DNA of 58,428 bases from Clostridiaceae bacterium (GCA_012839205.1 DUNT01000092.1:1-58428); one strand, 5' to 3'; counted from the stretch's first letter, positions 1 to 58,428 are shown. A program made the numbers and translations. Notes: a model not told the origin generated them from the sequence alone.

Positions 1-144
1 TTTCCATCTTCAGGATATGAGGCAGCCCCGGGCCCTGAAATTTTATGGAATAAGAGTCCAGACACTGGAAATCCAAAGTATCGAAGCGAAATATGGATTC
101 CGGTTAAGAAAAAACTCGCGAGTTCATTGGAGGTAATATTATAA
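1..144 (+). CDS. GyrI-like small-molecule-binding domain protein, C-terminal fragment (5' end outside window)
   Basis: Reading frame 1 is open from the first base to TAA at 142-144 and encodes 47 residues. The segment with SEIWIPVKK followed by a short tail is typical of the end of GyrI-like (AraC effector-binding) domains, where the last strand carries an E-I-W-I-P signature. Such domains bind small molecules or drugs, either alone or as the C-terminal part of AraC/MerR-family regulators. Whether this copy has a DNA-binding domain cannot be seen. It is followed within one base by another ATG, in a stretch where the next two reading frames are broken, so this gene may itself be part of decaying DNA. 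Confidence 0.6.
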
Positions 145-349
145 ATGAATATAAAATTTGACCCCAATAACAATGTTGTAAAACTCTGTATGATAGGGAT
201 GAGTTTAGAAGATGATGGGAAGTTCTTATCGCTCAAAAGAACCTTTAAGAATTATTGGTGAAGAAACAGAGTGGACCAAACTGACAACTGGGGAACTAAA
301 CAAATGGCGCGATAATTTAGCCAAAAATAAAGGTGATATTATTAACTGA
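145..349 (+). pseudogene. Broken remnant of a TPR-type small protein plus an unassigned short frame
   Basis: An ATG directly after the preceding stop begins MNIKFDPNNNVVKLC, a start I recognise from a family of roughly 160-200-residue tetratricopeptide-like proteins common in Firmicutes (sometimes misnamed rRNA adenine methyltransferases). After about 25 matching residues the sequence diverges and stops at TGA 256-258. A second frame, 212-349 (45 codons, starting ATG ATG GGA), overlaps it and ends just before the DUF1214 remnant. I do not recognise it. The best reading is a fusion of unrelated gene pieces left by a deletion, not functional genes. Confidence 0.45.
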
Positions 350-355
350 ACATAG

Positions 356-610
356 TATGACAAGGAGTTCTTTTTAGTTCCAAATGATATTGAACGATAT
401 GCCATTGCTGATTATACCCCGGGGCTTGAGCCTAATGATGATGACTCGCTGGACATTTATATTCAATATAGCGAGCCGGAAAACCATAAATCTAATAGGT
501 TACCTGCACCGAAAGATGAGGATTTCAATTTAGTATTAAGAATGTATCAGCTCTCTGCTAAAATATTAAACGGCACATATGAAGTGCCGGGAGTAAAACG
601 TGTCAGATAA
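356..610 (+). pseudogene. DUF1214-domain protein remnant (C-terminal part)
   Basis: The frame from 356 to TAA 608-610 encodes 84 residues that match the C-terminal half of DUF1254/DUF1214 proteins: a Y-D-K-E-F-F-L-V-P-N strand, then RYAIADYTPGL, a DSLDIYIQYSEP strand, N-R-L-P-A-P and the closing LNGTYEVPGVKRV. In the family the domain is preceded by a W-S-x-T-x-Y strand and several hundred residues. Here the frame is interrupted by TAG at 353-355 and TGA just upstream, with no start or ribosome site. It is therefore a truncated, decayed copy. A hairpin terminator follows at 640-669. Confidence 0.65.
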
Positions 611-639
611 TACCCCTTATATTTATTAAAGTAATCTCG

Positions 640-669
640 GGCACACTTAGTAGTAATTCGTAGTGTGCC
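640..669 (+). terminator. Hairpin, possible terminator after the DUF1214 remnant
   Basis: GGCACACT (640-647) pairs perfectly with AGTGTGCC (662-669) across a 14-base loop and is followed by TTGCTTATTG, a weak T-rich tail. The position, 30 bases after the DUF1214 stop, fits an intrinsic terminator that survived the decay of its gene. Nothing else recognisable is present up to 840. A good -10 box, TATAAT, lies at 845-850 ahead of the next gene, without a clear -35. Confidence 0.5.
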
Positions 670-882
670 TTGCTTATTGTGTATACAACATAGTTTCCGG
701 GACCCGAAAGCAATCTTCGATTGCGTTGTTGGTTGGGTTTTAATGTTCCCACATACAGATTAATATTTCCGTTCAATCCGGATTGAGAATATGAGTTTTA
801 AGTTATATTATTGATATAAAAGAAAAACTTTAAGGTGTTATAGTTATAATATACTTATACATAAAAACAAGGAGTTGACTCT

Positions 883-1611
883 ATGAAATTACTAATTATT
901 CGCCATGCTGATCCTGACTATGAAAATGATTCACTAACCGAAAAAGGACGGAAAGAAGCAGAACTTTTATCAAATAGAATATCAGCTATGGATGTAAAAG
1001 AATTTTATGTTTCCCCGCTTGGAAGAGCACGTGAAACAGCAGATTTTACATTAAATAAAATGAATCGTACTGCAGAAGTATTGCCGTGGCTTAGAGAATT
1101 TGATGCTCGTATATATGATGAGGAATTAGGCAAAGAGAGGATTTGCTGGGATTTACTACCACAAGATTGGACAACAAATAATGAGTATTATAGTAAAGAT
1201 CTCTGGCATACAGTACCGATTATGGAAAAGGGCAATGTGATATCGGAGGCAAAAAAGGTTTTTGAAGGAATTGATAAGATTATAGAAAAAAATGGATACG
1301 TTCGTGAAGGTAATTTGTACCGGGCTATTAATCCAAATAGAGATACCATAGTTCTTTTCTGCCATTTTGGTGTTGGATGTGTAATCTTAAGCCACCTTTT
1401 AGGAATATCACCTGTAGTTCTATGGCATGGCTTTTGTGCTTCACCATCTTCTGTTACCACTCTTGTAACGGAAGAGCGCAGGGAGGGGATTGCCTATTTT
1501 AGAATGAATGCATTCGGAGATATCTCACATCTATACATAGCGGGAGAAGAGCCATCTTTCTCTGCTAGATTTTGTGAAACCTATGATAATTTTGATGAGC
1601 GTCATGATTAA
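883..1611 (+). CDS. Histidine phosphatase family protein (phosphoglycerate mutase-like)
   Basis: A 242-residue protein of the histidine phosphatase superfamily (branch 1). The N-terminal strand LLIIRHADPDY carries the RH motif whose histidine becomes phosphorylated. LTEKGRKEAELL and the SPLGRARETA segment are the other family signatures, and LFCHFGVGCVI holds the second catalytic histidine. These enzymes remove phosphate from small metabolites, sugars or proteins; the substrate is not evident here, and the 70-residue insert around positions 85-155 is typical of a clostridial subgroup. The start is set by AAGGAG about 8 bases upstream. It is monocistronic, 51 bases ahead of the threonine aldolase gene, which has its own ribosome site. 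Confidence 0.88.
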   Translation: MKLLIIRHADPDYENDSLTEKGRKEAELLSNRISAMDVKEFYVSPLGRARETADFTLNKMNRTAEVLPWLREFDARIYDEELGKERICWDLLPQDWTTNNEYYSKDLWHTVPIMEKGNVISEAKKVFEGIDKIIEKNGYVREGNLYRAINPNRDTIVLFCHFGVGCVILSHLLGISPVVLWHGFCASPSSVTTLVTEERREGIAYFRMNAFGDISHLYIAGEEPSFSARFCETYDNFDERHD

Positions 1612-1662
1612 TATGTACAATATCCAAAGAAATAACCAAAATTCAGAGGAGATCATAATACT

Positions 1663-2712
1663 ATGAATAATAAGCTATCATTTTCCAGCGATTATATGGA
1701 AGGCGCCCATCCTGAAATATTACGCAGATTGCTGGAGACGAATCTGGAAAAAACCAGCGGATACGGTTTTGATCCCTATTCGGATTCCGCAAAGGATAAA
1801 ATCCGCGCCGCCTGTCACTGCCCGGATGCTGAGATTTATTTTTTAATTGGCGGTACGCAGACAAACGCTACTGTCATTGGTGCGATGCTTCGTTCCTATC
1901 AGGGTGTCCTGGCTCCGGAAAGCGGCCATATCAGCATTCATGAGGCTGGAGCAATAGAGTTTGGCGGGCATAAAGTCCTTACACTTCATCAGAAACATGG
2001 TAAAATTACTGCAGAACAGATTAAAGATGCCCTTAATACATACAACAATGACGTAAATCGCGAGTATATGGTAATGCCCGGTATGGTATATATTTCGCAG
2101 CCGACAGAATACGGTACGCTTTATTCATTGGATGAGCTCCGGCACATCAGCAAGGTATGCCGTGACAATTGTATTCCTCTCTATGTGGATGGTGCACGGC
2201 TTGCCTACGCACTTTCAAGCCCGGAAAATGATGTCACCTTGAAGGATATGGCGGAGCTTTGCGATGCATTTTATATCGGCGGTACCAAGTGCGGCGCATT
2301 ATTTGGGGAGGCTGTAGTTATTCCAAAACCCGGTAGGATACCGCATTTCTTTTCCATCATCAAGCAGCATGGAGCGCTTCTGGCCAAGGGACGACTGCTG
2401 GGACTACAGTTTGATGCACTGTTTTCAGATGGACTCTATGAGAAAATTGGTAAGAATGCAATCGACAATGCTGCCAGAATTCGGTCCGCACTCCGGGATA
2501 ACAGGTATCAAATGTATACAGAAGCTCCTACTAATCAGGTCTTTGTCATAATTGACAATGAGCGGATGCAGCATTTGTCCGAAAAGGTAGAATTCGGGTT
2601 CTGGGAAAAATATGATGAGAATCATACGGTAATTCGTTTTGCCACCAGTTGGGCAACCACAGAAGCAGATGTAAATAATTTGATTATGTTGTTGGCTGAA
2701 TGCGGGGTTTAA
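1663..2712 (+). CDS. ltaE: Low-specificity L-threonine aldolase / beta-eliminating lyase family
   Basis: A 349-residue cytosolic PLP enzyme of fold type I. LSFSSDYMEGAHPEIL is the usual start of the family, FLIGGTQTNATVIGAML the cofactor phosphate-binding region, LYVDGARLAYAL contains the Asp that contacts the pyridine nitrogen, and FYIGGTKCGALFGE the Schiff-base lysine. It splits threonine or allo-threonine into glycine and acetaldehyde. The length is normal for the family (340-360). A GAGGAG site 11 bases upstream supports the ATG. GC content is visibly higher than that of the flanking genes, which could reflect horizontal acquisition. No terminator is obvious after it. Confidence 0.9.
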   Translation: MNNKLSFSSDYMEGAHPEILRRLLETNLEKTSGYGFDPYSDSAKDKIRAACHCPDAEIYFLIGGTQTNATVIGAMLRSYQGVLAPESGHISIHEAGAIEFGGHKVLTLHQKHGKITAEQIKDALNTYNNDVNREYMVMPGMVYISQPTEYGTLYSLDELRHISKVCRDNCIPLYVDGARLAYALSSPENDVTLKDMAELCDAFYIGGTKCGALFGEAVVIPKPGRIPHFFSIIKQHGALLAKGRLLGLQFDALFSDGLYEKIGKNAIDNAARIRSALRDNRYQMYTEAPTNQVFVIIDNERMQHLSEKVEFGFWEKYDENHTVIRFATSWATTEADVNNLIMLLAECGV

Positions 2713-3099
2713 CGTTGGTTAAGGATTTACTTATTTTTCTACGGAAGAAACGAAACAGAGCCTGAAACATTTTATTGAAATTTAACAATAATTCGTATCC
2801 ACTCATATTAGTATTCTAATTTGTATAAAATGTTTTATCCCTATCTAAACAGGGAAGATCGCCGCTAAAACACTAATGCGTCGCTATATATAAATAATGC
2901 CATGTCAATTTCATCTTTAACATATTTAATCTAGTAGTATAATATTTATAGAAATAGATTAATAATCGTCTTTGTAAAGTCTACTACCTGCCACAATTGA
3001 TAGCTATCTAATATGTTTCTTTATTTGAAGTATTAATAATGTATAGGCGTTAATTCTATTTATCAGGACCATGAATAGTTTTTTTGGAGGTCAATACAA
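2713..3099. other. AT-rich intergenic stretch, 387 bp
   Basis: No gene-like frame is seen. A possible promoter for the downstream membrane protein is TTTAAC with TATAAT at about 2939 (16-base spacing). It would give a leader of about 150 bases. I see no strong hairpin followed by T residues, and no riboswitch or tRNA signature. Confidence 0.4.
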
Positions 3100-3825
3100 A
3101 TGTTTTTTGAGATTATTTTTCTATTTTTCGGAATACTGCTTATTATTTCGGCTGTTATTAACATTCTCAAATATATGCGGATAAAAAGAAATGGTATTCT
3201 TGTTAGCGCCACCGTTGTTGACATACATAGAAAGAGTAGGGCCGGTAAACACAAGAGTCGTACGCAGTATCATCCGGTTTTTGAATACCGGATTAACGGC
3301 CAGCCGGTACAGGCACGAGGTCCTGGGTCACTTGAAGTTAAATACCCCATCGGAACGGTATTGGAAATTCGTTATGATCCACAAAGACCGGAGCAAATTC
3401 TAGCCGGAGAATCGGTAGCAAGGGGCAATATCGCTCCAATAGTGATTGGTATTATATTTGTTTTCTGCTCAGTGCTATCGATAATCGGTGTGAAGATGCC
3501 TAAACTAGGGGATTTCGCGGGATATTTTGTGTTTGTAGGTTTACTACTGCTTTTCATTATAATCTTATTTATTATTGGCAAATCCCTTAAGGACAATAAA
3601 AATAAGTTTTCACAGCGTGGCCTGTCCCGGCATACGGCAAATAATGTACTGGTTGTGGCGAAAAATGAGAATAACACTATTACCTTTCAATTTGTTAACG
3701 GCAACAGGATAGACTACGTGGTACCGGAATCAATCTATAACGACCTTAAGGAGGGTGACTGGGGAAACCTAACCTTTCAGGGCTCTCTGTTTATCCGGTT
3801 TGAGATTACATACAGAAAACACTAA
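3100..3825 (+). CDS. DUF3592 domain-containing membrane protein
   Basis: 241 residues. A first transmembrane helix spans about residues 3-24, followed by a cytoplasmic or exposed beta-domain (about 30-105) of the DUF3592 type: VSATVVDI, then HPVFEYRINGQP, and IGTVLEIRYDPQRPEQIL, the family's closing signature. Two more helices follow (about 109-130 and 140-165). The last 60 residues form a second small beta-domain (VVAKNENNTITFQF to GNLTFQGSLFIRFE), resembling DUF2500-type membrane proteins. Function unknown. The GGAGG ribosome site is 10 bases from ATG. Downstream, 3830-3915 holds two copies of an A-tract followed by CA(G/T)CTATGT, at 3835 and 3898. Confidence 0.75.
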   Translation: MFFEIIFLFFGILLIISAVINILKYMRIKRNGILVSATVVDIHRKSRAGKHKSRTQYHPVFEYRINGQPVQARGPGSLEVKYPIGTVLEIRYDPQRPEQILAGESVARGNIAPIVIGIIFVFCSVLSIIGVKMPKLGDFAGYFVFVGLLLLFIIILFIIGKSLKDNKNKFSQRGLSRHTANNVLVVAKNENNTITFQFVNGNRIDYVVPESIYNDLKEGDWGNLTFQGSLFIRFEITYRKH

Positions 3826-3893
3826 ACTGAGAAATAAAAAAAACAGCTATGTTTTGACGGTCTTATATTAGCTTATTTTCGCTAGTTTAAAAC

Positions 3894-3922
3894 TTGAAAA
3901 AAACATCTATGTAGCATACAAT
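3894..3922 (+). promoter_or_regulatory. Sigma-A promoter for the YhfC-family gene
   Basis: TTGAAA (3894-3899), a 17-base spacer and TACAAT (3917-3922) match the vegetative consensus at 10 of 12 positions. Transcription would begin about 3929, giving a leader of only some 20 bases that contains the AAAGGAGG ribosome site. Confidence 0.65.
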
Positions 3923-3949
3923 AAAAACGACTCAAAGGAGGGTATGATT

Positions 3950-4789
3950 ATGGAATATTCTGTACCTGCATTGTCGGTGGTTTTTATGTCAATTAGTGCT
4001 TTGACCGGCATAGTTTTACCCATTGCACTTCTAATCTATTTTAGAAAAAAACATAAGACAGGTATTAAGCCATTCTTTATTGGTTGTGCGATATTCATTA
4101 TATTTGCATTAATTCTTGAGCAACTTTTTCACGTGTTGATACTTAACTCTGATGTCGGGAAAACAATCCAGGGCAATATCTGGTTGTTTGGTATTTATGC
4201 CGGAGTAATGGCAGGACTCTTTGAAGAAACAGGCCGTTTTCTTGCTTTTAAGACAGTGTTGAAAAAGGATTTAATTAATGATAAAAATGCTTTGATGTAT
4301 GGCGCCGGCCACGGTGGGATTGAAGCCTTTTTTATTCTGGTATTCAGCATGGTGTCAAATATTATATTGTCAATAATGCTGAACAGTGGTGCTGCAGAGC
4401 AGCTTATAGCCGGAACAACTGACGAAGCACAGAAACAATCACTGCATAAAACATTTGAATTGTTATCCAGTACACCTTCAGGCGATTTTCTGATGAGCAT
4501 AGTTGAGCGAATTGCCGCAGTAGCCATTCATATCTCTTTATCAGTCCTGGTGTGGTTTGCTGTGAAAAACAAGGGGAAGTGCTTCTGGTTATACCCACTG
4601 GCGATATTCCTGCATACTCTGGTTAATGCGGTTGCCGTTATACTTGCAGAATATGTGCCGAGTATGTGGATTGTATTATTTGTCTTATATCTGATGACAG
4701 CCTGTTTTGTTGTAGTGGCAGTACAATTGTGGAAAAAGTATAGTACAAATAATTTCGAAGATAGTGTTGATATGGTTGAAACAGAATGA
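3950..4789 (+). CDS. YhfC-family intramembrane glutamic protease-like protein
   Basis: About 279 residues, almost entirely hydrophobic, with some eight membrane helices. GLFEETGRFLAF (EETGR) and the GAGHGGIEAFF segment are the paired motifs of the YhfC family, which is related to CPBP/CAAX-type glutamic intramembrane proteases. The Glu-Glu and the His are the expected catalytic groups. Members are often linked to bacteriocin immunity or membrane protein processing, but the substrate is unknown. Start choice: an ATG at 3944 lies only two bases from the AAAGGAGG box, while ATG 3950 has the normal 8-base spacing, so I prefer 3950. Transcribed alone from the promoter at 3894. Confidence 0.8.
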   Translation: MEYSVPALSVVFMSISALTGIVLPIALLIYFRKKHKTGIKPFFIGCAIFIIFALILEQLFHVLILNSDVGKTIQGNIWLFGIYAGVMAGLFEETGRFLAFKTVLKKDLINDKNALMYGAGHGGIEAFFILVFSMVSNIILSIMLNSGAAEQLIAGTTDEAQKQSLHKTFELLSSTPSGDFLMSIVERIAAVAIHISLSVLVWFAVKNKGKCFWLYPLAIFLHTLVNAVAVILAEYVPSMWIVLFVLYLMTACFVVVAVQLWKKYSTNNFEDSVDMVETE

Positions 4790-4896
4790 AAGATAATTAT
4801 TTGTATTATTCGCAGGGCAAAAATGAGCTTTCAGGCATTTAAATGGTAAAATATGTTTAGATGGTAAAACAGCTTTGAGGGGAGAAAACAAGGATA

Positions 4897-5364
4897 ATGG
4901 ATAATGAGATGAACACAACTCTAGACGAACGAGGAGAAAAAACACTGTTAAAAGGGGAATTTCATAATACGGTATTTATAGTCGGTATAGTTTTAGGGAT
5001 TATTGGTATTATTTTATCAATTTTATACCTTACAGGGGAAAATGCAGCTGTTTTTGCAGGAATCGATTATATTATTATTATTTTTTCAATAGTTTTTATT
5101 TTTGTATGTATAAAAGAATTGGTTTTGAACAGAAAGAGAATGATAGGCCTTACCGACAGCAAAGTATTTGGAAATACAGGGTATAAATCATTTGATATTT
5201 TGTACAGTAATATAGCAGAAATTGAAGAAAGAGTGAAGAGGAGCTTTATGTACGGAAATAACCGCTATCTGTATATTAAGACAGTTTCAAATACCGAAAT
5301 AAATATAGAGCAACTAAAAAACACTGATAAAATTATCCAGTTTATAAAATCAAAGCGGGGATAG
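4897..5364 (+). CDS. Small membrane protein with PH-like C-terminal domain
   Basis: 155 residues: a short charged N-terminus, two adjacent transmembrane helices (about 25-48 and 54-74) and a C-terminal 75-residue beta-rich domain (MIGLTDSKVFGNTGYKSF onward, then LYIKTVSNTEINIEQLKN). This is the usual layout of bacterial PH-like (bPH_1/DUF304) membrane proteins, where GLTDSKVFG corresponds to the common T-x-x-R-V-x-x-x-G turn. I do not recognise a specific function. The start ATG follows GAGGGGAGAAAACAAGGATA, with a slightly long spacing. The upstream 100 bases contain a 9-base direct repeat ATGGTAAAA (around 4843 and 4861), which may be regulatory. Confidence 0.6.
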   Translation: MDNEMNTTLDERGEKTLLKGEFHNTVFIVGIVLGIIGIILSILYLTGENAAVFAGIDYIIIIFSIVFIFVCIKELVLNRKRMIGLTDSKVFGNTGYKSFDILYSNIAEIEERVKRSFMYGNNRYLYIKTVSNTEINIEQLKNTDKIIQFIKSKRG

Positions 5365-5379
5365 TTGTTCTTTATTTTA

Positions 5380-5408
5380 TTGACAAATGAATATGCATTG
5401 CATATAAT
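5380..5408 (+). promoter_or_regulatory. Perfect consensus sigma-A promoter of the ABC transporter operon
   Basis: TTGACA (5380-5385), exactly 17 bases, then TATAAT (5403-5408): all 12 consensus positions match. A promoter this strong is normally held in check by a repressor or a leader device. The palindrome at 5417-5442 is immediately downstream. Confidence 0.85.
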
Positions 5409-5416
5409 AAATCATA

Positions 5417-5442
5417 ATTTTATCTTGCCTTCAGGATAAAAT
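5417..5442 (+). promoter_or_regulatory. Palindrome at the transcription start, candidate operator or leader hairpin
   Basis: ATTTTATC (5417-5424) is perfectly complementary to GATAAAAT (5435-5442), separated by TTGCCTTCAG. The palindrome covers roughly +3 to +28 of the transcript from the consensus promoter and ends 15 bases before the GGAGG site. It could be a repressor operator or a short RNA hairpin. The leader is only about 55 bases long, too short for a T-box or TRAP-type attenuator. Confidence 0.5.
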
Positions 5443-5469
5443 GGAGTATGGTAGTACGGAGGAATGGAA

Positions 5470-6441
5470 ATGAAAAGATTAGTGAAGGCTATGGCAATTA
5501 TACTTGCCATGGCAGTATTTGTAGTACTCGCAGGTTGTACTAAGAAAAAAAATCACCCGGAAGTTGGCATTATTCAGTACATGGAACATGTTGCCCTTGA
5601 TTCGGCAAGGGAAGGCTTTATTACAGCATTAAGAGACAATGGATATGTTGAAGGCGAGAACATTACCTTTGACATACAGAATGCCCAGGGTGATCAAACA
5701 AATCTATCTACTATAAGTGATCGCTTTGTCAGTAATAATGTAGATCTGGTATTGGCTATCGCAACACCGGCAGGGAAGTCAATCGCCGGGAAAACCTCGA
5801 AAATTCCTATTCTTGGAACAGCTATTACGGATTATGTTGACGCCAGATTAGCCAAATCAAATGAAGCCCCAGGAATGAATGTTAGCGGAACAACAGACAT
5901 GAACCCGATTAAGGAACAAATCGAGCTTCTTGTTAAGCTGGTTCCGGATGCCAAAACAGTGGGTGTTCTATACACTTCCAGCGAGGACAATTCAATTCTT
6001 CAAGCCGCAATTGCTAAAGAAAATATTGAGGCAATGGGTCTTAATTATGTAGAAGTCACTGTGACTAATTCCAATGATGTACAGCAGGCAACACAATCAA
6101 TCGTGGAAAAATGTGACGCAATTTACATACCCACCGATAATACTTTTGCAACTGCCATACCTACAGTTTATGGAGTTACATCCAAGTCAAAGACTCCTGT
6201 AATCTGTGGGGAAGCAGGAATGGTAGAAAACGGTGGATTAGCAACTCTTGGTATAAATTATTATGATTTAGGTTACCAAACCGGACTTATGGCAATAAGA
6301 ATTCTTAAAGGCGAAGCAGAACCGGCCACCATGCCGATTGAAAAGCCTGATAAATATGATTTTGCCATAAACGGAACAGTTGCTGAGGAAATTGGTATTA
6401 AGATTCCGGACGATCTTTTGGAATACGTCATTTATAAATAA
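5470..6441 (+). CDS. ABC transporter substrate-binding lipoprotein, TrpX-like (ABC_sub_bind family)
   Basis: 323 residues from ATG 5470. A charged start, a hydrophobic core and VVLAGC|TKKK form a lipoprotein signal peptide with the lipidated Cys near residue 23. The mature part has the two-lobed fold of the ABC_sub_bind family (GIIQYMEHVALDSAREGF near the start; VLAIATPAGKSIAG; VGVLYTSSEDNS; IYIPTDNTFATA). The family delivers ligands to BPD_transp_2 permeases. In streptococci homologues with this three-gene order were predicted to carry tryptophan (TrpXYZ); the ligand here is not shown by the sequence. ATG 5464 sits two bases after GGAGG, and ATG 5470, with 7-base spacing, is the better start. 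First gene of an operon with the permease and ATPase. Confidence 0.85.
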   Translation: MKRLVKAMAIILAMAVFVVLAGCTKKKNHPEVGIIQYMEHVALDSAREGFITALRDNGYVEGENITFDIQNAQGDQTNLSTISDRFVSNNVDLVLAIATPAGKSIAGKTSKIPILGTAITDYVDARLAKSNEAPGMNVSGTTDMNPIKEQIELLVKLVPDAKTVGVLYTSSEDNSILQAAIAKENIEAMGLNYVEVTVTNSNDVQQATQSIVEKCDAIYIPTDNTFATAIPTVYGVTSKSKTPVICGEAGMVENGGLATLGINYYDLGYQTGLMAIRILKGEAEPATMPIEKPDKYDFAINGTVAEEIGIKIPDDLLEYVIYK

Positions 6442-6509
6442 ACCGTATTTCCCGGGAGTTTTTATTAGAAGAGCTGAATTAGCCGGACATAGGAAAAAGG
6501 TGGACTAAA

Positions 6510-7403
6510 ATGCTGGAGATTATAAAAGGAGCTGTTTCCCTGGGTTTACTGTGGGCCATGATGACAATAGGTGTGTATATTTCCTATCGTATTCTGGCCA
6601 TTGCTGACCTAACCGTGGAAGGCAGTATTACATTAGGTGCAGCTATTGCTGCACAGGCTATTACAATAGGTCTTAATCCATATATTGCAACAGGTATTTC
6701 TCTATTAGGGGGAATGGCTGCAGGCCTAGTAACAGGCCTGTTACATACAAAACTAAGGATTCCTGCTCTGTTATCGGGTATCCTTACAATGATTGCATTA
6801 TACTCAATTAATCTTCGTGTGCTTGGAAAAGCAAGCCTTTCATTATTACGTATGGAGACCGTGTATACGGTGTTTGAAAGGCTTGGACTCGAATTTTCCT
6901 GGGCTGTTATTGTATTGGGGTTTTTAAGTGTTTCAATTGTAATATGTTTTCTATATTGGTTTTTCGGAACTGAAATTGGTTGTGCCATCAGGGCTACCGG
7001 TAATAATCCTAATATGGTGCGGGCGCAGGGTATAAACACAAACACAATGATAATTATTGGGCTGGTAATTAGTAATGGTCTTGTTGCACTAAGCGGAGCA
7101 TTGATAGCACAAAACCAAACCTTTGCTGATGTTCAGATGGGCACCGGTTCAATTGTAATTGGTCTTGCATCGGTGATAATAGGTGAGGTGCTTTTTGGAA
7201 AGCGAAATTATTTCCTGAGACTGACATCCCTTGCAATGGGTGCGATTACATACCGTATAATAATTGCCTTTGTATTAAAGCTGGGTATGCATAGTAATGA
7301 TCTGAAGTTATTTACCGCTATTACAGTGGCTATAGCTTTAGCACTCCCAATAATTAAAGATTATCTCAACCCGCCTAAGATTACTGTAGAGGAGGGTGAG
7401 TAA
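6510..7403 (+). CDS. ABC transporter permease, BPD_transp_2 type (TrpY-like)
   Basis: 297 residues with about nine hydrophobic helices. The segment ISYRILAIADLTVEGSITLG and the later EIGCAIRATGNNPNMVRAQG belong to the BPD_transp_2 permease fold, the latter being the cytoplasmic loop that docks on the ATPase. A single permease gene implies a homodimeric channel. It starts 68 bases after the substrate-binding gene with AAAAAGGTGG upstream and ends inside the ribosome site of the ATPase gene (EEGE encoded by GAGGAGGGTGAG), so translation of the two is coupled. Confidence 0.87.
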   Translation: MLEIIKGAVSLGLLWAMMTIGVYISYRILAIADLTVEGSITLGAAIAAQAITIGLNPYIATGISLLGGMAAGLVTGLLHTKLRIPALLSGILTMIALYSINLRVLGKASLSLLRMETVYTVFERLGLEFSWAVIVLGFLSVSIVICFLYWFFGTEIGCAIRATGNNPNMVRAQGINTNTMIIIGLVISNGLVALSGALIAQNQTFADVQMGTGSIVIGLASVIIGEVLFGKRNYFLRLTSLAMGAITYRIIIAFVLKLGMHSNDLKLFTAITVAIALALPIIKDYLNPPKITVEEGE

Positions 7404-7404
7404 T

Positions 7405-8199
7405 ATGCTTAAAGTAGACCGGATATATAAAGTGTTTAATCCTGGAACAGTGAACCAAAAGATTGCCTTACGGGATGTAAGCATACAGATGGAAGAAGGA
7501 GATTTTGTCACCCTTATAGGCGGAAACGGAGCCGGAAAATCTACCCTGCTAAACTGCGTAGCTGGTGTATACGGAGTTGATAAAGGTACCATTAATATTG
7601 CTGGAACAGATGTGACTAAACTGCCTGAACACAAGCGGGCAACAATGCTGGGGCGGGTTTTTCAGAACCCGATGATGGGTACCGCCTCGGATATGATTCT
7701 TGAAGAAAATTTGGCTTTAGCTTTACGAAGGGGACAGCCCAGAGGTCTTAAATGGGGGATAACAAACAAGGAAAGGGAGACCTACCGGCAAATACTCTCC
7801 CATTTGGATCTGGGGCTTGAAGACAGACTACATACCAAAGTGGGGCTGCTGTCAGGAGGGCAAAGACAAGCCATCACTCTTTTAATGGCTACCATAAAAA
7901 AACCGAAACTTTTACTGCTGGATGAACACACAGCAGCCCTTGATCCAAAAACAGCTGAAAGAGTTTTATCTATGACAGATCAATTGATTAACGAAAATAA
8001 TTTAACTGTAATGATGGTGACCCACAATATGCGTGATGCCATAAAGTTTGGAAATCGATTATTAATGATGCATGATGGCCGAATAATACTTGATATCAAA
8101 GGCGATGAAAAAAAGAAACTCACAGTGGAGAGTCTTTTAAAACGATTTGGTGCAGCAAGTGGTGAGGAATTCACATATGACCGCACGCTCCTGTCATAA
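7405..8199 (+). CDS. ABC transporter ATP-binding protein (TrpZ-like)
   Basis: 264 residues. Walker A is IGGNGAGKSTLL near residue 40, the signature motif is LLSGGQRQAITLLMA, Walker B is LLLLDEHTAALDPKT and the switch histidine lies in VTHNMRDA. It energises import through the neighbouring permease. Start choice: GTG 7396 overlaps the GGAGGG box itself, while ATG 7405, eight bases after it and one base after the permease stop, is more plausible (start MLKVDRIYKVF). The gene ends one base before the 79-bp repeat, whose first part is this operon's terminator. Confidence 0.88.
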   Translation: MLKVDRIYKVFNPGTVNQKIALRDVSIQMEEGDFVTLIGGNGAGKSTLLNCVAGVYGVDKGTINIAGTDVTKLPEHKRATMLGRVFQNPMMGTASDMILEENLALALRRGQPRGLKWGITNKERETYRQILSHLDLGLEDRLHTKVGLLSGGQRQAITLLMATIKKPKLLLLDEHTAALDPKTAERVLSMTDQLINENNLTVMMVTHNMRDAIKFGNRLLMMHDGRIILDIKGDEKKKLTVESLLKRFGAASGEEFTYDRTLLS

Positions 8200-8212
8200 T
8201 AAAATTGTTAAA

Positions 8213-8246
8213 GAGGTTGTGATATCAGACGCAACCTCACTTTTTT
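8213..8246 (+). terminator. Intrinsic terminator of the ABC transporter operon (inside left repeat)
   Basis: GAGGTTGTG (8213-8221) pairs with CGCAACCTC (8230-8238) with one G-U pair and an 8-base loop, followed by ACTTTTTTAG. It lies 14 bases after the ATPase stop codon. Confidence 0.85.
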
Positions 8247-8279
8247 AGTCTGACTTATGGGCTTCAGGCTTTTTATCCA
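8245..8279 (-). pseudogene. Duplicated 3' end of the 46-residue basic protein gene
   Basis: Read on the minus strand this encodes the residues DKKPEAHKSD and the stop codon, identical to the end of the intact gene at 12244-12384. The match ends abruptly at 8279, five bases before the RAYT element. No start or ribosome site is present, so it is only the footprint of the duplication. Confidence 0.85.
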
Positions 8280-8283
8280 CTAG

Positions 8284-9428
8284 ATGGGGTCAGGCTTTTG
8301 ATTTTTTGATTCTTTATCTTCAGTTCTTTAGTATCTATAGTATCTTTATGATAAAAAAGAAGGGGATTGATTCCATGTGTTGAATATTCAGTAATAATGA
8401 TGTTACTATGAGGTGATCTGATGGCACGAAAACCTAGAATTGAATATCCCGGAGCCTTCTACCATGTTATGTGTAGAGGAAATAATGGAGAACATATACT
8501 TCATAATGATGAAGATAAAAAATTTTACCTGTATCTTATTCAAAAGTATAAGGAAAGGTATTGTTTCAGGATATTTGCTTACTGTATCATGGATAACCAT
8601 GTTCATATGCTAATACAAACAGGAGATGTCCCACTATCAAAGATAATGCAGGGCATACAACAAAGTTTCACCCAAGGATACAATTCAAAATACTGCAGGA
8701 CTGGTCATGTTTTCCAACAGAGGTATAAAGCAATACTAGTTGACGGAGATTCTTACCTATTACAACTGATAAAATATATACACTATAATCCAGTAGAAGC
8801 TTGGATGGAAGAAATTAATTATAAGTGGAGCAGCCATCAAGATTACATAAAGATTAATAAGGAATCTGTGGTTGAGGTGGAGTATGTAATTAAAATGCTT
8901 GGTAAAGATTTAAGGAGCGGGTTGAAAGAATACATAAGGTTTATGAACCTAGACCAGAGAGAGTTTAATATCAATGAGTTTTTATTTGACAAAGTGAAGC
9001 CGCATGCAACAATAGAGGAGTTTAAGGGGTTGCAGACAGAGGTTTCTCGCGTGGCCATAAACCTAGAGGATATAATAAAATATGTTTGTGAGAAAACAAG
9101 TCTGACCATTGAAGAAATAACTAGAAAAACGAAATTAAAGAAGATTGTAACAGCCAGGAAGGCGATAATAGTCCTCAGTGATAAGTACAATGAAATTACA
9201 AATAGGGACCTATCTAAAATACTAAATATATCCTCGTCTGTTATTTCACGAATCAAGGGTGAGAAAATAGATACTGGGACATCAGAGTTAATTGATGAAG
9301 TTATTGGAGAATTGATGGTGTCCGGTGAAACATCAAACCAGTTACACTAGAACTACTATGCAGGTAAAAGAACCAATTTAATATTACCTGAAAAGCCAAG
9401 AATTAGAAAGTCAAAAGCCTGACCCCAT
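8284..9428. mobile_element. RAYT (IS200/Y1-type) element with 18-bp perfect terminal inverted repeats
   Basis: ATGGGGTCAGGCTTTTGA (8284-8301) is repeated in perfect inverse orientation at 9411-9428. The similarity continues inward imperfectly for about 40 bases. The repeats enclose a single Y1-transposase gene. The GGGGTCAGG end sequence is one I associate with many chromosomal RAYT elements. The left end lies five bases inside the left 79-bp island repeat, so the transposon occupies the island edge. Subterminal features are a TAGTATC direct repeat (about 8330) and a CAGGTAA/TTACCTG hairpin (9361-9390). Confidence 0.8.
8421..9350 (+). CDS. REP-associated tyrosine transposase (Y1_Tnp) with C-terminal DnaA-like HTH
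   Basis: 309 residues. Residues 1-125 form the Y1 HUH endonuclease domain: the opening MARKPRIEYPGAFYHVMCRGNN, the HUH motif DNHVHML (His60 and His62), and the catalytic tyrosine in KYIHYNPVEA (Tyr119). Residues about 210-300 form a helical DNA-binding domain resembling DnaA domain IV (VCEKTSLTIEEITRKTK, later RDLSKILNISSSVISRI), a common extension in this transposase group. These enzymes nick and join single strands at stem-loop ends. The GAGGTGATCTG before ATG is a good ribosome site. All catalytic residues are present, so it could be active. Confidence 0.9.
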   Translation: MARKPRIEYPGAFYHVMCRGNNGEHILHNDEDKKFYLYLIQKYKERYCFRIFAYCIMDNHVHMLIQTGDVPLSKIMQGIQQSFTQGYNSKYCRTGHVFQQRYKAILVDGDSYLLQLIKYIHYNPVEAWMEEINYKWSSHQDYIKINKESVVEVEYVIKMLGKDLRSGLKEYIRFMNLDQREFNINEFLFDKVKPHATIEEFKGLQTEVSRVAINLEDIIKYVCEKTSLTIEEITRKTKLKKIVTARKAIIVLSDKYNEITNRDLSKILNISSSVISRIKGEKIDTGTSELIDEVIGELMVSGETSNQLH

Positions 9429-9468
9429 ATACATATATGATATACTATCCTAAAGGAGGCGATTTACT

Positions 9469-9801
9469 ATGGATGCCGAGACAATACAAATGGTGATAGA
9501 TTTTAGAGATGCTAGAGATTGGGCACAATTCCACAATCCAAAGGATCTCGCAATATCAATATCTCTTGAGGCTGCAGAACTCCTGGAAGTATTTCAATGG
9601 AGCGGTACTGATTGCAAATGCTTTGATAAGATTGAGAGAATTAAAGAAGAATTGGCAGACGTACTTAATTACTGTATTTTAATGGCAGATGCATGTAATC
9701 TGGATATGAATGAGATAATCAGAGAAAAAGTAATTAAAAATAATGAAAAATATCCGGTGAATAAAGCAAAGGGCATTTCTGATAAGTATAACGAGTTATA
9801 A
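9469..9801 (+). CDS. MazG-like nucleotide pyrophosphohydrolase
   Basis: 110 residues, a single-domain all-alpha NTP pyrophosphatase of the MazG/DCTPP1 type. The metal-binding motifs are visible as E34-x-x-E37 in SLEAAELLEVFQW and E61-x-x-D64 in KEELADVLNYC. Such enzymes hydrolyse (d)NTPs to monophosphates and pyrophosphate, clearing damaged nucleotides or depleting dNTP pools. It sits 40 bases upstream of the nuclease-helicase-protease gene, and both lie between the 79-bp repeats, so they probably act together. AAGGAGG is 8 bases before ATG. A CTGACC -35-like sequence in the right end of the RAYT element with TATACT at 9441-9446 may drive the pair. Confidence 0.88.
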   Translation: MDAETIQMVIDFRDARDWAQFHNPKDLAISISLEAAELLEVFQWSGTDCKCFDKIERIKEELADVLNYCILMADACNLDMNEIIREKVIKNNEKYPVNKAKGISDKYNEL

Positions 9802-9841
9802 GATACGATTTAAATCGAACTATAAGGTTGGGAGATATACA

Positions 9842-12196
9842 ATGATTGTTTATGAGGGAACAAAGCTATCTTTTCAAAGAGATGTCATGAACGGTACAAT
9901 TGCAAGAAATATAGATGAACTATTTAAAAGACTTTATATACCAAGAGGACAAATTGCAGAATTTCGTTCATGGGAAAATTCTCTTCCAAGAATGGGGTTG
10001 ATTTTAGGTGATTCAAGAATTCCGGATCAATCTCAAGTAGCCATTGAATATCAAATTCCTCTTACCTCAAAGAGAGTAGATTTTATGATTGGTGGTAGAG
10101 ATGGCGAAAACGAAAATATTGTTGTAATTGAACTTAAACAATGGGAAAAATGCACTGCGACAAGCCGAGAAAGCGTTGTAAAGGCATACACAGGTGGTGC
10201 ATTAAGAGATGTAGTTCACCCGTCTCAGCAGGTATACTCATATGCAAAACTAATTGAGAATTTTAATGAGTCTGTTAGAGAGAATAATATAAGTCTGATA
10301 CCATGTGCATATTTGCATAACTATAAAGAGACTTATAAGAATCAGATATTCCATCATAAATACAATGATGTAATTAAAGAAGCACCGGTTTTTCTCCAGG
10401 AAGATTCTGAAGAGCTTCAAGACTTTATAGCTAAATTTATCAAAGAGCCCTCGAATAAAAAACTTTTCGATATAATTGAAAATGGAAAACTGAAACCATC
10501 AAAATCATTACAGGATTCTGTTGGTGCCATTCTAGATGGCAAACAGGAATTTATTATGATTGAAGAGCAGCAGGTTGCCTATGCGACAATTTTAAAACTA
10601 GTGCAGAATACAATATCAAATGACGAAAAACATACAATCATTGTTCAAGGAGGCCCAGGAACCGGTAAATCAGTTATTGCAATCAATTTGCTTGCAAAAA
10701 TCCTTAATAACGGTTTTAGCTGTTTTTATGTTACTAAAACTAGTGCTCCAAGGACAACATTTGCCAAGTCTCTTGTACGAGGTAAGCATACATTGAGTTA
10801 TCTGAGAGGGCTATTTAAAAGTTCCGGGACATTTTATGATACGCCTTCAAACACTTTCGATTGCCTTCTTGTTGATGAGGCGCACAGGCTTAATGCAAAA
10901 TCGGGGTTATTTGGTAATTTCGGCGAAAACCAAATCAAAGAAATTATTAATGCATGTAAAATCAGTGTTTTCTTTATTGACGAGGACCAGATTATTTCCA
11001 CTAGGGACATTGGTTCTGTAAAAGAAATTAAAAAATGGGCGAAAAAATTATGTAGTAAAGTACATTACGGTGATAATCTAAAACTGCTATCACAGTTTAG
11101 ATGCAATGGTTCTGATGGTTATCTTGCATTTCTTGATGATGTGCTTGAAATAAGACACACAGCAAATTATGACTGGTTTGATTTTGACTATGATATCCAA
11201 TTTTTTGATGAGCCTTCAAAAATGAAAGAAGCATTACGAAAAACTAATATTAACAATAAATCACGCATGATTGCAGGTTATTGTTATCCTTGGAACAGCA
11301 AAAATGATAAGACGCAGTATGACATAGAACTTGAAGGCGGTTTTAAAGCTCAATGGAACTTTACCACTGATCAATGGGCAACTGATCCAGATTCATTTGA
11401 ACAGGTAGGCTGTATTCATTCGGCTCAAGGATTAGAATTTGATTATGTTGGAATAATTATCGGCACAGATATGAGATATGAAAATGGTAAAGTGATAACC
11501 GATTATACAAGGCGTGATAAGAATGATGCCACTATAAAGGGCCTCAGAACGGGGAACAATGAAGAACTAGCAGATAGGATTATCAGGAATACATATAAAA
11601 CACTCCTGTCAAGAGGACAGAAGGGATGTTATGTATACTGTGAAGACAAGGCCCTTGGAGAATACTTGGCTACAAGATGCGATAGAGCAAAGGAAAATAC
11701 CGCCAAACAAAAAACGTACAAGATAGTGGCATCAGATACGGAACCTAAAAAAATCAAGTATGTCAAGGTAAGATTTTATGAAGCTGCGACAGCAGCAGGC
11801 CCGAGTGAAGATTTTGGAGAAGAGAGATTCGAAGAAATTGACTTACCTGAAACAGATGTGTTACCAGGTACCGATTTTGTATTAAAAATTAGTGGTCGGA
11901 GCATGGAGCCCACGATTATGGATGGTGATTTAGTATGCATTAATTGGAAGGCTCGAAAAAACATCAGAAATGGTGACATTGGTATATTCAATGTAGATGG
12001 AGCTCCATACTGTAAGCATTTTTATCAGGATAAGGGTGGTAACATATGGTTAATTTCTGCTAATGAAGATTATAAGGATACAAATGTATTTATTCCATAT
12101 GACAGTGATATAAGATTTCAATGCAGAGGAAAGGTGCTTGGGCACATAAGTAAATTACCCGATTACTTTAATGTCTGGCAAAAAGATAACCCTTAA
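9842..12196 (+). CDS. PD-(D/E)XK nuclease-like / DUF2075 helicase / S24 (LexA-like) protease-like fusion
   Basis: 784 residues in three parts. Residues about 60-200 look like a PD-(D/E)XK nuclease core (KRVDFMIGG with Asp80; VVIELKQW with Glu97 and Lys99). Residues about 235-650 are a DUF2075 superfamily 1-type helicase: Walker A GGPGTGKS (270-277), Walker B LLVDEAH, FFIDEDQI, and the late motif IHSAQGLEFDYVGIIIG. Residues about 655-784 are an S24/LexA-type domain with Ser687 in SGRSMEPT and Lys725 in PYCKHF, 38 apart as in LexA, so the catalytic dyad is intact. There is no LexA DNA-binding domain. Inference: a damage- or phage-responsive nucleic-acid-processing machine whose S24 module may cleave itself. 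It ends 3 bases before the right 79-bp repeat, which supplies its terminator. Confidence 0.85.
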   Translation: MIVYEGTKLSFQRDVMNGTIARNIDELFKRLYIPRGQIAEFRSWENSLPRMGLILGDSRIPDQSQVAIEYQIPLTSKRVDFMIGGRDGENENIVVIELKQWEKCTATSRESVVKAYTGGALRDVVHPSQQVYSYAKLIENFNESVRENNISLIPCAYLHNYKETYKNQIFHHKYNDVIKEAPVFLQEDSEELQDFIAKFIKEPSNKKLFDIIENGKLKPSKSLQDSVGAILDGKQEFIMIEEQQVAYATILKLVQNTISNDEKHTIIVQGGPGTGKSVIAINLLAKILNNGFSCFYVTKTSAPRTTFAKSLVRGKHTLSYLRGLFKSSGTFYDTPSNTFDCLLVDEAHRLNAKSGLFGNFGENQIKEIINACKISVFFIDEDQIISTRDIGSVKEIKKWAKKLCSKVHYGDNLKLLSQFRCNGSDGYLAFLDDVLEIRHTANYDWFDFDYDIQFFDEPSKMKEALRKTNINNKSRMIAGYCYPWNSKNDKTQYDIELEGGFKAQWNFTTDQWATDPDSFEQVGCIHSAQGLEFDYVGIIIGTDMRYENGKVITDYTRRDKNDATIKGLRTGNNEELADRIIRNTYKTLLSRGQKGCYVYCEDKALGEYLATRCDRAKENTAKQKTYKIVASDTEPKKIKYVKVRFYEAATAAGPSEDFGEERFEEIDLPETDVLPGTDFVLKISGRSMEPTIMDGDLVCINWKARKNIRNGDIGIFNVDGAPYCKHFYQDKGGNIWLISANEDYKDTNVFIPYDSDIRFQCRGKVLGHISKLPDYFNVWQKDNP

Positions 12197-12199
12197 TTA

Positions 12200-12278
12200 A
12201 AAATTGTTAAAGAGGTTGTGATATCAGATGCAACCTCACTTTTTTAGTCTGACTTATGGGCTTCAGGCTTTTTATCCA
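12200..12278. repeat. Right 79-bp direct repeat of the 4-kb island
   Basis: Same 79-bp sequence as 8201-8279 with one substitution. It includes the hairpin GAGGTTG...CAACCTC with a T tract (12212-12245), which terminates the island operon, and the 3' end of the intact small gene on the minus strand. Because the gene is whole on this side, this is the junction that restored the target gene. Confidence 0.9.
12212..12245 (+). terminator. Intrinsic terminator after the helicase fusion gene (inside right repeat)
   Basis: GAGGTTG (12212-12218) pairs with CAACCTC (12231-12237), followed by ACTTTTTTAG. The one base that differs from the left copy lies at the loop-closing edge of the stem. It lies 16 bases after the stop codon of the nuclease-helicase-protease gene. 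Read from the minus strand it can also lie at the end of the convergent small gene. Confidence 0.75.
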
Positions 12279-12384
12279 TATTTTCTTTTATAGGTTCCAG
12301 ATTATTGCCGATTTGGTCGTTGTAAAAGGCAGGGTCGCCATGAACCGGTTTATTAAGCTTTGGATTTACTTTCTTTTTGCCCAT
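12244..12384 (-). CDS. Small basic hypothetical protein (46 aa)
   Basis: MGKKKVNPKLNKPVHGDPAF begins a hydrophilic, lysine-rich protein of 46 residues ending DKKPEAHKSD. I do not recognise it. It has no membrane segment and is probably disordered. The ATG at 12384 is supported by an AAAGGAGGAG site on the minus strand; longer in-frame starts upstream lack one. Its last 11 codons and stop lie in the 79-bp repeat and occur a second time at 8245-8279. It therefore appears to be the integration target of the adjacent island, as often happens with genes whose 3' end is used as an attachment site. Confidence 0.65.
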   Translation of the reverse strand: MGKKKVNPKLNKPVHGDPAFYNDQIGNNLEPIKENMDKKPEAHKSD

Positions 12385-12507
12385 TTTACTCCTCCTTTTG
12401 TTATGAGTCAGTATTAGTTTACCCTGTATTATGAATTCTATTAATCTATAGCACAAAAACCGGGGAAGAGTTAAATATGGTTTAATCGTTGTCCTTTATA
12501 ATGTAGT

Positions 12508-12535
12508 TTGTAATTCAGTCGATATATAATATAAT
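12508..12535 (+). promoter_or_regulatory. Probable sigma-A promoter for the acyltransferase gene
   Basis: TTGTAA (12508-12513), 16 bases, TATAAT (12530-12535). The -10 region is embedded in an AT-rich inverted repeat (ATATAATA then TATTATAT about 6 bases later). The leader to the ATG at 12666 would be about 120 bases, with no other structure that I recognise. Confidence 0.5.
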
Positions 12536-12665
12536 CGTATTATATGTTATGATTGGATAAATAATAGTTAAGTGATGACTAAAGCATGTACAAGCTGTAT
12601 CATAGTATGAGATAATAGTTATGGCATTTTATCGCAAAAACCATTAATTTTTAAGAGCGAGGAAA

Positions 12666-13856
12666 ATGATGAAGATTTTAAACTGGCACCGATTCGTTTT
12701 TAGAATGCTTAAGAGAATTCTTAAACCCTACCTGGTAAAAAAACTAAACTATTCTTTTGAAGAAGTAAAACCCAAACACAAACCGTATATTATTTTAGCA
12801 AATCATAATACCGACTACGATCCATTTTTAGTCGGCTTAGCTTTTCCCGATCAAATGTATTATGTGGCAAGTGAGCATATATTCAGATGGGGCTTTATAA
12901 GCAAGCTCATCAATTTCCTTGTTGCCCCCATTCCAAGAGTAAAAGCAATAACAGAAATACAGACAGCTATTAACATATTAAAAAGATTAAGAGCAGGAGC
13001 AAATGTCTGTATGTTTGCTGAAGGCAATCGTTCCTTTAGCGGTGAGACAGGTGAAGTTCATCCTGCAACGGGCAAATTAATTAAGAAAAGCGGTGTTTCA
13101 CTTATCACTTTCCGTCTGGATGGAGGGTATTTTACAAGTCCCCGCTGGTCCAAAACACTGCGAAAGGGTAAAATGAAGGGGCGAATGATAAAGGAATACT
13201 CCCCTGAAGAAATAAAGTCCATGACAGTTGATGAAGTCTTTTCGGCTATTAAGAAAGATTTATATGTTGATGCCTATGAGGAGCAGGAAAAGAATCCTGT
13301 TGAATATAAAGGCTATAAGTTGGCCGAGAATCTTGAAACAGCCCTTTATTTATGTCCAAAATGTGATAATACAGCAACACTAAAAAGCGAAGGAGACAGG
13401 CTTTTTTGTGCCTGCGGATTAGATCTGAAATATGATACATATGGATATTTATCGTCAAACGACGACGAAGAACCTCCCTTTAAGACAGTCCTGGAATGGT
13501 GCAGATTTCAGGACACTTGGCTTAAACAGGAAATTGAAAAAATTAAAAGTCTGCCGCCTGATGAACTAATATACTCTGATGAAGGTCAAACACTATGGGA
13601 GGCTAACCGTGGCAAAAACAAGCTGATAGCTAAAGGAACCCTGCTTTGCTATAATAATAGAATAGTTTTTGTTAGTGAGGATAATCATAAATATATCTAT
13701 AAATTTAATGATTTGTCTGACTTAAATATTATTGGGCAGATGGACATTGCCTTTGCCACAAATGACCGGCAGGCATATGAGATTAAGTCAAGCTACCCCA
13801 GAAGTGCTCTGAAATACAGGGAGCTGTTTAAATATTTAAAAACTCACAATAGTTAG
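12666..13856 (+). CDS. 1-acylglycerol-3-phosphate acyltransferase-like (PlsC domain) with zinc-ribbon extension
   Basis: 396 residues. The PlsC domain occupies about 35-215: ILANHNTDYDPF gives the catalytic H-x4-D, and FAEGNRSFSG the substrate-binding EGxRS-like motif. It would acylate lysophosphatidate or a related lysophospholipid at the inner membrane leaflet. Beyond the domain, LYLCPKCDNTATLKSEGDRL and FCACGLDL supply four cysteines in two C-x-C/C-x-x-C knuckles, a zinc ribbon, followed by about 130 residues including a pleckstrin-like stretch (GTLLCYNNRIVFVS). That tail is unusual for the enzyme (normally about 240 residues). ATG ATG at the start follows GCGAGGAAA. The GltS-like gene begins 18 bases later, so an operon is likely. 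Confidence 0.82.
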   Translation: MMKILNWHRFVFRMLKRILKPYLVKKLNYSFEEVKPKHKPYIILANHNTDYDPFLVGLAFPDQMYYVASEHIFRWGFISKLINFLVAPIPRVKAITEIQTAINILKRLRAGANVCMFAEGNRSFSGETGEVHPATGKLIKKSGVSLITFRLDGGYFTSPRWSKTLRKGKMKGRMIKEYSPEEIKSMTVDEVFSAIKKDLYVDAYEEQEKNPVEYKGYKLAENLETALYLCPKCDNTATLKSEGDRLFCACGLDLKYDTYGYLSSNDDEEPPFKTVLEWCRFQDTWLKQEIEKIKSLPPDELIYSDEGQTLWEANRGKNKLIAKGTLLCYNNRIVFVSEDNHKYIYKFNDLSDLNIIGQMDIAFATNDRQAYEIKSSYPRSALKYRELFKYLKTHNS

Positions 13857-13874
13857 CATACAAGGAGTGATTTT

Positions 13875-15263
13875 GTGGATTTTTCAGCAGCTAATACTGG
13901 TTTATGGAATTTTATTATTCAGTTTGGTTTAATTGCCGGACTTCTGCTTTTTGCTAATATACTGTCCCGAAAGATAATGTTTATAAGAAAAGCCATGATT
14001 CCTACGGCTGTATTGGGCGGTTTTATAGCATTATTTTTAAGGGAATTGAATCTAATTCCTATGGACGGGGACTTCCTGGAAAAGGTTACTTACCATGCTA
14101 TAGGAATTGGTTTCATTGCTCTTTCTCTTCGGATTCCAGCCAAATACAGCGAGAAAGAAAAGAGTGATTTAACAGCGCTTAAAAGCGGTGCATTAATTGT
14201 AAGTACATATTTGGTTCAAGGTATTTTAGGTCTGATAATATCAATTGGACTTGCATATACAATAATGCCCGATTTCTTTAAAGCCGCCGGGATACTTCTG
14301 CCCATGGGATATGGCCAGGGGCCGGGACAGGCCAATAATGTCGGCTCGTCATATGAACAGCTGGGTTTTGTGGGAGGGCAGTCCTTTGGGTTGTCAATTG
14401 CTGCGGCAGGATTTATATGTGCTTGTGTTGTAGGAGTTTTTTATATTAATGTAGTAAACAGGCAAAGAAAAGTTAAAGTGCAGGAGGCAGCCTATGTTTC
14501 CGGGTCGGTTACTGTTGAAGATTTTCAGGATAAGAATGAGATTCCCATATCCCAATCGGTAGACAGATTTTCGGTGCAGTTTGCACTGGTTCTGTTAATA
14601 TACCTGGCCACATATTTAGTATCTCTTGGGATAACAAGTCTTTTAGCTGAGTTTGCTCCGGGTCTGTCAAGGACGTTGTCACCATTAATTTGGGGATTTA
14701 ACTTTATCACCGGATCATTATTGGCAACAGGCTGTCGACTGGGCTTTGATGCTTTGACAAAAGCTAAGGTAATGACTCGCCAATACCCAAATAATTATTT
14801 ATTATCCAGGATATCCGGCTTGTCATTCGATTTTATGACTATCGCCGGAATAGCGTCAATAGAATTCAAAGAATTGAAAGGGCTATGGGTTCCTTTCATT
14901 ATAATTGCTGTTCTGGGCGGAATAGTAACATTTTATTATCTTAAGTGGTTGTGCAAGAAAATATATCCCGGATATGAGTACGAAGGAATGGTATCCATGT
15001 ACGGAATGCTTACAGGGACAATAAGCTCAGGGGTAGTATTGCTTAGGGAAGTAGATCCTGAATTCAAAACTCCCGCTGCCAATAATTTGTTAACAGGCAG
15101 CAGCTTTGCAATTCTTCTGGGAGCACCCATGTTGATATTTATTGGTTTGGCTCCGGAATCCGATATGCTGCTGTTTGTTACACTGGGATTACTTGTTGCA
15201 TATCTGGTTCCGCTTCTGGCTATAATGCTTAAGGCACACAGAAAAAAACAAGTAAAATCCTAA
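13875..15263 (+). CDS. gltS: Sodium/glutamate symporter family protein (GltS-like)
   Basis: 462 residues with about ten transmembrane helices arranged in two halves. GYGQGPGQANNVGSSYEQLG corresponds to the glycine-rich re-entrant loop of GltS carriers, and VSMYGMLTGTISSGVVLLRE to the matching loop in the second half. It probably takes up glutamate, or a related acidic substrate, with sodium. The glutamate dehydrogenase lies 3.3 kb away. Starts with GTG after AAGGAG. Its TAA overlaps the TAG of the convergent PPDK-like gene by two bases, with no terminator between them. Confidence 0.8.
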   Translation: MDFSAANTGLWNFIIQFGLIAGLLLFANILSRKIMFIRKAMIPTAVLGGFIALFLRELNLIPMDGDFLEKVTYHAIGIGFIALSLRIPAKYSEKEKSDLTALKSGALIVSTYLVQGILGLIISIGLAYTIMPDFFKAAGILLPMGYGQGPGQANNVGSSYEQLGFVGGQSFGLSIAAAGFICACVVGVFYINVVNRQRKVKVQEAAYVSGSVTVEDFQDKNEIPISQSVDRFSVQFALVLLIYLATYLVSLGITSLLAEFAPGLSRTLSPLIWGFNFITGSLLATGCRLGFDALTKAKVMTRQYPNNYLLSRISGLSFDFMTIAGIASIEFKELKGLWVPFIIIAVLGGIVTFYYLKWLCKKIYPGYEYEGMVSMYGMLTGTISSGVVLLREVDPEFKTPAANNLLTGSSFAILLGAPMLIFIGLAPESDMLLFVTLGLLVAYLVPLLAIMLKAHRKKQVKS

Positions 15264-18200
15264 GAGATTTTTAAGGGTATAGCCGGATCTGCCGGGTGAT
15301 TAATCTTAATTGCAAAGGAATCCTTATTATTGATGTCCTCGTCTGTAATGATGTGGACATCAAGTATTTTATCCATTTTATAGCCGGTATTCATATAGTT
15401 TATCTCGGCAAGACTCGTACTCCAGCCGTCCAGCCAACTTTCAAGCTCTTTAAGCTGCGTATCATTTCCCTCAAAGTGAATGATTATATCAATATCGCTG
15501 CCAGGCCCTGCTGTGCCTGAACCTGTACTTCCAAATAGGTAGAAACCTTTAACTCCAAATCGGCTTGAATCAATTCTTGCAGCCAATTGTTCGGCCATAT
15601 GATACCGCCATCTCCATGCCTTGTCATCACCGGTATAATCCTCGTATTCAACAACTCTTCGCTTATGGGAAAGTTTAATTTTATGAGGGGTAAGAAATCC
15701 AATAGCCTGAGACAAATCGGCATTCATACATATACTCATATTATATCCGTCAGAGACAGAAGGGATATCTATCACTTTTACAACATCTTCAAATCGTTCG
15801 TATTCCGGGAATATTGTCTTTAGAGTATTCCTGGATTTATTAAGATATTTCTCATTAAAAATAATTCCTTCATTATCGGGGTATAAGGGCAGCACCCGGA
15901 TATTAGCTTCAACAAGATCCTGGAAGAAGTGTGTGCCAAAAGATAATTCAGGCATATATCCGCTTTGCTTTTTGGCGACTTCAATTAAAGCCGCAGTATT
16001 GCAGATGTCAGCATATGTGACTGATACGCCTAATTTTATATCCCCCCGGCTTCCCCAACGGCCCGGGCCTATAAGGATAAACTGGCGTTTAGGAAGAAAG
16101 GAGTTTAACTTACCAATTATTTTACCTACTGTTTTTAAATCTTCCAGCTGGGATAATTCACTGTAATGCTCCGGGTTAACATATACAATATGAGATATAT
16201 TTTGAATAAGCCCATTTGAAATATAACGATTGGCAGTAAAAACAATATCTTTAGAGAGCACGTCCTGAGGAATAGGGGCGGGAGCAGTATCATCCCTGAT
16301 GCTTTGCGGTCTGCACTGTAGAAGATATAAATCCTTCCCGTCAGATGCAAATTCAATATCAACGGCATACCCGAGTTTTTCCTGTAAAGTCCTGATAACG
16401 GTGTTTATTTGTGTAATAAAGTGTGAATCACTTATTATGCCATCAAATGTTACAATAAGTTCATCCTTCTCAAAATCTATCTCAAAGAAATTTGGTTTTC
16501 TGATATAATCATATTCCATAACAGAAACAATTTTATTTATATTATCCATTTTATTCCCGTATTCTTTAAGCAGCTTTGATATTTCAATAGTTTCAAAAGT
16601 ATTATTCTCTAAATTGATAACATCAATCTTTTTAGGTGAATACCTCTTAATTTCATCAGGTACAATATTTACCCTGATACCAGGTTGCTGGGGTGATACA
16701 AGGATTGGAAAATCATCGGTCAAGCGGTCAACAGCCCGGGTACCCAAACCGGGAACCATCCTTAACAAACCGTCTTCCCGTTTTATTCTGGGTGACCATC
16801 TGTATTCGTTATTACTGAAAGCAACACCGGAAAACAGAGGGAAGAAGTATTTTCCGATCTTGGTACCAACAACTTGCTGAATCATTATGCCCATTTCTTC
16901 GTGAACATCCAGAAGATTTCTTTCTGCTCTGTATTGGATAGGATCGGGGCCGAAGACAGAGGCATACACCTCAATAATGGCATCCTGGAGGGCATTTAAT
17001 CTCTCTTGCTTACTACCCTGGTTGGCTAAAAACAGGCTCTTATATTTGCCTGAAAAAGAGGCACCAGTTTGATCCTCCAGCACACTGGAGCTTCTGACTA
17101 TAATTGGCGTATCTCCTAAGTCGTCCAAAGCCACTGAAAGATTATTAATAATTTCAGGCGGCAGGCTGAAACTCTTCATTAATTGTATGATATTTCTGTA
17201 TTCTAAACGTATCTCCTGAATATCTCTGTATTTTTGCTCATTCAGCTCTTCTAAATCGTTATAATGAAGAAATTTGGTTATAGTGTCTGTTGTAATATAC
17301 CAGGTCTTGGGAACTTTAATGGAATTAAGCTGAGGTAGGTTGTCTTTTTCTTTTTTTAGTATTTTATTTGCTAAGAATAGGCCGGTTCCCTTTCCTCCGA
17401 TTCGCCCCCGGCTGTCTGAGGGATAGATTATCCTGTTGATAATATCATTAAAATCGTTGTAATTTAAATACTGTGCAGCAATATTTATAAAGTCAGGTTT
17501 ATCGGATAAAAAGTTTTTTATTAAACCTACGGTAAGCCACCGGCCTTTAGGAGAAAACAGCAGTTCATCGTTCTTTGAAGATTTTTGGAATTTTCTGAGA
17601 GCCTCAATTATATTATGAAGTGACGGAGAGTTACTGCCAATTACTTTGATGAGGGAATAGGCATTCTCCTCCTGCATCCATCTTTTGATTTGGTTTTTCA
17701 GCTCCTGGGCGCCAATATATTTTTTAGCAACATTAAAAGCATTTTCACAAATTAATGTTATATCCCCCATTGGCTCTGCTGCCGCAGGATAATTTGCATA
17801 TCCGCCATCATCTGTTAAGTTATTTGTCGAACAATTAAAAAGTTCAGATGCCTCGTTTACACCCAGAATAAGAAGGTAGTTTGTAAGCTTCCTGCATATG
17901 TGAAGAAGCATACTATGATCGGTATACTTAAGAAATTCTACAAGAAATTCCCATTCCTTTACCTCATTCTCAGAGGCAGCCGGATTTGTTTTTAAATCTT
18001 CCCATCCGCTCATTACGGATTTCATCTGCCTATAAACAAGCATTTGACCTATTCTGTCTGCGACAGACTTTATCAGTTTCTTTTCTTTAAAAAGAAAATA
18101 ACCTTCATCGGTTTTTGGAACTTCCTTAATATATACAACTTCTATGTTACCTGCAATATTTCCATCTGCTTTGATATCAGATGTTTCAGAGAGGGGAGAG

Positions 18201-18433
18201 GATATAAATCCGGGGCTCTGATAACTATGGTTTTTGTATATTATTCTTGCCCGGCATAGTTCAGGGAATCTCCAGCCAGAAGGTAATACTCTGATGATTT
18301 CTTTAAGAATCTCAGGTATGGATAATTGATGGTTTTCGAGAATCTCATCAACCATATACAGGCAGTTTAACTCTTTTTCCCGTTCCTTCAGGATATCAAG
18401 TAAATTATTGGACCCAATGTTTTCATTACCCAT
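15260..18433 (-). CDS. PEP/pyruvate-binding (PPDK N-terminal) ATP-grasp protein fused to a nucleotidyltransferase
   Basis: 1057 residues. N-terminus to about 140: a GAF-like sensor segment (ELNCLYMVDEIL, then LPSGWRFPELCRARI). About 335-720: the PPDK/PEP-synthase ATP-grasp domain, seen in GGKGTGLFLANKIL, IIVRSSSVLEDQTGASFSGK and VPGLGTRAVDRLTDDFP. About 780-850: the IGPGRWGSRGDIKLG block that accompanies this domain in uncharacterised proteins. The C-terminal 94 residues form a Pol-beta-type nucleotidyltransferase: GS (968-969), D980-x-D982, and D1025, all catalytic carboxylates present. There is no phosphohistidine swivel domain and no PEP-binding barrel, so it is not a complete PEP synthase. 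It may transfer phosphate or nucleotides to a protein or RNA. Minus strand, with its own leader (18437-18488). Confidence 0.75.
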   Translation of the reverse strand: MGNENIGSNNLLDILKEREKELNCLYMVDEILENHQLSIPEILKEIIRVLPSGWRFPELCRARIIYKNHSYQSPGFISSPLSETSDIKADGNIAGNIEVVYIKEVPKTDEGYFLFKEKKLIKSVADRIGQMLVYRQMKSVMSGWEDLKTNPAASENEVKEWEFLVEFLKYTDHSMLLHICRKLTNYLLILGVNEASELFNCSTNNLTDDGGYANYPAAAEPMGDITLICENAFNVAKKYIGAQELKNQIKRWMQEENAYSLIKVIGSNSPSLHNIIEALRKFQKSSKNDELLFSPKGRWLTVGLIKNFLSDKPDFINIAAQYLNYNDFNDIINRIIYPSDSRGRIGGKGTGLFLANKILKKEKDNLPQLNSIKVPKTWYITTDTITKFLHYNDLEELNEQKYRDIQEIRLEYRNIIQLMKSFSLPPEIINNLSVALDDLGDTPIIVRSSSVLEDQTGASFSGKYKSLFLANQGSKQERLNALQDAIIEVYASVFGPDPIQYRAERNLLDVHEEMGIMIQQVVGTKIGKYFFPLFSGVAFSNNEYRWSPRIKREDGLLRMVPGLGTRAVDRLTDDFPILVSPQQPGIRVNIVPDEIKRYSPKKIDVINLENNTFETIEISKLLKEYGNKMDNINKIVSVMEYDYIRKPNFFEIDFEKDELIVTFDGIISDSHFITQINTVIRTLQEKLGYAVDIEFASDGKDLYLLQCRPQSIRDDTAPAPIPQDVLSKDIVFTANRYISNGLIQNISHIVYVNPEHYSELSQLEDLKTVGKIIGKLNSFLPKRQFILIGPGRWGSRGDIKLGVSVTYADICNTAALIEVAKKQSGYMPELSFGTHFFQDLVEANIRVLPLYPDNEGIIFNEKYLNKSRNTLKTIFPEYERFEDVVKVIDIPSVSDGYNMSICMNADLSQAIGFLTPHKIKLSHKRRVVEYEDYTGDDKAWRWRYHMAEQLAARIDSSRFGVKGFYLFGSTGSGTAGPGSDIDIIIHFEGNDTQLKELESWLDGWSTSLAEINYMNTGYKMDKILDVHIITDEDINNKDSFAIKINHPADPAIPLKIS

Positions 18434-18436
18434 AAT

Positions 18437-18454
18437 ATAAAGGTCTCCCTTTAT
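18437..18454 (-). promoter_or_regulatory. GAGA-tetraloop hairpin covering the ribosome site of the PPDK-like gene
   Basis: In the minus-strand transcript ATAAAGG and CCTTTAT form a 7-bp stem closed by a GAGA (GNRA) tetraloop. The only Shine-Dalgarno-like sequence before the ATG at 18433, GGGAG, lies in the loop and upper stem, 11 bases from the start. The hairpin could therefore limit translation. Confidence 0.5.
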
Positions 18455-18462
18455 TAAAAACT

Positions 18463-18488
18463 GGAGGTTGGAAAAATTACCAACCTCC
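18463..18488 (-). terminator. Intrinsic terminator after gdhA (minus strand), possibly also leader attenuator
   Basis: GGAGGTTGG (18463-18471) and CCAACCTCC (18480-18488) form a perfect 9-bp stem with an 8-base loop. On the minus strand it is followed by AGTTTTTAATAAA. It lies 120 bases after the gdhA stop. A minus-strand extended -10 (TGGTATAAT, about 18489-18499) sits just upstream, so a transcript from it would begin at the hairpin itself. Confidence 0.75.
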
Positions 18489-18608
18489 TATATTATACCA
18501 TAAAACCATAAAGCAATTTATAACTTTAAGCCGCCAGTGGACGGCGTTACCGCATGCTATGCATACGTTGGCTGCTTAATGATTCAATATTAAATATTAT
18601 TTATTAAA

Positions 18609-19895
18609 TTAAACCCATCCGCGGCTCTTAACAGCCTGCGCTACGCGGTTAATAGCAATTACATAGGCAGCATCACGCATCCGTAACTTCTTATTCTCTG
18701 CAAGCTCGTAAACTGATTTAAAAGCTGAGGTCATCTTTATTTTGAGTTTCGCAAGAACCTCATCTTTTTCCCAATAGTAATTCTGATTTGACTGAACCTG
18801 TTCAAAATAGCTGCAGGTTACGCCACCGGCATTAGCTAAGAAGTCAGGAATAACAAAGATATTTCTTTCGTTGATTACCTTGTCAGCATCGGGGGTTGTA
18901 GGTCCGTTAGCCGCTTCGCAAATAACCTTAACCTGTTTACTGATTTTTTGAACATTTTCAATGGTTATCTGATTCTCTAAAGCTGCGGGAATCAATATAT
19001 CAACATCCTGCTCAATCCATGCATTACCGGGAAGAACTTCATATCCCAGACCCTTTGCTTTATCTTTATCGATAGTACCATATGAGTCTGTGATATTTAC
19101 CAGTGCATCTATGTCCATGCCATCAAGCTTACGGAAGGTATAAGCCTTTTTGTCAGCTTCATCCCAGCAGGAAATAGCAACGACCTTACCGCCTAATTGC
19201 TGATATAATCTGACGGCATATTGAGCTACATTGCCGAAACCTTGGAAACTGGCAGTAGTATTTTCAACAGGAATATTAAGATAATTTAATGCTTCATTCA
19301 GAACATAAATAACTCCAAAACCCGTTGCTTCTGTCCTTCCTAAAGAACCGCCCATGCCAACCGGTTTACCAGTAATAAATCCGGGGTTTCTGCTTCCGTG
19401 AATAGTTTCATATTCATCCAACATCCAGAGCATATGCTTTGCATTTGTCATAACATCAGGGGCAGGAACATCAGTATTTGGACCAACATTTCTGGCCAAC
19501 TGACGTACATAGCCACGGCATAACCTTTCCTGTTCACGTTCTGTAAGATTTCTAGGGTCACAGACAACTCCGCCTTTACCTCCGCCTAAGGGGATGTCTA
19601 CGACTGAGCATTTCCAGGTCATCCACATAGACAGGGCACGGATTGTATCAATTGTCTCCATTGGATGGAAACGAATACCGCCCTTGGCAGGACCTCTTGC
19701 GTCATTATGCTGTACTCTGAACCCCTTAAAGACTTTAGTGGTACCGTCATCCATTTTTACGGGAATTGTGAAATGATATTCGCGCATAGGCTGGCGCAGA
19801 AGCTCGCAGGTTGCGGCATCAAGGTCTAACTTTGAGGCAACCGAGTCGAATTGTTGTTGTGCTATCTCATAAGGATTATAAGATGAAGTACTCAT
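18609..19895 (-). CDS. gdhA: NAD(P)-dependent glutamate dehydrogenase
   Basis: 428 residues, the normal length of hexameric Glu/Leu/Phe/Val dehydrogenases. GPAKGGIRFHP contains the glutamate-binding lysine region, DIPLGGGKGGVVCDP the catalytic lysine, and NTDVPAPDVMT the active-site Asp. GFGNVAQYAVRLYQQLGGKV is the Rossmann nucleotide-binding loop, without the basic residues expected for NADPH, which suggests NAD. It deaminates glutamate to 2-oxoglutarate and ammonium in amino-acid fermentation. 2-Oxoglutarate could feed the Kor oxidoreductase at the right end of the window. TTGGAGG lies 11 bases before the ATG. A terminator follows at 18463-18488. Confidence 0.95.
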   Translation of the reverse strand: MSTSSYNPYEIAQQQFDSVASKLDLDAATCELLRQPMREYHFTIPVKMDDGTTKVFKGFRVQHNDARGPAKGGIRFHPMETIDTIRALSMWMTWKCSVVDIPLGGGKGGVVCDPRNLTEREQERLCRGYVRQLARNVGPNTDVPAPDVMTNAKHMLWMLDEYETIHGSRNPGFITGKPVGMGGSLGRTEATGFGVIYVLNEALNYLNIPVENTTASFQGFGNVAQYAVRLYQQLGGKVVAISCWDEADKKAYTFRKLDGMDIDALVNITDSYGTIDKDKAKGLGYEVLPGNAWIEQDVDILIPAALENQITIENVQKISKQVKVICEAANGPTTPDADKVINERNIFVIPDFLANAGGVTCSYFEQVQSNQNYYWEKDEVLAKLKIKMTSAFKSVYELAENKKLRMRDAAYVIAINRVAQAVKSRGWV

Positions 19896-20311
19896 TTTTG
19901 TTTGGCCTCCAATATTATTAATAAATTTTGGTTAGGACACAGGGCTTAAAAAAGACCCAGGGGATACTGCAAAATGATTTTTTATTAATAACAAATTGCA
20001 AAATAAATGAATATATCATTAAAAAAGAAACATTCCAGTTTGTCTCCAGTATCTTTCAAAAACCCGAACCATACATATCATATCAATGCAAATTCGATGT
20101 GTCAACCATTGGATATTAAGGAAATGTACATGAAACTTACAAAAAGGTTTCTTTCAAATTTTCACATGATTACTTCTTTTAGATTCCTCTGTACTAAACA
20201 AGTTTTATATCAAAAAAAAAAGAAATAAAGACTAAATATTTTGAATTATCCTCAAGAATAATGATAAATTTCATGATATACTATAATTAAAAAATCAAAG
20301 AGGGTAAGTGT
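19896..20311. other. Divergent intergenic region between gdhA and a hypothetical gene
   Basis: 416 bases, very AT-rich. It must hold the minus-strand gdhA promoter and the plus-strand promoter of the next gene. For the latter, TATAAT at about 20282 lies 24 bases before the AGAGGG ribosome site, but no convincing -35 is seen. An imperfect inverted repeat GGGCTT(A)6GACCC occurs at about 19942. Short frames here have atypical composition and no ribosome sites, so I do not call genes. Confidence 0.4.
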
Positions 20312-20836
20312 ATGAAACAGTATTTGACTCTTGAAGATTTAAATTCTTTAACATTCAGCCAAAAACAAGCACTTAAATTACTCTGGCTTCCTGCTGTAAA
20401 CGATAGGGCTGTTGCATCTGTCTGTAAGGATGCAGAAAATGATATATATGAAGATCTTGAATTTGTGGTGGGCGAGGTCATTATTTCCGAAAGGGGTACT
20501 ATCACTTTAAAAAGACTGAGGATGCCTGAGGAATTAACCGATGATGAAGAAATTCCTGCAAATGAGGAAGAATCCCCAGAAGAGGTTTTCTATGATGTTT
20601 TTGATCCTGGGGACTATTTCTTAAAAGAAAACTGCCTGCCATTATTCAACATAGGTCAGCTTATTAATTGTCTAAGAAATACAAAGGCCGGACAAGGCGG
20701 CTTTAGCCTGGATATTCCGCCCGCCAGCGGCATTGAGGCCGAAGAAGGCTATCGAATCAGTGACAGGTTCGGTGAAGTCGACAGGGATGATGAATTGATA
20801 GATCTTCTTTTTAAGATTCTAAAAGAACAATTATAA
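20312..20836 (+). CDS. Acidic hypothetical protein
   Basis: 174 residues, strongly acidic in the middle (LTDDEEIPANEEESPEEVFYDVFDPGDYF), with no signal peptide or membrane helix. It therefore acts in the cytoplasm. The N-terminal half reads as a short alpha/beta domain (LTLEDLNSLTFSQKQALKLLW). Near the C-terminus, LFNIGQLINCLRNTKAGQ resembles segments of clostridial hypothetical proteins of the same size. I do not recognise a function. It is monocistronic with a clear ribosome site (AGAGGGTAAGTGT before ATG) and a strong terminator 40 bases after the stop. Confidence 0.65.
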   Translation: MKQYLTLEDLNSLTFSQKQALKLLWLPAVNDRAVASVCKDAENDIYEDLEFVVGEVIISERGTITLKRLRMPEELTDDEEIPANEEESPEEVFYDVFDPGDYFLKENCLPLFNIGQLINCLRNTKAGQGGFSLDIPPASGIEAEEGYRISDRFGEVDRDDELIDLLFKILKEQL

Positions 20837-20874
20837 CAGATAAGAACCATATATTACCTAATGGTATCAAAGTG

Positions 20875-20912
20875 CAAAAAAGCAGCCGGCTGAGTAACCG
20901 ACTGCTTTTTTG
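20875..20912. terminator. Strong bidirectional terminator
   Basis: AAAAAAGCAG-C-CGG pairs with CCG-A-CTGCTTTTTT around the loop CTGAGTAA, with one mismatch. T runs are present on both strands, so it can end the hypothetical gene on the plus strand and the tRNA-Arg transcript on the minus strand. Confidence 0.85.
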
Positions 20913-20942
20913 TACCCCGCACATATGTGGCAGGGATTCCCT

Positions 20943-21019
20943 TGGCGTGCCAGAGATGATTCGAACACCCGACCGACGGATTAGAAGTCCGTTGCTCTAT
21001 CCTGCTGAGCTACTGGCAC
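20943..21019 (-). tRNA. tRNA-Arg (anticodon TCT)
   Basis: On the minus strand all four arms fold. Acceptor GTGCCAG pairs with CTGGCAC; the D arm is GCTCAGCAGGATAGAGC; the anticodon stem ACGGA/TCCGT carries the loop CTTCTAA with anticodon TCT; the T arm has TTCGAAT. The discriminator is G and CCA is encoded (20943-20945). It reads AGA, the common arginine codon of low-GC genomes. It appears single, with no neighbouring tRNA. Confidence 0.95.
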
Positions 21020-21411
21020 ATGTCAGAGCGACTTTATTATTATACAAATGACTTAATACTTTGTCAAGAATGTTATTATAATTATATTTAGCCAAACAAT
21101 AGCTTAGTTTGCTGCTTTCCAGTATGCTTCTTAATTCACGATTATCATTGAACTTTGGCCTCATACGTAAACATTGTATAATACCGCCGGTATCGATTGT
21201 ATATTTGCTGTACTCTGTTTAGGATGCAGATTGCCTTGGGCCTGAAATTAATAAATAATATCAATTTGATTTTACCAATGATATATTAACTTAAACAAAA
21301 GTCAATTATATACACAATAATAGAATAGTATGTGAGAGTACTAATTGTTGTCCTGCCATCTTTGTATTAGTATAATCAAAGAGAAGACAGGAAGAAAAAG
21401 GAGAGAAGTAT
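21020..21411. other. AT-rich intergenic stretch with promoter for the M3 peptidase
   Basis: No gene-like frame. The only feature I can support is a promoter at its end: TTGTCC (21348-21353), 17 bases, TATAAT (21371-21376), with a 35-base leader carrying AAGGAGAG before the ATG at 21412. The minus-strand tRNA promoter must also lie within the first 100 bases. Confidence 0.5.
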
Positions 21412-23097
21412 ATGAAATTTTCTGAAATGCTGTATAAGAGACCTGATATAAAAGCTTATATAACTGAAGTAAATAAGCTGATCGAAAGAGTAAAAAATGC
21501 AAAATCTTCTGAAGAGCAGCTTTTGGCACATAAAGAGTTTACTGTTTTAACAGATAAATTAAGTACAATGAGCACCATAGCTCATATCCGCAATACAATG
21601 AACACTGAAGATTCTTTCTATGACAGGGAAAAGGACTTTTTTGATGAAAACAGCCCATTAATAGAAAACTCTACAGCAGAATTCTACAGAGCCTTTGTAT
21701 CGTCCAATTTTAGAAAAGAACTGGAGGAGAAACTTGGTAAGCTGCTTTTTGAGAACGCCGAGTTAGAACTTAAAGCTATTGATCCGGCAATTATACCTGA
21801 GTTACAAGAGGAGAACAGGTTGGTGAGCGAGTATATTAAGTTAATAGCATCAGCTCAGCTGGAATTTGACGGAAAAAAACTTAACTTGTCACAACTTCGT
21901 TTGTATATGGAGTCGCCGGATAGAGAGATTCGAAAGGATGCATATAAAAAACGAACAGAATTTTTTGAAGAAAACAAGGCGAAACTTGATGAGATTTATG
22001 ACAAATTAGTAAAAGTACGTACTAAGATGGCTAAAAAGCTGGGATTTGAGAACTTTGTAGAGCTGGGTTATATAAGAATGGGTAGAAACTGTTATGGTCC
22101 CAAAGAAGTTTCTGCCTTCAGAGAACAGGTAAAAAAGCACATGGTTCCTCTTTCCCGGAAACTTAATGAAAAACAAAAGGAGCGGCTGGGATTAAAAAAA
22201 CTCACCTTCATTGATGCTCCTCTGTATTTTAAGGATGGAAACCCGAAACCTGAAGGAACACCCGAAGAAATATTTAGAGCCGGCCAGAAAATGTATGATG
22301 AGCTGTCGGGAGAGACAAGCGAGTTCTTCCGTTTTATGCTGGAAAATGAGCTATTGGATTGTTTAAGCCGCAAAGGCAAAGCTGCAGGCGGCTACATGAC
22401 CTATATTCCTGATTATAAATCACCGTTTATTTTCGCCAACTTTAACAAAACCAGCGGTGATATTGATGTTTTAACTCATGAGGCAGGTCATGCCTTTAAT
22501 GGCTATCTGGCTAAGGATATAGAAATAAGTGAATACAGAACTGCTACTATGGAAACCTGTGAGGTTCATTCCATGAGTATGGAGTTTTTTACCATGCCGT
22601 GGATGAAGCTGTTTTTCGGCGACAGGGCAGAAGAGTATAAGTATATGCATTTAGCATCGGCCATCAATTTTATACCATACGGATGTGCTGTAGATGAATT
22701 TCAGCATGAAGTATATATGAACCCCGGTATGACGCCTGATGAGCGAAAGGCTGTGTGGAAGCGTATCGAAAGTAAATATCAGCCGGATTTGGATTATGAG
22801 GATGACCCATTCTTTGGGAAAGGAGGACGCTGGCAGGCTCAAACCCATATTTACAGTTCACCCTTCTACTATATTGACTATTGCCTGGCACAGACCTGCG
22901 CTCTCCAGTTTAGAAATCTGATCTCTGAAGACTATAAGGCTGCCTGGGAAAAATATCTCAGCTTTAGCAAGAAAGCCGGCACGATGACCTTTACAGATCT
23001 TTTAAAGACTTCCGGCCTTCGGTCCCCAATGGAGGAAGGGTGCATTAAAGATATATGTGAAGGCGCTGAAGAAGCAATAAGACAAATAATAATTTGA
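21412..23097 (+). CDS. M3 family oligoendopeptidase (PepF-like)
   Basis: 561 residues, a soluble zinc metallopeptidase. The zinc-binding HEAGH motif is at residues 356-360 in DVLTHEAGHAFN, and ETCEVHSMSMEFF downstream contains the glutamate that is the third zinc ligand. Length and architecture fit the M3B oligoendopeptidase branch, which trims oligopeptides of roughly 6-20 residues in the cytoplasm. No signal peptide is present. Start ATG follows AAGGAGAGAAGTAT. It stands alone; the pilus operon starts 150 bases later. Confidence 0.92.
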   Translation: MKFSEMLYKRPDIKAYITEVNKLIERVKNAKSSEEQLLAHKEFTVLTDKLSTMSTIAHIRNTMNTEDSFYDREKDFFDENSPLIENSTAEFYRAFVSSNFRKELEEKLGKLLFENAELELKAIDPAIIPELQEENRLVSEYIKLIASAQLEFDGKKLNLSQLRLYMESPDREIRKDAYKKRTEFFEENKAKLDEIYDKLVKVRTKMAKKLGFENFVELGYIRMGRNCYGPKEVSAFREQVKKHMVPLSRKLNEKQKERLGLKKLTFIDAPLYFKDGNPKPEGTPEEIFRAGQKMYDELSGETSEFFRFMLENELLDCLSRKGKAAGGYMTYIPDYKSPFIFANFNKTSGDIDVLTHEAGHAFNGYLAKDIEISEYRTATMETCEVHSMSMEFFTMPWMKLFFGDRAEEYKYMHLASAINFIPYGCAVDEFQHEVYMNPGMTPDERKAVWKRIESKYQPDLDYEDDPFFGKGGRWQAQTHIYSSPFYYIDYCLAQTCALQFRNLISEDYKAAWEKYLSFSKKAGTMTFTDLLKTSGLRSPMEEGCIKDICEGAEEAIRQIII

Positions 23098-23247
23098 TTT
23101 TTTGAATGTGAATATAATAATGTTGATTTATCGGATAATAAAAGCGTGAAATGCAATATTTTGCAGATAAATAGTATTATTTGGCTGTTAAAAATGTTAT
23201 GATAATAGAAATAATATCACACCTAAAACTGGAGTGAAAAACAGATT

Positions 23248-24291
23248 ATGAAAAAAAGAGTATTCAGTGCGATGGAGCTTTCCCTGCTTTGTCATCAGAT
23301 GGAACAGTTTTTTAAATCAGGAGTTAGCCCTTTAGAGGGAATACCTGTACTATCTGAAGAAATAACCAATGCCCGGTTAAAAAAATCAATGGAATTCATT
23401 TCTGAAAAGATAATTGAAGGCATGTCATTGTATCAGGCATTTTTAGAAGAAGGAAGTTTTCCTGATTATATGCTGCAGATGATCAGGATTGGTGAACTGA
23501 CAGGCAAACTTGACACTGTCATGGAAAACCTCTCGGTTTACTATGAAAACGAATCAGACCTAAATAAAGAAATTAAAAATGCTATTACATATCCGGTTAT
23601 ATTATCGTTGCTTATTATTGGTATTATTGGGCTTATGATTTATAAGGTTATACCTGTCTTTGATGAAATTTTCCAAGGCCTTGGCGGCCAGATGCCAAAA
23701 GAAGCACAGGTTATCCTTTTATTCACCATATCCCTTAAAAAAATCTTTTTATGGTTTCTCATTATATCGGTATTTGTTATTTTGATAATTATAATATTTG
23801 CTAAAACAAAAAAAGGGAAACTTGTGTTTGATGAGTTTAAAGTAAAGAATCCGGTGACGGGCTTATTGTATCGAAAAGTAATATCATACAGAATTGGCAT
23901 GGGTCTTGATCTCACAATCCAAAGCGGTATGAATACAATTGACAGCTTTAATCTGGTTAAAGGGTTAATTGATAATAAATATGTTGCAAATGTGCTGGAA
24001 GGTGTATCCCAAAATATTGCAAACGGCGAATCATTTTCAGACGCTATCAAAGATTCAAAAGTTTTTCCTGAGCTTTTTTCAAGAATGATTAAGACTGGCG
24101 AACGCACAGGAAAAATGAACGATACTATAAAAAAATTAACAAGGATTTACGGAAAGGAATCAGAGATATCTTTAAAAAGGTTCAGTAAAACCATAGAACC
24201 TGCATTAGTTGCGATACTGTCAGTTATTCTGGGAATGGTGCTTCTGTCGGTTCTCTTGCCGCTTATTGGAATAATGTCTTCTATAGGATAG
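23248..24291 (+). CDS. pilC: Type II secretion / type IV pilus inner-membrane platform protein (GspF/PilC family)
   Basis: 347 residues with two GspF cytoplasmic domains. The first (about 8-115) ends MIRIGELTGKLDTVMENLSV and the second (about 215-320) ends MIKTGERTGKMNDTIKKL, each with the family's G-E-x-T-G-K hallmark. Membrane helices lie at about 116-140, 168-195 and 322-345. It is the platform on which pilin subunits are assembled or extracted. It is the first gene of a tightly spaced operon running to the PilT ATPase at 27142. No assembly ATPase (PilB/GspE) lies upstream, where one is commonly found. Confidence 0.88.
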   Translation: MKKRVFSAMELSLLCHQMEQFFKSGVSPLEGIPVLSEEITNARLKKSMEFISEKIIEGMSLYQAFLEEGSFPDYMLQMIRIGELTGKLDTVMENLSVYYENESDLNKEIKNAITYPVILSLLIIGIIGLMIYKVIPVFDEIFQGLGGQMPKEAQVILLFTISLKKIFLWFLIISVFVILIIIIFAKTKKGKLVFDEFKVKNPVTGLLYRKVISYRIGMGLDLTIQSGMNTIDSFNLVKGLIDNKYVANVLEGVSQNIANGESFSDAIKDSKVFPELFSRMIKTGERTGKMNDTIKKLTRIYGKESEISLKRFSKTIEPALVAILSVILGMVLLSVLLPLIGIMSSIG

Positions 24292-24302
24292 GAGTCTTTG
24301 AT

Positions 24303-24617
24303 ATGTTTAAAAGCAATATCTACAAATGGGTTCAGCCTTACATTCTGATTATTATTACAATAGCAGCTTTGGTTTCTATTTTGTTTATGGATATATTCTG
24401 GGAAAATAGAAATGCAGCGCAACCCGAAAGAATAAAGGAGGCTATTGAACGCACATGTGTTCAGTGCTATGCCCTTGAAGGAAGTTACCCTCCGGATTTG
24501 GAGTATTTAAGCAAAAATTATGGCCTTATTCTAAATGATGAAAAGTATTTTTATTATTATGAGATATTCGCATCAAATGTAATGCCGTATGTGGAGGTTT
24601 ATGAAAAAGGTACTTAA
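24303..24617 (+). CDS. Pseudopilin-like small membrane protein
   Basis: 104 residues: one N-terminal transmembrane helix (about 12-31), then a soluble part containing YALEGSYPPDLEYLSKNYGL, the pattern seen in the globular part of GspG-type major pseudopilins. It lacks the usual prepilin peptidase motif (no G-F-T-L-x-E), and the N-terminal segment is 11 residues long. The call therefore rests on position, topology and this one motif. GGAG precedes the ATG. Its last 17 bases overlap the next gene. Confidence 0.55.
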   Translation: MFKSNIYKWVQPYILIIITIAALVSILFMDIFWENRNAAQPERIKEAIERTCVQCYALEGSYPPDLEYLSKNYGLILNDEKYFYYYEIFASNVMPYVEVYEKGT

Positions 24618-25113
24618 TATCAGTCTAAGACAGGAAAAAGGTCGAGCGTTGATTGAAACACTTTCAGTAGTATTGCTTTTAGTATTACTTGGAGCATGTT
24701 GCTTAAGTTTATCCCTGTCTACATTTAAAACATACCAAAGATTAAATGATTCCAGGGATAAAACCAGTGAGCTTAGGATAGCCAGCTCTTTTTTAACCAG
24801 TAAAATTCGTCAGAATGATATAGCCGGCAGTATTGAAGTGAAACCAGAACCAATTACAGGTAATAATGCTTTGGTAATATATGAGAACATAAATGGTGAA
24901 AGTTATGCTACGTGGATTTATCATAATTCAGGCTGCCTGATGGAATCGTTGGTTCTGAGTCATGAAACCCCTACACCAGATATAAGTCAGATAATTGCAA
25001 AAGTTGATAGCTTCCAGATAGATTATAATTATGAAGAAAATCAGATTTTCACAAGTGTAGGTATCGACGGTGTAAGACCGTATAGCAATATCATAAAAGT
25101 AAGATCAAAGTAG
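24601..25113 (+). CDS. Pilin-like protein, probably DUF4860-type
   Basis: 170 residues from ATG 24601. The N-terminus RQEKGRALIETLSVVLLLVL resembles a class III prepilin leader: a charged segment, Gly, then a hydrophobic helix with Glu at position 5 of the mature form. The rest is a 135-residue beta-rich domain. It resembles DUF4860 proteins of clostridial pilus clusters. Start choice: the longer start at 24589 lies before the GGAGG box (24594-24598), whereas ATG 24601 lies two bases after it, so the position of the start remains slightly uncertain. It overlaps the preceding gene by 17 bases. Confidence 0.65.
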   Translation: MKKVLNISLRQEKGRALIETLSVVLLLVLLGACCLSLSLSTFKTYQRLNDSRDKTSELRIASSFLTSKIRQNDIAGSIEVKPEPITGNNALVIYENINGESYATWIYHNSGCLMESLVLSHETPTPDISQIIAKVDSFQIDYNYEENQIFTSVGIDGVRPYSNIIKVRSK

Positions 25114-25126
25114 TGGGAGATGTATT

Positions 25127-25564
25127 GTGAAATCAGATGAAAGAGGATTCACATTAGTAGAAATAATTGTTGCAGTGGCGATTTTAGCTGTATTATCGGC
25201 AGGTGTAGTGAGCCTGTTTATTGTATCTCATGTTAGACTTCAGAAAGCCATGGACCTTGATAATGCTGTTTTGGAAACCAATACTTTAATCGAAGAGTTT
25301 CAGGGTGTTGAAGGCTCGTCATCAAATGGCAGCCGTTTTACAATATATTACGATGATAATTGGGAACGCTCAGTTATAATGGATTCAGAAGCTCAATACG
25401 CTATTTATGGTAACATAATCCAATTATCAGAAGATCAGGAAGGCTTACTACACCTGGATTTAAGAGCAGTAAGGCTGAAACCATATCCATTTGAGAATAA
25501 TGAGAAACATGAAATATATAGTATTGGTGTAATTATTGAAGACTTATCCTACTGGAGTGAGTAA
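25127..25564 (+). CDS. Prepilin with N-terminal cleavage/methylation motif
   Basis: 145 residues. MKSDERGFTLVEIIVAVAILAVLSAG is a textbook type IV prepilin start: a short positively charged leader, Gly-Phe cleavage site, and Glu at position 5. A prepilin peptidase would cut after Gly7 and methylate Phe. The C-terminal domain is short and beta-rich. It starts with GTG after GGGAGATGTATT. Its stop lies 4 bases before the next start, so translation is coupled. Confidence 0.85.
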   Translation: MKSDERGFTLVEIIVAVAILAVLSAGVVSLFIVSHVRLQKAMDLDNAVLETNTLIEEFQGVEGSSSNGSRFTIYYDDNWERSVIMDSEAQYAIYGNIIQLSEDQEGLLHLDLRAVRLKPYPFENNEKHEIYSIGVIIEDLSYWSE

Positions 25565-25568
25565 TAAT

Positions 25569-26078
25569 ATGATGCATAATTTAAAATCACAAAAGGGAAG
25601 TTCTATGGTTTTAATATCACTGCTATTGGTTACAATGGTAGTGTTTGCACTATTAAGCATTAGTATCTCTGCATCCGAATTTAGATTATCCCAAAAAAAT
25701 GCGGATAATCACAAGACTTATTACTTGCTTGATTCTGAAGGTAAGCGTTTTTTGTATGACATAAAAAACAAGATAAAGAAAGTGATTAACTTCTCCAATA
25801 ACAATGAATTATTCTTTGAGAATTTTGATTTGATTCTAAACGAAAATATTATTCGGTCCATGGGCTATGAGAATGACAAATTGGCAATGACTATAGAACG
25901 CACTTTTATATTAGAAGATAATTCAAGGAATAAGTTTCTTACTGTAAAGCTGTTAATCCGGCAGCCCGGCTCGGATGACAGGATAAATGATATATGCTCG
26001 GTTAAAGAGTGGAGGCTTTGGCAGGAACCTTTTGAGATTGATAATAATACATATGATTTGTGGGAAGGAAAACCATAA
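25569..26078 (+). CDS. PilX-like minor pilin protein
   Basis: 169 residues from ATG 25569. After a short polar start, KGSSMVLISLLLVTMVVFALLSISI forms one membrane helix preceded by Gly, followed by SASEFRLSQKNADNHKTYYLLDSEGKRF. This order (hydrophobic helix, then a long amphipathic helix ending near AYYLAEAG-like sequence) is typical of PilX_N minor pilins. The mature position-5 Glu is absent, as in some initiator pilins. GGAGTGAG precedes the chosen ATG. The TTG at 25536 lies inside the preceding gene with no ribosome site. The stop overlaps the pilT start (TAATG). Confidence 0.65.
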   Translation: MMHNLKSQKGSSMVLISLLLVTMVVFALLSISISASEFRLSQKNADNHKTYYLLDSEGKRFLYDIKNKIKKVINFSNNNELFFENFDLILNENIIRSMGYENDKLAMTIERTFILEDNSRNKFLTVKLLIRQPGSDDRINDICSVKEWRLWQEPFEIDNNTYDLWEGKP

Positions 26079-27142
26079 TGGAAAATACTACATACAGCTT
26101 AAAAGAACTTTTAAGAACTGCAGTTAAAAATAATGCATCTGATATACAGATAACTGTGGGGGTTCCGCCGGTATTAAAAGTAAGAGGAGAATTAGTATTT
26201 GCCGGAGAAAAAATACTAAGCCCGGAAGATACCAAAAGGCTTGTTGGTGAACTTTTTCCTGATGATGAAACCTTTAATTCTTTTTTAGCTGTTGGTGATA
26301 AAGACTTTTCTCTTTCAGTAGGGAAATTGGGAAGATTCCGCATAAATACCTTTATTCAGAGAGGATCATTGGCTGCTGCAATACGCCTTGTTTATACAGA
26401 ACTGCCTGATCCGAAGGATTTATTGATACCGGACAGTGTTTTACAGTTACATAAGCTCAACAGGGGACTTGTATTGGTAACGGGGCCTGCAGGGAGCGGT
26501 AAATCTACAACACTGTCATGTATAATAGATTTGATTAACAGAACAAGAAAGTGTCATATCATTACTCTGGAAGAACCTATAGAGTATCTTCACCAGCATA
26601 AAATGAGTATAGTTAACCAAAGAGAGATAGGACAGGACACCCAAAGTTATGCCAGGGGATTAAAGGCAGCGTTGAGAGAATCACCGGATGTAATACTGGT
26701 AGGTGAAATGAGGGATCTCGAAACTATTTCAATTGCCTTGACAGCCGCTGAGACCGGACATTTGGTTCTTTCCACTCTTCATACTCTGGGAGTGTCACAG
26801 ACAATTGACAGAATAATAGATGTGTTTCCTCCAAATCAACAACATCAGATTCGTATACAGCTGTCAACTGTCTTAAAGGCTGTTGTTTCCCAACAACTGA
26901 TACCATCGGAAAAACGAGGGAGAGCAGCAGCTTTTGAGGTCATGCATTCACAAAATGCAATCCAGAATCTAATCAGGGAAAACAAAACCTATCAAATTGA
27001 CTCTGTGATTCATAGTGGTAAAAATTATGGTATGCAGAGCATGGATTATGATATAAGTAAACTATATAAAAAAGGTTATATTACCCGGGAAAATGCATTA
27101 CTTTATAGCCTGAACCAGGATGTTCTGCTAAAATATCTTTAA
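26078..27142 (+). CDS. pilT: PilT-family retraction ATPase
   Basis: 354 residues, the normal size of PilT. Domain N has the PilT signature ASDIQITVGVPPVLKVRGEL. Walker A is GPAGSGKSTT, the Asp box ITLEEPIEYLH, Walker B DVILVGEMRDLETI, and the His box TAAETGHLVLSTLHT. PilT normally disassembles pili and powers twitching. Lacking a PilB/GspE partner in this cluster, it may instead be the only motor here. The better start is ATG 26078, overlapping the previous stop, with GGAAGG upstream, rather than GTG 26060. Confidence 0.92.
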   Translation: MENTTYSLKELLRTAVKNNASDIQITVGVPPVLKVRGELVFAGEKILSPEDTKRLVGELFPDDETFNSFLAVGDKDFSLSVGKLGRFRINTFIQRGSLAAAIRLVYTELPDPKDLLIPDSVLQLHKLNRGLVLVTGPAGSGKSTTLSCIIDLINRTRKCHIITLEEPIEYLHQHKMSIVNQREIGQDTQSYARGLKAALRESPDVILVGEMRDLETISIALTAAETGHLVLSTLHTLGVSQTIDRIIDVFPPNQQHQIRIQLSTVLKAVVSQQLIPSEKRGRAAAFEVMHSQNAIQNLIRENKTYQIDSVIHSGKNYGMQSMDYDISKLYKKGYITRENALLYSLNQDVLLKYL

Positions 27143-27163
27143 TGATGCAAAAAGCTGGGGGAA

Positions 27164-27916
27164 ATGACGGGTATGGCATATATTTGTGAGAATGAGCTTA
27201 TTTCCATATATAATTCATTGGAATCCAAATTTTTAAGTGCTGGTTTAGAGCCGGAGATAGCTCTTATAAGAGATTATATGTTGAAAATAAAGGTAAGTGA
27301 GAATGATAAAGCTCTTGGCAAGTTAATCATAGACTACAGTCCCAAAAAGCAAAATTATAATTTCAGAAATGATTCGGATTTGCCTGAGAAAGAATTTGTC
27401 CGAATCATAGCTTTGTTGGGTCAGGCCGACAAAATAAAAGAAAAAAGCAGTTCTGTTAAGAAAAATACAAAAAAACAGAAATCAGATGTGCCGGAAATTG
27501 TAGTTTCAACACTTTACTATGCTTACGTGGATGGATCTTTCATAGAAGGATCTACAGGTTATGGTGCAGTTATTCTAAAAGCAGGAAAAATCATAGCTGA
27601 GCTGTCGGGAAAGGTAGATTCACCGGAGGCCTTTACCTCAAGGCAGGTAGGAGGAGAAATTCAGGCTGTCATAGAAGTTTTGGAATGGTGCAAGAAAGAG
27701 AAAGTGAAAGAAATTTCAATTTTTTATGATTTTCAGAACATTGAAAAATGGGCAACGGGTAAATTTCGAACCAATACGCCGATGACACAAGCCTATAAGG
27801 AGTATATCGATAACTGCGGTATATCCATAACATGGCATAAAGTTGAAAGCCATACAGGGATAGAGATGAATGAAAGGGCAGATATGCTGGCTAAAAACGG
27901 AGCAAGGTTGGAATAG
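27164..27916 (+). CDS. rnhA: Ribonuclease H-like protein with N-terminal extension
   Basis: 250 residues. Residues about 115-250 are an RNase HI domain with all acidic residues present: Asp123 in YVDGSF, Glu165 in GGEIQAV, Asp189 in FYDFQNIEKWA, His230 and Asp240 in SHTGIEMNERADMLAK. It would cleave RNA in RNA-DNA hybrids. Residues 1-90 are an unassigned alpha/beta domain (ENELISIYNSLESKFLSAGL), followed by a lysine-rich linker. It begins 22 bases after pilT and is probably co-transcribed, though functionally unrelated to pili. Confidence 0.85.
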   Translation: MTGMAYICENELISIYNSLESKFLSAGLEPEIALIRDYMLKIKVSENDKALGKLIIDYSPKKQNYNFRNDSDLPEKEFVRIIALLGQADKIKEKSSSVKKNTKKQKSDVPEIVVSTLYYAYVDGSFIEGSTGYGAVILKAGKIIAELSGKVDSPEAFTSRQVGGEIQAVIEVLEWCKKEKVKEISIFYDFQNIEKWATGKFRTNTPMTQAYKEYIDNCGISITWHKVESHTGIEMNERADMLAKNGARLE

Positions 27917-27942
27917 ATATTAACTTGTTGTTTGGAGGAAGA

Positions 27943-28584
27943 ATGGAATATAGTACTTTATTAAAAAAGAATCTAAAGATTTTTTATAATAAAAACAACA
28001 AGAATTCGTTTGAGTTATTGGAAGGCTGTGGTAGTGTTATTGTTTCAGCTCCCCACAGTGTTGAACAAATACGAAATGGGAAAATAAAATTTGCTGAGTA
28101 TCAGACAGGAGCTATAACAAGAATACTTCATGAAAAGATTGGTTGTCCGGTCATCTATAAAACAAAAAATTGCAACGATGATGCAAATTATGATGATAAA
28201 AGTGATTACAGAGATTTTCTCATACAATATATAAAAAAAAATGACATAAAACTACTGATGGATTTGCATCAAATGGCTCCGAGAAGGGAAATGAACATTG
28301 ACATTGGAACAGGCAGAGGAAAGAATATCCTTCAAAGATATGATTTGCTGGAAAAAATAATTACTTTTTTTAACAATAACGGTGTCAAGAATATTATGGT
28401 AGATGAAATATTTGATGCGACATATAAAAACACAGTATCTGCTCATGTTTCATCAAGCTGTTCTATTCCATGTTTCCAAATAGAAATAAACTCAAAACTG
28501 GTTAGTGACAAGTATGATGAATACAATATAGATTCAATAATTAAATCACTGTTACAAATTATTGAGTATATGAATATGCATTGA
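27943..28584 (+). CDS. N-formylglutamate amidohydrolase-like protein
   Basis: 213 residues. SVIVSAPHSVEQIRNGKIKF, an alpha/beta strand followed by a His, and LLMDLHQMAP with a second His, match the FGase superfamily (zinc amidohydrolases with a phosphorylase/hydrolase-like fold). C-terminal CFQIEINSKLV carries a conserved E-I-N. It would hydrolyse an N-acyl amide or a peptide-like bond. GGAGGAA lies 3 bases before ATG 27943, the most plausible start; an in-frame TTG at 27925 precedes the box. It overlaps or abuts the first ATP-grasp gene, so the four genes 27943-31635 form one operon. The pairing with ATP-grasp ligases suggests processing of an amide-linked product. Confidence 0.7.
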   Translation: MEYSTLLKKNLKIFYNKNNKNSFELLEGCGSVIVSAPHSVEQIRNGKIKFAEYQTGAITRILHEKIGCPVIYKTKNCNDDANYDDKSDYRDFLIQYIKKNDIKLLMDLHQMAPRREMNIDIGTGRGKNILQRYDLLEKIITFFNNNGVKNIMVDEIFDATYKNTVSAHVSSSCSIPCFQIEINSKLVSDKYDEYNIDSIIKSLLQIIEYMNMH

Positions 28585-28601
28585 AACTAAAGGCGGTTTA
28601 T

Positions 28602-29471
28602 ATGAATGGATGGCTGGTTGTCAATAACTTCATTGATAGCTATAAATTTAAAGAGCTTTATAACTGGTTTATAGATGCCTCAAAAAAAAGTGATGTTGAA
28701 TTATCGATAAAAACCACAGGGGATTTTGTTAGTATACTGGGAAAGGAAATATATAATGAACTTCCTGACTTTGTGTTGTTCTGGGATAAAGACATATATT
28801 TAGCACAGCGGCTCGAGAACATGGGAGTAAGAGTTTTCAATTCGGCACATGCGATTGAGGTTTGTGATAATAAAGCTCTTACAGCTATTCAGTTATCTAA
28901 GAATAACATTACAATTCCAAAGACTATTATTGCTCCTAAAACATTCGAAGGAATAGGTTATAAAAACACAAGATTCCTGGAATATGCAGAAGAAGAGCTT
29001 AAATACCCGTTTATAATAAAAGAGGTGTATGGTTCATTCGGACATCAGGTGTATTTAGCAGATAATCGTGAAAAGGCGGAAATTATTATAAATAGAATAG
29101 GTCATAAGGATTTCATTATGCAGGAATTAATAAAGAACAGTTGGGGTAAGGATATCAGGATAAATATTGTAGGTAACTGCGAAGTCGCTTCCATGTACAG
29201 ATATAACACAGAAGGAGATTTTCGTTCCAATATTACCCTTGGTGGGAAAATGAAACAGTACACACCCAGTAAAGAACAAGTAGAGATAGCAATACAGGCA
29301 TGCGTCGCCGTGGGAGTTGATTTCGGAGGTGTCGATATACTGTTTAGTGATAATGATACTCCGATAGTATGTGAAGTAAATTCGAACCCGCATTTTAAAA
29401 GCACATATGATTGTACCGGAATTAATATGGCAGAAATTATTATTGAGCACATTATAAGGAAATGTAATTAA
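28602..29471 (+). CDS. RimK-type ATP-grasp ligase, copy 1
   Basis: 289 residues. N-terminal pre-ATP-grasp segment (MNGWLVVNNF, VFNSAHAIEVCDNKALTAIQL), then the ATP-grasp core: YPFIIKEVYGSFGHQVYLAD, FIMQELIKNSWGKDIRINIVG, DFRSNITLGGKM, and VDFGGVDILF with the closing EVNSNPHF that binds Mg-ATP. This is the RimK/LysX lineage, which forms amide bonds between a carboxylate (via acyl-phosphate) and an amine. Substrate unknown. ATG 28602 has AAAGGCGG upstream; a TTG at 28581 overlapping the previous gene is the alternative. It is followed after two bases by a paralogue. Confidence 0.82.
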   Translation: MNGWLVVNNFIDSYKFKELYNWFIDASKKSDVELSIKTTGDFVSILGKEIYNELPDFVLFWDKDIYLAQRLENMGVRVFNSAHAIEVCDNKALTAIQLSKNNITIPKTIIAPKTFEGIGYKNTRFLEYAEEELKYPFIIKEVYGSFGHQVYLADNREKAEIIINRIGHKDFIMQELIKNSWGKDIRINIVGNCEVASMYRYNTEGDFRSNITLGGKMKQYTPSKEQVEIAIQACVAVGVDFGGVDILFSDNDTPIVCEVNSNPHFKSTYDCTGINMAEIIIEHIIRKCN

Positions 29472-29473
29472 CG

Positions 29474-30325
29474 ATGATTGGTTGGCTTATTTATAATGAA
29501 ACTGATGCAAAAAGGAATGAATGGCTCATTTCAGAATATCAGTCTTATGCATCCAATAAAGGAATAGAGTTAAAATTAATCTTAGCCGATAACTTGGATT
29601 TTGGAGTAATAAACAACAAATATATTTTCTTGTACAATAATAATATTTGTGTAATACCTGATTTTGTCATTTGCAGATGTATATACCCATTATTAAATAA
29701 ACAATTTGAATTGATGGGTATTCCTGTTTTTAATAATTATCATGTTTCCTCCATATGCAATGATAAAAGAAAAACCCATCAATATTTAACCGGTAATAAT
29801 ATTGAAATGATGGATACACTCTTTTTGAATAGAAGGTTTATTGGCAGCAGCAAAGAGTTTTTTTATCCTTCAATTATTAAGTCTATTGATGGACATGGCG
29901 GAAAAGAGGTATATTATGTTCGAAACAAAGAGGAGCTAACATCCGTAATTGAAAACTTAAAATCAGATGAATTCTTAATACAAAAAGTAGCATCAAATAT
30001 AGGCACTGATATTAGAGTATATGTACTGGGCAAGAATATCATTGCTGCAATTCTGCGTAAGTCAAACAATGACTATAGAAGTAATTTTTCACTCGGCGGT
30101 ATTCCAAGTTTATATGTTCTTAGTGATAATGAGATAAAAATAGTCCAAAGGATAGTTGACATGTTCGATTTTGGCTTAGTAGGTATTGATTTTATTATTG
30201 ATGACGGAAAGATCAAGCTCAATGAAATCGAAGATGTTGTCGGTTCCAGAATGCTATATAAATTAACGTCAATAAAAACTCATGAACTATATTTAGATTT
30301 TATTATTGATCATTTAGAAAGGTAG
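29474..30325 (+). CDS. RimK-type ATP-grasp ligase, copy 2
   Basis: 283 residues. It has the same architecture as the preceding gene but is clearly diverged: SICNDKRKTHQYLTGNNIEM, FYPSIIKSIDGHGGKEVYYV, FLIQKVASNIGTDIRVYVLG, DYRSNFSLGG, LVGIDFIID and LNEIEDVVGSRML. The Mg-binding E-x-N of RimK is here NEIED, a variation that may alter metal geometry or chemistry. Two different ligases in tandem suggest two successive or alternative additions to one acceptor. The start ATG lies two bases after the previous stop, with a weak ribosome site, so translation is coupled. Confidence 0.8.
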   Translation: MIGWLIYNETDAKRNEWLISEYQSYASNKGIELKLILADNLDFGVINNKYIFLYNNNICVIPDFVICRCIYPLLNKQFELMGIPVFNNYHVSSICNDKRKTHQYLTGNNIEMMDTLFLNRRFIGSSKEFFYPSIIKSIDGHGGKEVYYVRNKEELTSVIENLKSDEFLIQKVASNIGTDIRVYVLGKNIIAAILRKSNNDYRSNFSLGGIPSLYVLSDNEIKIVQRIVDMFDFGLVGIDFIIDDGKIKLNEIEDVVGSRMLYKLTSIKTHELYLDFIIDHLER

Positions 30326-30330
30326 ATAAT

Positions 30331-31635
30331 ATGAAAGAAGCAAAAATTGTAAAAGAATCAGGTAATTTTATTATTAAGAAGAACGGGCATGTGCTAAGAG
30401 ATATATTTGATAAACCTATGGTATTGAGATTTTTTAATCAAACATCAAATAAAGCCTTTTTGAATTCCATATTCATAAACCCACATTACAAAGATAGGAT
30501 AATAAATCCTTATAAGACGTGTCTTCTAAACCCTGGCAATGGTGAATTCTTTGAGTGTTCGGTGTGTTTTTCGGAATCAGTTGATGTAAATGGTATTATA
30601 ATAACAAAATTGATACAAGAAAAACTATCCATAGAAGCCGGTACAGAATTAATTTTGTTACCTATGAAAAGTATTTTTTGCACAAAAATTTTAATTGCCA
30701 GTATTGATGATATAAAAGAAAAAAAAATCCGTGTTTCCGCAGAAAAGCGCAGTTTCTATAATGATTTTGTTTATTACGATATTGTTAACACTCTTACAGG
30801 GGCTTCAATGACAATTAAAAACGATAAAATATTATTTGACCCCAATATAGCCGAGAATGAGATTAAATTAAACAGACAACAAAGAGTACTGCTTGATATT
30901 GAGTTGCCTCCCTCATTTGAAGATAATGTGTTTTTATCTGTTAGGGAAGCCTTATCATCAGACGAAGAAAAAGAATTACTTTTTGAGTGTTATAATGAAG
31001 ACGGTTCACAAAAAAAATCTACAGACTATCGCTCCCTAATAAAACTAAAAAAGAAGCTTGAAGAGAAAGGATTGCTGTGTTTATCCATTTCTCCGACAAT
31101 ACGATCATTCCATAGCAAGAATGATGTTAGTTTATTTAGAAAGATTACAAGGTTTATTGTCGGAAAAAGTATCAAAGCTTTAAAATGTGTTCGACCTTAC
31201 AGTGAGGACGAAGACAGTAATATTGTGAGGATTTCAACAGATAATATGAAGGTTCTAGGGCTGGATGATACGGGAAAAGTAGTTATTACATATGGAATGC
31301 AATCAGTTTTGTGCAAAGCTCTGCCTTATGAAAATGAGGAACGTTTATTAAAAACAAATAAAGATATTAATGTAGAAACTTCAATCGGTATTCCGATAAA
31401 TCTCAGAAAAAAGCTTGGCATATGCAAGCTGAATGTATCTGTAAAAGTAGAACGAGATACAAACTCTATTTTTAAAGCTAGAATCAGCAAATCACTTTTA
31501 TCTTCCTTACTTACTATGTATGGTGCGATTATGACATTTTATGAGAATATGCATATAGCAATAATAATTACGATGATTGCCATTCCAATTATTATATATA
31601 TTATGTTTGCAGAACAACGCGAAAATCATGGTTAA
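30331..31635 (+). CDS. Hypothetical protein with AbrB/double-psi-barrel-like repeats and C-terminal membrane anchor
   Basis: 434 residues. I do not recognise the whole protein. It has at least three stretches with the pattern (charged strand)-x-x-L-x-(L/I)-x-x-G/N: IIITKLIQEKLSIEAGTELI, VRISTDNMKVLGLDDTGKVV followed by QSVLCKALPY, and IGIPINLRKKLGICKLNVSV. These resemble swapped-hairpin AbrB or Cdc48 N-domain double-psi barrels. One or two hydrophobic helices close to the C-terminus (about 385-425) would anchor it in the membrane with the bulk inside. It is coupled to the ATP-grasp genes by a 5-base gap and may scaffold them. AT content is high across this cluster. Confidence 0.55.
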   Translation: MKEAKIVKESGNFIIKKNGHVLRDIFDKPMVLRFFNQTSNKAFLNSIFINPHYKDRIINPYKTCLLNPGNGEFFECSVCFSESVDVNGIIITKLIQEKLSIEAGTELILLPMKSIFCTKILIASIDDIKEKKIRVSAEKRSFYNDFVYYDIVNTLTGASMTIKNDKILFDPNIAENEIKLNRQQRVLLDIELPPSFEDNVFLSVREALSSDEEKELLFECYNEDGSQKKSTDYRSLIKLKKKLEEKGLLCLSISPTIRSFHSKNDVSLFRKITRFIVGKSIKALKCVRPYSEDEDSNIVRISTDNMKVLGLDDTGKVVITYGMQSVLCKALPYENEERLLKTNKDINVETSIGIPINLRKKLGICKLNVSVKVERDTNSIFKARISKSLLSSLLTMYGAIMTFYENMHIAIIITMIAIPIIIYIMFAEQRENHG

Positions 31636-31689
31636 AATGATACATAATATTGCAAAAATATTTCTTCTTTGTAATGTTTCATTTGTTTA

Positions 31690-31718
31690 TGTACATAGGC
31701 AGCTTTAATGGGTATAAT
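31690..31718 (+). promoter_or_regulatory. Probable promoter of the SpoIID-like gene
   Basis: TGTACA (31690-31695), 17 bases, TATAAT (31713-31718). The leader contains a palindromic run TGCAGTACTGCTGCAG at 31747-31762, which could be an operator or a small hairpin. Confidence 0.5.
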
Positions 31719-31795
31719 TGAATAAGAGTATATCAAACTCTTCTTATGCAGTACTGCTGCAGAACTACTAAAGAAAAATATGGCGAGGTATGCTT

Positions 31796-33481
31796 ATGTC
31801 GAAAAAATCATGGCATTATATTGCCGCAGTAATTGTCGTTTGTTTAGTTTTTCTGGCTCTTCCAAACAATGATGCATTTGCCCAGACATATCCGGAGACA
31901 ATCAGAGTAGGACTTTATTTTGGGAGTGCTTCTGCTTCCAGTGTCGCATTATCAGCCAAATCAGGAATTGAGGCAGGTTATTATAAAGATAATGAATTTA
32001 CTGCTCTCCTTACCGAAAAAGGCGGGGCACAGTTAATTTTCAGGAAGGATGCACACTTCATTAAGTCCTCTTCGGGAGCAATTTCCGAGTATAATCCAAA
32101 TGAAGGTATACCTTTTGATGGAGAAACCTATGGCCCATATCATATTCAGATTGGAGATAAGGCTGCGGATTTAGCATCTGCTCAAAAATTATGCAGTGAT
32201 TACAGAGCGGCCGGTGTTTTAGCATATCCTGTCTTTGAAGATGGTTGGTCAGTATGGACCGGGTTTTATTCAGATTCCGGTAAAGCAGATAAAGATTTAC
32301 CCAACCTGTCCTCAAAACTGGGTGGAATTCCGTTAAAGGTTATTGACAGATCAGCTTCTCGAATAATTGTATATAGCAGTAACTTTGAGCCGCTGCTTAT
32401 TTTTGGAGATACTAATTATAAACTGACGGTGCGGCCCAGCAGTTCCAATGATCCTAAGCTGATATCGGTAAACAGTAAACCATATCGTGGCGAAATTGAG
32501 CTAAGGCGATTTTCCGACAGTGATATGACAGTTATAAATATAGTCAACATAGAACAATATTTATATGGGGTTGTCCCCAGGGAGATAGAATCTAATGCTC
32601 CGATGGAGGCACTGAAAGCCCAGGCGGTTGCTGCCAGGACTTTTGCATACCGGTCAATGAGAAGTTATAAAAAGTGGGATTTTGACGTTGTTAACACTGT
32701 TTCTTCACAGGTTTACGGTGGTTATAGTGATGAAAAGGCAACAACTAACCGGGCTGTGGATGAGACTAAAGGAATAAAAGCTCTGTATAACGGAAGTCTT
32801 ATATCTATGCACTATTTTAGTTCCAGTGGAGGAATGACCGAGGATAATATCTATGTTTGGGGATCGGATATCCCATATTTAAAAAGTGTTGCAGATCCGT
32901 ATGAAGCCGGTAATTCGTACAACTACACCTGGTCCAGAACATTTACAGCTGAAGATATAAAAATGAAACTTTTTATAAGTGCCGTGGAAATTGGTGACAT
33001 TGTAACAATGGTGGCTGATGAATATACACCAGCAGGAAGAGTTAACAAACTCAGAATTGTTGGAACAAAAGGCTCAATAACATATAGTAATGAAGATATA
33101 CGTATTATACTGGGGGAGAACGGTGGCTATCTGCCAAGTCGTATGTTCACAATCAGCTCCCCGGGTTCGGACACGGGTTCTGGCACAGCATCGGTAATGT
33201 CGGCAAACGGAAAATCTACTTTAAATGTATATGGTAATAAAGCCGTGACTTCTTCAGGAGTTTATGATATTTTATCTTCATCGGGACCTGTTAAAGTTAT
33301 GGGTTCAAATAATTTGGCTATTATAACAGGAGACGTTCCTTCCGGAACCTTTGTATTAACTGGTAAAGGATGGGGCCATGGTATAGGAATGAGTCAGGAA
33401 GGTGCAAAAGGATTGGCTCGAAATGGTTATACATTTGATCAGATATTGAAACACTATTTTACCGGTATCACAGTTGAGTAA
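31796..33481 (+). CDS. SpoIID/LytB-domain cell-wall protein with SPOR-like domain
   Basis: 561 residues from ATG 31796. A Sec signal peptide ends near FAQ (LALPNNDAFAQ). Residues about 105-150 (YGPYHIQIGDKAADLASAQK to GWSVWTGFYSD) look like a SPOR peptidoglycan-binding domain. The SpoIID domain follows: NIEQYLYGVVPREI, MEALKAQAVAARTFAYRS, SSQVYGGYS, YFSSSGGMTEDN and the closing GHGIGMSQEGAKGLARNGYT. SpoIID proteins are lytic transglycosylases acting on glycan strands lacking stem peptides. Size and SPOR module suggest a vegetative amidase-enhancer or division role, not spore engulfment itself. ATG 31790 is too close to GCGAGG, so 31796 is preferred. Confidence 0.88.
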   Translation: MSKKSWHYIAAVIVVCLVFLALPNNDAFAQTYPETIRVGLYFGSASASSVALSAKSGIEAGYYKDNEFTALLTEKGGAQLIFRKDAHFIKSSSGAISEYNPNEGIPFDGETYGPYHIQIGDKAADLASAQKLCSDYRAAGVLAYPVFEDGWSVWTGFYSDSGKADKDLPNLSSKLGGIPLKVIDRSASRIIVYSSNFEPLLIFGDTNYKLTVRPSSSNDPKLISVNSKPYRGEIELRRFSDSDMTVINIVNIEQYLYGVVPREIESNAPMEALKAQAVAARTFAYRSMRSYKKWDFDVVNTVSSQVYGGYSDEKATTNRAVDETKGIKALYNGSLISMHYFSSSGGMTEDNIYVWGSDIPYLKSVADPYEAGNSYNYTWSRTFTAEDIKMKLFISAVEIGDIVTMVADEYTPAGRVNKLRIVGTKGSITYSNEDIRIILGENGGYLPSRMFTISSPGSDTGSGTASVMSANGKSTLNVYGNKAVTSSGVYDILSSSGPVKVMGSNNLAIITGDVPSGTFVLTGKGWGHGIGMSQEGAKGLARNGYTFDQILKHYFTGITVE

Positions 33482-33504
33482 GAAAATGCGAATGGAGCAA
33501 AAGG

Positions 33505-34005
33505 ATGCTTTGGATTGTTTTAATTATTATATTAACAGGCACAGATCAGTTGTCTAAATGGTATTTTTATACAAATAGACTGCAATATGACGGCTTTGTT
33601 GTAATCAAAGATTTTTTTCATCTGACATATTTGGAAAATCGGGGGGCAGCCTTTGGAGTGTTACAGAATTTCAGGTGGACATTTATAGTGTTTACCATTG
33701 TAGCTGTCAGCATTATGATTTGGTATTTTATAAAAAATAAAAATGTTATATTAAGGATTTCACTGACATTATTAATATCAGGAGCTGTTGGAAACTTTGT
33801 TGACAGGCTTTTTAGAGGTTTCGTGGTTGATTTTCTTGACTTTTATCCGTTTGGTTACGATTTTCCGATATTTAATTTTGCAGATATATGCATTAATGTA
33901 GGAGTCTTTTTTCTTATTTTTTATGTTATTTTTATTTATAAAGAGCCTGTAGCTAATAAAGAAGAACTCAATACTGCTGAGGTGACTGATGAACAGCAGG
34001 ACTAA
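33505..34005 (+). CDS. lspA: Lipoprotein signal peptidase (signal peptidase II)
   Basis: 166 residues, four transmembrane helices. The five LspA blocks are visible: DQLSKWYF, LTYLENRGAAFG, and the two catalytic aspartates in GNFVDRL (Asp100) and FNFADICIN (Asp127). It removes signal peptides from prolipoproteins such as the three substrate-binding lipoproteins encoded in this window. The C-terminal acidic tail overlaps the rluD start by 17 bases, the usual Firmicute lspA-rluD arrangement. Confidence 0.96.
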   Translation: MLWIVLIIILTGTDQLSKWYFYTNRLQYDGFVVIKDFFHLTYLENRGAAFGVLQNFRWTFIVFTIVAVSIMIWYFIKNKNVILRISLTLLISGAVGNFVDRLFRGFVVDFLDFYPFGYDFPIFNFADICINVGVFFLIFYVIFIYKEPVANKEELNTAEVTDEQQD

Positions 34006-34918
34006 AACCTTTATTATTAATGAAACGGATGAAGGGATAAGACTTGATGTCTTTCTTGTTTCCCAGCTGGACTCTGAATCATTTACCAGGAGCTTTATAC
34101 AAAAACTGATTGGCCAGGGTCTGGTAACGGCAGATGGTGCTAAAGTAAAAAGCGGTCATAAGATTAAAGCCGGTATGAGGGTAGCAGTAGAAATACCCGA
34201 ACCAATCACACAGGATATTGAGTCTCAGGATATTCCTTTAGATATAATATTTGAAGATAACGATATTATAGTAATAAATAAGCCAAAAGATTTTGTCGTC
34301 CATCCGGCAGCCGGAAACTGGAAAGGTACATTGGTTAATGCGCTTTTGCATCATTGCAGAGATTCATTGTCAGATATAAATGGTGTAATCAGGCCGGGGA
34401 TTGTTCATCGAATTGATAAAGATACCTCAGGCTTACTGGTGGTAGCAAAGAACAATAATGCCCATTTAAAGCTATCACAGCAGTTGAAGAATCATCAGAT
34501 TCAAAGAATCTATGAAGCTGTAGTTGACGGAAATATAAAGGATGATGCAGGAAGGATTTCAGCACCTATAGGCAGGCACCCGATAAATCGAAAAAAAATG
34601 GCTGTAAATCTTAAAAACGGCAAGCCTGCCGTTACACATTTTAAAGTTATTGAGCGTTACAAAGGATATACACATATTCAGCTTAAGCTGGAGACAGGCA
34701 GGACGCATCAAATACGAGTGCATATGGCCTCTATCGGACATCCTGTTACCGGAGATCTTGTTTACGGGAAAGCATGTAAGCTGATGGACACGGAGGGGCA
34801 GGTTCTTCATGCCCGATATCTGATTTTGAGGCATCCTGTAAGCGATGAGGAGATGACTCTTGAAGCTCCGTTACCAAAATACTTCACCCAGCTTCTAAAA
34901 CGCCTCAATGAGCTTTAG
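33989..34918 (+). CDS. rluD: 23S rRNA pseudouridine synthase, RluD/YlyB family
   Basis: 309 residues. The N-terminal S4 RNA-binding domain (about 13-75) is followed by the RsuA/RluD catalytic domain. IVHRIDKDTSGLLVVAKN carries the catalytic Asp143, and RTHQIRVHM is the second family signature. It isomerises uridines in 23S rRNA. GAGGTG lies 5 bases before the ATG inside the end of lspA, so the two are translationally coupled. A 12-base perfect palindrome TTAAGGCCTTAA at 34971-34982 follows without a T tract. Confidence 0.94.
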   Translation: MNSRTKTFIINETDEGIRLDVFLVSQLDSESFTRSFIQKLIGQGLVTADGAKVKSGHKIKAGMRVAVEIPEPITQDIESQDIPLDIIFEDNDIIVINKPKDFVVHPAAGNWKGTLVNALLHHCRDSLSDINGVIRPGIVHRIDKDTSGLLVVAKNNNAHLKLSQQLKNHQIQRIYEAVVDGNIKDDAGRISAPIGRHPINRKKMAVNLKNGKPAVTHFKVIERYKGYTHIQLKLETGRTHQIRVHMASIGHPVTGDLVYGKACKLMDTEGQVLHARYLILRHPVSDEEMTLEAPLPKYFTQLLKRLNEL

Positions 34919-35129
34919 GATCATATTTTTATTAATGATAATTTTAGCAGGGGTAACATCCAATAAACTTTTAAGGCCTTAATCTTTAGCTCATTTTTGG
35001 CATTTCGAAGTTTGATTTGATTTAATTGTTGGCACCACGAAAACCCAAAATAGTGTTATAATAATTAATAATGGACATAGTCACAACAATATTATATAAT
35101 TCTTCTTGGCTACTTAGTGAGGTGATTTA

Positions 35130-35342
35130 ATGGCTGAACAGAATATAGCATTTAATGTTGAAGGGATGACCAGTGAAGATTCTGCTGAATCAATCAAGAA
35201 TTCTCTTACTATGCTCAACGGAGTTATTGAAGTAATAGTTGATATTGATACTAGACGTGTTGTAGTTGAGTATGATGAAGAAAGACTGAGTGCCGAAATA
35301 ATAAAAGGAACGATTGAAGATGCAGGCTTTGAGGTGAAATAG
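35130..35342 (+). CDS. Heavy-metal-associated (HMA) fold protein lacking the CxxC motif
   Basis: 70 residues with the complete beta-alpha-beta-beta-alpha-beta pattern of copper chaperones: IAFNVEGMT, a helix, NGVIEVIVDIDTRRVVVEYDEE, then IKGTIEDAGFEVK. The metal-binding G-M-T-C-x-x-C is replaced by GMTSEDSAES, so neither cysteine remains and copper binding in the usual way is impossible. It is a well-formed gene (GAGGTG ribosome site, typical codon use), so the change appears established, not recent decay. It may bind another ligand or partner. Confidence 0.8.
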   Translation: MAEQNIAFNVEGMTSEDSAESIKNSLTMLNGVIEVIVDIDTRRVVVEYDEERLSAEIIKGTIEDAGFEVK

Positions 35343-35364
35343 ACCCGTTTAGCCACTGTATTAG

Positions 35365-35405
35365 ATGCCTGTCCTGTACTGATCTGGATAGGCATTATTC
35401 GTTTT
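35365..35405 (+). terminator. Probable terminator after the HMA-like gene
   Basis: ATGCCTGTCC (35365-35374) pairs with GGATAGGCAT (35386-35395) with one G-U pair and an 11-base loop, followed by TATTCGTTTT. The T tract is interrupted, so termination may be partial. Confidence 0.6.
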
Positions 35406-35430
35406 AGTATTCTTTGGAGGCTATTATATA

Positions 35431-35808
35431 ATGCGCTTGTTGGGTAATTTAATCTGGATGTTATTTGGCGGGATTCTTGCTGCAATTCTATGGTTCGTTG
35501 CCGGGGTAATTTGTTGTATTACGTTTATTGGCATTCCCTTTGGCATACAATGCTTTAAGATTTCCGGCTTTGTGGCATATCCTTTTGGTCGGGATATTGA
35601 AATTAAAGGCTTTGGTATTGGTAGTCTTGTGGGGAATGTAATATGGATAATTCTCCTGGGATGGGAACTATGTGTATTTCATTTAGTGATAGGGCTTTTA
35701 ATGTGTATCACCATAATAGGAATCCCTTTCGGAAATCAGCATTTTAAACTGGCAAAACTTTCACTGGTTCCTTTTGGTTCAAAAATCTATACAAAGAGCT
35801 GGTTTTAA
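35431..35808 (+). CDS. YccF domain-containing membrane protein
   Basis: 125 residues consisting of two YccF repeats. Each has a hydrophobic segment starting LGNLIWMLFGG / VGNVIWIILLGWE and ending IGIPFGIQCFKISGFVAYPFG / IGIPFGNQHFKLAKLSLVPFG. About four membrane helices. The function of YccF proteins is not established. Start ATG after TTTGGAGG with a 9-base spacing. The nadD gene begins 13 bases after the stop. Confidence 0.9.
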   Translation: MRLLGNLIWMLFGGILAAILWFVAGVICCITFIGIPFGIQCFKISGFVAYPFGRDIEIKGFGIGSLVGNVIWIILLGWELCVFHLVIGLLMCITIIGIPFGNQHFKLAKLSLVPFGSKIYTKSWF

Positions 35809-35821
35809 TTGAGGTGTAATT

Positions 35822-36424
35822 GTGCTGGGTATCATGGGTGGAACATTTAATCCTATACATTATGGTCACCTTCTTATGTGTGAAGGAATAAGAGAAGAAT
35901 TCAGTCTTGAGAGAATAATATTCATTCCTGCGAAAATTCCGCCGCATAAGGACAACAGTAAGATTATCGGGGCGCATGACCGGTTTCGCATGGTAGAGCT
36001 GGCTATTAGTGATAATCCCTTTTTTATGGCCAGCGAGATAGAAATAAAGAGGAAAGGCTCATCTTATACGGTTGACACATTAAGAACTGTCAAGGAACAA
36101 ACAAATAACAAGGAAATATCAATTATTGTTGGCGCAGATTCTTTGATACAATTTGAGACCTGGAAGGATTACCGTGAAATTTTTAAACTGGCGGTCATTA
36201 TTGTGGCATCAAGACCTGATACAGAAGAAGATATTTTAATCAGCTATATAAATAAGTTTAAAAAAGAGTTTGGAGCAGATATTCTGAAATACTCGGGTAA
36301 AGCTATGGATTATTCTTCAACCGAAATAAGAAGAAGGGTTGAAATGGGTTTATCAATTAAATACCAGGTACCTCCCGTGGTTGAGAGGTATATTTACAAA
36401 AACAGACTCTACAGAAATGCTTGA
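35822..36424 (+). CDS. nadD: Nicotinate-nucleotide adenylyltransferase
   Basis: 200 residues, cytosolic. GIMGGTFNPIHYGHLLM has the T/HxGH nucleotidyltransferase signature (GTFNPIHYGH), and SSTEIRRRVEMG near the C-terminus is the ISSTxIR motif that contacts ATP. It joins nicotinate mononucleotide to AMP in NAD synthesis. It starts with GTG following GAGGTG, the only supported start. It is paired with yqeK 15 bases downstream, as in Bacillus, but rsfS, the usual third gene, is absent here. Confidence 0.96.
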   Translation: MLGIMGGTFNPIHYGHLLMCEGIREEFSLERIIFIPAKIPPHKDNSKIIGAHDRFRMVELAISDNPFFMASEIEIKRKGSSYTVDTLRTVKEQTNNKEISIIVGADSLIQFETWKDYREIFKLAVIIVASRPDTEEDILISYINKFKKEFGADILKYSGKAMDYSSTEIRRRVEMGLSIKYQVPPVVERYIYKNRLYRNA

Positions 36425-36439
36425 TACCGAGGTGGAGGC

Positions 36440-37024
36440 ATGACAATAAATACCATTATTGATACACTAAAGAGGGAAATAGATTCATATAGGTTCAACC
36501 ATTCGTTAAACGTTATGGAGACAGCGGAGGCTCTTGCAAGACAATACGGAGCAGATATTCATAAAGCAAGGCTTGCAGGTATTCTCCATGATTGCGGCAA
36601 AAATTATAAAGGCGAAGAAGCCAGGAGGTTTGTTAAGAGAATAGGTTATCAAGCTGAAGAGGTGGAAATTCGTCAGCCAAAGCTGCTTCATGGTATAATA
36701 GGTGAGTATCTTGCAAAGGAAATGTATGGAGTGACTGATGAAGAAGTACTTGGTGCAATAAGATGGCATACCACAGGAAAGGCGGGTATGAATCTATTAG
36801 AAAAAATTATATACATAGCCGACTATATTGAACCCTTAAGATCATTTGATGGTATTGAAACTATGAGGAGAATAGCATTTGAGGATTTAGAAAGGTGCAT
36901 TGTTTACTGTTCTGAAAGCACAATAAAATTTATATTAAAAAAAGGTGTACTTTTGCATAAGAATACAGTAGACACTCGCAATTACAGTTTGATGCTTATA
37001 AAAGACAGGAATGAAAATATCTGA
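36440..37024 (+). CDS. yqeK: YqeK-family HD-domain phosphohydrolase
   Basis: 194 residues. HD motif in LAGILHDCGKNY, N-terminal HSLNVMETAEAL, downstream HGIIGEYLAKE and IADYIEPLR, all as in YqeK. Family members have been characterised as diadenosine tetraphosphate (Ap4A) hydrolases yielding ADP, with metal bound by H...HD...D. Coupled to nadD. GAGGTGGAGG lies before the ATG. Confidence 0.93.
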   Translation: MTINTIIDTLKREIDSYRFNHSLNVMETAEALARQYGADIHKARLAGILHDCGKNYKGEEARRFVKRIGYQAEEVEIRQPKLLHGIIGEYLAKEMYGVTDEEVLGAIRWHTTGKAGMNLLEKIIYIADYIEPLRSFDGIETMRRIAFEDLERCIVYCSESTIKFILKKGVLLHKNTVDTRNYSLMLIKDRNENI

Positions 37025-37039
37025 AGTAAGGGGATGCTT

Positions 37040-37735
37040 ATGGATTGGTTTCTTTTCCAGTTTAATCCGCAATTTTTATTATCTGCACTGGTACGTATTT
37101 TTTTATCATGCGTACTAGGTGGAATTATTGGCTTTGAACGCGAGCAGTCCCGTAACAGACCGGCAGGTTTCAGAACTCATATTCTTGTTTGTTTGGGTGC
37201 ATGCCTTGTCATGCTGATTGCAGAGTTTTCAATGATTGCATACTCAGGTAAGGTAAATATTGACCCAACACGTATTGGTGCCCAGGTTGTCAGTGGTATA
37301 GGCTTTTTAGGTGCAGGTACCATAATACGACATGGACTTTCGGTAAAAGGAATTACTACGGCAGCCAGCATTTGGGTGGTAGCCTGTGTTGGTCTGGCCT
37401 GCGGCGTTGGTTTTTATACCGGGGCAGTATTGGTTACATTACTTATCTGGACTATACTCATGTACCTGAAAAACCTTGAAATAAAGCTTGCTAAACATAA
37501 TACTTATAAAACGATTGAGGTAGAGGGAGAAAAGGATAAACAGGTTATATACCCTGTCAGCAGCTTGTTCAGGGAATTAAACATCGAGATAAAAGCCCTT
37601 GATATTTATGATGTTCCCAAATCAAACAGACAAAGAATTCTACTTCAATTTGATTTAGATAATAAAGACTTGGATTTAACCATAATATCGGCTAAAATAA
37701 ACGAGATAGAAGGGATACTTAAAGTGTCTCTGTAA
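37040..37735 (+). CDS. mgtC: MgtC/SapB family membrane protein
   Basis: 231 residues. Five N-terminal membrane helices with the MgtC signature: CVLGGIIGFEREQSRNRPAGFRTHILVCLG and GIGFLGAGTIIRHGLSVKGITTAASIWV are the two conserved blocks. A cytoplasmic ACT-like C-terminal domain (about 160-231) follows. MgtC proteins influence magnesium and ATP homeostasis. ATG 37034 abuts the AAGGGG box; ATG 37040, six bases after it, is the better start. Between yqeK and lepB, same strand, 15 and 8-base gaps. Confidence 0.88.
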   Translation: MDWFLFQFNPQFLLSALVRIFLSCVLGGIIGFEREQSRNRPAGFRTHILVCLGACLVMLIAEFSMIAYSGKVNIDPTRIGAQVVSGIGFLGAGTIIRHGLSVKGITTAASIWVVACVGLACGVGFYTGAVLVTLLIWTILMYLKNLEIKLAKHNTYKTIEVEGEKDKQVIYPVSSLFRELNIEIKALDIYDVPKSNRQRILLQFDLDNKDLDLTIISAKINEIEGILKVSL

Positions 37736-37743
37736 TAAAGGAG

Positions 37744-38370
37744 ATGTCATTAGCTTTGACAGATAAAAGTAAAAGTATTTTAAGAGAGATTTCCGAGTGG
37801 TTTATACTAATTATTATTGCTTTCTTTATTGCTTCAATAATTCAAAGCGAATTGTTTGCCCTAACAGAGGTAAACATGCAATCAATGATGGAGACGTTGG
37901 AGCCCGGTGATAAGTTAATAATGAACAAACTTGCTTATAATTTTGATGAGCCTGAGAGAGGGGATATCATAATATTTTTAAGAGATGAGTCGGTAAACGG
38001 TGTTTTAGGAAGGGCATCCATCTATATAAGCGATATTGCCAAAAAACTGAATAAAGATTTCAGAAGAAACAGACTTATCAAGAGAGTTATTGGTATCCCC
38101 GGGGACACGATAGAAATAGTTGATAATATACTGTATGTTAACGGCGTAGAACAAAATGAGCCTTATGCTCGCATTGATCCATATGAAAAAATTGTCTTAA
38201 ACCGTAACCTGCCAAAAGTTACTGTACAGGACGGTGAGTTGTTTGTAATGGGGGATAACAGAGGGCAAAGTGCTGACAGCAGAGACTTTGGCGTAATACG
38301 TCGATCCTGGGTTGAAGGTAAGGCTATTTTCAGAGTAATGCCTTTGTCTAAGTTTGGAAAAATAAACTGA
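37744..38370 (+). CDS. lepB: Signal peptidase I
   Basis: 208 residues, one N-terminal membrane helix (about 17-37). Catalytic Ser47 in NMQSMMETL and catalytic Lys113 in LIKRVIGIPGD. GDNRGQSADSRDFGVI is box E. It cleaves Sec signal peptides outside the membrane. The serine box usually reads x-M-x-P-T-L; here the proline is Glu. About 35 residues (83-107) between boxes C and D are longer than in the core family. The start is uncertain: AAAGGAG directly abuts ATG 37744, and a TTG at 37756 is 12 bases from it. Confidence 0.9.
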   Translation: MSLALTDKSKSILREISEWFILIIIAFFIASIIQSELFALTEVNMQSMMETLEPGDKLIMNKLAYNFDEPERGDIIIFLRDESVNGVLGRASIYISDIAKKLNKDFRRNRLIKRVIGIPGDTIEIVDNILYVNGVEQNEPYARIDPYEKIVLNRNLPKVTVQDGELFVMGDNRGQSADSRDFGVIRRSWVEGKAIFRVMPLSKFGKIN

Positions 38371-38391
38371 AAATTTATATAAGTGTTTTAT

Positions 38392-38421
38392 GGAACCGCT
38401 AATAACCGGTTCCCTTGTTTA
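38392..38421 (+). terminator. Terminator after lepB
   Basis: GGAACCG (38392-38398) pairs with CGGTTCC (38407-38413) around an 8-base loop, followed by CTTGTTTATT. It separates the nadD-lepB group from the polyamine operon. The remainder of this 311-base gap holds the operon's promoter and two operator candidates, described separately. Confidence 0.7.
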
Positions 38422-38508
38422 TTATGCACATAATAGATTCTTATAATATTAAGTTTTTATAATAAAAAATCAAAAATACAAATCAGGTTAAAATTTTTAA
38501 AAATCTCA

Positions 38509-38537
38509 TTGACATTTAAAAGTAATAGTGCAATAAT
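38509..38537 (+). promoter_or_regulatory. Promoter of the polyamine (pot) operon
   Basis: TTGACA (38509-38514), 17 bases, AATAAT (38532-38537): a full -35 and a 5 of 6 match at -10. Expected start about 38544, which leaves a 138-base leader before the regulator gene. The leader contains two near-identical 17-bp palindromes. Confidence 0.7.
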
Positions 38538-38547
38538 ATCTAATGTT

Positions 38548-38564
38548 GTTTAGTAAAATTAAAC
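38548..38564. promoter_or_regulatory. Operator candidate 1 of the pot operon
   Basis: GTTTAGTAAAATTAAAC: palindromic arms GTTTA(G)T and ATTAAAC with one mismatch. It lies just after the predicted transcription start. It shares the pattern GTTTA(R)T-NNN-ATTAAAC with the second site, 43 bases downstream (about four DNA turns). The XRE-cupin regulator encoded by the first gene is the obvious candidate ligand-dependent binder. Confidence 0.65.
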
Positions 38565-38590
38565 AAAATGTAATGTAAGGGCGTTTTTTT

Positions 38591-38607
38591 GTTTAATTAT
38601 ATTAAAC
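38591..38607. promoter_or_regulatory. Operator candidate 2 of the pot operon
   Basis: GTTTAATTATATTAAAC: a perfect palindrome with 7-base arms and a 3-base centre, the same as site 1 in 14 of 17 positions. It is immediately preceded and followed by T tracts. The 43-base offset places both sites on the same face of the helix, compatible with cooperative binding or looping. Confidence 0.7.
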
Positions 38608-38681
38608 TTTTTTTAGGTGTTTGTAATTTTACCTCAATCGAGAAGTGCGGATACTTTTATTCTTGTTAAGGGGGGAGTATA

Positions 38682-39224
38682 ATGCTGATAGGTAATAAGA
38701 TTAAGAGGCTAAGACTGGAAAGCGGCATGACACAGGAAGAAATTGCCGACCGTTGCGAGCTTAGCAAAGGTTATATTTCACAGCTTGAAAGAGATCTTAC
38801 CTCGCCCTCAATATCAACTTTAGAGGATATTTTAGAGTGTCTTGGAACAAGTCTTCAACAATTTTTTGGGGAAGAGGTCATAGATGAGCAAATTGTTTTT
38901 ACTAATGAAGACTATTTTGTAAAAGAAGCAGCTGATCAAAGCTATGCCATAAACTGGATAGTCCCGAATGCAAAAAAACGGCTGATGGAACCTATAATAG
39001 TGGAGATTAGGCCAAATTGCTCTTTTGAAGAAGATCAGCCGCACCAGGGAGAAGAGTTTGGCATGGTGCTCCACGGGAGCTTATACCTGTATTTAGGTAA
39101 AGAGCGATTTCGGCTTAAAAAAGGCGATTGTTTTATGTTTAAACCCAATAAAACCCATGTGATGAAAAACACGGGCAAAACAGTTGCCAGGATATTATGG
39201 ATATCAACACCGCCAAGCTTTTAG
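38682..39224 (+). CDS. XRE-family transcriptional regulator with C-terminal cupin (PuuR-like)
   Basis: 180 residues. Residues 1-60 are an HTH_XRE domain (GNKIKRLRLESGMTQEEIAD, CELSKGYISQLERDLTSPSI). Residues about 105-178 are a cupin (QPHQGEEFGMVLHGSLYLYLG, KKGDCFMFKPNKTHVMKNTG) that would bind the effector. This pairing is known from PuuR and related polyamine regulators. It is the first gene of the pot operon, 18 bases before potA, so it probably autoregulates the operon through the two palindromes in its leader. The ATG follows AAGGGGGGAGTATA. Confidence 0.9.
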   Translation: MLIGNKIKRLRLESGMTQEEIADRCELSKGYISQLERDLTSPSISTLEDILECLGTSLQQFFGEEVIDEQIVFTNEDYFVKEAADQSYAINWIVPNAKKRLMEPIIVEIRPNCSFEEDQPHQGEEFGMVLHGSLYLYLGKERFRLKKGDCFMFKPNKTHVMKNTGKTVARILWISTPPSF

Positions 39225-39241
39225 AATAGGGGACGATTATA

Positions 39242-40315
39242 ATGAGTAAAAATCTTATAGAATTAAAGAATCTTACAAAACGATATAATGATATGACTGC
39301 AGTTGACAGTATTAATCTTACTATAAAAGAAAATGAATTTGTTACACTTCTGGGCCCCAGCGGGTGTGGCAAAACAACCACTCTGCGTATGATAGGCGGA
39401 TTCGAGGATCCTGACGAAGGAGAAATTTTTTTTGAAGGTAAGCTTCTTAACGATGTTCCTGCCTATAAAAGAAATATAAACACGGTTTTTCAGAGATATG
39501 CCTTGTTCACCCATATGAATGTCTATGAAAATGTAGCTTTTGGTCTTCGTGTAAAAAAGGTTTCTAATGACGAGATTGACAGAAGAGTAAAAAGAATGCT
39601 GAAAATGGTTGACTTAGCAGGCTTTGAAAAGCGCAATGTGGATTCTTTAAGCGGCGGTCAGCAGCAGCGTGTCGCTATAGCCAGAGCTTTAGTTAATGAG
39701 CCAAAGGTGCTTCTTTTGGATGAACCCCTTGGCGCACTGGACTTAAAGTTGAGAAAAGAGATGCAGATAGAGCTTCTTGATATGCAAAGAAGTGTGGGGA
39801 TTACATTTATTTATGTTACTCATGATCAGGAAGAAGCACTTACCATGTCAGATACTGTTGTGGTTATGAACAAAGGAGTTATTCAACAAATAGGTACTCC
39901 TGAGGATATATATAATGAGCCTATAAACAGATTTGTGGCCGATTTTATTGGTGAAAGCAATATAATAGAAGGTGTAATGCTGGAGGATTATAAGGTTTCA
40001 TTTGATGGCCTGGTTCTTGACTGCGTTGATAAAGGATTTGCACTAAATGAGCCGGTAGACATAGTTATCAGGCCTGAAGATATCCGTATAGTTGTTAATC
40101 CCGATGAGGGTATGATTAAAGGTACGGTTACTTCTGTTGTGTTTAAAGGCGTTCATTACGAGATGATTATTGAGTCTGACAAACGAGAGTACCTGGTACA
40201 ACGTACCGTAATGTTCCCGGAAGGCAGCGTTGTCGGTATGAATGTCCAGCCTGCTGATATACAAGTTATGAAGAGGGGAGATGTGCCATGCAGCAAAGAG
40301 GAAGAGGAAGGATAG
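39242..40315 (+). CDS. potA: Spermidine/putrescine ABC transporter ATP-binding protein
   Basis: 357 residues. The ABC domain occupies about 1-240: Walker [17 protein letters not shown]-loop [13 protein letters not shown], signature [15 protein letters not shown], Walker [12 protein letters not shown] and switch [19 protein letters not shown] domain follows (about 280-350, [14 protein letters not shown]). It powers polyamine import. Its last 28 bases overlap potB, so the operon is translationally coupled throughout. Confidence 0.95.
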
Positions 40316-41136
40316 CGTATCCCTATATTATTTGGATGGCTATTTTTATTGTTGTACCATTGATTTTGATTCTTTTCTACAGTTTTACTGAAGGAGACAT
40401 TCATAATCTGAAGGATTTGAAGTTTTCAGTAAGTAGCTATAAGAAAGTGCTTGAACCTATCTATCTGAAAGTAATAGGAAACTCTTTCGTTTTGGCCGGC
40501 ATTTCAACATTAATATGTCTTATTATCGGATACCCGGTAGCTATGATTATTGCGAATACTGATGTTAAGCATAGAAATCTGTTATTGATGCTGTTTTTGG
40601 TACCAATTTGGATGAATTTTTTACTCAGAACCTATGCCTGGATGTCGCTGCTCTCGCCAAATGGACTCATTAACAGATTATTGTTGTGGTTAGGCTTGCC
40701 AAAAATTGAAATAATGCCCGGAAAGACAGCTGTTCTTCTTGGCATGGTATATAATTTTCTTCCTTTTATGGTTCTACCCATTTATACAGTCTTAAGCAAG
40801 ATTGACAAGCATGTAATAGAAGCAGCAAATGATCTGGGGGGCAACAGCGTTATAACATTTATTAGGGTTATTCTGCCTTTAAGCGTACCGGGAATTGTCT
40901 CTGGTATAACTATGGTTTTTTTACCTGCAGTAAGCACCTTTGTAATTTCAGGTCTATTGGGAGGCGGAAAAACTCCTTTAATAGGCGACTTAATAGAGCA
41001 GCAGTTCCTTTCGTCCCGTGATTGGCATTTCGGTTCTTCATTGTCGATAATTTTAATGATTATGATTTTGATTTCAATGGCCGTAATGTCACGTATTGAC
41101 AAAAGCCCGCCTGAGGAAGAGAGGAGGAAAATATAA
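40288..41136 (+). CDS. potB: Spermidine/putrescine ABC transporter permease
   Basis: 282 residues, six membrane helices. The cytoplasmic coupling motif is [20 protein letters not shown] (EAA...G). [19 protein letters not shown] is a typical PotB block. It forms the heterodimeric channel with PotC. ATG lies 13 bases after GGGGAGATG within potA. The stop codon overlaps the potC start (TAATG). Confidence 0.94.
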
Positions 41137-41915
41137 TGCAGAAAGCAGTAAAAAGAATATATATGAGTATAGTTTTCCTGTTTCTCTATGCTCCTATTAT
41201 AGTGTTAATTGTATTTTCGTTTAATAAATCAAAATCGCGGGGACAATGGGGCGGTTTTACCTTTGATTGGTACTTTGATCTTTTTAAAGACAGGCAGATT
41301 CGTGAAGCGCTTTATTTTACACTGCTTATTGCTGTAATATCCACCCTGGTTTCCACCATTGTCGGCACTATTGCCGCACTGGGCATCAGTAATATGAGCA
41401 AAATTGGGCGGACTGTTGTGCTTAATATTAACAATCTTCCTGTATTAAATCCGGATATTGTAACAGGTGTTGCTCTTATGACCCTGTTTATTTCCACCCG
41501 TATTGAGCTTGGGTTTGTAACAATGCTTATAGCACATATTGTCTTTAGTATTCCCTATGTAATCCTGGCCGTACTGCCAAAGATAAGACAGATGAATAAA
41601 CATACGGCCGAGGCTGCACTGGATTTAGGTGCAACTCCTGCCTATGCTATGAGAAAGGTTATTATTCCAGAGATTATGCCCGGCATCATAAGCGGAGCCT
41701 TAATTGCCTTTACCTTATCAATAGACGATTTTGTTATCAGCTTTTTTACTGCCGGTACATCGGTAACAAACTTATCAATACTGGTTTACTCAATGGCCAG
41801 AAGAGGTGTTAAGCCTACTATTAATGCTTTGAGCACATTAATGTTTACAACAGTGCTTATTCTGATGCTAATAATTAATAAGAAAACGGATAAAGGAGAA
41901 GATATTATAATATGA
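41136..41915 (+). CDS. potC: Spermidine/putrescine ABC transporter permease
   Basis: 259 residues, six membrane helices. The coupling loop is EAALDLGATPAYAMRKVIIP. Conserved start region YAPIIVLIVFSFNKSKS and FTLSIDDFVISFF are PotC/PotI hallmarks. It overlaps potB by one base and potD by four (ATGA), showing a stoichiometric operon. Confidence 0.94.
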   Translation: MQKAVKRIYMSIVFLFLYAPIIVLIVFSFNKSKSRGQWGGFTFDWYFDLFKDRQIREALYFTLLIAVISTLVSTIVGTIAALGISNMSKIGRTVVLNINNLPVLNPDIVTGVALMTLFISTRIELGFVTMLIAHIVFSIPYVILAVLPKIRQMNKHTAEAALDLGATPAYAMRKVIIPEIMPGIISGALIAFTLSIDDFVISFFTAGTSVTNLSILVYSMARRGVKPTINALSTLMFTTVLILMLIINKKTDKGEDIII

Positions 41916-42964
41916 AAAAACATTTACTTTTATTTGTAGTTTTATCTTTAATTCTAGTTACTGTACTACCGCTTTCGGGGTGCGGCTCCGGGGTTACCAT
42001 AAATGTTTTTAATTGGGCTGAGTATATTGACGAATCGTTAATTGATGAGTTTGAAAAACAAACCGGAATTAAGGTAAATTATAAAACCTATGCAACAAAT
42101 GAAGAACTCCTTGCCAAGATGGAAGCCGGCGGAAGCAGTTATGATGTGGTTTTCCCATCTGATTACGCCGTATCTGAAATGATAAAGAAAGGCATGCTTC
42201 TGGAACTAGATTTTAACAATATACCTAATTACAAATATATTGACGAAAAACTTAAGAACACGGGTTATGATCCAGAAAATAAATACTCAATACCCTACTT
42301 CTGGGGTACCATTGGTATACTGTATAATACCGATATGGTGGATGACCCGATAGACAGCTGGGATATTCTGTGGAATCCCAAATATAAGGGTCAAATCCTC
42401 ATGAAAAAAGATGTACGTGATAGTCTGGGAGTTGCGCTTAAGAAATTGGGCTACTCAATGAACAGTACCAACGACGACGAGCTGGAAGAGGCAAAGGCAC
42501 TTCTCTTGGAACAAAAGCCCCTTGTTAATGGTTACTATGGAGATGAAATAAGAGATCTTATTGCCAACGGAGATGCGGCAATGGGACTGACCTATTCTGG
42601 TGATGCGATGGAACTTTACTGGGATGATTTTGAAAATGTTTCTTTTGCTATTCCCAAGGAAGGGACCAATATATGGTACGACTGCATGGTTATACCTGCC
42701 AGCAGCAAATATAAGAAAGAAGCCGAGATGTTTATAAATTTTATGCTTGACCCCGATATTTCATACAGAAATTCAGAGGCCATTGGATATCCATCTCCCA
42801 ACACAGAATCATTACACCGCCTGCAGGAGAAATACCCTGAGGTGTTTGAATTGCCAGCCTTCTGGCCTGATGATGAAATTCTAAAGTTGAGTGAAGTGTA
42901 TGTAGACTTAGGGGAGTATAAAGTTAAATACAATGAAATCCTAACCCAGGTTCTTGTTGATTAA
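41912..42964 (+). CDS. potD: Spermidine/putrescine-binding lipoprotein
   Basis: 350 residues. Lipoprotein signal peptide with lipobox LPLSGCGSG (Cys near residue 24), then the PotD fold: INVFNWAEYIDESLIDEFEKQTG, YDVVFPSDYAVSEM, VPYFWG-type IPYFWGTIGILYNTD and AAMGLTYSGDAMEL. In the family Trp and Asp residues of these loops hold the polyamine amines. It delivers ligand to PotBC. Its stop lies one base before the ATG of the decarboxylase gene. Confidence 0.95.
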   Translation: MKKHLLLFVVLSLILVTVLPLSGCGSGVTINVFNWAEYIDESLIDEFEKQTGIKVNYKTYATNEELLAKMEAGGSSYDVVFPSDYAVSEMIKKGMLLELDFNNIPNYKYIDEKLKNTGYDPENKYSIPYFWGTIGILYNTDMVDDPIDSWDILWNPKYKGQILMKKDVRDSLGVALKKLGYSMNSTNDDELEEAKALLLEQKPLVNGYYGDEIRDLIANGDAAMGLTYSGDAMELYWDDFENVSFAIPKEGTNIWYDCMVIPASSKYKKEAEMFINFMLDPDISYRNSEAIGYPSPNTESLHRLQEKYPEVFELPAFWPDDEILKLSEVYVDLGEYKVKYNEILTQVLVD

Positions 42965-42965
42965 A

Positions 42966-44396
42966 ATGAACGCAAAGAAAAGAATTCCGATCTACAGGAT
43001 GCTAAAAGAATATGAAATGAAAGAGCCTTTGCCTTTTCACATGCCTGGTCACATCCTTGGCAGAGGTTTACATGAAGAGCTAAAGTTTGCAGGCAGTCTG
43101 GACATTACCGAGATTCCGGGTTCCGATTGCCTGCACGAACCTGTGGGAGTGATAAAAGAAGCGCAAGACTATGCAGCTTCATGTTTTGGTGCTGACTATT
43201 CTTTATTTTTGGTCAACGGCTCAACCTCCGGAATTCATGCCATGATTCAGGCTGCTGTTAAACCCGGAGGAAAGCTGATTCTTGGACGTGATTCTCATAT
43301 TTCGGCAATAAATGCATTGGCTCAGATTAACGCTGAGCCTGTCTTTGTTTTCCCGGAAATGGATGAAAAAAACCAAATACCTCTTGGGGTAACTGCCGAA
43401 AGTCTGGAAAAAGCCATAAAGGAAAATCCTGATGCACAAGCCATCTTAATAACCAGACCGGGCTATTATGGAACTACCACTCAATTAAGTAAGATTTCAA
43501 AACTGGCAAAGGTTTATAAAATGCCCCTCCTGGTGGATGAAGCCCATGGAGCTCATTTCTGTTTTCATGAGGATTTTCCCAAACCGGCAATAACTCTTGG
43601 AGCCGATCTATGTGTTCAAAGCCTGCATAAAACCCTGCCGGCATTGACTCAGACTGCAATTCTTCATGGAAACAGCAAAGGCTTGATAGATAAAAGCATT
43701 GTAAAGAAAACAGTATCCATGGTTCAGACCACAAGCCCTTCCTATCTGTTAATGGCTTCTATTGATATGGCAAGAAACATAATGGAGAATAAAGGACGGG
43801 AATTATACGAAGAATTAAAACAAAATATTTCCAATTTTATAATTAAGCTTAATAAAAACACTTGCATCAGGAGAGTTGCCTATGAATACAGCAAATTTGA
43901 AAGTGATTTTTCCAGGCTTGTTTTAAGTTTTAAATCAACAGGTTTAAGCGGATTTGACGCAGAAAGAATATTGAGGGTGCAATTTGGTATTGTAGCCGAA
44001 ATGGCCGATTTAAATAATATTGTTTTAATAGCAACTCCCTTTCATATCTCTGAAGATTTTGATAAACTATTAATGGCATTAAAAAATATCTCTGAAAGAT
44101 TCTGTGCATGTAGTGCAAAAGCAGATTTACCCCGTTGGCCGCAGAATTTACCCCCCCGTATTCTACCCCTGCGGAAAGCATTATATGAAAAAACTGAGGG
44201 AATACCCTATAAAGATGCAGAAGGTAAAGTTTGCGGAGTATGTATTACCCCGTACCCACCGGGAATACCGCTGGTTACCCCTGGCGAGATAATAAACAGG
44301 GAAGTTATTGATTATGTAGATATATTAATAAGGGAAAACTTTCCGGTACATGGAATTAATAACCGAAAGATAAAAGTTTTGAAAGCACATAATTAG
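42966..44396 (+). CDS. Orn/Lys/Arg decarboxylase family (YaaO/SpeA-like)
   Basis: 476 residues from ATG 42966, a PLP enzyme of fold type I. PFHMPGHILG is the family's opening, VNGSTSGIHAMI the phosphate site, LLVDEAHGAHF the cofactor Asp, and LCVQSLHKTLPALTQ the Schiff-base lysine. The C-terminal domain ends with ITPYPPGIPLVTPGE. It lacks the N-terminal wing domain of the large inducible enzymes and matches the 480-residue Bacillus group that includes arginine decarboxylase (agmatine formation). Lysine or ornithine cannot be excluded. It is coupled to potD and precedes tmk, as yaaO does in Bacillus. No good ribosome site is seen; coupling probably replaces it. Confidence 0.9.
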   Translation: MNAKKRIPIYRMLKEYEMKEPLPFHMPGHILGRGLHEELKFAGSLDITEIPGSDCLHEPVGVIKEAQDYAASCFGADYSLFLVNGSTSGIHAMIQAAVKPGGKLILGRDSHISAINALAQINAEPVFVFPEMDEKNQIPLGVTAESLEKAIKENPDAQAILITRPGYYGTTTQLSKISKLAKVYKMPLLVDEAHGAHFCFHEDFPKPAITLGADLCVQSLHKTLPALTQTAILHGNSKGLIDKSIVKKTVSMVQTTSPSYLLMASIDMARNIMENKGRELYEELKQNISNFIIKLNKNTCIRRVAYEYSKFESDFSRLVLSFKSTGLSGFDAERILRVQFGIVAEMADLNNIVLIATPFHISEDFDKLLMALKNISERFCACSAKADLPRWPQNLPPRILPLRKALYEKTEGIPYKDAEGKVCGVCITPYPPGIPLVTPGEIINREVIDYVDILIRENFPVHGINNRKIKVLKAHN

Positions 44397-44415
44397 CTTA
44401 TCAGGAGGAATGACT

Positions 44416-45093
44416 TTGAAAGGTAAACTCATTATAATAGAAGGAGTAGATTCCAGCGGAAAAGCCACGCATGCCAATATGCTTTACAAGCGTCTGCTGG
44501 ACGAGAATAAAAAGGTCAAGAAAGTTGAGTTTCCTAATTATAGCAGCGAATCGTCAGCATTAGTAAAGATGTATCTTAATGGTGATTTTGGGGACAAGCC
44601 TGAGGATGTCAATCCATATGCAGCATCAGTTTTTTTTGCTATTGACCGTTTTGCTTCCTATAAGACAATATGGAAAGATTTTTATGAGAACGGTGGTATA
44701 GTAGTAAGTGACAGATATACGATGTCCAATATGATACATCAGGCTGCAAAAATTAAAGATACTGACGAAAAAAAAGTTTTTTTGGATTGGCTTTGGGATC
44801 TGGAATTTATTAAACTTGGAATACCTGTTCCGGATTGCGTTATTTTTTTGGATATGCCTCCTGAACATGCCATAAGTCTTATGGAAAACAGAAAAAATAA
44901 GATTACCGGTTTAAACGAGAAGGATATCCATGAAAACAATAAAGAATATTTGTTTGAATCATATAATAACGCATGCGATATAGCTAAAATATATGGCTGG
45001 AATCATATTTGCTGTGCCAGGGACGGAAAGATAAGAAATATTGCTGACATCCATAACGACATCTATTCTATTGTTAAACAAGTGATATTATAG
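44416..45093 (+). CDS. tmk: Thymidylate kinase
   Basis: 225 residues. Walker A IIIEGVDSSGKATHANML, the DRY-type VVSDRYTMSNM, and VIFLDMPPEHAISLM. It phosphorylates dTMP to dTDP. The variant with D-S-S-G-K-A-T and a long lid belongs to a clostridial subgroup, so specificity could extend to other deoxynucleotides. Start choice: ATG 44410 is one base from the AGGAGG box; TTG 44416 has a 7-base spacing, giving MKGKLIIIEG. The gene lies in the conserved order decarboxylase-tmk-yaaR-holB. Confidence 0.9.
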   Translation: MKGKLIIIEGVDSSGKATHANMLYKRLLDENKKVKKVEFPNYSSESSALVKMYLNGDFGDKPEDVNPYAASVFFAIDRFASYKTIWKDFYENGGIVVSDRYTMSNMIHQAAKIKDTDEKKVFLDWLWDLEFIKLGIPVPDCVIFLDMPPEHAISLMENRKNKITGLNEKDIHENNKEYLFESYNNACDIAKIYGWNHICCARDGKIRNIADIHNDIYSIVKQVIL

Positions 45094-45110
45094 AACGGAG
45101 GTTTTAACTG

Positions 45111-45572
45111 ATGGCATTAAAAATTGACCGAAGTCCTGAAAGAAAACCACAGAGTTTAACCAGTAGAATAGACAGGGACTACAAAAAAGTCAACGATAAG
45201 AGTGAGACACATTTTAGCTCACATATGGATCATCAGTTTTCTGAAAGTCAGGATGAAGAGCTTAAAAAGAAAGCGTTGGAAATTGAAAAGCAAGGTAAAC
45301 GTTTGGCATCCCATATAGATGTATCGGAATTGAAAGCATATAAGAAACTGGTTATGGAGTTTTTGAATGAGGCAGTCAGAGGCTCATCGCGTTTTTCCAA
45401 GGACAGTTTTTTAGACAGAAGAGGAAGGCATAGAGTTTTCGCAACTATTAAAATTATAAATGATAAACTGGAGCAACTTACCAGAGAAGTTATTAATTCA
45501 GAAAAGGATAATCTTGCCATACTTGGACGTATTGAAGATATAAGAGGGTTGATATTGGATCTTGTGCTTTAA
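45111..45572 (+). CDS. yaaR: YaaR family protein (DUF327)
   Basis: 153 residues, soluble, helical and highly charged. EKQGKRLASHIDVSELKAYK, LVMEFLNEAVRGSSRF and RGRHRVFATIKIINDKLEQL are the DUF327 core. Function unknown. It is conserved between tmk and holB across Firmicutes. In Bacillus yaaQ (the cyclic-di-AMP receptor DarA) sits just before it; here tmk is followed directly, with a 17-base gap, by yaaR. AACGGAGG lies before the ATG. Confidence 0.88.
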   Translation: MALKIDRSPERKPQSLTSRIDRDYKKVNDKSETHFSSHMDHQFSESQDEELKKKALEIEKQGKRLASHIDVSELKAYKKLVMEFLNEAVRGSSRFSKDSFLDRRGRHRVFATIKIINDKLEQLTREVINSEKDNLAILGRIEDIRGLILDLVL

Positions 45573-45592
45573 ATATACATTGGAGGCAACCG

Positions 45593-46540
45593 ATGGATTA
45601 TATTGGTCAGACTGAGATTATTGATGAATTCAGAAAAGGAATCAGGCATGACTCTCTCGGTCATGCTTTTGTGTTAACAGGTGAAAAGGGTATAGGTAAA
45701 AAAACTCTTGCCCATTATATTGCAAAAGCTTTGCTGTGCACAGAAAAAGAAAGTGTTCGCCTTCCATGCGGCTGTTGCAGGGCATGCAAAAGCTTTGATG
45801 AATATGTAAATCCTAATCTTATGGTTATTCGCAGTGAAACTAAGAATATAGTGATTAAACAAATAAGGGATCTTATCGATGATATAGGGATTCGACCGCT
45901 TCAGGGCCGTAAGGTATATGTTATCGAGGATGCTGAAAGAATGACGGTTCAAGCTCAAAACTGTCTGTTAAAAACATTGGAGGAGCCGCCAGACTATGCA
46001 ATTATAATTCTTACCACTTCCAATTATGAATCTCTGCTGTTGACAATAAGATCAAGAGTTGTGCGTAAGCAGCTTAAGCCCAGCACCATCAACGAATTGA
46101 AACTTATTGCACAAAAAAAAGGAATAGACACAAATGGTAAGGAGTATCTTCTTGCCCTCAGCCGGGGTATCCCCGGGATAGCTTTTCAGCTTATGGCAGA
46201 TAAAGATTTTGAGAAAAACAGGGAAGAAACATTGAACTTTATATTCGATGAGAACATAAGTACAAAACTCTATTATAATCAGTATCTTTCAAAGAACAGA
46301 AACGCCTTTGCTGTTTGTACCGATATATTAGAATCGGTTTACCGGGATGCGCTATTAGTAAAGTGTTCTTTGGAGGATGGGTTGATTAATTCAGACAAAA
46401 AGGATAATATAATGAAGTACGCAAAAATGCATAGTACCATTGATATAACCGAGAAGATTTCAAGGATAGAAAAGGTACGAAATAACATGAAACGTAATAT
46501 GAATTACCAGCTTGCTGTTGATTATATTACAATGTTGTAG
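45593..46540 (+). CDS. holB: DNA polymerase III subunit delta'
   Basis: 315 residues. AAA+ clamp-loader subunit: VLTGEKGIGKKTLAHYIAKA is a P-loop, CGCCRACKSFDEYVNPN the zinc knuckle region, and NCLLKTLEEPPDYAIIILTT the sensor region. The P-loop has the GKK sequence in place of GKT/S, typical of the non-hydrolysing delta' subunit. It opens the sliding clamp in the replisome. TTGGAGG lies 8 bases from the ATG. A weak hairpin follows at 46599. Confidence 0.92.
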   Translation: MDYIGQTEIIDEFRKGIRHDSLGHAFVLTGEKGIGKKTLAHYIAKALLCTEKESVRLPCGCCRACKSFDEYVNPNLMVIRSETKNIVIKQIRDLIDDIGIRPLQGRKVYVIEDAERMTVQAQNCLLKTLEEPPDYAIIILTTSNYESLLLTIRSRVVRKQLKPSTINELKLIAQKKGIDTNGKEYLLALSRGIPGIAFQLMADKDFEKNREETLNFIFDENISTKLYYNQYLSKNRNAFAVCTDILESVYRDALLVKCSLEDGLINSDKKDNIMKYAKMHSTIDITEKISRIEKVRNNMKRNMNYQLAVDYITML

Positions 46541-46598
46541 TCATGCATAGCTTTTAACAGTATAAGCATGTATAAACTTTGCAAATAGTTGTTTTAAC

Positions 46599-46624
46599 AT
46601 CCGGCTCTACCCGGATTTATAAAA
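46599..46624 (+). terminator. Weak hairpin between holB and ricT
   Basis: ATCCGG (46599-46604) and CCGGAT (46611-46616) form a perfect 6-bp stem with loop CTCTAC, followed by TTATAAAATTTATTTT. The tail is T-rich but interrupted, so it may only attenuate read-through. Confidence 0.45.
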
Positions 46625-46665
46625 TTTATTTTATATGACTCCAAAGAAAGGAATGGTCATAATTA

Positions 46666-47538
46666 ATGATAAATGTTGTGGGGGTTCGATTTAGAACCGC
46701 AGGAAAGATATATTATTTTGATCCTTGTGATCTGGATCTGAAAATAGGTGATAAGGTAATTGTAGAAACAGCCAGGGGGATTGAATGCGGAACAATCGTC
46801 GTAGCTAATCAGGAAGTTGTTGATGAGGAAGTCGTGGCACCTTTAAAAAATGTTATCAGGAGGGCTGATGATGAAGACTTAAAACAAGTAGAAGAAAACA
46901 AGAAAAAAGAAGTCGAAGCCTTCAGCATCTGCCTTGAGAAGATTAAAAAGCACGGGCTTGAAATGAAACTAATAGACGTAGAATATACTTTTGACAATAA
47001 TAAAGTATTGTTCTATTTTACAGCTGATGGCCGTGTTGATTTCAGAGAGCTGGTGAAGGATTTAGCATCAATATTCCGTACCAGAATTGAGCTTCGACAA
47101 ATAGGTGTCAGAGATGAAGCAAAAATGGTTGGGGGACTAGGTGCTTGCGGTAGAGCCTTATGCTGCAGCTCCCATCTGGCAGAATTTCATCCGGTTTCCA
47201 TAAAAATGGCTAAGGAACAATCCCTGTCCTTAAATCCGTCAAAGATTTCAGGTACATGTGGCAGGCTTATGTGTTGTTTAAAATACGAACAGGATACTTA
47301 TGAATATCTGCTTAAAAAAGCACCCAAGAATGATGCCATTGTAGAAACACCAATTGGCCAGGGCGTTGTTGTACAAGTAAACTTATTAAAGGGAATGGTT
47401 AAGGTTAAACTTGATAATGAACAGATTACAGATATAGTAGATTTTTCAGTAAATGATATCAGGGTAGTTAAGGATGCGGAAAAGAAATTTGATCTGGAAG
47501 ACCAGGTATTGGAAGAATTAAAGATTCTGGAAGACTGA
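46666..47538 (+). CDS. ricT: PSP1/RicT (YaaT) family regulatory iron-sulfur protein
   Basis: 290 residues. The PSP1 domain (about 60-145) is followed by the cysteine cluster LGACGRALCCSSHL and GTCGRLMCCLKYEQDTYEYL. In Bacillus RicT, cysteines of this region with partners RicA and RicF bind Fe-S clusters, and the complex stimulates RNase Y processing and affects sporulation, competence and biofilm. Length and motifs are standard. The AAAGGAATGG upstream gives a long spacing (about 16 bases) to the ATG, so the start is a little uncertain. yabA, its usual neighbour, is missing. Confidence 0.93.
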   Translation: MINVVGVRFRTAGKIYYFDPCDLDLKIGDKVIVETARGIECGTIVVANQEVVDEEVVAPLKNVIRRADDEDLKQVEENKKKEVEAFSICLEKIKKHGLEMKLIDVEYTFDNNKVLFYFTADGRVDFRELVKDLASIFRTRIELRQIGVRDEAKMVGGLGACGRALCCSSHLAEFHPVSIKMAKEQSLSLNPSKISGTCGRLMCCLKYEQDTYEYLLKKAPKNDAIVETPIGQGVVVQVNLLKGMVKVKLDNEQITDIVDFSVNDIRVVKDAEKKFDLEDQVLEELKILED

Positions 47539-47664
47539 TGCTTTAAATCTCATGATTTAAAAATAAATTCAAAAATCTAGTCATGATATTGACATAGGAG
47601 ATTTAATAGTATAGGATTATTTTGTACAATGTATACATTTATATATTTTCTTGGAGGTGTCAGC

Positions 47665-47835
47665 ATGGCATACATTATTAATGATGATTGCATCAGTTGC
47701 GGTGCATGTGAGCCTGAGTGCCCAGTAAGCTGTATATCAGAGGGCGAAGATAAATACATAATTGATGGGGAAGCTTGCATTGATTGTGGATCATGTGCAA
47801 GTGTCTGTCCTGTAGATGCTCCGCAGCCGGAGTAA
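47665..47835 (+). CDS. 2[4Fe-4S] ferredoxin
   Basis: 56 residues, the classic clostridial ferredoxin. [15 protein letters not shown] and [16 protein letters not shown] contain the eight cysteines for two 4Fe-4S clusters. It carries low-potential electrons, for instance from 2-oxoacid oxidoreductases such as the Kor enzyme encoded later. Start ATG 47665 after TTGGAGGTGTCAGC. A longer in-frame ATG at 47629 precedes the ribosome site. A strong terminator follows at 47858, so it is monocistronic and probably highly expressed. Confidence 0.95.
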
Positions 47836-47857
47836 GAAAGACAGAATTTATTTAAAG

Positions 47858-47886
47858 GAGTCAAGCCTTGTGTTTGACTCTTTTTC
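47858..47886 (+). terminator. Terminator of the ferredoxin gene
   Basis: GAGTCAA (47858-47864) pairs perfectly with TTGACTC (47874-47880), followed directly by TTTTTC. Confidence 0.85.
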
Positions 47887-47892
47887 ATACTT

Positions 47893-48073
47893 AGAAGTGA
47901 GAGATGAGAAGTGAATAGTGAGAAGTGAGTAGTGAGAGGTGAGTAGTGAGAGGTGAGAAGTGAGAGGTGAGAAGTGAGAGGTGAGAAGTGAGAGATGAGA
48001 TGTGAGAGGTGAGAGGTGAGAAGTGAGAGGTGAGAGGTGAGAAGTGAGAGATGAGATGTGAGAGGTGAGAAGT
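47893..48073. repeat. Heptameric microsatellite, about 26 units of GTGAGAR
   Basis: 181 bases composed almost only of A, G and T on this strand: repeated 7-mers GTGAGAA, GTGAGAG, GTGAGTA and GATGAGA, with a higher-order 14- and 21-base periodicity (GAGAAGTGAGAGGT units). No C occurs in the array. It lies between the ferredoxin terminator and the leader of trmN6 and does not encode a protein in a convincing frame. Strong purine bias could favour triplex or slippage. Confidence 0.9.
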
Positions 48074-48134
48074 TTATTCTGAGGGCAAAACCTTAAGGAT
48101 CTTAATAAAATAAATAGATACCAGGAGAACCTGT

Positions 48135-48878
48135 ATGGACTTTATACTTTTACCTGATGAAACCTTGGAGGATTTACAGATCAAAGGACTCTTTATTATT
48201 CAAAAGAAGGATTCGTTTCGTTTTGGAATGGATGCTGTTTTATTATCTGGTTTTGTTAAGGCCAGGGCACATCAAAAGGTGCTTGATTTAGGAACAGGTA
48301 CAGGAATATTACCTGTACTTATTAGTGCAAAAACAGATGCTAAAAGCATTACAGGTCTGGAAATACAGCCTGACATAGCTGATATGGCGCAAAGAAGCAT
48401 TGACGGTAACAATCTTAATCATAAGATATCAATAGTAAAAGGTGATATAAAAGAAGCAGTATCTATCTTTGGGGCAGCTGCTTATGATATAGTAGTTACA
48501 AACCCACCCTATACAAAGGCAGGCAGCGGCAGGATTAATAATAATGACAGTAAAGCTATTGCCAAACATGAAATATACTGCAAACTTACAGATGTCTTAA
48601 AAGCCAGCTTTGCTGTACTTAAGCCTAAAGGCGAGTTTTTCATGGTACATCGTCCGGAAAGGCTCACAGATATACTTGCTGGAATGAGAAATGTCAGAAT
48701 TGAACCGAAAATACTAAGAATGGTATGCCCATATCAGGGCAAGGCTCCGTCTCTTATACTTATTAAAGGAATAAAAAACGGAAACCCAGGCTTAAAGGTT
48801 TTGTCTGATTTGATTATATACAATGAATCCGGAGAGTATACAAAAGAAGCCCGTATTCAATATTCCATGGATTTGTGA
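48135..48878 (+). CDS. trmN6: tRNA1(Val) (adenine37-N6)-methyltransferase-like
   Basis: 247 residues, class I SAM methyltransferase. [27 protein letters not shown] is the family start, [17 protein letters not shown] the SAM-binding motif I, and [13 protein letters not shown] the NPPY catalytic motif for N6-adenine. It is the yabB gene of the Bacillus yaaT-yabA-yabB order. CAGGAG is 8 bases before the ATG. The fumarase-type gene follows after 12 bases, so the two are likely co-transcribed despite unrelated functions. Confidence 0.9.
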
Positions 48879-48890
48879 GGTTAGTGACAG

Positions 48891-49448
48891 ATGGAGAAAA
48901 TAAATATAACCACTCCGTTAACTATAGATGTAATATCCCAATTAAATGCCGGGGATGAGGTTTTAATATCTGGAATTTTATACACAGGGCGGGATGCTGC
49001 TCATAAACGTATGATAGCTTTGCTGGACAGAGGTGAGCCGCTTCCATTCGATATAAGAGGCCAGGTTATTTATTATGTGGGCCCATGCCCCGCTAAAGAG
49101 GGTAAAGTAATAGGTTCTGCAGGACCTACTACAAGTGGCAGAATGGATTTATATGCTTCCAAACTGATCGAATTGGGGCTTAAGGGCATGATAGGCAAAG
49201 GCCTCAGAGATGAAAATGTGGTGGAAGCAATAAAAACCCATAAAGCTATTTATTTTGGTGCAATAGGTGGTGCAGGTGCATTGATATCTTCCTGTATAAA
49301 AAAACAGGAGGTTATAGCATTTGAGGATCTTGGGCCAGAGGCTATACGAAGAATAGAGGTCAAAAATCTTCCATGTGTAGTGATTATAGACAGCACTGGA
49401 AGGGACATGTATAAAGAAGGACAAAGTAAATACAGAATAGAAGGATAA
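48891..49448 (+). CDS. Fe-S fumarate hydratase-type hydro-lyase, beta subunit
   Basis: 185 residues, the C-terminal swivelling domain of class I fumarases and L(+)-tartrate dehydratases: LNAGDEVLISGILYTGRDAAHKRM, GQVIYYVGPCPAK, SAGPTTSGRMD and AIYFGAIGGAGAL. The catalytic Thr/Ser-rich loop is present. The alpha subunit that carries the 4Fe-4S cluster is not in this window, although such pairs are usually adjacent. It may be encoded elsewhere or have been lost. It precedes the P-loop ATPase gene by 4 bases. Confidence 0.9.
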   Translation: MEKINITTPLTIDVISQLNAGDEVLISGILYTGRDAAHKRMIALLDRGEPLPFDIRGQVIYYVGPCPAKEGKVIGSAGPTTSGRMDLYASKLIELGLKGMIGKGLRDENVVEAIKTHKAIYFGAIGGAGALISSCIKKQEVIAFEDLGPEAIRRIEVKNLPCVVIIDSTGRDMYKEGQSKYRIEG

Positions 49449-49452
49449 AAAT

Positions 49453-50130
49453 ATGGAAAAAGCAACTTATAAAAAGAGAATTAATATTTTCAGCGGGCAT
49501 TATGGAAGCGGTAAATCCGAAATATCTGTTAATACAGCCTTTTTATTAAGAGAAAAATTTGATGATGTACTTATTGCAGATATGGATATTGTAAACCCGT
49601 TTTTTAGAAGTGCTGATGCCAAAACAGCTCTGGAGAAACGAGGCATTAAGGTTATAGCACCTATGTATGCCAATACCAATGTCGATGTACCGGTAATTGG
49701 CCCTGAAATTTCTGTAGCCATCAGACATAATACCAGACGTGTAATTCTGGATATAGGAGGAGATGAGGATGGTGCAACAGTTTTAGGCCGCTTTTACCAT
49801 GAAATAAATCAGAGTGATTATGATATGTTTTTTGTATTTAACCGGGCCAGACCTATGACAATAAACCTGGAGGAAACTCTTGCCTATATAAATGAAATTG
49901 AATCTGCTTCCAGACTAAAAATCAGCGGGATTATAAATAATACCCATTTCCTTGAAGAAACCACCGTGGATGATGTCATGTATGGTTTGGAGCTCTCAAT
50001 GGAAATAACAAGAAAAACCGGTATACCTATATTTGCGACATCTGTAATGGAGGGGTTGGAAGAGCAGCTTGAAGGCAAAATAGACCATCCGGTGATAGTT
50101 TTGCGTAAAAACCTGTTTTTACCATTTTAA
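49453..50130 (+). CDS. P-loop ATPase of the MinD/ParA/CobQ fold
   Basis: 225 residues. Deviant Walker A FSGHYGSGKSEISVN near residue 14, VLIADMDIVNPFFRS as the A' region, and VILDIGGDEDGATVLG as Walker B. No membrane-targeting helix as in MinD. Proteins of this type occur next to KorABC and fumarase genes in many Clostridia, suggesting a role in metallocofactor or complex maturation; this is inference from context. Its stop overlaps by four bases the stop of the convergent LuxR-type gene. Confidence 0.75.
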   Translation: MEKATYKKRINIFSGHYGSGKSEISVNTAFLLREKFDDVLIADMDIVNPFFRSADAKTALEKRGIKVIAPMYANTNVDVPVIGPEISVAIRHNTRRVILDIGGDEDGATVLGRFYHEINQSDYDMFFVFNRARPMTINLEETLAYINEIESASRLKISGIINNTHFLEETTVDDVMYGLELSMEITRKTGIPIFATSVMEGLEEQLEGKIDHPVIVLRKNLFLPF

Positions 50131-51776
50131 TCTGTTTCCCTAATTACATTTATTTCCTTCATCATTCTAAAGTACAACATAAGCTCATTTCGGGAGGATA
50201 CATTCATTTTCTCGTATATCCTCTTATTATGAGTTTTAATGGTATTTATACTCAGATATAGTTTTTCAGCAATTTCTTTGCCGGTATAGCCCTCCATATA
50301 TAGATCAAATACGGTTCGTTCGGCAGGAGATAAAGTTTCGATGTTCTTGAGAAATTCCTTAAACATACCGATGTTTTCCACTTCAGTAACTGTATTGCTT
50401 TTTATTTGAGCTTTTGTTTCTGTGTCTATGTCTTGCTGTGAAAGAAATTCCAAAAGGTCATCGATTTCAATTATATTTGTCTTTTCTATTTCTGAGGGTT
50501 TTGTTTGTTTCATTTTGCTTATGGTTTCGGTAATAGGTTTCAGATAGAATTTACTGGACCAGAAAGACGCTGCAATCGCTATAAATAACAATACAAATAA
50601 TAACATCACTATCATGTGATTAAAACTGGCAAGTGTTCTTTCATAATCTTTTGCCGGAACCATAACACTTACTGCCCATTCTTCGTTTTCATAGGGTGAG
50701 CCATCTGCGTATAATGATATATTTTTGTGTAACCCTATAAATTCATCAGAAGCACTATAGTACCTGATAAGAGAATTTTGGTTGATCTGGTAAAACAGCC
50801 TGGTATCAGTAAGCTCATTGGTAATAAATGCTGGGTACTTTGCTGATAAAAAAGATGAAGATAAGTCAAATTCTTTATTCTCTGGCTTCGTCAGCAAAGC
50901 GAAAACTGCATCTGAAATAGTCAGATCAGGAATGTATGATAATTTGAAAAGCAATGAACTAACTTCGAAACCACAAACACCATATATTGTGCCGTCCGAA
51001 GCTATCAGCGGAACGGTACAAAGCATAACATCATCGGCGGTATTGGATAATCCGGTATTATGATGCCAATAATATAACTTAGAAATGGGCAATTCAGTAT
51101 TATTTCTTGCAGAATATATTGTTTTTGTAAAAGAAGCAACTTCATTTATATCAAATTCCATCTCCCATTGAGGATGAATAGGGATATTATTATTTTTTGC
51201 TATATCTGTAGGTCCACGAAGCATATGTAAGTAAGGTGATTCAAGATTTACTATATTAGGCTCCATATTGCGTATATAGATGCCTGTTTTTGAAAAATCT
51301 GCACATGGAAGATTAGGATTTATTGTACCGTCAAGAATCATAAAAACTCCGCTGCTTTTTGTGCGCAACAGTGCTGTAACTAATGTTTGGCATTCTGCAT
51401 CCAGGAGTTCATTAAAGACATCAGGATAATTTTTTAAATCACCAATTAATATTTTTTTTTCTTTTAGTATTTTTTCAATGCTTATATTCAGAGTTTTAGC
51501 AAGATCTACACTTTTTGAAGAAATGCTTCCGAAATGTGTATAGATATCATTTTCTATATGGTTAAGCTCATTTTCAAAAAGCGTTTTTGCTTCTTTGTTT
51601 CTTAAGTTAAAAACACCGGAAATCAATAGTATGGCAAAAACTGCTGTCAATAATATTAACAAAAAAATAACGAAATAAATTATAAGTCGTTGATGTAATG
51701 ACCTGCCCTCTTTGTTAAGATTTTTTAGTTTTTGCCAGAGACTTTGGTAAGAAGGTGCTTTTTTTTGAATATCCAG
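50127..51776 (-). CDS. Membrane-bound LuxR-type regulator with extracytoplasmic sensor domain
   Basis: About 549 residues. Two membrane helices (about residues 36-60 and 372-395) enclose a 310-residue outside domain (FTKTIYSARNNTELPISKLY, VPLIASDGTIYGVCGFEVSS) that resembles Cache-type sensors. After the second helix come a HAMP-like linker and a C-terminal LuxR/GerE helix-turn-helix: LSPAERTVFDLYMEGYTGKEIAEKLYLSINTIKTHNKRIYEKM. It is a one-component receptor that binds DNA from the membrane. Start: the frame is open beyond TTG 51662; with GAGGTG at 51784-51789, a CTG at 51776 seven bases later gives a cytoplasmic start with no ATG available. Co-transcribed with the solute-binding gene. Confidence 0.75.
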   Translation of the reverse strand: MDIQKKAPSYQSLWQKLKNLNKEGRSLHQRLIIYFVIFLLILLTAVFAILLISGVFNLRNKEAKTLFENELNHIENDIYTHFGSISSKSVDLAKTLNISIEKILKEKKILIGDLKNYPDVFNELLDAECQTLVTALLRTKSSGVFMILDGTINPNLPCADFSKTGIYIRNMEPNIVNLESPYLHMLRGPTDIAKNNNIPIHPQWEMEFDINEVASFTKTIYSARNNTELPISKLYYWHHNTGLSNTADDVMLCTVPLIASDGTIYGVCGFEVSSLLFKLSYIPDLTISDAVFALLTKPENKEFDLSSSFLSAKYPAFITNELTDTRLFYQINQNSLIRYYSASDEFIGLHKNISLYADGSPYENEEWAVSVMVPAKDYERTLASFNHMIVMLLFVLLFIAIAASFWSSKFYLKPITETISKMKQTKPSEIEKTNIIEIDDLLEFLSQQDIDTETKAQIKSNTVTEVENIGMFKEFLKNIETLSPAERTVFDLYMEGYTGKEIAEKLYLSINTIKTHNKRIYEKMNVSSRNELMLYFRMMKEINVIRETD

Positions 51777-51792
51777 TTGGATTCACCTCAGC

Positions 51793-53166
51793 TTAATTCT
51801 TCTCAATAAAGGTTTTGAAAACAATTTGCGATACACTATTAACAGCTTCATCGGTATTTTTTGTATCAGGAGCTGTTAAATAATCAGTTCTGGCATCGGC
51901 CACTATTTGTTTTATTTTTTCGTTATAGCTCTTTTCCATTAAATCAAAACCATCGAAAACCGGAGGAATGTAAAAATCATATTCATTATACATTGTAACA
52001 GCAGTTTTCAATAGCTTTCTGATATTGTCATTCTCTATTATATTTATGTTCTCATTTATTTTAATGTCAAAGGCCTCCTTGGTAACAGGCAGGTAACCTG
52101 TTTCAGATATGAATTTAATGTTCTGGTCTGGTGCAGTAAACCATTTTAAAAATTGGGCCGAGGCGTATTCCTTTTCTTTTGTAGATTTTGTTACAATCAT
52201 ACCGCTGCCCCGTTGTAATGCAATTTTTTTACCACCTTTAAAAATCGGGTAAGGCAGAATTTCATATTCAACATGTTCTTTTGTATTATCATTATATGTA
52301 ATAGTGTTTCCATAGAAAAGAATCCCTGCGGTGGAACCTGTTGAACAGACGATATCACCTGTTTTTGCAAGATCAGAAGAATAGCCGTTATAAAGGGCAA
52401 AGCCACCTTTGAAAGCAGCTTCAAAATATGAATCCCATATTCTTTTATAATTATCTGAATAATTAATGGTTTCATTCACAATAAAGTCATCACCAAGCTG
52501 GTTCAGCCCTACTTGTGCAATATTAAACCAGGAATCCGATGTGTAGAATGCCTTGCCATCGTTCGGTATGTCAGGAGTTTGAACATCAGTCCATTCATAA
52601 TACTTAATTGCTGCTTCTGAAATACCCTCAAAGGTCGACAGAGAATCAATACTCACCCCTGTAGTATCAGAAAAGCGATTGAAGAGCGTCTTGTTAAGGA
52701 AAAGTACTTCTGTGGATTTGGCAGTAGGGAAAACAACCAATTTGCCGGATATTATTCCCTCTTCAATGAATCTTGGTAAGTATTGATCTAACTCTTCCTG
52801 AGAAAAATAATCTATCAGGTCAACAATTTTATCATTTTCCATTAGAACAATTGCTGATTTGGGATAGCCTGTTGTTATATTTGGAAGCTCGGAAGAACCG
52901 GGGATACCATCAGCTGAAGCGACGATCTTATCATATAGTGCAGAGGAACTGGAGACAGAAGTAATATTAACAATAATCCCTTGTTCTTTACCTGCAGTAC
53001 TGTTAAACTCGTCAACCAATTCATTCATTGTTTCTTCCATTTGCCCGCCATAATTATGCCATAACGTTATTATGACAGGTTCATTTGGGTTAAGAAGAAT
53101 ATTATTACCGCAACCTGTAATAATTAGTATTAGTAATGAAAAGCAAATAATTTTTATATTCTTCAT
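51793..53166 (-). CDS. Extracellular solute-binding lipoprotein (family 1)
   Basis: 457 residues. Signal peptide ending in lipobox ILIITGC (Cys19), then a family 1 solute-binding fold: PVIITLWHNYGGQMEETMNELVDEFN, VFPTAKSTEVLFLNKTLFNRF and GSGMIVTKSTKEKEYASAQFLKWF. Members usually bind sugars or polyols for ABC importers, but no permease or ATPase gene is nearby. It lies directly upstream of, and 16 bases from, the membrane LuxR-type receptor gene, so it may present ligand to that receptor. Ribosome site GAGGAAACACC. A 19-bp palindrome lies 26 bases before the start. Confidence 0.85.
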   Translation of the reverse strand: MKNIKIICFSLLILIITGCGNNILLNPNEPVIITLWHNYGGQMEETMNELVDEFNSTAGKEQGIIVNITSVSSSSALYDKIVASADGIPGSSELPNITTGYPKSAIVLMENDKIVDLIDYFSQEELDQYLPRFIEEGIISGKLVVFPTAKSTEVLFLNKTLFNRFSDTTGVSIDSLSTFEGISEAAIKYYEWTDVQTPDIPNDGKAFYTSDSWFNIAQVGLNQLGDDFIVNETINYSDNYKRIWDSYFEAAFKGGFALYNGYSSDLAKTGDIVCSTGSTAGILFYGNTITYNDNTKEHVEYEILPYPIFKGGKKIALQRGSGMIVTKSTKEKEYASAQFLKWFTAPDQNIKFISETGYLPVTKEAFDIKINENINIIENDNIRKLLKTAVTMYNEYDFYIPPVFDGFDLMEKSYNEKIKQIVADARTDYLTAPDTKNTDEAVNSVSQIVFKTFIEKN

Positions 53167-53191
53167 GGTGTTTCCTCATTTCTTTTCCATA

Positions 53192-53210
53192 AATCACCCT
53201 TAGGGTGATT
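53192..53210. promoter_or_regulatory. 19-bp perfect palindrome, operator candidate of the solute-binding/LuxR operon
   Basis: AATCACCCTTAGGGTGATT: 9-base arms, one-base centre, perfect. It is 26 bases upstream of the minus-strand solute-binding gene. A TATAAA -10-like box for that strand sits just before it (about 53214-53219), so the palindrome would be near the transcription start. It could be the site of the LuxR-type regulator or a short RNA hairpin. Confidence 0.6.
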
Positions 53211-53443
53211 ACATTTATAGGAATTGAAAATATAATCAATACAGCGGCAATAGATTTCCAACAGGTGCCGAGTCGTTGAAACTCGAGGCTAGACAGTAAA
53301 ATGTACCGCATCTAAATGGGAGGAACATCTTATTCTCGTTATAAACTTTTCACATATTTAATTATACATTAAAAAACAACATTTTAAATGTCTCTTGCAA
53401 TATTTAACTAAAAAAAGAAAAAAAGAAAGGTTAAATAGCAATC

Positions 53444-53710
53444 ATGGACAATTATGTGGAAAGCTCTTATCCCTGCAAATTTGATATATCAGCCGTCGAG
53501 GGTGGATACAAGGTTACATTCTATTGCATAGCAGTAGATAAAAGTCATACGGTAGATGTATATGATTATCATACTATAGATCAAGTGTTAATAGCAGCAT
53601 GGAATGAGTCTAAGAAGTATTTTAATCGCTGCCACCAATGTGGTGCCTGGGTATGTGATGAGCACTATAATGAAGATGTTATGAAATGCATTTTCTGTCA
53701 GCCAAAATAG
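53444..53710 (+). CDS. Small protein with C-terminal zinc-binding cysteines
   Basis: 88 residues. The first 55 residues form a beta-alpha domain (FDISAVEGGYKVTFYCIAVDK, TVDVYDYHTIDQVLIAAWNE). The end contains CHQCGAWVCDEHYNED and CIFCQPK, a treble-clef or zinc-ribbon knuckle of five Cys and one His. No signal peptide. I do not recognise a family; the knuckle resembles those in small clostridial regulators. AAGAAAGG precedes the ATG by some 15 bases. It lies 75 bases ahead of the SLH protein. Confidence 0.6.
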   Translation: MDNYVESSYPCKFDISAVEGGYKVTFYCIAVDKSHTVDVYDYHTIDQVLIAAWNESKKYFNRCHQCGAWVCDEHYNEDVMKCIFCQPK

Positions 53711-53784
53711 TATTTAAGTTAAGCTTCTATGATTCCGGTAGCGGTGAGCTATTAATAATATAATTTTACAGGAGGTTATGCTTA

Positions 53785-55260
53785 ATGAAAAAGAGGTTAT
53801 TTGCACTAATTCTTGCCATGGTTCTTATTTTGCCCGCTTCAGTATTTAGCTTTGCCGACAACCCAGTCAGTCTGGAAGCACCTCAAAATGTAAGTCTTTA
53901 TTATGACCAGGGCATCAGGATACGGTGGACACTGCCTCAAAGTGTTGTTGATGCATTAGAAAATGAAGAATGGGATGGAGAATTATATTATTGCATCGAC
54001 TGGAAGGTTGATAATGGTCCATGGCATTTTGATGTACCTAAAGTAAACAGTACTACTTATGATTGGGACAAAGAAACCGATGTTAACTTTTTTGGTTATG
54101 TAGGCAATATAGCATCGGATGAAAGTAATGTACAGGAAGGATTTTTTACCCATTGGTCTTTTGGATATGATAATGATGAGGATATTGATCTTGCAAATAA
54201 AAAGTATACATTCAGAATGAGATTTGCCTTTGAACCTTACTATATTGAAGAAGGTGATGATTTTATAACCTCACCATATTCCAATGAGGTGTCTATGGGC
54301 GGAAACGCTTCGGTTGAACCACCAAAGACCATTGAAGCACCAAAGGATCTTAAGGTGGAATTAAAGTATGACGATAACCAAAAGCCGTATTTTGCTTTAA
54401 ACTGGACAAACCCTGAATCCGTTGCTAAAATTAATCAAACTTTTCCCATTGGTGTAAAGGTTGACTTTAAGGTGGGAAACGAAAAATGGTACTCTGAAAA
54501 AGAAGGCCACGACTGGTGGGGAGCTATTCCTTTTGGCACAAGTGATAACTTCGACCCTATCGAAAAAGACTATATAGACAAGATAGTAATAGAAGAAAAC
54601 GAATACTATTTCAGAGTACTATATGCATATGAACCGGTTGAAAGCTCCCGTGTAGTTTCTCCATTTTCCAATATCGTAAAGATTGGCACAACTGCATATG
54701 AATCAGCAAGTCCCTGGGCTGTAGGCGAGCTGGATCAGGCAGCGGAGCTTGGATTTATAACAGAAAGTATAAAGGGAAAGATGAACGCTCCCATAACCCG
54801 TGAGGAATTTGCAGAGGTTGCCGTTAATTTCTATGAAATAGTAACAGGCAAAAAGGCTGAGCCTCATCCAACAGAAAGGTTCATAGATAGCACAAATCCG
54901 GAAGTTTTGAAAGCACTTAATCTTGGTATAGTATACGGAGTAGGAGAAGGTAAGTTTTTGCCAAAAGATAATTTGCTTCGTCAGCAAATGGCTGCTATGA
55001 TTACCAGAACACTTACTGCCTGTTTCGAGACAGTTACACCTGATTTTATAGCAAACGATGTAAAAGATGTTGCAGACTTTAAAGATCAGGCAGGATTTTT
55101 GCAGTATGGAATTAACCCTGCTAAATTCATGGCAAAATACAAGATTACTGTTGGCGACGGAAAAGGTAATTTCGGTCCTAATGATACCTGTACCCGTGAA
55201 CAATCTGTGATGTTCCTGCTTAGATCCTATCTAAACAAGGATTTATATATTGTAAAGTAA
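53785..55260 (+). CDS. Secreted S-layer-homology (SLH) protein with two FN3-like domains
   Basis: 491 residues. Sec signal peptide MKKRLFALILAMVLILPASV ending near SFA. Two homologous beta-domains follow: LEAPQNVSLYYDQGIRIRWT (about 30-165) and IEAPKDLKVELKYDDNQKPY (about 185-300), each closing with a SPYSNEVSMG / SPFSNIVKIG strand, FN3-like. Three SLH motifs (about 310-485), including LKALNLGIVYGVGEGKFLPK and GDGKGNFGPNDTCTREQSVM, would anchor it to cell-wall polysaccharide. AGGAGG lies 9 bases from ATG. Monocistronic with a terminator at 55298. Confidence 0.88.
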   Translation: MKKRLFALILAMVLILPASVFSFADNPVSLEAPQNVSLYYDQGIRIRWTLPQSVVDALENEEWDGELYYCIDWKVDNGPWHFDVPKVNSTTYDWDKETDVNFFGYVGNIASDESNVQEGFFTHWSFGYDNDEDIDLANKKYTFRMRFAFEPYYIEEGDDFITSPYSNEVSMGGNASVEPPKTIEAPKDLKVELKYDDNQKPYFALNWTNPESVAKINQTFPIGVKVDFKVGNEKWYSEKEGHDWWGAIPFGTSDNFDPIEKDYIDKIVIEENEYYFRVLYAYEPVESSRVVSPFSNIVKIGTTAYESASPWAVGELDQAAELGFITESIKGKMNAPITREEFAEVAVNFYEIVTGKKAEPHPTERFIDSTNPEVLKALNLGIVYGVGEGKFLPKDNLLRQQMAAMITRTLTACFETVTPDFIANDVKDVADFKDQAGFLQYGINPAKFMAKYKITVGDGKGNFGPNDTCTREQSVMFLLRSYLNKDLYIVK

Positions 55261-55297
55261 TCAATCATTTCCCCCTGATTTGATTGGTTTGTTTCAA

Positions 55298-55330
55298 GAT
55301 GCCTGAGTTTTTACTCCGGCATCTTTTTTA
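55298..55330 (+). terminator. Terminator of the SLH protein gene
   Basis: GATGCC (55298-55303) pairs with GGCATC (55318-55323), extended inward by GAGT/ACTC with small mismatches, followed by TTTTTTAC. Confidence 0.85.
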
Positions 55331-55369
55331 CTATATTAATGTAATGCGATAATGTAATAAACTGTTTTA

Positions 55370-55398
55370 TTGACAAGGTACGAAATAAGATTTAAACT
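55370..55398 (+). promoter_or_regulatory. Promoter of the kor operon
   Basis: TTGACA (55370-55375), 17 bases, TAAACT (55393-55398), a perfect -35 and four of six at -10. Start about 55405, a 57-base leader to the ATG with AAAGGAG. Confidence 0.65.
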
Positions 55399-55461
55399 AG
55401 TCTAATAGTGGTTTTGTTAGAAATTACTTCAGAATTTTAGATAATAAAGGAGCAGCATAAT

Positions 55462-55668
55462 ATGGCTAAAGTCACTTTTAGGGAAGAACGATGCAAGGGC
55501 TGCGGCTTATGCATTGAAGTATGCCCTAAGAAAATCATTGTTGAGAATCAAGACAGAATTAATGCAAAGGGTTATTTTCCGGCCGAGGTAGTCGAGATGG
55601 ATAAATGTATTGGTTGTGCTTTCTGCGCTACTATTTGCCCTGATTGCGTTATTACGGTAGAGAAGTAG
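55462..55668 (+). CDS. korD: 2-oxoacid:ferredoxin oxidoreductase, delta (ferredoxin-like) subunit
   Basis: 68 residues with CKGCGLCIEVCPKK and CIGCAFCATICPDC, eight cysteines for two 4Fe-4S clusters. It passes electrons from the TPP subunit to free ferredoxin. It is the first gene of the operon korDABC, 15 bases before korA. Homologous sets are annotated either as 2-oxoglutarate (Kor) or branched-chain 2-oxoacid (Vor) oxidoreductases. Confidence 0.92.
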   Translation: MAKVTFREERCKGCGLCIEVCPKKIIVENQDRINAKGYFPAEVVEMDKCIGCAFCATICPDCVITVEK

Positions 55669-55683
55669 AAAAGGAGGAGCAAC

Positions 55684-56748
55684 ATGGGACAAAAGCTATT
55701 AATGAAAGGCAATGAAGTCATTGCTGAAGCTGCGATACGTGCAGGATGCAGACATTATTTCGGTTATCCCATAACACCACAAACAGAGATTATGCACTAT
55801 ATGGCAAAAAAAATGCCGTTGGTAGGGGGCGTTTTTCTACAGGCAGAAAGTGAAGTAGCAGCCATAAATATGGTATATGGTGCTGCAAGTGCGGGAAAAC
55901 GTGTTATGACTTCATCTTCGAGTCCCGGAATCAGCTTGAAGCAGGAAGGGATTTCTTACATAGCCGGAGCCCAGTTACCGGCAGTTATTGTTAATATAAT
56001 GCGGGGTGGCCCCGGTCTCGGGGGAATTCAACCTTCACAAAGTGATTATTTCCAGGCTACAAAGGGTGGAGGCCATGGTGATTATCGCATGGTAGTATTA
56101 GCACCAGCAGGAGTTCAGGAACTATATGAAATGACTGTTGAGGCCTTTAATATTTCCGACCGTTACCGCATAATGACTATGATTTTAGGAGACGGTGTAC
56201 TGGGACAAATGATGGAGGTTGTAAACTTCCGTGATGAAGAGATAGTTGAAGATATTAATAAATCTTGGGCAGCAAACGGACACGACAACAAACGTGAACA
56301 TAACATGGTTACTTCTATTCACCTTGATCCTGCTGTTTTGGAACAATGGAACATTGGTTTTCAGGACAAATATAAGCTAATAAGCCAGAATGAACAGCGT
56401 TATGAATTATATAACTGCGAGGATGCAGAAATAATCCTTGTGGCATATGGCTCAGTTTCCCGTATCTGTAAGGGTGTAATTAAGGAAGCTGCTGAGCAGG
56501 GCATTAAGCTAGGGCTTGTCAGGCCAATTACATTATTTCCGTTTCCTGTTGATGCTTTCGAGAAAGTTATTAATATTCCAAAAGCATTCTTAACAGTCGA
56601 GATGAGTGCAGGGCAAATGGTTGAGGATGTAAAAATTACCATTAACGGAAGAAAACCCGTTTACTTTACAGGAAGAATGGGCGGGATGATTCCAACAGTA
56701 AAAGATATTATGACAAAAGTTATGGAAATAAAGGAAAAACACAGATAA
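55684..56748 (+). CDS. korA: 2-oxoacid:ferredoxin oxidoreductase, alpha subunit (KorA/VorB)
   Basis: 354 residues. The pyrimidine-binding TPP domain begins KGNEVIAEAAIRAGCRHYFGYPITPQTEI; AESEVAAINMVYGAASAGKRVMTSSSSPG is the next conserved block, and RGGPGLGGIQPSQSDYFQATKGG the substrate loop. A transketolase C-terminal domain follows (VRPITLFPFPVDAFEK). With KorB it binds TPP and cleaves CoA-dependently 2-oxoglutarate or branched 2-oxoacids. A 354-residue alpha subunit without the N-terminal gamma fusion matches the Kor/Vor four-subunit type. AAAGGAGGAGC before ATG. Confidence 0.93.
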   Translation: MGQKLLMKGNEVIAEAAIRAGCRHYFGYPITPQTEIMHYMAKKMPLVGGVFLQAESEVAAINMVYGAASAGKRVMTSSSSPGISLKQEGISYIAGAQLPAVIVNIMRGGPGLGGIQPSQSDYFQATKGGGHGDYRMVVLAPAGVQELYEMTVEAFNISDRYRIMTMILGDGVLGQMMEVVNFRDEEIVEDINKSWAANGHDNKREHNMVTSIHLDPAVLEQWNIGFQDKYKLISQNEQRYELYNCEDAEIILVAYGSVSRICKGVIKEAAEQGIKLGLVRPITLFPFPVDAFEKVINIPKAFLTVEMSAGQMVEDVKITINGRKPVYFTGRMGGMIPTVKDIMTKVMEIKEKHR

Positions 56749-56783
56749 AACTGTGTAAACTTTTTTATGAGAGGAGAGCTGAA

Positions 56784-57530
56784 ATGGCAATTATATTTAA
56801 AGCTCCTGATGCATTATGTGATGTACCAATGCATTATTGTCCGGGATGTACTCATGGAATTGCACACAGACTTGTAGCAGAAGCTATAGATGAACTTGAA
56901 ATCGAAGGTAAAACCATTGGGATTTCTCCGGTGGGTTGTGCCTATAATAATTATCTTTACTTCAATTGTGATATGATTCAGGCTGCACATGGACGTGCCC
57001 CTGCTGTAGCAACAGGTGTAAAGAGAAGTTTACCTGAGAGCATAGTATTTACATATCAGGGAGACGGAGATCTTGCTGCCATAGGAACAGCAGAAATTGT
57101 TCATGCTGCTGCCAGATCGGAGAATATCACAGTCATCTTTATTAATAATACCATCTACGGTATGACATCAGGCCAGATGGCACCCACAACTCTTTTAGGA
57201 CAGGTTACCACAACAACTCCCTATGGGAGAGATGCCAGTTACAGCGGTTTTCCGATAAAAGTGTGTGAAATGCTGGCTACACTAGAAGGACCGGCTTATA
57301 TTGAAAGAGTGTCATTGCACGATATTAAGAATATCAAAAAAGCTAAAGCGGCTGTTAAAAAGGCGTTCAAGGTTCAAATTGCCGGGAAGGGTTTTTCATT
57401 AGTAGAGATTCTGTCCACCTGTCCTACAAACTGGGGACTCAATCCTGTTGAATCAATGAAACGTGTTGAAAATGAAATGATTCCGCATTATCCGCTTGGC
57501 GTTTTTGTCGGCGCAGACTTGGAGGTTTAG
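56784..57530 (+). CDS. korB: 2-oxoacid:ferredoxin oxidoreductase, beta (TPP) subunit
   Basis: 248 residues. MHYCPGCTHGIAHRLVAEAI is the start block, YQGDGDLAAIGTAEIVHAAARSENIT with the GDGD and following N (FINNTIYGMTSGQM) forms the TPP-Mg motif. It carries the diphosphate half of the cofactor site. GAGGAGAGCTG before the ATG. Its stop lies 3 bases before the korC start. Confidence 0.94.
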   Translation: MAIIFKAPDALCDVPMHYCPGCTHGIAHRLVAEAIDELEIEGKTIGISPVGCAYNNYLYFNCDMIQAAHGRAPAVATGVKRSLPESIVFTYQGDGDLAAIGTAEIVHAAARSENITVIFINNTIYGMTSGQMAPTTLLGQVTTTTPYGRDASYSGFPIKVCEMLATLEGPAYIERVSLHDIKNIKKAKAAVKKAFKVQIAGKGFSLVEILSTCPTNWGLNPVESMKRVENEMIPHYPLGVFVGADLEV

Positions 57531-57533
57531 ACT

Positions 57534-58067
57534 ATGTTTCTTAATGAATTTATTATAGCAGGATTTGGTGGGCAGGGAATTCTGTCTGCAGGAAGGCTGT
57601 TGGCTTATGCCGGTATGCTGGAAGATAAAGAAGTATCATTTTTACCTTCATATGGACCGGAAATGAGAGGTGGTACTGCCAATTGTATGGTGGTTATATC
57701 AGAGCAGGAAATAGCTTCTCCAGTATTAAATTCCTGCAGTGCGCTGATTGTAATGAATAATCCTTCCCTTGATAAATTTGAAAGCTGGGTTAAACCAGGT
57801 GGAATAATTGTTACCGACAGCTCAATGGTTCATAGAAAATCAAAAAGATCTGATATTAAAGTCTTTGAAATACCAGCAACCCAATTAGCAAGTGAACGTG
57901 GTAATAAAACATTTTCTAATGTATACCTGCTTGGAAAACTTATTAAAGAAACAGGTTGTGTGAAGCCTGAAAACTTTGAAAAAGCACTGTACGGCATATT
58001 ATCAAAGAAAAGACATTACATGATTCCGGAAGAAATGGAAATCTTAAAAATTGGTATGGAATACTAG
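57534..58067 (+). CDS. korC: 2-oxoacid:ferredoxin oxidoreductase, gamma subunit
   Basis: 177 residues. EFIIAGFGGQGILSAGRLLAYAGM and FLPSYGPEMRGGTANCMV are the gamma-subunit (POR) signatures; the domain binds CoA in related enzymes. TTGGAGG lies 7 bases before ATG. It completes the set korDABC. No clear terminator follows before the repeat region at 58130. Confidence 0.94.
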   Translation: MFLNEFIIAGFGGQGILSAGRLLAYAGMLEDKEVSFLPSYGPEMRGGTANCMVVISEQEIASPVLNSCSALIVMNNPSLDKFESWVKPGGIIVTDSSMVHRKSKRSDIKVFEIPATQLASERGNKTFSNVYLLGKLIKETGCVKPENFEKALYGILSKKRHYMIPEEMEILKIGMEY

Positions 58068-58129
58068 ACAAGAAAACAAAGATATTAAGGTGCCTATGGA
58101 GTGAGTCAGATGCGTCTCTTAAAATGAAT

Positions 58130-58312
58130 CCCAATCCATGCTCCGCTTTAAATCGCAGCAGCCACGCCGCTTAATTATGTTTGTACAAGCTATCATCCTA
58201 AGCGGAGCGTATCGGAGTTGAAGAATCTTAAACGCCAACGCAAAAGATTCTTCATTTTCGTTTCACTTCATTCAGAATGACAAAGAGATGTCATCTTGAG
58301 GGCAGGGAAATG
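58130..58312. repeat. Dispersed-repeat-like sequence with nested inverted repeats
   Basis: CTCCGCTT (58141-58148) is inverted at 58200-58207 (AAGCGGAG), and GAAGAATCTT (58220-58229) is inverted at 58244-58253 (AAGATTCTTC). The following TTCATTCAGAATGACA and TGTCATCTTGAGGG stretches match a pattern I know from many bacterial genomes (AGAATGACA, GTCATCCTGAG, AAGATTCTTCG), a non-coding chromosome-dispersed repeat. It forms a complex stem-loop, with no gene. Confidence 0.65.
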
Positions 58313-58313
58313 G

Positions 58314-58428
58314 TATAATGTTTTTGGACAGGTCTTTAAATGACTAAGGTAAAGGAGAAATCATTATGCCAAAAAGTAAAAGAAGAACATACACAAAAGA
58401 ATTTAAGTTAGATGTAGTATCTAAAAAA
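58314..58428 (+). mobile_element. Left end of an IS3-type insertion sequence, cut by the window edge
   Basis: The region from TATAAT (58314-58319), part of an extended -10 TGGTATAAT, through TTTTTGGACAGGTC leads to a transposase start at 58366. The exact left terminal repeat cannot be set because the right end is outside the window; it probably lies near 58318-58335. Confidence 0.5.
58366..58428 (+). CDS. IS3-family transposase OrfA, N-terminal fragment
   Basis: 21 codons to the window edge: MPKSKRRTYTKEFKLDVVSK, the opening of the HTH domain of IS3 OrfA (the R-x-Y-T/S-x-E-F-K pattern). AAAGGAG lies 9 bases before the ATG. The protein would bind the IS ends; OrfB with the DDE catalytic domain would follow outside. 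Confidence 0.8.
   Translation, partial: MPKSKRRTYTKEFKLDVVSKK

What the first reader, a model, noticed from the sequence alone, without database searches (positions are those of the whole stretch)
8201..12278. A 4-kb island bounded by 79-bp direct repeats carrying a dNTPase and a nuclease-helicase-LexA-protease fusion
Seen: 8201-8279 and 12200-12278 are identical at 78 of 79 positions. The right copy belongs to the intact 46-residue gene (12244-12384), while the left copy is only its 3' end plus the shared terminator. The interior holds a RAYT transposon, a MazG-like pyrophosphohydrolase and a 784-residue multidomain protein; no integrase is present. Known: islands often integrate into gene 3' ends and restore them. 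Inference: a mobile cargo module that lost or never had its own recombinase, or moves in trans. Nucleotide-pool control next to a nuclease/helicase strongly resembles antiphage logic.
Basis: partly seen in the sequence, partly recalled or inferred. Interest (0 to 1): 0.85.

Follow-up and report, generated by a model that had tools for sequence, protein, structure and literature searches.

The report
Self-cleaving nuclease-helicase on a mobile island
A 4-kb piece of foreign DNA inserted into a Clostridia chromosome carries a two-gene, probably anti-virus module in which a DNA-cutting, DNA-unwinding enzyme has been fused to the self-cutting 'SOS alarm' domain of a phage repressor, a fusion that has arisen at least three separate times and would, if it works as predicted, give bacteria a damage-triggered switch on a defence enzyme.

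Summary
The island is real. The 79-bp repeats (78/79) occur only twice in the genome, and a congener has the same flanking genes with one uninterrupted copy and no island. The interior holds a RAYT element, probably a passenger, and a two-gene operon: a MazG-like NTP pyrophosphohydrolase and a 784-aa protein (PD-(D/E)XK-type nuclease + SLFN-g3/DUF2075 helicase + S24 protease). MazG adjoins this nuclease-helicase, on the same strand, in 61 of 80 informative loci across bacteria and archaea, often beside defence genes, so the pair is the unit. The S24 tail is the exception: most relatives end where it begins. It occurs in a dozen scattered loci, in three sequence types (phage-CI-like here, LexA-like, and a third); one clade is rejected (p-AU 5e-5). 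The tail has the A-G site and Ser/Lys dyad at LexA-like spacing; the genome has RecA, LexA and SOS boxes (none at this operon). Best reading: a phage-defence module whose nuclease-helicase is switched post-translationally by RecA-stimulated self-cleavage, leaving the form most relatives have. Defence, RecA dependence and the direction of the switch are inferred. The insertion mechanism is unknown; RAYT is unlikely.

The parts
8201..8279 (.). Left 79-bp direct repeat: terminator + last ~10 codons of the 46-codon gene (truncated duplicate)
12200..12278 (.). Right 79-bp direct repeat, continuous with the intact 46-codon gene
8285..9427 (+). RAYT element with perfect 17-bp inverted ends TGGGGTCAGGCTTTTGA (8285-8301 / 9411-9427); single copy in genome; probable passenger
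8421..9350 (+). REP-associated tyrosine transposase (Y1_Tnp) with DnaA_C-like C-terminus
9469..9801 (+). MazG-like NTP pyrophosphohydrolase, 110 aa; conserved acidic residues E34, E37, E61, D64 present
   Evidence: PF12643 E 6.6e-22; alignment A2
9842..12196 (+). 784-aa nuclease-helicase-S24 fusion protein
9842..10441 (+). N-terminal nuclease-like domain (aa ~1-200), PD-(D/E)XK-type motif D80 ... E97-x-K99
   Evidence: E69, D80, E97, K99 invariant in A1 and A3; motif assignment by inference
10628..11647 (+). SF1-type helicase domain (aa 263-602): Walker A 270-277, DEAH 345-348, SQFRC 417-421, GCIH..QGLEFD 523-534
   Evidence: PF09848 E 5e-90; Foldseek RecD2, RecD, SLFN11, Dna2
11705..11830 (+). 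Linker of low model confidence (aa 622-663) that holds the predicted scissile bond
11795..11800 (+). Predicted self-cleavage site A652-G653
   Evidence: alignment with other S24 tails; spacing G-S 34, S-K 38
11786..12091 (+). Peptidase S24 (LexA/CI-type) domain, aa 649-750; catalytic Ser687 (11900-11902) and Lys725 (12014-12016)
   Evidence: PF00717 E 2e-21; LexA sequence and fold matches; phage CI-like repressors closest
12244..12384 (-). Intact 46-codon gene at the insertion site (ancestral flank)
   Evidence: homologues in G019, G008, G012; remnant in G001
7414..8199 (+). Left flanking gene: ABC transporter ATPase (syntenic in G001)
12666..13856 (+). Right flanking gene: acyltransferase (syntenic in G001)

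Best explanation
The island is a horizontally acquired defence cargo whose functional unit is the operon MazG + nuclease-helicase-S24. Proposed working: (1) the nuclease-helicase acts on phage or other foreign replicating DNA while MazG hydrolyses (d)NTPs and starves replication; (2) the C-terminal S24 domain, related to phage CI-type repressors, holds the enzyme in a restrained state; (3) when infection or damage creates RecA-ssDNA filaments, the S24 domain cuts itself at A652-G653 and releases a ~650-residue nuclease-helicase, which is the form in which most relatives exist without any S24 tail. Shown by sequence: domains, conserved motifs, gene pair, partnership, insertion, repeated fusion, presence of RecA and LexA. 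Inferred: defence activity, substrate, RecA dependence, and that cleavage activates rather than disables.
For: Empty site: in G001 the ABC-acyltransferase gap holds one uninterrupted relative of the repeat plus the flank beyond it (117-nt alignment, score 76 vs 24.8 +/- 3.6 in shuffles, 0/500; island edges do not align). Cargo absent from the 13 other genus genomes searched. MazG adjacent in 61/80 loci, always same strand, 47 upstream/14 downstream, 10/10 of the S24 loci counted; none in 225 kb of control DNA. Nuclease residues E69, D80, E97, K99 and key helicase residues invariant in 36 sequences. S24: Pfam, LexA matches, Foldseek LexA TM(target) 0.74-0.77; Ser/Lys conserved in all 11 aligned tails, A/C-G site in 10 of 11; G-S spacing 34, S-K spacing 38, which from memory is close to E. 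coli LexA (G85, S119, K156). Repeated acquisition: this tail is closest to phage repressors (81 and 69 bits vs at most 37 for any other fused tail), L140/L153/L156 are closest to LexA, L121 plus the Omnitrophota group form a third type; one clade rejected, p-AU 5.4e-5. The genome has RecA and LexA with SOS boxes at both, none upstream of this operon, so any SOS link would be post-translational. Near vs distant genes: 166 vs 18 PADLOC models matched among 124 proteins each, including PbeA, type IV restriction and methyltransferases.
Against: No experiment. PADLOC finds only partial matches (Nhi, AbiO, PDC-S41). MazG is missing next to 19 of 80 relatives. Some S24 proteins cleave without RecA control (IrvR, PMC7101444). 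Cleavage might disable the enzyme (as for LexA and CI) or the domain might serve only for dimerisation. The linker and domain arrangement are of low confidence in the model (pTM 0.67). PADLOC model counts are not gene counts; many models overlap.
Confidence: 0.5

Rival explanations
1. Same module, opposite sign: the nuclease-helicase is active in resting cells as a standing barrier to foreign DNA and S24 self-cleavage switches it off (or leads to its degradation) during DNA damage, so that repair intermediates are not attacked.
For: In LexA and phage CI, cleavage inactivates (established knowledge). A nuclease acting on ssDNA-containing forks would be dangerous during SOS. The S24 site is intact.
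Against: Cleavage at A652 removes nothing that most relatives possess: they end near residue 620-650, so the cut product should be a complete enzyme.
Confidence: 0.25
2. The module is a DNA-repair or genome-maintenance system (nuclease-helicase plus nucleotide pool sanitising) regulated by damage, carried on islands but not chiefly antiviral.
For: MazG of M. tuberculosis is a house-cleaning NTP pyrophosphohydrolase (PMC10014863 abstract); the nearest folds include RecD2 and Dna2; a damage-sensing S24 domain fits repair.
Against: Patchy distribution (26 of 391 Clostridia genomes; 1 of 14 in the genus), neighbours rich in restriction and other defence genes, several broken copies, copies on plasmids and in phage records.
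Confidence: 0.2
3. Origin of the repeats: site-specific integration by a recombinase acting in trans or since lost, so the 79 bp are attL/attR at a gene 3' end/terminator (a CIME-like decayed or trans-mobilised element).
For: Target is a terminator with dyad symmetry overlapping a gene end; the same module in L141 (Omnitrophota) lies between 45-bp copies of a tRNA 3' end, and in L142 between 56-bp, 82% repeats; integrases occur among neighbours of relatives.
Against: No integrase in or beside the island; the 79 bp match nothing else in the genome nor in the relatives searched, and two exact fragments are absent from viral contigs.
Confidence: 0.5
4. Origin of the repeats: one-off illegitimate capture of DNA at a staggered break (fill-in of 79-nt overhangs or template switching).
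For: Precise duplication without a recombinase; no second copy anywhere.
Against: 79 nt is long for such events, and the cargo is a self-contained module, as expected of a mobile unit.
Confidence: 0.35
5. The RAYT transposase moved the whole island and made the repeats.
For: RAYT lies 5 bp inside the left repeat; the repeat shares TCAGGCTTTT with the RAYT end.
Against: Relatives with the same ends (GGGGTCAGGCTT, ~1 kb) carry only the RAYT gene between them and show no long direct repeats bounding them; Y1 HUH transposases are not known to make long target duplications (established knowledge); the RAYT right end lies at 9427, upstream of MazG.
Confidence: 0.08
6. Assembly artefact of a draft genome.
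For: 133-contig draft; 79 bp is of the order of an assembler word length.
Against: The copies differ at one base, both outer flanks are syntenic with G001, and the interior ORFs are intact.
Confidence: 0.04

Closest known systems
Nhi (nuclease-helicase immunity, Staphylococcus epidermidis SERP2475) and AbiO
   Same: Related helicase domain (PADLOC Nhi E 8e-17, AbiO E 3e-15); Nhi is a single nuclease-helicase enzyme (PMC11811056) reported to be activated by phage SSB (PMC10732053).
   Different: Only the helicase part aligns (Nhi model 190-428 of 470); here the N-terminal part is not matched, a MazG partner is conserved, and an S24 protease is fused.
PADLOC candidate PDC-S41
   Same: Matches two stretches, the best over residues 40-285, E 2e-16.
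   Different: Only partial similarity; a candidate without a mechanism given in the library; no S24 in the best matched part.
MazG-domain systems predicted as defence by DefensePredictor (PMC13092281)
   Same: A MazG NTP pyrophosphohydrolase domain was predicted there to be defensive.
   Different: Not experimentally validated there; the text names neither DUF2075 nor S24; which partner gene is meant could not be seen.
LexA / phage CI / UmuD self-cleaving proteins (peptidase S24)
   Same: A/C-G scissile bond, Ser-Lys dyad, LexA fold, spacing; closest sequences are CI-type repressors of Bacillota phages.
   Different: The N-terminal partner is a nuclease-helicase instead of a DNA-binding domain.
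Bacterial and human Schlafens (SLFN group 3 helicase)
   Same: PF09848 helicase domain; Foldseek finds SLFN11 and SLFN14.
   Different: No Schlafen RNase core (no such Pfam match).
CIMEs / integrative islands at gene 3' ends
   Same: Cargo between direct repeats at a gene end, empty site in a relative, no integrase of its own.
   Different: No partner element or recombinase known for this site.

Membership tests
SLFN-g3/DUF2075 helicase family | PF09848 above curated cut-off with Walker A/B motifs | tested here: met
   302.8 bits vs 24; motifs present
MazG-like pyrophosphohydrolases | PF12643 above cut-off with conserved acidic residues | tested here: met
   78 bits vs 27; E34, E37, E61 and D64 invariant in A2
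MazG-like pyrophosphohydrolases | Hydrolysis of (d)NTPs | not testable with these tools
   needs an assay
S24 self-cleaving proteases (LexA/CI/UmuD) | Domain fold and Ser-Lys dyad | tested here: met
   PF00717 76 bits vs 23.3; LexA TM(target) 0.74-0.77; S687, K725
S24 self-cleaving proteases (LexA/CI/UmuD) | A-G or C-G scissile bond at the usual distance | tested here: met
   A652-G653, 34 residues before Ser
S24 self-cleaving proteases (LexA/CI/UmuD) | RecA-stimulated autocleavage | not testable with these tools
   RecA is present in the genome
Nhi | Similarity over the whole protein | tested here: not met
   Nhi model matched only at 190-428 of 470
Nhi | Single-gene system | tested here: not met
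   MazG adjacent in 61/80 relatives and here
Schlafen (SLFN core RNase) | SLFN core / AlbA_2 domain | tested here: not met
   no such Pfam match
Anti-phage defence system | Association with defence genes beyond background | tested here: met
   166 vs 18 PADLOC models matched in 124 near vs 124 distant proteins; models overlap, so this is indicative
Anti-phage defence system | Protection against phage | not testable with these tools
   needs plaque assays
Integrative island / CIME | Direct repeats and an empty site in a relative | tested here: met
Integrative island / CIME | Own or trans-acting recombinase using these repeats | tested here: inconclusive
   none in the island; no other use of the site found
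RAYT-mobilised element | Whole island bounded by RAYT inverted ends | tested here: not met
   right RAYT end at 9427, before MazG

The most novel reading that the evidence does not exclude
A previously undescribed two-gene prokaryotic immune system (MazG + PD-(D/E)XK/SLFN-g3 helicase) in which evolution has at least three times attached a LexA/CI-type autoprotease to the same end of the effector, making a zymogen that is unlocked directly by RecA filaments: a post-translational coupling of the SOS signal to an immune nuclease, here built from the sensor domain of a phage repressor.
Probability: 0.35. Interest if true: 0.85.

Novelty: new variant of a known kind. Interest (0 to 1): 0.64.

Why it matters
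Nuclease-helicase defences and LexA-type switches are each well known, but I found no paper in the held library that describes DUF2075 together with MazG, or an S24 domain fused to a defence effector. If the fusion is a RecA-triggered switch, it gives a testable answer to how a cell keeps a potentially self-destructive nuclease quiet until infection damages DNA, and it shows a phage repressor's induction sensor turned against phage. The widespread MazG partnership in bacteria and archaea also points to an undescribed nucleotide-depletion-linked defence pair.

Tried and rejected
RAYT as the source of the repeats: related elements in seven loci were inspected; those with both inverted ends show inverted ends but no long direct repeats bounding the element (L175 has a further copy of one end upstream and L176 further copies of the ends); rejected. 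The 79 bp as a dispersed repeat: two copies only; rejected. SOS-box control of the operon: no GAAC-N4-GTTC box upstream, although lexA and recA have them. A separate S24 gene beside tail-less relatives: an HMM of the tails found none in those loci. Att-like copies in viral contigs: none. A general rule that this module is flanked by repeats: only L141 (tRNA end) and L142 are convincing among about 90 loci. Solved structures by sequence for the whole protein: only weak P-loop hits. GC content of the cargo is only slightly below the flanks (about 0.35 vs 0.37-0.43), so composition is weak evidence. The held collections have one genome per species, so same-species empty sites could not be sought.

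Full report
WHAT IS THERE. Positions 8201-8279 and 12200-12278 are identical at 78 of 79 positions and are the outstanding direct repeat of the region. The 79 bp occur nowhere else in the 2.31-Mb genome. They hold a terminator hairpin and the last ~10 codons of a 46-codon gene whose intact copy lies to the right (12244-12384, minus strand). That gene is real: homologues of 49-61% identity occur in other members of the family.

EMPTY SITE. In G001, a member of the same genus, the same ABC transporter ATPase and acyltransferase genes flank a 389-bp gap. A single uninterrupted stretch of that gap aligns over 117 nt with the repeat AND with the sequence beyond it (score 76; dinucleotide shuffles 24.8 +/- 3.6, 0 of 500 reach it), and the flank alone also aligns (36 vs 20.6 +/- 2.9, 0 of 500). 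The two inner edges of the island do not align. The nuclease-helicase was not found in the 13 other genomes of the genus searched. So 3.9 kb of DNA entered a single-copy site and 79 bp were duplicated. In G001 the small gene is a remnant.

HOW IT ENTERED. Unknown. The island has no integrase. RAYT is unlikely: its inverted ends enclose only the RAYT gene (8285-9427), and related elements have the same ends without long bounding direct repeats. Two relatives hint at integrative islands: L141 (Omnitrophota) lies between 45-bp copies of a tRNA 3' end, and L142 is bounded by 56-bp, 82% repeats; most of about 90 loci show none. A recombinase acting in trans or lost, or a one-off capture at a staggered break, both remain possible. 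An assembly artefact is unlikely, because the copies differ at one base and both flanks are syntenic with G001.

THE MODULE. The MazG-like protein (9469-9801) and the 784-aa protein (9842-12196) lie 40 bp apart on one strand. In 80 loci (near-copies removed) with at least 450 bp on both sides, MazG adjoins the nuclease-helicase in 61, always on the same strand, 47 times upstream and 14 times downstream; none was found in 225 kb of control DNA taken elsewhere in genomes that carry the module. The order has changed but the partnership has persisted across Bacillota, Bacteroidota, Spirochaetota, Omnitrophota, Nomurabacteria and archaea. Nuclease-type residues E69, D80, E97, K99 and key helicase residues are invariant in 36 sequences. 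Foldseek of the model (mean pLDDT 78, pTM 0.67) finds RecD2, RecD, SLFN11/14, Dna2 and LexA.

DEFENCE CONTEXT. 124 genes within about 6 kb of the module in 14 Clostridia loci matched 166 PADLOC models at E <= 1e-15 (including PbeA, type IV restriction, type II methyltransferases); 124 genes from distant places of largely the same genomes matched 18. Models overlap, so this is a strong indication rather than a count of genes. The module is patchy (26 of 391 Clostridia genomes), is found in plasmid and phage records, and is broken in several genomes. DefensePredictor also predicted a MazG domain as defensive, without validation (PMC13092281).

THE S24 TAIL. Most relatives end at residue ~620-650 of this protein; the S24 domain (649-750) follows a linker of low model confidence. 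I found S24 tails in 12 loci besides the window (L076, L121, L135, its near-copy L139, L136, L140-L143, L150, L153, L156). The Ser and Lys are conserved in all 11 aligned tails and an A-G or C-G bond in 10. Here the bond is A652-G653, 34 residues before Ser687, which lies 38 before Lys725. The tails are of three types: the window's is nearest to phage CI-type repressors (81 and 69 bits, against at most 37 to any other fused tail); L140, L153 and L156 are nearest to one another and then to LexA; L121 and the Omnitrophota-type group resemble one another (130-216 bits) and, for L143, no phage protein. On the tree of the nuclease-helicase part the tailed proteins need 6-7 changes and one clade is rejected (p-AU 5.4e-5). 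The window's nearest relatives (75-77% identical) lack the tail. L121 carries the Omnitrophota-type tail on a Bacteroidota-type core, which suggests tail exchange.

MECHANISM. The genome has RecA and LexA, with GAAC-N4-GTTC boxes at both, but no such box upstream of this operon, so a link to SOS would be post-translational. Cleavage at A652-G653 would leave a protein of the same make-up as the tail-less relatives. I therefore favour activation by cleavage (0.5 overall for the defence + switch model), with inactivation as the main rival (0.25). That the tail is removable is a sequence inference; RecA dependence is inferred from the family, and at least one S24 protein departs from it (PMC7101444). 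The rivals about function (0.25, 0.2) compete with the best explanation; the rivals about the origin of the repeats (0.5, 0.35, 0.08, 0.04) are a separate question.

MEMBERSHIP. It is a member of PF09848, PF12643 and S24 by tested features. It is not Nhi: only the helicase part matches and there is a conserved second gene. It works like a nuclease-helicase defence with a LexA/CI-type switch; that is a statement about likely working, not membership.

LIMITS. The near/distant comparison used Clostridia only. The literature search was limited to open papers; a described system under another name cannot be excluded.

Noticed in passing
window 15260-18433 (-): 1057-aa protein joining a PEP-synthase/PPDK-N domain (PF01326, 344-722) to a C-terminal nucleotidyltransferase domain (PF01909, 956-1006), an unusual combination.
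   Followed up: partly
L121:1032-3413: Bacteroidaceae nuclease-helicase with an S24 tail of the Omnitrophota type (about 49% identical) while its nearest core relative L129 shows none: likely tail exchange.
   Followed up: partly
L141:5123-5167 and about 12146-12190: 45-bp repeats of a tRNA 3' end (91%) bound a stretch that holds MazG and the S24-tailed nuclease-helicase: an apparent tRNA-site island.
   Followed up: partly
L142:5580-5634 and 8722-8777: 56-bp, 82% identical repeats closely flank the MazG/nuclease-helicase-S24 pair.
   Followed up: partly
L064 (G271), L096, L114, L157: Two diverged nuclease-helicase copies lie close together in one locus.
   Followed up: no
L073, L074, L075, L076, L133: Nuclease-helicase genes broken into pieces by frame changes or stops, in Clostridia and one Spirochaetales MAG: frequent decay or draft errors.
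   Followed up: no
window 12244-12384 (-); L030, L031, L032: Lysine-rich 46-codon gene conserved in several members of the family, with no Pfam match.
   Followed up: no
L198 (G000:C39) and L196 (G000:C20): Two intact LexA boxes (AGAACGTATGTTCT, GAACAGGTGTTC) and one near-match upstream of lexA, and GAACATTTGTTC by recA, which suggest this organism's SOS box.
   Followed up: yes
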